The position numbers and the translations under genes are program-made. A DNA stretch of 21,772 nucleotides from a virus. The stretch spans positions 1 through 21,772 of IMG/VR virus record IMGVR_UViG_3300044492_000076; one strand, given 5' to 3'. Position 1 is the stretch's first letter. The number at the start of each line of letters is the position of its first letter. A model generated the notes under the pieces. The model had not been told where the DNA came from and searched no databases. It saw only the letters and a list, made by a program, of their open reading frames with translations. Positions 1 to 21,772 of this stretch are shown in pieces.

Positions 1-118
1 CCAGCACCCCGCCACGGTCCCGTCGTACGTCGACCCGTCGTGGCCCCCCCGACAGTGACCAGGGTGGATCCGACCCTCATGGCGGCGGCCAGGCGCCTAG
101 CGGGGGGTGACATGGCGC
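1..118. repeat. Terminal direct repeat (copy 1), circular junction
   Basis: The first 118 bases are identical to 21653-21770. Only the last two bases of the contig (CT) differ from positions 119-120 (GG). A single exact copy at each end is what an assembler leaves when it walks round a circular or terminally redundant molecule. The implied unit is about 21,652 bp. The repeat is not an att duplication, because the tRNA-derived integrase core is elsewhere (1511-1553) and present once. Confidence 0.9.
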
Positions 119-183
119 GGCTCGAGATCGTCTCCCCCGTCGAGGTCGTGATCCACAACGGCCCCCGGTGGGCTCGAGGCTAG
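55..183 (+). CDS. Short plus-strand ORF crossing the junction, unknown function
   Basis: This is an open plus-strand frame ending in TAG at 181-183. From the GTG at 55 it encodes 42 residues, ending with the segment SPVEVVIHNGPRWARG. Other possible starts are GTG 40, GTG 64, ATG 79 and ATG 112; none has a convincing ribosome site of its own. Third positions are very GC-rich, as in the real genes here. The TAG overlaps the integrase TAG on the other strand in one CTAG (180-183), so the two genes converge with no spacer. The frame lies +1 relative to the ORF starting at 21595, and the run of seven C's at 44-50 lies between them. The two may therefore be one gene of about 80 codons joined by a frameshift or split by a homopolymer error. 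No family recognised. Confidence 0.4.
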   Translation: MTRVDPTLMAAARRLAGGDMARLEIVSPVEVVIHNGPRWARG

Positions 184-1358
184 GCCCGGGCCTTCCGCTT
201 CCCCTTGGCCGGGCGGCGGGCGTCGAGCGCGGCCCGTACCAGGGTCAGCCGGGCCCCGTCGTCCCCGGTGTGGATGTAGCCGCGGGTGGTCGACTCGTCC
301 GCGTGACCCATCAGCTCGGCAATCTCCGAACGCGGCACCCCGGCCGCGGCCAGTCTCGAGCCGTAGGTGTGCCGGAGCTCATGGAACCCGAGCAGCGGCA
401 CCAGGCCCGAGGCCGAGGCGGCCGGGGTCCACCGGAGTCGCCTCCACGACTCGTACGACATCGGGCCACCGGTGAACGACGGGAACAGCAGCGCGCCGGG
501 GCCGCCACGCTCGCGGGCCTCACGGACCACCGGCCCCAGGGCCTTCGCCAGGCGGTCGGTCCCGAGGGGAACCGTCCGGGCCCGGTGGCTCTTGGGGTAG
601 TGGCGGATCTTCCGGGTGGTCCGCTCGACCACCTGCCGGACGTGGATGTAGTCGCCTTGCACGATCGAGGCCACGTCGAGCCCGTACACCTCAGACCACC
701 GGAGGCCGGCGTCGAGGGCGATCATCACGGCCACGTCGAGGGGGGCCGGACAGGCCAGGAGGAGCTTCGCCTCGTCGGTCTCGGTGATCGAACGCTTCTC
801 GGGGATGTCGGTGGCGAGGTCGGCCACCCCGGCGCCGGCGTCGGACGACACCACCAGCTCGGCCCGAGCGTCCCGGGTGATCATCCGGAGCAGCTTCAGC
901 CGAGCATTGATCGTCGCCCGGCCGGTGTTGTCCTCGACTTGGGTGGTGATCCAACGCTCGACGTCGGAGCGTCGGAGATCCCCTAGCGGCCGGTCCCCGA
1001 TACCGGACAGGATCAGGCCGGTGAGGTGGGTGCGATACCCGCGGACAGTCCCATCGGTGAGGCGTCCGGCTCGACGGTTGATCATGTCGCGGCCGTGCTG
1101 GGCCACGGTTAGGGTCGACTCGGCCGGGCTCGATCTCCGGACGGGCTCGGCCGCCACCTCGAGCGCGGGGGCCGGGGTCGGGATCTCGGCCGGGGGTGTG
1201 TCGCCTCGAGCAGCGCGGCGGGCCCGACGCTCCCCGGCCTCGGCCCACGCCTCGGCCTCGTACTCGTAATCGAAGGTCGCAGAGTGCCGCGTGGATCCGC
1301 GGCCACCGGCTCGGAAGGTGGCACGCCACCGGCCAGACGGGAGCTTGACGACGTACAT
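180..1358 (-). CDS. int: Tyrosine recombinase (phage integrase)
   Basis: This 392-residue integrase recombines attP with a host tRNA gene. The catalytic set is visible in order: Arg220 (GLRWSE), Lys256 (PKS), His326 and Arg329 (HELRH), His352 (GH) and nucleophile Tyr361 (GYIH). Residues 1-50 (SGRWRATF...) resemble the N-terminal arm-binding domain, followed by a Pro/Ala linker and a SAM-like core-binding domain at about 80-185. The start at 1358 was chosen because GAGAGG lies just upstream. The longer open frame to 1562 only translates attP and tRNA-like DNA. The first three arm-type repeats (1404-1446) lie directly upstream, so the protein may repress its own promoter when bound. The stop shares a CTAG with a convergent short ORF. 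Confidence 0.95.
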   Translation of the reverse strand: MYVVKLPSGRWRATFRAGGRGSTRHSATFDYEYEAEAWAEAGERRARRAARGDTPPAEIPTPAPALEVAAEPVRRSSPAESTLTVAQHGRDMINRRAGRLTDGTVRGYRTHLTGLILSGIGDRPLGDLRRSDVERWITTQVEDNTGRATINARLKLLRMITRDARAELVVSSDAGAGVADLATDIPEKRSITETDEAKLLLACPAPLDVAVMIALDAGLRWSEVYGLDVASIVQGDYIHVRQVVERTTRKIRHYPKSHRARTVPLGTDRLAKALGPVVREARERGGPGALLFPSFTGGPMSYESWRRLRWTPAASASGLVPLLGFHELRHTYGSRLAAAGVPRSEIAELMGHADESTTRGYIHTGDDGARLTLVRAALDARRPAKGKRKARA

Positions 1359-1403
1359 CGGGGTCCTCTCGGGGGGTGTCTCATGGTGCCCCAGGGGTGG
1401 GGC

Positions 1404-1446
1404 GTGTGTCACCGATTCTGGCATACGGTGACACACGGTGACACAC
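1404..1446. promoter_or_regulatory. Integrase arm-type sites, int side of attP (3 copies)
   Basis: Three copies of a 9-mer lie between the att core and the int start: GTGTGTCAC at 1404-1412 and its inverse GTGACACAC at 1428-1436 and 1438-1446. The last two are head-to-tail with 10-bp spacing, about one helical turn. The same 9-mer recurs on the other side of the core, which is the layout of an attP with two arms. Because the sites lie in the int leader, binding could also regulate int. Assignment as arm sites is inference from layout. Confidence 0.75.
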
Positions 1447-1510
1447 GCGGGTAGTTTCGAGAGGGTTGAGCGGGAGGCTGATTGTGCCTCTGACCTGCGG
1501 ATATGTCGTT

Positions 1511-1553
1511 GTCGGGCTGACAGGATTTGAACCTGCGACCCCTTGACCCCCAG
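1511..1553 (-). other. attP: attP core: 3' half of a tRNA-Pro(GGG)-like gene
   Basis: On the minus strand this reads as a tRNA 3' half: an anticodon loop CTGGGGG, stem TCAAG, a variable region, a T arm with loop TTCAAAT closed by GCAGG/CCTGT, then acceptor strand CAGCCCG and discriminator A. The 5' partner strands of the anticodon and acceptor stems are absent, so it is not a functional tRNA. Such a 3' fragment restores the host tRNA after integration. The GGG anticodon suggests tRNA-Pro; the isotype depends on where homology starts. It sits between two groups of integrase arm repeats and upstream of int. Confidence 0.85.
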
Positions 1554-1594
1554 GAGTGACAAACCCCCAGGTCAGCGGCGTGACCAGGGCTTTC

Positions 1595-1723
1595 GTGTGT
1601 CACGACTTGCCAGGATGTCCGATAAACACCCCTCGTGTGTCACGGAATACGCGGTTTGGTGACACACGAAATCGCCGGTTGTGTGTCACCCCGTGTGTCA
1701 CCGTGTGTCACCTCGTGAGTCAC
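1595..1723. promoter_or_regulatory. Integrase arm-type sites, tail-fibre side of attP (7 copies)
   Basis: GTGTGTCAC occurs at 1595-1603, 1635-1643, 1681-1689, 1693-1701 and 1703-1711. The inverse GTGACACAC is at 1659-1667, and a one-mismatch copy GTGAGTCAC is at 1715-1723. The copies at 1659 and 1681 form a perfect 10-bp inverted repeat (1658-1667 and 1681-1690) that could fold in RNA as a hairpin just beyond the last late gene. The final degenerate copy contains the stop codon of that gene. Confidence 0.75.
1658..1690 (-). terminator. Inverted repeat, possible late-operon terminator
   Basis: Ten bases at 1658-1667 pair perfectly with 1681-1690 around a 13-base loop, about 30 bases past the stop of the last late gene (minus strand). 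There is no clear T-tract, so it is only a candidate terminator. The same DNA consists of two opposed integrase arm repeats, which may fully explain the symmetry. Confidence 0.35.
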
Positions 1724-4347
1724 GGGCGAGGCGTCGACCCTTTGACCCGTGGTGTTGGGGCCTCGTTTGGGTCCAGCGCCAGGGGGGCCGAGGGGACTAC
1801 GAAGGTGTCACGGACGGTCATGCCCGGTGGGGTGTAGAACAGGGTGGGCGTCGTCGCGGACAGCGTGTCTGCTACCCGGGCGGTGGCGTCGATCGTGAAG
1901 GTGTCGGCCCCGTCGTAGCTCAGCACGATCTGCATGTAGCCCATGACAGTCCGGACGGGGGGTTGGTTCCCGAACTTCCAGGTGTAGGTCTCGCCCGGGA
2001 CCATCGGGAGACCGTTCTTCTCCCACCCGGACCCGATGTAGACCGGGAAGTGGCCGAACCGGTTATCGGCCGCGGAGCAGTAGCCCACGAGGTGGCGGTC
2101 TCCTCCGAACATGGCCACCCGGTAGCCCCCGGCCTGATACCCGTCCGTGCCTTCGATCCGGGCGGAGATCTTCGAGTGTTCGGTGGGGTAGTGCCACGGC
2201 TTGTCGCCCGCATCGTTGGCCACGAAGATCTGATCAGCGGTCCAGGCCGTCTCTTGAAAGATCAGGTGCATCTTCCTGTTGTCGAACCGGGAGAACAGCC
2301 AGTCCAGCTGCGCTTGGCCGTACATCGTCTTGGTGGGTGAGTCCGGCTCGAGCACCAGGGACCGGTCAGGGGTCCGGAAGTCGGTCACGATCACCCGGAG
2401 TTTCGAGCCGATGTCGTAGGAGTAGCCGCGGTGGCGGCGTGGGTCCCGCACATCCCCCCAATGGACACACGGGTTGAGGGCCTGCCAGGCCACCAGCTGC
2501 CGGATGGATTGCGGCATGTTGTAGGCGCCACCGGTCTTGATCGGGTTGTCCGGCCCGTTGGTGTCCCCGTTGTCGCAGAGCTCATGGTCGGAGATGCATC
2601 GGGCCAGGATGAGGGCGGACTGATCGGCGCGGCGCTTCTCGGGGAACTTCTGGTAGAGGTTCCGGTACTTCCCGATGTCGCGGCTTGGGGGGTCGTCCCC
2701 GGACATGGATCCACCCCAATAGCCGTCGTCCCCGAGGAGGGCGTGGGCGTCGGGGCCCCACGCGGAGATGTCGACGTTGCACGCTTCCGCGTAGGCGGTG
2801 GCGTTCGACATGCACGACCCAACGTGGATCTTCATTGACCAGGGGGTGGCCGGCGCGGGGAGGGTCTTGACCTTCAGGATCTCCCCGAACAGGACGTGGC
2901 TCGTCGCGGTGGCCGGTTGCAGATAGTAGGTCGTGGCGGGGGTCAGGCCGGGGATCGAGTGCTTGGCGATCCCGAACTCATCGAGGGTGTTGGGTTGGGT
3001 GAAGCTCGGGGCGGTCATGGCCGGCGACGTCGACCAGGCGGCGCATGCGGCCAGGCCGGCGTCGCCCGGTTGGTACAGGAACGCCACGGCGAGCTCGGTG
3101 GAGGTGTTCACGCCGGGCCAGGCTTGGCCGTAGACGTACGACGGGCGGCCTTCGACGGGGGCGGCCGGGGGGATCCACATAGTGGAGTCTCCCCGGATCG
3201 AGAAAGTGTCCCAGAATTGGCGGATCCCGTTGGGGAGGCCCCCGGCGTTCCCGATCGCATACCGGCCGGGGGTGTCGAGTAGCGGATAGGACCACACCTC
3301 GGATGGGCTCGAGGTCTCGAGGTTGTTTCCGGTGTAGATCCGGAACTCGATTTGTGGCCCGTACACCCCGAGGGAGATCAGCCACGCCAGGCGCCACCAT
3401 TCACCGGCCACGGCCTGCCAGGTGGTCTTGGCTTTCTCGGTGTCGGTGGCGTCGCGCCAGGAGATCTTGCCCGAGTTGAGCATCGTGAGCCGAACCATCA
3501 TCGCGGGGACAACGGAACGGAGCTCGAAGATCCCGGTGGGGTTAAGGGGCCGATTCTGGCAATTGATGTAGACAGACCCGGCCTCCCCCGATGGGTTGGA
3601 GACCCGGTACATCATGGTCGACCCGGCCGCGGATCCGTCGATCCCCAGGGCCGGTTGGGTGTCGTCGGCGGTGTGGAGGCCGGCCGCGGTCGAGTAGACC
3701 GGGGGCCCGGTCTTGGCGAGCACCCCGTACTGCCCGGCCACCACCGGATCCCCGTTCTTCTTCCCGGGGTCCTCGTAGCTGTAGGTGGTGGTGGACCCGA
3801 GGTTCAGGATCAGCGCCAGCATGGCGTCTATCTGCTCCTCGATGGTGTCCACCCGGTTGTCGAGATCCTCGATCTCCTCCGGTGAGATCCCAGGCGAACC
3901 GGGGGGGCCTTGGGCGATGGGGGTCCCGAGGTCGGACGGGATCTCGACCAGGGTGGTGATGTCGACGGTCGAGTCTGCCGGGAGCTCGAAGGTGAATTCA
4001 CGGGTGAACGGGTCGGGGTTGCCGGCCAGCTCGATCTTGCCGGTGTAGGTCCATCCGATGGGGTTGAGGTCCGGGTCGGTGGTGGCGATCAGGTAGATCC
4101 CCTGGTTGCCTTGGGCGTCGACCAGATCCCCGTTGGTGTCGAGGGTGGCCACCAGGGGGATCGGGACCAGCATGGTCGGTGGGTCGGCGGCCCCGTCGAG
4201 GAGATAGCCCGGTCTCGCGGTGAAGGTGACAGTCCCGATCGAGGGGTCGGCGTTCGGGTAGGAGTCGGTGTCGGGGGTGTCGGGCATCACCCAATGGATC
4301 CGGCCGGTGACCTTCCCGTACGACACGTTATCCGGCAGGAGAGTCAT
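1720..4347 (-). CDS. Large tail fibre/spike with PhoD-like phosphodiesterase domain
   Basis: This is an 875-residue modular tail protein. Residues 1-145 form a beta-rich N-terminal part that likely attaches to the tail. A short collagen-like stretch (QGPPGSPG, 146-153) and a coiled coil (157-184) follow, then a jelly-roll-like region (about 215-390) and a fibronectin-III/PhoD-N-like domain (about 400-495). The metallophosphatase-like domain (about 505-780) carries DDGYWGG (540-546), SDHELCDN (586-593), TDFRTPD (655-661) and GGDRH (748-752), matching in order the metal-binding motifs of PhoD-type alkaline phosphatases. Some PhoD enzymes cleave teichoic-acid phosphodiesters, so the inferred role is degrading a cell-wall phosphopolymer during adsorption. 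The start at 4347 follows GAGG and overlaps the upstream holin-like gene by 20 bp. It is the last late gene. Confidence 0.8.
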   Translation of the reverse strand: MTLLPDNVSYGKVTGRIHWVMPDTPDTDSYPNADPSIGTVTFTARPGYLLDGAADPPTMLVPIPLVATLDTNGDLVDAQGNQGIYLIATTDPDLNPIGWTYTGKIELAGNPDPFTREFTFELPADSTVDITTLVEIPSDLGTPIAQGPPGSPGISPEEIEDLDNRVDTIEEQIDAMLALILNLGSTTTYSYEDPGKKNGDPVVAGQYGVLAKTGPPVYSTAAGLHTADDTQPALGIDGSAAGSTMMYRVSNPSGEAGSVYINCQNRPLNPTGIFELRSVVPAMMVRLTMLNSGKISWRDATDTEKAKTTWQAVAGEWWRLAWLISLGVYGPQIEFRIYTGNNLETSSPSEVWSYPLLDTPGRYAIGNAGGLPNGIRQFWDTFSIRGDSTMWIPPAAPVEGRPSYVYGQAWPGVNTSTELAVAFLYQPGDAGLAACAAWSTSPAMTAPSFTQPNTLDEFGIAKHSIPGLTPATTYYLQPATATSHVLFGEILKVKTLPAPATPWSMKIHVGSCMSNATAYAEACNVDISAWGPDAHALLGDDGYWGGSMSGDDPPSRDIGKYRNLYQKFPEKRRADQSALILARCISDHELCDNGDTNGPDNPIKTGGAYNMPQSIRQLVAWQALNPCVHWGDVRDPRRHRGYSYDIGSKLRVIVTDFRTPDRSLVLEPDSPTKTMYGQAQLDWLFSRFDNRKMHLIFQETAWTADQIFVANDAGDKPWHYPTEHSKISARIEGTDGYQAGGYRVAMFGGDRHLVGYCSAADNRFGHFPVYIGSGWEKNGLPMVPGETYTWKFGNQPPVRTVMGYMQIVLSYDGADTFTIDATARVADTLSATTPTLFYTPPGMTVRDTFVVPSAPLALDPNEAPTPRVKGSTPRP

Positions 4348-4600
4348 CCTCGGCCCCTTCGATTGTGGTGGTGGTGTGGTGTTGGGTCCCGGCCCGGTAG
4401 CCCACATACGACCCGAGCACCCCGATGATTCCCCCGAACGCGGTGGTGAGAACTTGGGCGGCGTTCGGGGAGATCCCGTCGCCAGGGGGCCGCGTGATCA
4501 CCCCGTAGAGGGTGGCGATCGTGATGGTGTTGATCGCCAGCACCAGGCCGGCGGCGAGGATCCCGGCGACCCAATCGAACACACTCGCGCCGCGTCTCAC
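4328..4600 (-). CDS. Holin-like protein with two membrane segments
   Basis: This 90-residue protein has hydrophobic segments at about 8-32 and 45-68 separated by a short polar loop, and a charged, Thr-rich C-terminus (HHTTTTIEGAEDD). Size, topology and place just after the endolysin fit a class II holin, which would form membrane lesions that release the endolysin. It starts with GTG five bases after the stop of the 27-residue membrane peptide, without an obvious ribosome site, so translation is probably coupled. Its end overlaps the tail-fibre start. Holins share little sequence, so the call rests on topology and context. Confidence 0.7.
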   Translation of the reverse strand: MRRGASVFDWVAGILAAGLVLAINTITIATLYGVITRPPGDGISPNAAQVLTTAFGGIIGVLGSYVGYRAGTQHHTTTTIEGAEDDSPAG

Positions 4601-4605
4601 AGCAG

Positions 4606-4689
4606 CTACGACCAGACCTGCACGAGGATCAGGACGGCGATCACCAGGATCGCCACCAGCAGGATCGCCAGGACATCGGGGCGGATCAC
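4606..4689 (-). CDS. 27-residue single-span membrane peptide in the lysis cassette
   Basis: A GTG at 4689-4687 overlaps the endolysin TGA (GTGA) and opens a 27-codon frame ending in TAG at 4608-4606. It starts MIRPDVLAILLVAIL, then continues with about ten further aliphatic residues and ends QVWS. Residues 5-22 form one uninterrupted transmembrane helix. It fills the only gap between the endolysin and the two-span holin-like gene and has the same overlap style as other genes here. It could be a second holin component, an antiholin or a pinholin-like peptide; the sequence does not decide. Confidence 0.6.
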   Translation of the reverse strand: MIRPDVLAILLVAILVIAVLILVQVWS

Positions 4690-5390
4690 TCCTCGATCAC
4701 CTCGTACGCCTCCCCGAACAGTCGATTAGCTTGAGCGTTCGACATCGAAGTACCGTCCCGAGGCCCGGGGACGTCCGCGGCGCATATGTTGCGCTGCCAG
4801 TACCGGACGGCCTCGAGCACCTCGATCCCGTAGGTGGCGCCGGTGGTCGAGGCGGTCCCGAGGCCCGGGTCGTGACTGTTGGGAAGGTCCGGGTGATGCT
4901 CGAGGCGCCACCGTAGCCGGCTCACGGATTGGGAATCCTGTTGGTGTTGGTGGAGCTTCTCGACGTACACCTCCCCGGAGGCCCGCCAATCGGCCTCGGC
5001 CGGGCGAAGGTAGGGAATCAGGATCCCGTTGAGGTCCTCGGTCCACCCGAGATAGGTCTGTCCCCAATGGATCCGCGGCCAGGATCCGTCGTCGTTGCCG
5101 ACCTTCCCCGAGCTCGGGATGTCGGTGGAACGCATGTTCCCACCCCGAACGATCGCAATATGGCCATGTCCGGATCCACCCGAGCCGGACTTCCAGAACA
5201 CCGGGGCCCCCTTGGGGGGGTGTTTGTCGCCCGGGTGGCGATGCTTCGCGGCGTTCCATGCGCCGATCGCGTCGGCGGCCGAGCTGCCGATCTCGAGCCA
5301 TGTCCGGACGTACTTCAGACACATCCCCGGTTCGCAGCTGCCATAGGCGTCGGCATTGCCCACAGCCTCGTTAGCGGTCTGTACGACCAT
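4686..5390 (-). CDS. lysA: Endolysin: CHAP-like peptidase plus C-terminal wall-binding domain
   Basis: This 234-residue lysin degrades host peptidoglycan at the end of infection. The N-terminal domain (about 1-125) fits a CHAP amidase/peptidase: candidate nucleophile Cys24 in GMCLKYVR, candidate His77 in GHGHIAIV, then GWTEDLNGI. The C-terminal part (about 142-225) resembles peptidoglycan-binding repeats of actinophage lysins (EVYVEKLHQ, DSQSVSRLRWRL, VLEAVRYWQ). No signal peptide is seen, so release should depend on the membrane proteins encoded just downstream. The start at 5390 follows GGGGGAGG and overlaps the acidic gene upstream by 20 bp; a GTG at 5429 is an alternative. Confidence 0.85.
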   Translation of the reverse strand: MVVQTANEAVGNADAYGSCEPGMCLKYVRTWLEIGSSAADAIGAWNAAKHRHPGDKHPPKGAPVFWKSGSGGSGHGHIAIVRGGNMRSTDIPSSGKVGNDDGSWPRIHWGQTYLGWTEDLNGILIPYLRPAEADWRASGEVYVEKLHQHQQDSQSVSRLRWRLEHHPDLPNSHDPGLGTASTTGATYGIEVLEAVRYWQRNICAADVPGPRDGTSMSNAQANRLFGEAYEVIEE

Positions 5391-5583
5391 CGGCCTCCCC
5401 CTCGTCGTCGTCGTCGTCCTGGGCACCACCGGCGCCGGGGTAGGGCTCGGTCTCGGTGGTGTCGAGCTTCAGCCCCTCCTCGGTCTCGGTGGTCTTGGTG
5501 GTCTCGGTCTTGCTCTCGGTCTTGGTCTTGGCGGCCGCGGCCTCGGTCTCGGCCTCGGTCGGGTCGGGGGTCTGCTCGGTCAT
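5371..5583 (-). CDS. Acidic Thr/Glu-rich low-complexity protein, unknown function
   Basis: This is a 70-residue protein made mostly of Thr, Glu, Lys and Ala in short repeats (TKTESKTETTKTTETEE) with a pentad of Asp near the C-terminus. It is probably unstructured. It is preceded by a strong ribosome site (GGAAGGA, nine bases before ATG 5583), one of the best in the window, so it is likely well expressed. The DNA is built on a CTCGGT-type hexamer on the plus strand, which is prone to slippage. It lies between tail and lysis genes. No family recognised. Confidence 0.7.
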   Translation of the reverse strand: MTEQTPDPTEAETEAAAAKTKTESKTETTKTTETEEGLKLDTTETEPYPGAGGAQDDDDDEGEADGRTDR

Positions 5584-5600
5584 GTCTGTTTGTCCTTCCG

Positions 5601-5969
5601 TTAGTCGTGATCGTGGGCTATCCACATCACTTGGATCTCAACTAGCGGCCCGGTGTGTCGAGCCCCTAGCGCGGTGAAACCTTCGGCGGTGACGACAGAG
5701 CTTGTTACCCCAACAGCCTCGGGGTGGTTCGCATTCGAGGAGACCAGCACGGTCGGCGGTTTCGTGAACCGGCCGGCAGGGAACACCACCGGGACACTCA
5801 CGACGGTGTCGTAGGCCGGGGGGACCGGGGTTAGTGCCACCCCCGAGGCGATTCCGTAGCCGAGGAGGGTGTCGAGCCGGGACGCTAGGGCGTGGATCGC
5901 ATCATCCCCATCCATCACCCGGTCTGTTCCCTCGGGGTACGGCCACCCGGTCGGTGTCGTCGCGGTCAT
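5601..5969 (-). CDS. Minor tail protein with H-type-lectin-like C-terminus
   Basis: This is a 122-residue protein. The N-terminus (TGWPYPEGTDRVMDGDDAIHALASRLD) is the common start of actinophage tail-tip and fibre proteins. The remainder is beta-rich (VSVPVVFPAGRF, PPTVLVSS, LVEIQVMWIAHD) and resembles the H-type lectin fold found in tail proteins, so carbohydrate contact is plausible. ATG 5969 overlaps the stop of the preceding hub gene as ATGA. The longer upstream open frame is a shadow of that gene. The role is assigned from position and fold resemblance. Confidence 0.7.
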   Translation of the reverse strand: MTATTPTGWPYPEGTDRVMDGDDAIHALASRLDTLLGYGIASGVALTPVPPAYDTVVSVPVVFPAGRFTKPPTVLVSSNANHPEAVGVTSSVVTAEGFTALGARHTGPLVEIQVMWIAHDHD

Positions 5970-7267
5970 GGCGTTGTCTCCTCGATCGGGTTGTCCCAGG
6001 TGGCGGCGGGGTCGGTGGTGTCCCACCGTTGGGAGGCCGGCAGATCCGTCCACCGGTCGTGGCGTTGCAGGGGAGGCAGGCAGGCCATGTCGTCCCAGGT
6101 GGGGGGCCGCGGGGTCAGCGCGGTGGGCCCGAGACCCGGGGTGGCCATGTCGTCCCAGGTGTAGGCCGGGTCGACGTCGTCCCACCGTGGCGGCGGGACG
6201 GTGCGGCAGTACCCGGACACCACCACCTCGAGCTCGTGGGTCTCCCACGCCAGACGCTCGGTCCATCCCTCGACCCACAGGGAGGTTGTGGTGGGGGCCG
6301 AGGGGGTGATCTCGGGGAGGCCGGTGAGGTCGAGGAGATCCCCCACGTCGAGCGCCAGGAGGTCGGCGGTGGTGGCCCCGTCGAGGGAGGCCATGTCGAT
6401 CGGCAGGGCCGGCATGATCCACACCGGGAACCCGTTACGGGTGATCAGTAGACGGGCATAGGCGTCCGCGTCGTCGGCCTCGGCCAGGAGGGTCGTGGTG
6501 GAGTAGTCGTAGATCCCGTACCGGGCCACTGATTCCGCGTTCACGGCCTCGGCCCGAGGTTGTTCGCCCCCTTCGGGGGCCACCCCGTACCCCAGGGACA
6601 CCTTGTTGGTGGTGCCTTGCAGGGTCCTCGACCACACCGGCGACACCAGCAGCTCACAGGAATCGAGCGCCAGGCGCCGGTCTACGTTGCGGCGGTGTTC
6701 CGCGTCGGCATACCGGATCTCACCCCCGGTGGTCTCCCACACCAGACCCCCGGCCGAGACAGCCACCTCAGACACGATCGTCAGGGTGTCTTGCGAGTCG
6801 ACGTCGCGGGGAAGGATCGTCACCGTACCGGGATCGGACTGCACCGGGTCGAGGGTCACCCCGGCCAGGGCCAGGGCCCGGGCCACGCGGGCCCCGTCGA
6901 GCTCGGCCGGCCACGGTTCGTCCCCGATCACACGGCGGCCGAGGTCGGCCAGACGGCCCACGGCCATGATCTGCGCTATCCCCGAGACGGGGGTGTCAGT
7001 CCCGGTGTCGACCCATCCCAGGGATAGGTCGGTAACCCGTCCGGAGAACCGGGTCACCGGCCCGGCCCCGAGGTCGGTGGTGATGGTCACCGGGGCCCCG
7101 ATCTCAGCCTCACCGGGGAGCTCGTCCCCGGTGAGGTCAAGACTGATTGTCGCAGCGGAGGCCACCGGTTGCGCGGTGGTGTCGGCGCGGCCATGCACGA
7201 GGGAGATCTCATCCACCAGGCAGGACACATCGAACCCTCCGATGGTGGCCGTGTGTGTCCCGATCAT
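5966..7267 (-). CDS. Minor tail protein / tail hub
   Basis: This 433-residue protein is encoded directly after the tape measure, where siphoviruses carry the distal tail and hub proteins that form the tail tip. The N-terminal 100 residues are beta-rich and contain DVSCLV (13-18), also found in the tail tube protein. The middle (about 120-350) resembles baseplate-hub proteins. The last 75 residues are a Trp-Asp repeat tail, with Trp at 362, 371, 391, 406, 415 and 424, each followed by D or T-D. ATG 7267 overlaps the tape-measure stop as TGATG. Family-level placement is confident; the exact substructure is not. Confidence 0.8.
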   Translation of the reverse strand: MIGTHTATIGGFDVSCLVDEISLVHGRADTTAQPVASAATISLDLTGDELPGEAEIGAPVTITTDLGAGPVTRFSGRVTDLSLGWVDTGTDTPVSGIAQIMAVGRLADLGRRVIGDEPWPAELDGARVARALALAGVTLDPVQSDPGTVTILPRDVDSQDTLTIVSEVAVSAGGLVWETTGGEIRYADAEHRRNVDRRLALDSCELLVSPVWSRTLQGTTNKVSLGYGVAPEGGEQPRAEAVNAESVARYGIYDYSTTTLLAEADDADAYARLLITRNGFPVWIMPALPIDMASLDGATTADLLALDVGDLLDLTGLPEITPSAPTTTSLWVEGWTERLAWETHELEVVVSGYCRTVPPPRWDDVDPAYTWDDMATPGLGPTALTPRPPTWDDMACLPPLQRHDRWTDLPASQRWDTTDPAATWDNPIEETTP

Positions 7268-9000
7268 CAGACGGCCCTACCGGTGAGCCCGACGCGGCGG
7301 TCGTGGCCGGACAGGATCGCTCGGATCTGCCGGGCCACAGCTTCGGGGTCGAGGGCCCCTTGGACGATGATGGTCGGCCCCGAGCCACCGGCCGTACGGC
7401 TACGGGCCCCCATCCCGGTCACGGTGGGGTCAGCGGCGAACGTACGGCCGGCCGGCCCGGTCGGCACCTCGGGGGCCATGTTGAGCCCGGGGAGGTGGCC
7501 GAGGATCCCCCCGACGCTCGGGAGCTTGATGGAGGAGATCTTGTCGAGGAGGGTGTCCACCCACCCGATCAGGGATTCGACGGCCGAGCGGGCGGCATTG
7601 AACGGGGCGGTGAGCACGGCCTCGAGGCCCCCGAACACGCTTTGGGCGGTGGTCTTGATCCCCGATATCGCGGTCTTGATCCATCCGATCACGGTGGCCA
7701 CGGTGGATTTCGCGCCGGTGAACGCGCCGGTGATGAATCCCCGGATCGAGTTGAGGGCATCCTTCACCGGGCCGGGGAGGAGGTTGAAGATCGAGACAAA
7801 GAACTGCTTGAACGAGGCCAGGATCCCCCGGACGGCGTCGAGGGCCCCACGCCAATCCCCCTTGAAGATCGCCACCACCAGCTGCACGGCCCCCTTGATC
7901 AGACCAAACACCAGCTTGAGATAGGCCCACCACACTTGGACGTATACCTTCAGCGCGGCGAACAGCGCATTGAACGCGGGCCGGATCGCGGCCACCACAG
8001 CCAGGGCCCCATCTTTGATGCCTCGCCACATGGCGTCCACGAAGTTGCGGAACGTGGCGGATTTCTTGTAGAGAATCACGATCGCGGCCACGATCAGCAC
8101 GATCGCGGCGATCACCAGGGCGATCGGGCCGAGGGCCGCGGCCCACGTCGAGGCTTGGGCGATCCGGACCACCTCGAGGATGGTGTTGTAGGCCTTCAGC
8201 GCGAAGTTGAGAACTACGATCGCGGCGGCTACAGCAGCGATAACGCCGGCGATGATGGTGAACGCGCCGGTGTTCTTCCCGATCACCACAGCCATCTCCC
8301 CGAGGATGCTCGAGACCTTCGACATGATCGGGAGCAGCGCGGTCCCCAGAGATTCCTTGGTTTCCTGTATGGCGACTTGCATGCGGGCATATTTCCCGGC
8401 CGCGGTGTCGGCCGCGGCGGCCGCAGAGCCACCGGTGGTCCGGGCGAGCTCCTTGGATATCTTGTTCATGTCCCCGGTAGCCAGCACGGCCTTACTGAGA
8501 CCGGGGACCAGGCGCGCCAGGCCCGCGGTGTTCCCGGCGTACCCCTTCGCCAGGGCCTCGGAGACCGACCCGACATCCTTCCCGGTGGCGGCGGCGATAT
8601 CGAGCGCCAGGTTCATCGCTTTCTGCGACTTGGCCACCGAACCGGTGGCCCGGGCGAGGGTCCCCAGGGCCGGCCGTAGGTCGTCGTCAGCTACCCCGGT
8701 GGCCAGGGTGGTCTTGGTGATCCAATCCTCGACCGCGGAGACCTGATCTTTGGTGGCGCCGGTGGAATTCTGCAGGGACTTGGCCAGGACGGCGGCCCCC
8801 TGGGCGTCGTCGGCGGCGGCCTTCCCGAACGAGATAGCAGCGGCGCCGAGCCCGGCCAGGACAATCCCGGCCCCCTTCGCGGCGGTGTTGAGTCGCCCCT
8901 TCCATTTGTCGACCCCCGACGATGCCTGTTCCATCCCCTTCGCGGCGTCGCGGGCGTCGGTCAGGATCTTGATGGAGAGGATCGCGGAATGACTAGCCAC
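7267..9000 (-). CDS. Tail tape measure protein
   Basis: This 577-residue protein would set tail length and pass through the tube during DNA injection. It is Ala-rich and helical, with a tape-measure-like N-terminal half (LAGLGAAAISFGKAAADDA, ALAKGYAGNTAGLARLVPGL). Two strong hydrophobic stretches (about 250-275 and 290-312) and amphipathic repeats follow, and the C-terminus (GPTIIVQGALDPEAVARQI) is typical of the family. At roughly 0.15 nm per residue the tail would be near 85-90 nm, which is short. It starts with GTG inside the end of the chaperone frameshift product and follows the chaperone pair as expected. Confidence 0.93.
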   Translation of the reverse strand: MASHSAILSIKILTDARDAAKGMEQASSGVDKWKGRLNTAAKGAGIVLAGLGAAAISFGKAAADDAQGAAVLAKSLQNSTGATKDQVSAVEDWITKTTLATGVADDDLRPALGTLARATGSVAKSQKAMNLALDIAAATGKDVGSVSEALAKGYAGNTAGLARLVPGLSKAVLATGDMNKISKELARTTGGSAAAAADTAAGKYARMQVAIQETKESLGTALLPIMSKVSSILGEMAVVIGKNTGAFTIIAGVIAAVAAAIVVLNFALKAYNTILEVVRIAQASTWAAALGPIALVIAAIVLIVAAIVILYKKSATFRNFVDAMWRGIKDGALAVVAAIRPAFNALFAALKVYVQVWWAYLKLVFGLIKGAVQLVVAIFKGDWRGALDAVRGILASFKQFFVSIFNLLPGPVKDALNSIRGFITGAFTGAKSTVATVIGWIKTAISGIKTTAQSVFGGLEAVLTAPFNAARSAVESLIGWVDTLLDKISSIKLPSVGGILGHLPGLNMAPEVPTGPAGRTFAADPTVTGMGARSRTAGGSGPTIIVQGALDPEAVARQIRAILSGHDRRVGLTGRAV

Positions 9001-9426
9001 GTTGGCGATCCGCCTCTCTCTTAAGTACGTCGATCACGGTGGCCAGGGTCTCGGCCGACTCGGTCCACCATTGGCCCGGCGCGGTGTTGGTGGCCACCGA
9101 TATCTCGCAGATCAGCCGGGACCGGGACCCGGCAGGGTAGGGAGTCCGGTCTCGTCGTCGTCGTCCTCGAGGGCCTCGACGGCGAGCGTGTCGGCCTCGA
9201 ATGCCTCGTAAGTGATTTCGGGGCCGATCACGCGGGAACGGCGGGCCGCGGCCCATGCGATGAACGTGAGCCACAGGAACGGGGCATCATCGATCTTCGG
9301 CCATTTGTGTTTGGCCCTAGTCCGGTCCCACAGCACCAGATCGGGATTGATGGTCTGTACCTCGAACGGGGTTTCATCGGAGGCCCGGATCACCCGGAGT
9401 CGCGGCGTCGAAAGTCGAACGTCCAT
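8993..9426 (-). CDS. Tail assembly chaperone, -1 frameshift product (gpGT type)
   Basis: The G frame stops at 9112, while an overlapping -1 frame stays open from 9274 to the TAG at 8993, directly before the tape measure. Joining them by a -1 shift gives about 144 residues ending WWTESAETLATVIDVLKR, a T-type C-terminus. This is the conserved lambda G/GT arrangement. The most likely slip region is the repeated GGTCCC just before the G stop, where GGGTCCC spans 9124-9130; it is not a canonical heptamer. A GCCGGG/CCCGGC hairpin (9115-9120, 9128-9133) overlaps it. Confidence 0.75.
9112..9426 (-). CDS. Tail assembly chaperone, short form (gpG type)
   Basis: This 104-residue protein helps the tape measure assemble before tube polymerisation. 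The sequence is typical of actinophage chaperones: a short beta N-terminus, DLVLWDRTRAKHKWP, then FLWLTFIAWAAARR, an acidic run of Asp/Glu and a Gly-Pro end. ATG 9426 overlaps the previous stop as TGATG. The run of Asp codons precedes the probable frameshift zone that yields the longer form. Confidence 0.85.
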   Translation of the reverse strand: MDVRLSTPRLRVIRASDETPFEVQTINPDLVLWDRTRAKHKWPKIDDAPFLWLTFIAWAAARRSRVIGPEITYEAFEADTLAVEALEDDDDETGLPTLPGPGPG

Positions 9427-9806
9427 CACTTCCCCTTCACTTTGGCCACCAGCTGCTCGACGGCCCGGAAGTACATATCGAGCCAGGTCGGCTCGGTCTC
9501 CTCGGCCGCGGTCGAGGCGAACGGGTTGGCGGTGATGTTGTGGCCGGCCCACCCCCAATGGATCACCCCGGCGTACGGGATCGAGGCCGACCCGAACCGG
9601 ACGGTGGCCGAGGTCTTAGCCGAGGCCGGCCGCATGGACGCGGCGAGGCGGCCGGAGACCTTCGGGGCGTTCGCCACGGCCCGGGCCCCCACATAGGCCC
9701 CGACTTCCCGGTGGGCGGTCTTGAGATCCTCGAGGTCGGCGCCGGCCTTTGTCAGGGATCGGCGTAGCTCGCGGGCCCCCTCGACTTCGATGGTGGCGCC
9801 GGCCAT
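9426..9806 (-). CDS. HK97 gp10-like neck/tail-completion protein
   Basis: This 126-residue protein opens with IEVEGARELRRSL and contains VGARAVANAPKVSGRLAASM and IPYAGVIHWGWAGH, a pattern characteristic of HK97 gp10-like (minor capsid/neck) proteins that help join head and tail. It is encoded after the tail tube gene rather than before it, an unusual position compared with the HK97 order. It lies five bases after the tube stop and overlaps the chaperone start. Confidence 0.8.
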   Translation of the reverse strand: MAGATIEVEGARELRRSLTKAGADLEDLKTAHREVGAYVGARAVANAPKVSGRLAASMRPASAKTSATVRFGSASIPYAGVIHWGWAGHNITANPFASTAAEETEPTWLDMYFRAVEQLVAKVKGK

Positions 9807-9811
9807 AGCCG

Positions 9812-10294
9812 CTACGGGGCCGGTACGGCGTAGGTGAGGGTGGGCTTACCGACGATGGAGAACTCGAAGTCAGAGACCATCGTGGCGCCGGTCTCGTCGC
9901 CCCCGAACTCGAGGGGGTCGATCACCAGGACCCCGGCCATAGCGGTCCCGGCCTCGATCGAGGGGGTGAAGGTGAACTCGCATTCCGTCCCGGGGTAGGC
10001 CCATCCCAGGGCGAACAGTCCGGCCTCGTCGGCAATGTCCACGTCGACGTTGCCGGACAGGGCGTAGGTGTAGGTCACCTTCCCCTGTCGGACGGTCCCG
10101 CACAGCTTGGTTGTCGAGTCGGCTTGGTCTTTGGACGGGGTGACCTTCGCGGAGTTGACCAGGCAGGACACATCAATCGGGGTCCCGGTCTGCCCGATGG
10201 TGAGGGTCCCGTCCCCGAACTCGAACACGACCGGCTCGGGTGAGTCGGCCCGCGGCGCGGGGGCGTCGCGGGTGTCGGTGTCGGTGTCAGTCAT
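9812..10294 (-). CDS. Major tail (tube) protein
   Basis: This 160-residue, beta-rich protein is expected to polymerise into the tail tube. After a Thr/Asp-rich start (TDTDTDTRD) it shows TIGQTGTPIDVSCLV, KDQADSTTKLCGTV, ALSGNVDVDIADEAGLF and a C-terminal sandwich (SDFEFSIVGKPTLTYAV), consistent with siphovirus tube proteins. A strong ribosome site (AAAGGAAA, five bases before ATG 10294) fits a protein needed in many copies. It follows the terminator-like gene. Confidence 0.82.
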   Translation of the reverse strand: MTDTDTDTRDAPAPRADSPEPVVFEFGDGTLTIGQTGTPIDVSCLVNSAKVTPSKDQADSTTKLCGTVRQGKVTYTYALSGNVDVDIADEAGLFALGWAYPGTECEFTFTPSIEAGTAMAGVLVIDPLEFGGDETGATMVSDFEFSIVGKPTLTYAVPAP

Positions 10295-10306
10295 GGGGGT
10301 TTCCTT

Positions 10307-10705
10307 TCAGCGGATCCGGGGGGTGACCCGGTAACGGATCGCGGGCATGTCGTTCCCGTCCCCGAACGTGACTAGGACCGGTTGAGCGTTCTCGACGGGC
10401 CCCGCATGGCCGAGGGCCTTGGCGATGGTGTCGCGGATCTCGAGGGCCGCCGCGGTCGTCGTCGGCCCGTACCCGGCCGGCAGGACCACGATCACGTCGA
10501 ACGTGGAGACCGGACGGGCCGACAGCTTCCCGCCGAGATACCGGGTCTCGGTCCACCTCGGCCACGCGGCGCCGGGGGTGGCCACGTCCGGGTTGTCCGG
10601 GGTGGGGGTCAGTCCGGGGACGGTGGCCAGGGCGGCGAGGATCGCGGCCACCTCCGGCGACAGCACCACCTCGGTCGGCAGGGGTGTCACCACCGGGGGC
10701 GTCAT
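10307..10705 (-). CDS. Head-tail joining / tail terminator-like protein
   Basis: This is a 132-residue protein. The order (after the connector, before the tail tube) and features such as DVIVVLPAGYGPTTTAAALEIRDTIAKAL, with an alternating strand-helix pattern and a beta C-terminus (IRYRVTPRIR), suit a tail terminator or head-tail stopper. ATG 10705 overlaps the connector stop as ATGA. Family not recognised with certainty; the role is mainly positional. Confidence 0.6.
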   Translation of the reverse strand: MTPPVVTPLPTEVVLSPEVAAILAALATVPGLTPTPDNPDVATPGAAWPRWTETRYLGGKLSARPVSTFDVIVVLPAGYGPTTTAAALEIRDTIAKALGHAGPVENAQPVLVTFGDGNDMPAIRYRVTPRIR

Positions 10706-11016
10706 GCGAGCACCACCAGACGGTACGGGAGCTCGTGGGCCTCGATCAGGGCATCGAACATCGGGACCCGGGTGGGGGCGTATTCGGCGGCGTCGGCCCC
10801 GATCACCCCCAGGGGGAGGTTACGGGCGGCTATCTCCCGTTGGATCCGACGCATGAATGCCTGCGCCAGGGCGTCGGGGAACGGCTCGGAGATCCGACAC
10901 CGGTTGGTTTGGTCGTCGGTGGCGGCGTTGTAGATCCGGGTGAGGTCGGCATCCGACAGGGCCGTCGTCGGGACCTTCACGTAGTCCCGTACTTCAGCGA
11001 TCGTCGGTTTCGTCAT
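10702..11016 (-). CDS. Head-tail connector/adaptor protein
   Basis: This 104-residue, mainly helical protein begins KPTIAEVRDYVKVP and contains ALSDADLTRIYNAATDDQ, typical of HK97 gp6-like adaptors that sit below the portal ring. It follows the capsid gene, as adaptors do. A purine-rich GGTGGGG lies upstream of ATG 11016. The C-terminus (LIEAHELPYRLVVLA) resembles that of connector proteins in related phages. Confidence 0.75.
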   Translation of the reverse strand: MTKPTIAEVRDYVKVPTTALSDADLTRIYNAATDDQTNRCRISEPFPDALAQAFMRRIQREIAARNLPLGVIGADAAEYAPTRVPMFDALIEAHELPYRLVVLA

Positions 11017-11036
11017 GTCGACCCCACCCGGACCCT

Positions 11037-12254
11037 CTACTTGGCCGGGGTGGCCGGGGTGGCGGTCCCGCTACGGGCGGCCCCACCGATCTCGGCCTTC
11101 AGGAACGCAAGCGGGTTGAGGAGCACGAAGTCGAGGTAGCCGGCGTATCCGACCAGCTGCCCGAGCACGGACGGCTCATCGACGGATAGGAACCCCTCGA
11201 GGTCCTCCCAGACTTCACCGTGGGCGGAGTCACCCACGATCAGGGTCCCGTCCTCGAAGTGTGGATCTACCACAGCATTGAGGCCCAGGACGTCGCCTCC
11301 CATCCCCAAGGGGAGGTTGAATGCCTTACCCCCTTGCGGATACGTGGCCCCGCCGAGGCCGGCCCACACGTCGAGACTCATCCACACGGTGTTGATCAGG
11401 GCGTCGTCGGCGTCCTGCATAACCGTGCCGAGCGCCGACCGTAGGAACGCATCCACGGCGGCCGGCGTGAAGTCGGCCAGGGGCGCGGTGTTGGGGACCA
11501 GGGTGGGGAACTCGATGCACACGGCATGTTCGGTCTCGCGGCCGTAGATCCGGGTGAAGTCGTCGAACACGACTTGCAGGATCGAGGGTTGGGTCCACCG
11601 GATGTCCTGTTTCGAGATGTTGAGGTGGCCGGCCCACGTCTGCAGAGACACCGGGACAGCGCCAATCTTCATCTCTCGGGAGGCGGTCGGATCCTTCTCG
11701 ACGGCCTGGATCGCCACGGCCACATGTTGGTCGATCCGGGGCCGGTCGAACTTCGGCGCCGGCGCCGGCCGGACCCCGAAGCTGTTGATGCATGGCCGGG
11801 CCCCGGACAGGGAGTTGAGCAGCGGCCCCACCACCGGCCGTGGGATCAGACCCGGGTTGTCGGTGGTCTTTTGGTGGGCGGTGGCCCGGTCGATCTTCTC
11901 GATCGCTTCAGGGTCTTTCTTCACCCATGCCCGGTGGAGTGTCGCGGCGTAGTCGCCCGCGGAGGGGAACTCGCGGGCGATGTCGTACACCTCGGGGGAC
12001 GGGGGGCCGGTGGTGGTCTGCCGTGGCGGTGTCGAGCGGGCGATGTTGGCCACGGCGGCGGTGGTGTCCTCGATCGAGGCGTAACGCTCGATCGCGGTCC
12101 CGAGCTCGGTGAGGCGTCCCTCGTCGCGTTCGACTTGGCGGGCCTCGTCCGGGGATACGTCGCGGTTCTCGTCGGCGGCCCGGTCGATCAGGGTGTTGAT
12201 TCCCTGGGTGATCGTGTCGAACTCGTCGCGGAGTCTTTCCAGATACTTGCCCAT
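11037..12254 (-). CDS. Major capsid protein, HK97 fold
   Basis: This 405-residue protein forms the icosahedral shell. The first ~100 residues are highly charged and helical (YLERLRDEFDTITQGINTL...), the built-in scaffold (delta domain) that the prohead protease removes. The rest matches the HK97 capsid pattern: SREMKIGAVPVSLQTW, LNISKQDIRW, FDDFTRIYGRETEHAV, LINTVWMSLDVWAGLGG. No separate scaffold gene is seen, in agreement. A strong GGGAGGA precedes ATG 12254. The open frame extends upstream in phase with the protease, separated only by the protease TGA. Confidence 0.92.
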   Translation of the reverse strand: MGKYLERLRDEFDTITQGINTLIDRAADENRDVSPDEARQVERDEGRLTELGTAIERYASIEDTTAAVANIARSTPPRQTTTGPPSPEVYDIAREFPSAGDYAATLHRAWVKKDPEAIEKIDRATAHQKTTDNPGLIPRPVVGPLLNSLSGARPCINSFGVRPAPAPKFDRPRIDQHVAVAIQAVEKDPTASREMKIGAVPVSLQTWAGHLNISKQDIRWTQPSILQVVFDDFTRIYGRETEHAVCIEFPTLVPNTAPLADFTPAAVDAFLRSALGTVMQDADDALINTVWMSLDVWAGLGGATYPQGGKAFNLPLGMGGDVLGLNAVVDPHFEDGTLIVGDSAHGEVWEDLEGFLSVDEPSVLGQLVGYAGYLDFVLLNPLAFLKAEIGGAARSGTATPATPAK

Positions 12255-12296
12255 TACGGTCCTCCCGGGCCATAGACGGATAGCAACACATCTAGG

Positions 12297-12367
12297 CCGG
12301 GTGGCGGCTCTCCCGGGTGGCGGCTCGGTGGCCGGGTGGCGGGTAGCTTCGGGCCGGGTGGCGGCTC
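12297..12367. repeat. Four near-identical 14-bp repeats between protease and capsid genes
   Basis: CCGGGTGGCGGCTC occurs at 12297-12310, 12313-12326 and 12354-12367, with a variant (CCGGGTGGCGGGTA) at 12332-12345. Spacers are 2, 5 and 8 bases. The last copy runs into the protease stop. They occupy most of the 111-base gap before the capsid gene, upstream of its ribosome site. Function unknown: expansion by slippage, an RNA element controlling capsid translation, or a protein-binding site. Confidence 0.85.
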
Positions 12368-12938
12368 AACTAGGCCGACCATACCCCCGAGATCGGATCG
12401 CGTCGAGCAGCGGAGTCGACGGGGGGGCCTCGATCATCACATGATCACGGGCCACCAGGACACCGGCGCCGGCGTACTGAGGCCGGGGGGTGGCCGCCAC
12501 ATGCGACAGGCCACACACCTCCCGCAGTACGACCTTCCGGCCGCGGCGCATGATCTCCCGGGACCGGTAGACGTGGGCCGAGACAGACCACCCGGTGAGC
12601 TCACCGGAACGGGCGGCCTCGGCCGAGGGGTGGGACCGGTCGAGCCGGAACGCGGGGAACAGACCCGTATCGGTCTCCTCGAGGCCCACACACCGGCCAA
12701 GGAACCGGTCCCCCTCGTCGCCACGGTGGCCAAGCATGAGATTGACCCACCGGCCCCCTTTCCCGACGTCGCGGGAGAAAGACCCACCGGCGAACTCCTC
12801 GACATAGGTGGAGGCGCCACCATCGTCAGACACCACCGACTCGACCCCATACGGGACGGCGAGACCATGCACGGTCCACCCATCCCCGGTCGGGGCCAGC
12901 TCGAGGGGCATGGCACGTTGGATCAGCAGCTCACTCAC
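12366..12938 (-). CDS. Prohead maturation protease (HK97 type)
   Basis: This 190-residue serine protease (peptidase U35 type) cleaves the capsid delta domain during maturation. The N-terminal strand pattern (WTVHGLAVPYGVES), VEEFAGGSFSR, LMLGHRGDEGDRFLGR with candidate catalytic His71, and TGWSVSAHV with candidate Ser118 are as expected. GTG 12938 has GAGGTGA six bases upstream and overlaps the portal stop by 8 bp. It sits between portal and capsid, the standard order. Confidence 0.9.
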   Translation of the reverse strand: MSELLIQRAMPLELAPTGDGWTVHGLAVPYGVESVVSDDGGASTYVEEFAGGSFSRDVGKGGRWVNLMLGHRGDEGDRFLGRCVGLEETDTGLFPAFRLDRSHPSAEAARSGELTGWSVSAHVYRSREIMRRGRKVVLREVCGLSHVAATPRPQYAGAGVLVARDHVMIEAPPSTPLLDAIRSRGYGRPS

Positions 12939-14154
12939 TTGGGATCACCTCACTCGGGGTTAGCTCGGGGACCCCTTGCGGGGTCGAGCCGATTGTGTCG
13001 GTCGTGGTCAGCGGGGGCCGGCCGATGGTGGCCCTAGCCTCGTCCTTTGTCAGGATCCCGGCGCCGGTGTAGGCGGTTAGGACGGTGGCGGTGGTCGACT
13101 GATCGGCCCGCATCCGGCCGGCGTAGTCGAACACCACAGTGTTCCCGGCCGGAACAAGGTATTTCGTGAATGCCGCGGCCAGGGGGGCCCCGTAACGGTC
13201 GGCAGAGTCACGGATGAAATCAATATCCGCGGTCTCGACATTCTGGTACGTCATGGTGGGGCCGGCCAGGCCGAGCTTCCACGGCGGGATCCCGAGCATC
13301 ATCGCCACCAGGGAGGCATTCCATGTCCGGGCCTCGACCAGCTGCGCCTCCACAGCGGTCGACACCACCGGAGTCAGGACGTACCCCATCGGCAGGATCA
13401 CCGGCTCACGGGTCGACGTCATGGCCCGCCAGGAGGTCTTAAGATCCGCGGCCTGGGTTTGCGTCAGGACCGTGGGGGATTGCAGGACGGCCGGAGGGAG
13501 CGCGCCACCAGCGAAGTAGGCGCCGGCGTGATCCTCGGCCGCCACATAACCCCCGAGGGTCATGGCGTACTGATACAGGACCCCTCGGCCGAGGATCTCC
13601 CCCGAACGGTTCCCGTACGGGACGTGGAGGAGATCGGCCGGGGAGATCTCGGATCCATTCCACGTCCACGACCAGGCCCCGGTCTCAGGGTTGCTCAACA
13701 CCCATACCTGATCAGCGGGTATCGGCACCAGGAACTTCGGCCAATAGGAATTCGAGGAGTCCGGGTCACCGTAAAGGGCGAAGTGATTGCCATAGAGGAT
13801 CCCGTCCTCGGTGGCGGCCCAACGGTAATTCCACGGGGTGGTGTTCGGGAATGGGTTGGTCACTACAGCCGGTTGATCGGGGATCTTCACCGACACCCCG
13901 AGCGCGGCATCCCACCGGGCGGCGTGCCAGCTAGTCGAGGCCACAGCGTTCGCCAGGAGCGCCACCCCACGGCCGAACGGCGGCATGGCCAGGGCCTCGG
14001 CCTCGGTGGCCGGCAGAACCGTATTGGTCGGCGGGGTCTCCCCGAGGAGATACGACCAGGCCGACCGGGGTTGGATCCCACCCGTCCGGTACGAGGCGCC
14101 GGCCATGCGATAGCCGTTCAACCGTCGAGCCACATCGGCGCGTGTCGCGGGCAT
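12931..14154 (-). CDS. Portal protein (HK97 family)
   Basis: This 407-residue protein forms the dodecameric ring at one capsid vertex through which terminase pumps DNA. Features of HK97-type portals are visible: AMPPFGRGVALLANAVAS near residue 60, the WAATEDGILYGNHFALYGD region, ADLLHVPYGNRSGEILGRG near 185, and VAMMLGIPPWKLGLAG near 290. The length is normal. GAGAGG lies seven bases before ATG 14154, 11 bases after the terminase stop. Confidence 0.93.
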   Translation of the reverse strand: MPATRADVARRLNGYRMAGASYRTGGIQPRSAWSYLLGETPPTNTVLPATEAEALAMPPFGRGVALLANAVASTSWHAARWDAALGVSVKIPDQPAVVTNPFPNTTPWNYRWAATEDGILYGNHFALYGDPDSSNSYWPKFLVPIPADQVWVLSNPETGAWSWTWNGSEISPADLLHVPYGNRSGEILGRGVLYQYAMTLGGYVAAEDHAGAYFAGGALPPAVLQSPTVLTQTQAADLKTSWRAMTSTREPVILPMGYVLTPVVSTAVEAQLVEARTWNASLVAMMLGIPPWKLGLAGPTMTYQNVETADIDFIRDSADRYGAPLAAAFTKYLVPAGNTVVFDYAGRMRADQSTTATVLTAYTGAGILTKDEARATIGRPPLTTTDTIGSTPQGVPELTPSEVIPSE

Positions 14155-14165
14155 CGGTCAGCCTC

Positions 14166-15992
14166 TCAGTAGACAAAGAATTCGAGGGCCACCGGGGACC
14201 GGACAGCCTCAGTGACAGCCCACCCCATAGCCCGGACCAGATCCGAACGGCCCGAACGGGCCGAGATCCCCAGACCCCCCGAACGGGCCACCACCCGGAC
14301 GGCGGCCAGCTGCGCCGCTAGGTCCGGGTCGGCGTCATGCACCAGGCGCCGATCACGGGCGAGCTGCCGGAGCAGCGGCAACGCCACCAGCGTCTCAGCG
14401 GCCCCCGCGGACTCGACCCCATCCCCGAGCCCCAGAGCCACGGTGGCGTCGTCACCCACCAGAGACGCACCCACCACCAACCGTGACCCGGGGTGGGTCT
14501 CGAGGAGATACCCGGCCCACGCCAGGGCGTCGGCCCGTCCCTCGAACGTCCCCCCGAACACCAGCACGCGGCCGTCAGGCAGGAGAGCAGCAGCAGCACC
14601 GGCCGAACCCATCCCGGCCCAATCCTCGACAGCACACACCAGGCCGGACGCCGGCGCGGAGATCGTCAGATCCCCGAGGTCGGCCCACACTTCCGGCTCG
14701 ATCAGCGTCTCGTCATTCGAGGATCCGGCGCCGGCCCGAACCGGCCAGATGTTGAGGTACTGCGATCGGAACGACTCGATGGGGTCGTCCTCGTCGGGGT
14801 CGTCAGACTCACCGGCCTTGGCGCGTTCGATCCGGGCCTCGAGGAGCTTCTCCCGAGTCGGTGACCAGTGTGGCGACGCTTGGCGCCACCCGGCGCGGTC
14901 CTCGAGGTCGGCGCCACGCGGCGCGGACCATTCGAGGATCAGGCTCGACAGGGGCGCGGCCAGGTGGGCGATAGCGGCGGCCCGTCGAGCGGGGAACAGC
15001 GGCGTGGTCTTGCGGTGGGCCGTCGAGGCGAGCACCAGCTGGGGTTGGACCCGTTCCGTCATGGTCGGCTCGAGCCCATCCTCGACCACCTCGGCCTTCA
15101 CCCCCCACGCCTCGTCGCACAGCCCCATCGACGCCGGATAGCCGTAGACCGACTCCTTCCCGCGGACAATCCAGCGGGAACCGTCCGGGGTTTGGATCTC
15201 CTCGTTGCCATTCTGCTCACGCACCTTGTAGCCGAGGTCGGCCCGAGCCCGAGCCCATGCACGCGCCGGGCGTTGAACCTCCTTGCACACCGGCAGATCC
15301 TTCCCGGTGTGAAGGATCAGCTGCTCCTCCCCGAACCGGGCCGCGGCGTGGAGTCGCCACAGCGCGCCACCCCGGATCTTCACAGACTTCCCGACCTGCC
15401 GGGCCGTCGAGATCAACACCTCGAGCCACACCAGCGCGCCGGCCGCATCATGCTCGAGCTCGCGGGTGATGCACAGACGCTGCCACCAGCGGAGTGTCAG
15501 CCCATGCTCGGCCTCGAGCCAGGCGATAGCCTCCGGCCCGTAGCTGCCCACAGCGTTCGGGTGGGGCCCCGACATGAGACGCGGCCACGTCGCCCCCTCG
15601 GGGACGTTCCGGAGATCCTCGAGCCACGGGCACCGGTTCCAGACCGGATCTGTCGGGCCGGGGGTGGTCGCGGCGTCTGTCGGATCTTCCGGGGGTACTC
15701 CGGCAGAGGCAGGCCCAATCCGCGGGGTTTCGCCACGCAAAAAAGCGGCACCGACTCGCGCAATTTCCGCGCCGAGCTTCCCACCTTCGGAGGTGTTGCA
15801 CTTCGCATGAGACGGCCGGGCGGTGTCGTCGGTGCCACCCAATGCGTGGGGGGTGGTGTGGTCGAGGTCCCAGGTGTCCCAGGGTTGAACGGGTTTCCCA
15901 CAGATCGAGCAGGGATATGGGAGGCGGTTAGCCCATCGGAGTCTGCGCTGCTTCCATCCGTAGGTGGTGGTTCGGTTCACGTTGTGGCCCAT
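14166..15992 (-). CDS. terL: HNH endonuclease-terminase large subunit fusion
   Basis: This is one continuous 608-codon frame. Residues 1-75 form an HNH nuclease: CSIC (28-31), WDLDH (41-45, catalytic His45) and HAKCN (62-66). A Pro/Thr-rich linker (90-117) follows, then the terminase motor ATPase with Walker A ARQVGKS (197-203), Walker B CDEAW (292-296) and STAH coupling motif (323-326). The C-terminal RNase H-like nuclease starts near VEDWAG (455). HK97-like phages commonly encode a separate HNH protein beside terminase that assists cos cleavage; here it is part of the large subunit. No small-terminase gene was found next to it. The start at 15992 has a weak ribosome site. It follows the repeat-rich gene-free region. 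Confidence 0.9.
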   Translation of the reverse strand: MGHNVNRTTTYGWKQRRLRWANRLPYPCSICGKPVQPWDTWDLDHTTPHALGGTDDTARPSHAKCNTSEGGKLGAEIARVGAAFLRGETPRIGPASAGVPPEDPTDAATTPGPTDPVWNRCPWLEDLRNVPEGATWPRLMSGPHPNAVGSYGPEAIAWLEAEHGLTLRWWQRLCITRELEHDAAGALVWLEVLISTARQVGKSVKIRGGALWRLHAAARFGEEQLILHTGKDLPVCKEVQRPARAWARARADLGYKVREQNGNEEIQTPDGSRWIVRGKESVYGYPASMGLCDEAWGVKAEVVEDGLEPTMTERVQPQLVLASTAHRKTTPLFPARRAAAIAHLAAPLSSLILEWSAPRGADLEDRAGWRQASPHWSPTREKLLEARIERAKAGESDDPDEDDPIESFRSQYLNIWPVRAGAGSSNDETLIEPEVWADLGDLTISAPASGLVCAVEDWAGMGSAGAAAALLPDGRVLVFGGTFEGRADALAWAGYLLETHPGSRLVVGASLVGDDATVALGLGDGVESAGAAETLVALPLLRQLARDRRLVHDADPDLAAQLAAVRVVARSGGLGISARSGRSDLVRAMGWAVTEAVRSPVALEFFVY

Positions 15993-16199
15993 GCCTGGGG
16001 GGTGGGGTTGGTCGAATGCTACTCGCGGGTTGTGGGTTTCGGGCTATGCGCGTATGCGCGTTACGAGACTGGAGGTTGGTCACGTTAGGTGATGCATGCG
16101 TCTCCGTCCGTCCGTCCGTCCGTCCGTAGCATTGCGGCCCGCATGGATGCGTGCATATGCGTGCATGCATGCGGCGGGCATTGCGTGTCCGCATGCTGT
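15993..16199. promoter_or_regulatory. Repeat-rich gene-free region, candidate cos or late control region
   Basis: This is about 207 bases without a credible gene, between the early block and the terminase. It holds a tandem ATGCGCGT pair (16046-16061), six tandem CCGT units (16104-16127), TGCATGCG at 16093-16100 and 16166-16173, and a 27-bp purely alternating purine-pyrimidine tract (16147-16173). The position just upstream of an HNH-terminase gene is where cos sites of HK97-like phages usually lie. No clear -10/-35 pair stands out. Confidence 0.5.
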
Positions 16200-16610
16200 T
16201 TAGGTGGGGCCGAGGGTGCGGCTACATCCGTCCTCGGTCCAACAGTCGGGGCCGTGCCACCGGGCACACGCGGCCCGTGAAGCGTTCGTACTTGCCATGA
16301 GTCGTTTGGTGTCGGCGGTGGTGGCGAGCTGTTGGCGGCGGTCGAAGTTGTGGATCCGATATCCGTTGTCCCATGACTCCCACAGTCCGTGTTTCACCAA
16401 CAGCTCAGCGGTTGTGCGGGTCCCGTGAACGTATTTGAGGGCCACGGTGGGGATCTTTCCATCGGTCTCATTGGCGCCGGCCCAGGCGAGTGCGGCGATG
16501 TAGCTGAAGGCGGCCCGCCACCGGGCCGGGTTGGGGTCGTCCTCGAGGAGTGCGATGAACTTGGGGTGGGTGGGGAGGCCGGTGTCGAGCCGGACCCAAG
16601 GCAGGGTCAT
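16200..16610 (-). CDS. Conserved phage protein, possible replication role, zinc-knuckle-like C-terminus
   Basis: This 136-residue protein begins LPWVRLDTGLPTHPKFIALL and has AAFSYIAALAWAG, GKIPTVALKYVHG and LLVKHGLWE, a pattern widespread in actinophage early regions and resembling the N-terminal winged-helix part of phage replication initiators. The C-terminus has Cys and His in a C-x3-H-x3-C-x5-C arrangement (CARWHGPDCWTEDGC) that could bind zinc. It is the last early gene, six bases after the RusA stop. It sits where a small terminase would be, but nothing in the sequence marks it as one. Confidence 0.65.
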   Translation of the reverse strand: MTLPWVRLDTGLPTHPKFIALLEDDPNPARWRAAFSYIAALAWAGANETDGKIPTVALKYVHGTRTTAELLVKHGLWESWDNGYRIHNFDRRQQLATTADTKRLMASTNASRAACARWHGPDCWTEDGCSRTLGPT

Positions 16611-16616
16611 GGGGGC

Positions 16617-17093
16617 CTATTCGTGGGTGATGGGGTAGAGACGGATCACGCATCCGGGCCGTTCTAGCCGGTCTCCGGGGTCGATTCCTGGGGTGTCGGG
16701 ATAGATCTTGCGTGCATACAGCTCAACTATTTGGGCATCGTTGGCATACACGCGGGCATCCTGTAGCCCGTCGAGTATGAGGCGGGCGAGCTTGTCGACG
16801 TCGCCGTGGCCGGGGGATTGCTTGCTTGGCCAGGGTCTCGAGGTGGGGGTGATGGTGGCGGGCCGGGCGAGGGTGATGGTCACATCGAGGCCGAGGGGTC
16901 CGGTGATCGGTTCGGTGATCTTGGCGGCGGTGTACCAGGCGCGGCCGGCGCGTCGGATCATGTCGCGCCACCCTTTGGTGGCGGCGTTGTCCTCGATCAC
17001 GTTGGCATGGGGGCCACGGCCGACGACACGCAACGATCCTTTGGGGGCGGGGTGGCCGTACACCTTCACCGATATCGGCACCTCGAGGATCAC
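16617..17093 (-). CDS. rusA: RusA-like Holliday junction resolvase
   Basis: This 158-residue endodeoxyribonuclease would cut four-way DNA junctions arising from recombination-dependent replication. It shows the N-terminal GHPAPKGSLR (13-22) and the acidic catalytic segment GDVDKLARLILDGL (97-110) followed by YANDAQIVEL (116-125), as in RusA. GTG 17093 overlaps the methyltransferase stop as GTGA. With the RecB-type nuclease and RecT it completes a phage recombination set. Confidence 0.9.
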   Translation of the reverse strand: MILEVPISVKVYGHPAPKGSLRVVGRGPHANVIEDNAATKGWRDMIRRAGRAWYTAAKITEPITGPLGLDVTITLARPATITPTSRPWPSKQSPGHGDVDKLARLILDGLQDARVYANDAQIVELYARKIYPDTPGIDPGDRLERPGCVIRLYPITHE

Positions 17094-17638
17094 AGGAGGC
17101 GGCCTTGGTTGAGCTCGGCCGTGACTTCACCCGAGCCGGGGAACAGATCCGCCACCGTATCGGTCGGGTCGTGGCCCATCATCGCCAGAATCCACCTGGT
17201 CCACCGGGCCGGCTTGGCGCCGGCGAACCGGCCCCCTTGGCCACAGACCAGGACGTCGGGCACCACCCCGATCCCTCGTGAGGATCGGCGGGCGGGGTAC
17301 ACGATCACGGCCTCCCAGCATGATCGGATCCGGGCCGGGCCCGGGATCGAGTTGAGCTTGACCCATACGGCGACGTGTGCGCCGGGTGGTAATGGCCGGT
17401 ACACCTCGAGCCCATCGGGGGGTGTTGCTAGGGCCCATCCGTCGTAGGTGTCGGTGAGCTCGGCCATGAGGGCCCGGTGTCGGGCGGGGTCGTCCCATTC
17501 GGCGGCGTCGGGGTGGGCGTCGGCCGGCCGGTCGGTGGCGGACTGTTGATTCTGCCCGTACCAGCGGGAGGCGCGGGGGACGGTTCGCTCTCGGTAGATC
17601 GCGGGCGGATAAGGGGGATCGGCAATGGCCAACCTCAC
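17090..17638 (-). CDS. DNA methyltransferase (DPPY type)
   Basis: This 182-residue AdoMet-dependent methylase has catalytic motif IV DPPY (7-10) near the N-terminus and AdoMet-binding motif I DLFPGSG (164-170) at the C-terminus, preceded by GAKPARWTRWILAMMG. This permuted order fits amino-methyltransferases (N6-adenine or N4-cytosine). The protein is short, with no obvious target-recognition domain and no companion restriction enzyme, so it probably protects or marks phage DNA. It starts with GTG four bases after the upstream TAA, with no clear ribosome site. Target sequence cannot be read from the protein. Confidence 0.82.
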   Translation of the reverse strand: MRLAIADPPYPPAIYRERTVPRASRWYGQNQQSATDRPADAHPDAAEWDDPARHRALMAELTDTYDGWALATPPDGLEVYRPLPPGAHVAVWVKLNSIPGPARIRSCWEAVIVYPARRSSRGIGVVPDVLVCGQGGRFAGAKPARWTRWILAMMGHDPTDTVADLFPGSGEVTAELNQGRLL

Positions 17639-17642
17639 GGGG

Positions 17643-17954
17643 TTAGTCGCCTACTTCGACTTCATCGAACGGCAACGGGACACGGCCGGTTCGGGTTTCG
17701 GTGGCGGCGTCGACCAGCTTGCGGAGGTCGTCGGGGGTGGTCTCGACGTTCCCGATCGGTTCGATCCGGCGTACCCGGACGGTGGGGACGTGGGCGCCGG
17801 TGTCGGTGTCTATGGTGATCTTGAGGGTGTCGTACCAGACCACGGCCACCCGGATCTGTTCCGGGTTGTCGTTGAGGTCGGCGGCTTGGGCGTCGAGCCC
17901 GTTGGTTTCGACGTCGGCGGGGAGGCGTGAGCCGAGCTTCACGGTTGCGGACAA
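17643..17954 (-). CDS. Conserved-looking protein of unknown function
   Basis: This is a 103-residue protein, beta-strand-rich in the first half (IRVAVVWYDTLKITIDTDTG, VPTVRVRRIEPI) and helical with an acidic end (TPDDLRKLVDAA, FDEVEVGD). TTG 17954 is chosen because GGAAGG lies seven bases upstream. A TTG at 17993 in the same frame would overlap the preceding gene. It lies between the PP-loop enzyme and the methyltransferase. No family recognised. Confidence 0.65.
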   Translation of the reverse strand: MSATVKLGSRLPADVETNGLDAQAADLNDNPEQIRVAVVWYDTLKITIDTDTGAHVPTVRVRRIEPIGNVETTPDDLRKLVDAATETRTGRVPLPFDEVEVGD

Positions 17955-17980
17955 GGGGTTTCCTTCCGGTTGAGGTGGGG

Positions 17981-18787
17981 TCAAGTCATGCAATAGCCGG
18001 AGTCGCAGCTTTCGGCCCCGTCGTCAAACAGGACCAGCTGCCGGTCTGAGATCGCGTCGCGTAGCGGCATCCCGTATCGGGTGAGGTAGACGTGATCTTT
18101 GCCGAGGGTGTCGCGGCGGGTGTTGAGGGTGGCCTCGAGGTCGGCGGCCCGGTTGAACAGATCGGGCCGGTCCCGGGCCATGTCCTCCCACATGGCCACC
18201 CGGTGGAATGGACAGAAGTAGCAGGCCGATTTCCCCGGGACCGGTAGGCCGGCCTCGAGGATCACCCGTTGGCAATCGGTGCGGCGTAGGCCGAGCTCGA
18301 GCAGCGGATACACGATCTCCTCGTGAGGCTCGACCTTCCGATTGTTGGCGCGTTCGATCTCGTCCACCGATATGCCGATCCCAATGGTGGCCGGCGTCTC
18401 GGGGGTGGCGCCTCGGGCCTTGGTCCACTTGGCGATTACCCGGATCTTGAAATCGGCGGTGCATGATCGTTGCCCGGGGGCCCCGTTGGCCATTCGGACG
18501 GGGATCGGGAGAGATCTCGACTCGGGGGCGGTGAGTCGGCCGTAGAGGGTTTCGGTGGTCCCGTCGCGGCGGTGCCGGTCGAGGATCTCGAGGGTGATCC
18601 CGTTGGCCGCGGCGTACGGTACGGCCACTTCTCGCACATAGGCGAGGGTGTCGGGGTGTTCGGAGTCGTCGCCTACGTTGCAGAACAGGAACGTGGGGAA
18701 CTCGATTCGGCCCGTGGCGGCCAGCACCAGCAGCGCGGTGGATTGGACACCTCCCCCGTAGGCGATCACTCGCGGCCCCGCGGTCAT
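17981..18787 (-). CDS. PP-loop PAPS-reductase-like enzyme with Fe-S-type cysteines
   Basis: This 268-residue member of the adenine nucleotide alpha-hydrolase superfamily has the PP-loop YGGGVQST (10-17), then NVGDDSEHPDTL (38-48), RSCTADFK (107-114), GISVDEIERA (138-147) and SACYFCPFH (187-195). Cys109, Cys189 and Cys192 form the spaced pattern of PAPS-reductase/DndC-like proteins and could hold an iron-sulphur cluster. A Cys pair (261, 266) ends the protein. Family members activate substrates with ATP or move sulphur; the substrate here is unknown. ATG 18787 overlaps the recT stop as ATGA. Nucleic-acid sulphur modification, cysteine metabolism and anti-defence are all possible. Confidence 0.8.
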   Translation of the reverse strand: MTAGPRVIAYGGGVQSTALLVLAATGRIEFPTFLFCNVGDDSEHPDTLAYVREVAVPYAAANGITLEILDRHRRDGTTETLYGRLTAPESRSLPIPVRMANGAPGQRSCTADFKIRVIAKWTKARGATPETPATIGIGISVDEIERANNRKVEPHEEIVYPLLELGLRRTDCQRVILEAGLPVPGKSACYFCPFHRVAMWEDMARDRPDLFNRAADLEATLNTRRDTLGKDHVYLTRYGMPLRDAISDRQLVLFDDGAESCDSGYCMT

Positions 18788-19953
18788 GGCGTGTCGGTGC
18801 CTTCGGTGGCCTCACGGTGTGCCACAGCAGCGGATACGGCGTTATCGAGGTCGGTGGTGGTGTTGCAGTAGCCGAGGGTGTCGAGGATCGTCCCGGCCTC
18901 ACGCCGGGTGAGGGCCGTGGTGGTGTCGATCTCCCGGCCGATGATTGCGGACACATACGCCAGGCGGGTGTCTCGGTCGGCCACCCCTAGCTTCTTCTCG
19001 AAGGTGAGCCGAACAGCTTGGATGTCGACACCTCGGGCCCGCGGTTCACGGTCCTCGACCACCTCGATCTCGTCGGTGGTCTCGGGGGTGTCCACGATCT
19101 CGGCCTCGACCACATCCGGCTCGGCCTCGACAGGGGCCTCGGCCAGGCGAGGGGCCTCCTCCCCTGTCGAGGTGTCAGGCCCCACCACCGGGGGGTCGGC
19201 CGGGGGGGGCGAACCGTCCCCGATGGTGGGGGTCTCGGAATATCCGTCCTCCCCCGGCAGGGGTGGGGGCGGCGTGGGCCTATCAGACCCCTCGGTGGGG
19301 GGTAGGTCCACTTTCGGGGCCGCGGCCTTCCGCGGGGCGCGTGGCGTACGCCGTACCGTCGTGGTCGGCCCTTCGATCTGGGCCGGCGCCTCGTCGGGGG
19401 TCCCCGGGTCGTCGGCCAGCTCCTCGAGGGCCCGGAATCCGTGGATCACATCGGGGAACAGCTGCCGGGCGAGCTCGACGGTAGCCCGGGCTACCAGCAT
19501 TGCCCGCGGGTACTTCACCCAATTGGATTTCTCTTTGATCAGACCAGCAGCGCGGGCCATGTCGAGGTTCCAGACCACGGGGGCCCACCGGCCGGATCCG
19601 CGGCGCCGGCCCCGGACGGTGGCACTAGCCCCGGTGGCGTCGACCACCTCGAAGTCGTGACCCGCGGCCAGGATCAGGGCCCGCATACCCTCGGCCGCCA
19701 GGCCCGGTCGGCCTTCGACTACATGCACTTGGGTTAGGGCCGTCATGGGGGGGAGGCCGATCTCCCGGCCGTAGAGGATCGCGGCGGTGACAGCAGCGGC
19801 CGAGCCCCTCAGCCCCTTGGGAACAAACTCGGTGTCTGCGATATGGGCGGCGAGCTTGGCGACTTGGCCGACTACCTCGACCCATGAATCGGTATCGGGT
19901 GGGGTGATCGGGGCCAGGGCCGTCCCGGGGGTGTCGAGCGTCTCGAGGGTCAT
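18784..19953 (-). CDS. recT: RecT-family single-strand annealing protein
   Basis: This 389-residue protein anneals single-stranded DNA with the 5' exonuclease encoded just upstream. The core (about 20-200) contains AAVTAAILYGREIGLPPMTAL, VVEGRPGLAAEGMRALI, WNLDMARAAGLI and NWVKYPRAMLVARATVELAR, characteristic of phage RecT proteins. A long Pro/Glu/Thr-rich acidic linker (about 210-310) joins a small helical C-terminal domain (about 315-380), making it longer than the usual ~270-330 residues. ATG 19953 overlaps the nuclease stop as ATGA; an upstream in-frame start at 20013 would lie inside that gene. Confidence 0.9.
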   Translation of the reverse strand: MTLETLDTPGTALAPITPPDTDSWVEVVGQVAKLAAHIADTEFVPKGLRGSAAAVTAAILYGREIGLPPMTALTQVHVVEGRPGLAAEGMRALILAAGHDFEVVDATGASATVRGRRRGSGRWAPVVWNLDMARAAGLIKEKSNWVKYPRAMLVARATVELARQLFPDVIHGFRALEELADDPGTPDEAPAQIEGPTTTVRRTPRAPRKAAAPKVDLPPTEGSDRPTPPPPLPGEDGYSETPTIGDGSPPPADPPVVGPDTSTGEEAPRLAEAPVEAEPDVVEAEIVDTPETTDEIEVVEDREPRARGVDIQAVRLTFEKKLGVADRDTRLAYVSAIIGREIDTTTALTRREAGTILDTLGYCNTTTDLDNAVSAAVAHREATEGTDTP

Positions 19954-20741
19954 GGTGTCTCGGCCTCGCCTAGTAGCGGTTCGGGGCCTCGGTAACCGTG
20001 GGCCTCGAGCCATAGATGGGTCTGCAGGGTGTAAAGGAACTGCCGGTAGTGAGGGTTATGGCCCGGGTCCGGGTTGCCCATGTCGACGGGGATCATCCGG
20101 ACGTCGTCGGGGCCGATATGGGCGACGTACACCAGCTCGACAGGCTCGAGGGTGGTCTCAGAGTCGGGCCCGTCCGGTTGCCACAGATCGGCCCACCGGT
20201 AGCCGGCGAGCTGCAGGACAACGTCCTCGTAGACGTTCTTCCCGGTCTTGAGGTCGACCAGGGCCGTAGCCCCGTCGCGGACTCCGATGGTGGCCCATAG
20301 GTCCGGCCGGCCCCCGTACCGGTGGACGGTCGAGGCGATCGGGGTCTCAGTGGCGATCGGCTCGATCTGCCACCGGTCGAGAAACCGGGCGTAAGCCTGG
20401 GCCGGGCCGAGGTATTCGGGATCCTCGACGGGCCGGCCGTGCACGAGATCCTCCCCGTACCGGTGGACGGTGGTGCCTCGCAGCGCGGCGGCCCCGACGA
20501 CGTCGCGGTGGGCGTATCGCATGGCGTCGAGCCGTTTGGTGAGGGGTTGCTCGGTGAGCTCGGCCCAATGCTCGACGGCGTAATTCGCGGCACAGTCGGC
20601 GGCCCATTGCTTCAGCTGCTTGGGGAGCGCGCCGAGGATCGCGGTGACGCCGGGGACTTTGGCCCCGTCGAGGGTGTAGCCGTGGCCGGTGGCGCCGTAC
20701 TTCCGGGTCTTGAGCCGCGGCCCGGTCACCGGGTCTCCCAC
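19950..20741 (-). CDS. RecB/Cas4-type PD-(D/E)XK exonuclease
   Basis: This 263-residue nuclease would produce single strands for RecT. The motifs fit the RecB/Cas4 branch of the PD-(D/E)XK superfamily: His93 in RGTTVHRYG, Asp147 in YGGRPDLWA, Asp163-x-Lys165 in LVDLKTGK, and the motif III pair Gln177/Tyr181 in QLAGYRW. There is no helicase part, as is usual for phage stand-alone forms, and no Cys cluster for an Fe-S site. The start overlaps the upstream small gene by 16 bp. Confidence 0.88.
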   Translation of the reverse strand: MGDPVTGPRLKTRKYGATGHGYTLDGAKVPGVTAILGALPKQLKQWAADCAANYAVEHWAELTEQPLTKRLDAMRYAHRDVVGAAALRGTTVHRYGEDLVHGRPVEDPEYLGPAQAYARFLDRWQIEPIATETPIASTVHRYGGRPDLWATIGVRDGATALVDLKTGKNVYEDVVLQLAGYRWADLWQPDGPDSETTLEPVELVYVAHIGPDDVRMIPVDMGNPDPGHNPHYRQFLYTLQTHLWLEAHGYRGPEPLLGEAETP

Positions 20742-20905
20742 CCGTCGAACGTCGAGTGCACCTCATCGGGGGCGTGCCAGTCGTGGCACGCCTCGCAGTA
20801 GGGGATATCCCGGGCGGCCATGTAGTCCACAAGGAACGCGGTTTCAGATTCCGGCCGCCACGATTGGAACGCGCGTTGATCGCGGATCAGCTCATCCCGG
20901 TTCAT
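20726..20905 (-). CDS. Small zinc-finger-like protein
   Basis: This is a 59-residue protein with a charged N-terminal half (NRDELIRDQRAFQSW) and a Cys/His cluster YCEACHDWHAPDEVH, arranged C-x2-C-x3-H with a further His six residues on, which could bind one zinc. ATG 20905 overlaps the upstream stop as ATGA, supporting this start over the much longer open frame in which it lies. Such small proteins are common in actinophage early operons; function unknown. Confidence 0.65.
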   Translation of the reverse strand: MNRDELIRDQRAFQSWRPESETAFLVDYMAARDIPYCEACHDWHAPDEVHSTFDGWETR

Positions 20906-21168
20906 CGGCCGAACCGTTCCCGGGTCAGGGCCACGGCCGGCGTCTCGCGGCGTCGGTACAGCGTCAGGGCCACCGTGTCCGGGCCGAGGTAGTCGACCAC
21001 AGACAGGATCCCCAGGGCCAGGGCCTCGGCCACGTCCCCGAACATCGGGCGCCGGTCGAGGAGGTCGAGGGTGGCGTCGTACAGCGTAGCGGCGGCGTCG
21101 ACCACATCGGCGGGATAGGTGTACTCGGGGGCCACGGCGGCGGCCGCGGCGTAGACGGGGTGAGGCAT
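20902..21168 (-). CDS. Small early protein of unknown function
   Basis: This 88-residue protein is mostly helical and Ala-rich in the first half (PHPVYAAAAAVAPEYTYP, VVDAAATLYDATLDLL) with a basic end (TLYRRRETPAVALTRERFGR). It begins 14 bases after the excisionase-like gene and is coupled to the zinc-finger-like gene downstream. The ribosome site is weak. Not recognised; the first helices do not form a convincing membrane segment. Confidence 0.55.
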   Translation of the reverse strand: MPHPVYAAAAAVAPEYTYPADVVDAAATLYDATLDLLDRRPMFGDVAEALALGILSVVDYLGPDTVALTLYRRRETPAVALTRERFGR

Positions 21169-21182
21169 AGCCCGGCCCCCGG

Positions 21183-21416
21183 TCAGCGGTTGTCGCGGCT
21201 CGGTCTCGGGTCGGCGCGCTTATGGCGCCGGTTGAGGTAGTCCACGATCTCCCTCTCGGGAACGCGGGGGTGTCCGCGGCCGGCGCCGATCCGGACCACC
21301 CCGAGCTCACCGGTGGAGACCAGGCGGGCCACGGTTCGGGCCGACACGCTGAGGCGTTCCCCTACCTCCTCGTAGGTGCGGAGGGTGTCGAGGTCGTCCA
21401 TTGTCAGAGGGGGCAT
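21183..21416 (-). CDS. Excisionase-like helix-turn-helix DNA-binding protein
   Basis: This 77-residue protein contains TYEEVGERLSVSARTVARLV followed by GELGVVRIGAGRGHPRVPEREIVDYL, the HTH_17/MerR-like layout of excisionase-family proteins: helix-turn-helix, a wing, and an R-x-x-E-I-x-x-Y-L helix. It would bend DNA to direct integrase toward excision, or act as a small regulator. It is the first gene of the leftward operon and the only recognisable DNA-binding regulator, so it may also control lysogeny. The start at 21416 has GAGAG upstream; in-frame starts at 21461 and 21497 would lie in the likely promoter region. Confidence 0.75.
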   Translation of the reverse strand: MPPLTMDDLDTLRTYEEVGERLSVSARTVARLVSTGELGVVRIGAGRGHPRVPEREIVDYLNRRHKRADPRPSRDNR

Positions 21417-21442
21417 GTCGTCGCTCTCAGCGGGGCCGTAGG

Positions 21443-21540
21443 GGAATGAGTGTCCTAACATCGTCCGTACAGATAGTGGTTGTCTATGAATTGCCATAAA
21501 GTTGGCCTAACGTGGCAAGTCGCAGTATCTAAGTCGCATT
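21443..21540. promoter_or_regulatory. Divergent control region with inverted and direct repeats
   Basis: This AT-richer stretch separates the leftward operon from the rightward junction ORF. TTGCCA (21491-21496) and TGGCAA (21513-21518) form an inverted repeat 16 bases apart; AAGTCGCA repeats at 21517-21524 and 21531-21538; ATAG and CTAT flank a short spacer near 21474-21486. Plausible promoters are a rightward TTGGCC (21503-21508) 17 bases before TATCTA (21526-21531), and a leftward TAGACA/GATGTT pair reading toward the excisionase-like gene. These look like operators and promoters, but promoter matches are weak. Confidence 0.5.
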
Positions 21541-21594
21541 GTCTCGGCCCCGTGACCACGGGTCAAGGGCCCCCGGACGGGAAGGAATCACCCC

Positions 21595-21762
21595 ATGCCC
21601 GATCGCAACAGACGGATCCAACACACCACCCGGCTAGCACCGGCCACCGTGGCCAGCACCCCGCCACGGTCCCGTCGTACGTCGACCCGTCGTGGCCCCC
21701 CCGACAGTGACCAGGGTGGATCCGACCCTCATGGCGGCGGCCAGGCGCCTAGCGGGGGGTGA
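21595..21762 (+). CDS. Arg-rich plus-strand ORF at the junction, possibly the 5' part of a longer gene
   Basis: ATG 21595 follows GGGAAGGAA by about eight bases, one of the strongest ribosome sites in the window, and the frame runs 55 codons to TGA at 21760-21762 inside the terminal repeat. The product is basic and low-complexity (MPDRNRRIQHTTRLAP, then RSRRTSTRRG, then a Gly-rich end). A +1 shift at the run of seven C's (21696-21702, same as 44-50) would carry translation into the frame that ends at 183, giving about 80 residues. Codon third positions favour that other frame beyond the C run. No family recognised. Confidence 0.45.
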   Translation: MPDRNRRIQHTTRLAPATVASTPPRSRRTSTRRGPPDSDQGGSDPHGGGQAPSGG

Positions 21763-21770
21763 CATGGCGC
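21653..21770. repeat. Terminal direct repeat (copy 2), circular junction
   Basis: This is the exact second copy of positions 1-118. It includes the run of seven C's (44-50 in copy 1) and the plus-strand reading frame that continues to the CTAG at 180-183. Gene content on either side (excisionase-like gene and its control region here, integrase at the other end) makes a sensible lysogeny module when the ends are joined. Confidence 0.9.
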
Positions 21771-21772
21771 CT

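Follow-up and report, generated by a model that had tools for sequence, protein, structure and literature searches.

Phosphodiesterases that ride on phage tails and could in principle act on teichoic acid are better established for the GDPD family (PF03009) than for PhoD, which belongs to another enzyme family (PF09423). For enterococcal phages, a GDPD on the tail is predicted to cleave teichoic acid (PMC10194240), and that article also cites a glycerophosphodiesterase in the baseplate of Lactobacillus phage Ld17. The reference for the PhoD family is the Bacillus subtilis enzyme (2yeq), in which C180, D207, D265, D266, N271, N272 and D436 are among the ligands of one Fe and two Ca ions; the variants C180A, D265A, N271A, N272A and D436A are inactive on pNPP (PMC4223295). 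Substrates of PhoD relatives include teichoic acid, as proposed for B. subtilis, and phospholipids in the case of S. chromofuscus PLD (PMC4223295).

PhoD-type domains are common in phages. In Thermobifida phage P1312, the gene for such a domain (ORF22 phosphodiesterase, ALA06393) comes immediately after those for the tape measure and one tail protein, and teichoic-acid hydrolysis was already proposed for this PhoD-like protein by its authors (PMC4569894). The PhoD protein of Nostoc phage YongM ranked seventh among phage proteins in mass spectrometry of concentrated phage (PMC8875764); Anabaena phage Elbi also encodes a PhoD protein. Two actinophage proteins, Streptomyces phage Tomas gp123 and Microbacterium phage Tandem gp38, have an extra N-terminal domain before PhoD and serine at the position of D265. 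The Tomas gene lies among tRNA and hypothetical genes and the Tandem gene in the head module, where its position between capsid and head-tail connector genes (7320-9272 in locus L005) suggests a head-associated PhoD protein. A protein of a different kind is the phiC31 tail fibre gp49, which has an N-terminal attachment domain and Gly-X-Y repeats and carries no PhoD domain.

The window analyzed here, 21,772 bases long, is the entire metagenomic IMG/VR virus record IMGVR_UViG_3300044492_000076. It belongs to a phage whose host is probably an actinobacterium; its portal and RecT homologues do no more than lean to Actinomycetota. The late genes all lie on the minus strand and include those for the large terminase (15992-14166), portal (14154-12931), major head protein (12254-11037), major tail protein (10294-9812), tape measure (9000-7267), a 433-aa tail protein (7267-5966) and a 122-aa fibre-like protein (5969-5601), the last followed by one small protein gene. 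Beyond these come a CHAP-domain lysin (4686-5429, minus; Pfam CHAP E 1.7e-5, just below the cut-off), a holin-like 90-aa protein (4328-4600, minus) with two hydrophobic stretches visible by eye and homologues in related phages, a gene for an 875-aa protein, an attP-like site and an integrase gene (1562-180). Two smaller features were also seen among the late genes. The terminase frame (14166-15992, minus) contains an HNH-endonuclease-like N-terminal domain (approximately residues 14-90) in frame with the terminase ATPase part, and a 27-codon frame between the lysin and the holin-like gene (4606-4689, minus), VIRPDVLAILLVAILVIAVLILVQVWS, looks like a peptide that crosses the membrane once.

The 875-aa protein is encoded by an open frame at 1720-4347, for which the original prediction gave no strand; the frame is as predicted, with an ATG at 4347 and a stop at 1720 on the minus strand. 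This start fits the homologous fibres, which open with MALPxNIxxG, and it overlaps the holin-like gene by about 20 bases. The N-terminal 140 residues (3928-4347, minus) form an attachment domain of the phiC31 gp49 type, with 36% identity to gp49 itself and 31-39% identity to fibre, minor tail and hypothetical proteins of Streptomyces, Curtobacterium and Arthrobacter phages, and they match PHROG tail families. A model of this anchor built from 33 homologues has pLDDT above 90 over most of the domain, and its best fold matches both come from phage tails: 8kec (Z 9.2), the N-terminus of a fibre of cyanophage A-1(L), and 9d93 (Z 8.0), a chain of the Bxb1 tail tip. These scores stand only modestly above background. 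A stem of Gly-X-Y and coiled-coil elements follows the anchor, and Gly-X-Y repeats are also present in gp49. The collagen-like stem that had been predicted is present in minimal form, as three Gly-X-Y triplets (GPPGSPGIS, residues 147-155, 3883-3909, minus) read from the translation. The coiled coil spans four heptads (residues 156-183, 3799-3882, minus) with a perfect a/d repeat (I159, L162, V166, I169, I173, M176, I180, L183), and residues 156-182 are modelled as a single helix. The distal part is unrelated to that of gp49. The gp49-type domain bears out the earlier reading of a tail protein, which is likely, and would place the 875-aa product in the virion.

None of the 37 viral loci carrying the anchor also carries PhoD, so that their combination has to date been seen in this record alone. 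Neither P1312 ORF22 nor the Tomas and Tandem proteins have a phiC31-type anchor; in P1312 the PhoD domain is N-terminal and followed by a CBM-like C-terminus, and in YongM and Elbi, whose hosts are cyanobacteria, it is likewise N-terminal. The YongM and Elbi proteins rank near the top of the tblastn matches, with 26-27% identity, and their DDHD ligand set is complete.

The position of the gene differs from that of a phiC31 gp49-type fibre gene, as it lies outside the tail module, after the lysin and holin-like genes and beside the attP-like site. Such an order (lysin, holin-like gene, fibre gene, attP-like site, integrase) would also suit an enzyme that stays outside the virion and acts late at lysis or in the lysogen, for instance in phosphate scavenging, envelope alteration or DNA degradation. 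This would be in keeping with the related phages, of which 32 were found by searching with the 433-aa tail protein. Neither the anchor nor PhoD occurs in any of the 32 within the DNA examined. In 19 loci, the DNA examined runs 2.2 kb or more past the small fibre gene, and at least eight of these (L244, L249, L252, L253, L255, L259, L262 and L263) encode in that interval an anchorless phosphoesterase of the endonuclease/exonuclease/phosphatase (EEP) superfamily type, downstream of the tail genes and often beside the lysin. These genes have the EEP hallmarks LQE, GDxN and SDH, and two of them match PF03372 (E 7.5e-11 and 1.1e-5). Examples are found at 10761-11399 in L263, 8030-8668 in L253 and 7438-8070 in L255, and the one in L252 lies past a recombinase gene. 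The lineage therefore often has an unanchored phosphoesterase gene where this record has the PhoD fibre, and the exchange may reflect either a shared phosphodiester-cleaving role or a hot spot for cargo genes. Nevertheless, we regard a non-virion enzyme as unlikely. The anchor with its coiled coil matches fibre proteins of the structural kind, and the sequence has no evident secretion signal; moreover, in Curtobacterium phage Eevee the anchor gene likewise follows the lysis genes and is itself followed by genes annotated as minor tail proteins.

Besides these eight, L257 and L260 were noted to have an EEP-like gene within or close to the lysis interval, and several relatives have EEP-like genes that are too divergent for Pfam yet retain LQE, GDxN and SDH. 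In L264, L271 and L272, weak matches to the EEP profile lie upstream of the tail genes; this is the wrong position, and they were left out of the count.

Between the stem and the catalytic half lies a region (residues 184-400, 3148-3798, minus) that had been predicted to be a jelly-roll. Our data neither confirm nor exclude this. The region has no homologue in phages or in the fetched loci, no Pfam match and no significant similarity to the N-terminal region of the Tandem protein, and its pLDDT is low in both models, mostly below 50.

The C-terminal half is almost certainly a divergent domain of the PhoD fold. A profile HMM of 29 other phage PhoD domains, built without the sequence of the 875-aa protein, matches residues 437-827 at 96.5 bits (E 7.7e-26 at Z=1e6), and the best of the shuffled copies listed scored about 3 bits, so the match is not due to chance. 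Phage proteins annotated as phosphatase, phosphoesterase or phosphodiesterase align across the entire C-terminal half. The Pfam PhoD model (PF09423) gives 21.4 bits for the whole protein and 23.0 bits for the domain, both below the gathering cut-off of 27. A profile from a small alignment, which includes the 875-aa protein itself, finds B. subtilis PhoD with E 3e-33; a search of the PDB with the single sequence gave no match, so that the family profile is needed.

The structural comparison agrees. In an AlphaFold2 model of residues 189-875 made from 30 sequences, the catalytic core has pLDDT values mostly between 70 and 95, and the best structural match is 2yeq (Foldseek E 5e-18; VIA-align Z 28.3 over 406 residues, rmsd 3.2 A, model residues 216-662). 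The match covers both the FnIII-like and the catalytic domain, at about 16% sequence identity; here, the two sit on a phage fibre. It begins at residue 404, which substantiates the FnIII/PhoD_N-like domain of the original prediction (residues 404-500, 2848-3138, minus; the profile match starts at 437), and the PhoD-type metallophosphoesterase domain follows at residues 501-850 (1798-2847, minus). The model thus has the PhoD/PAP-like metallophosphoesterase fold with an N-terminal FnIII-like domain that characterizes PF09423. The next-best folds are purple acid phosphatases (PAPs; Z about 24), and non-enzymatic fibre domains are not among the best matches.

Two other assignments were considered and rejected. 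The PAP ligand set has Asp at the Fe site and His2Asp1Asn1 at the second metal; here, C512 replaces the PAP Asp and D587 the Asn of GNHE (PMC4223295). GDPD was rejected as well, as a Pfam scan up to E 1 returned PhoD only.

No close relative of the full-length protein or its catalytic portion turned up in IMG/VR or in 84,980 genomes. The PhoD half also found no match at E 1e-6 in 396 genomes of the phylum of a Streptomyces genome, a search that had no positive control and shows little. A tree made by a quick method puts the domain with the viral sequences, on a very long branch that diverges early and stands apart from Tomas and Tandem, with the placement unsure.

All four motifs of the original prediction are present in PhoD order: GDDGYWGG (residues 539-546), SDHELCDN (586-593), TDFRTPD (655-661) and GGDRH (748-752). 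One motif that precedes these, GSC at 510-512 with the cysteine that binds Fe, was absent from that list. We mapped residues by counting along the 2yeq alignment (chain number + 56). The Fe(III) site of B. subtilis PhoD (Cys180, Asp207, Tyr210, His438 and the bridging Asp436) has its full counterpart here: C512 in S511-C512 (2812-2817, minus) for C180, D540 and Y543 in GDDGY (2719-2733, minus) for D207 and the Fe tyrosinate Y210, and D750 and H752 in GGDRH (2092-2106, minus) for D436 and H438. TDFR (residues 655-658, 2374-2385, minus) corresponds to the LDTR motif of PhoD. For the Ca ligands D266, N271 and N272, the 2yeq alignment, gap-free here, gives D587, D592 (a conservative change) and N593 within SDHELCDN (2569-2592, minus), where the register of D592 and N593 could move by one against the phage set (DDHDYGPNN). 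Eight of the nine metal-ligand positions are therefore kept, one of them conservatively, and the exception is Asp265, which is replaced by Ser586. D540, D587, D656, R658, D750 and H752 fall in columns that are invariant among 30 phage sequences. Given this ligand set, PhoD-like is a more proper name for the domain than PhoD in the strict sense.

The serine raises the question of whether the domain has kept the fold and lost catalysis, leaving a head that binds its receptor, be it a phosphate-rich polymer on the surface or some other ligand, and does not cut it. At the position of Asp265, all 50 cellular PhoD sequences compared, from actinobacterial genomes, have Asp; in the sequences compared, Ser occurs there only in this protein, in Tomas and its close relatives and in Tandem, and the large viral set gives no measure of its frequency in phages because it was fetched by the DDH pattern. 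In P1312 the change is a different one, as DDHD is kept and Asp stands in place of the Fe-ligand Cys. The long branch of the domain would also fit a binding head. Tandem has, in addition to the serine, lost the following His (SDTD), and drift away from catalysis may therefore happen in phage copies. Since the long branch is not grouped with Tomas and Tandem, serine may have appeared at this position repeatedly, subject to the same unsure placement. However, all the other ligand positions, the catalytic-type His588 and TDFR are kept, which would be unusual in a dead enzyme, and Asp592 at the position of N271 might offset the charge lost at Ser586. We consider a purely binding head fairly improbable. 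With eight of nine ligand positions kept and the essential Asp265 replaced by Ser, catalysis is likely but not assured.

The Tandem gene in the head module raises a further alternative, as the fold may also decorate heads, and the domain could be a structural or decoration module with no part in host contact. Here, however, it forms the far tip of a fibre that has an anchor, where contact with the host usually takes place, and this makes a decorative role very improbable.

On balance, we lean towards a modular tail fibre or spike whose distal PhoD-type domain putatively cleaves a phosphodiester in the host envelope. The N-terminal domain would dock onto the tail tip, and the short Gly-X-Y stretch and the coiled coil, probably trimeric, would form the stem. 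At the distal end, the FnIII-like domain and the divergent metallophosphoesterase would make up a head that binds, and probably hydrolyses, a phosphodiester-containing envelope component at adsorption, through an Fe(III)-tyrosinate/Ca site missing one PhoD ligand. As guesses at the substrate, glycerol- or polyol-phosphate (teichoic-acid-like) polymers come first and phospholipid head groups second; teichoic acid itself is a tentative choice, and rather doubtful. Against an active spike stand the inactivity of the D265A variant of B. subtilis PhoD, the long branch and the location of the gene beyond the lysis genes near attP.

An active domain would be the PhoD family's equivalent of the GDPD tail enzymes and would show that actinobacterial phages can bring phosphodiesterases to the cell surface, and both substrate and receptor would become directly testable. 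The Ser586 protein would also be a natural variant of the three-metal site of PhoD. Short of such activity, the protein is best seen as a modular fibre, plausible but of an ordinary kind. That unrelated phosphoesterases are swapped within one phage lineage hints at a common need. A bolder version, which we regard as a long shot, is that swappable cleavage of envelope phosphodiesters recurs in this lineage, with many relatives encoding a standalone EEP enzyme close to their lysis genes and, in this phage, a teichoic-acid- or lipid-cleaving spike with a D265-to-Ser PhoD domain on a phiC31-type anchor.

The attP-like site beside the fibre gene has features of its own. All nine copies of GTGACACAC in the record fall within 1404-1711, with 0.19 expected in the record, and they flank on both sides a stretch resembling the 3' half of a tRNA (approximately 1511-1550, minus strand; GGTTCAAATCC T-arm). 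ARAGORN found no complete tRNA. The tRNA-like stretch is probably an attP core, with the repeats as integrase arm sites. In a separate observation, two actinobacterial genomes (loci L214 and L215 in genomes G032 and G079) encode phage-type PhoD domains with E 1e-113 and 2e-105, scores far above those of ordinary cellular PhoD, and these domains are possibly of prophage or phage-derived origin.
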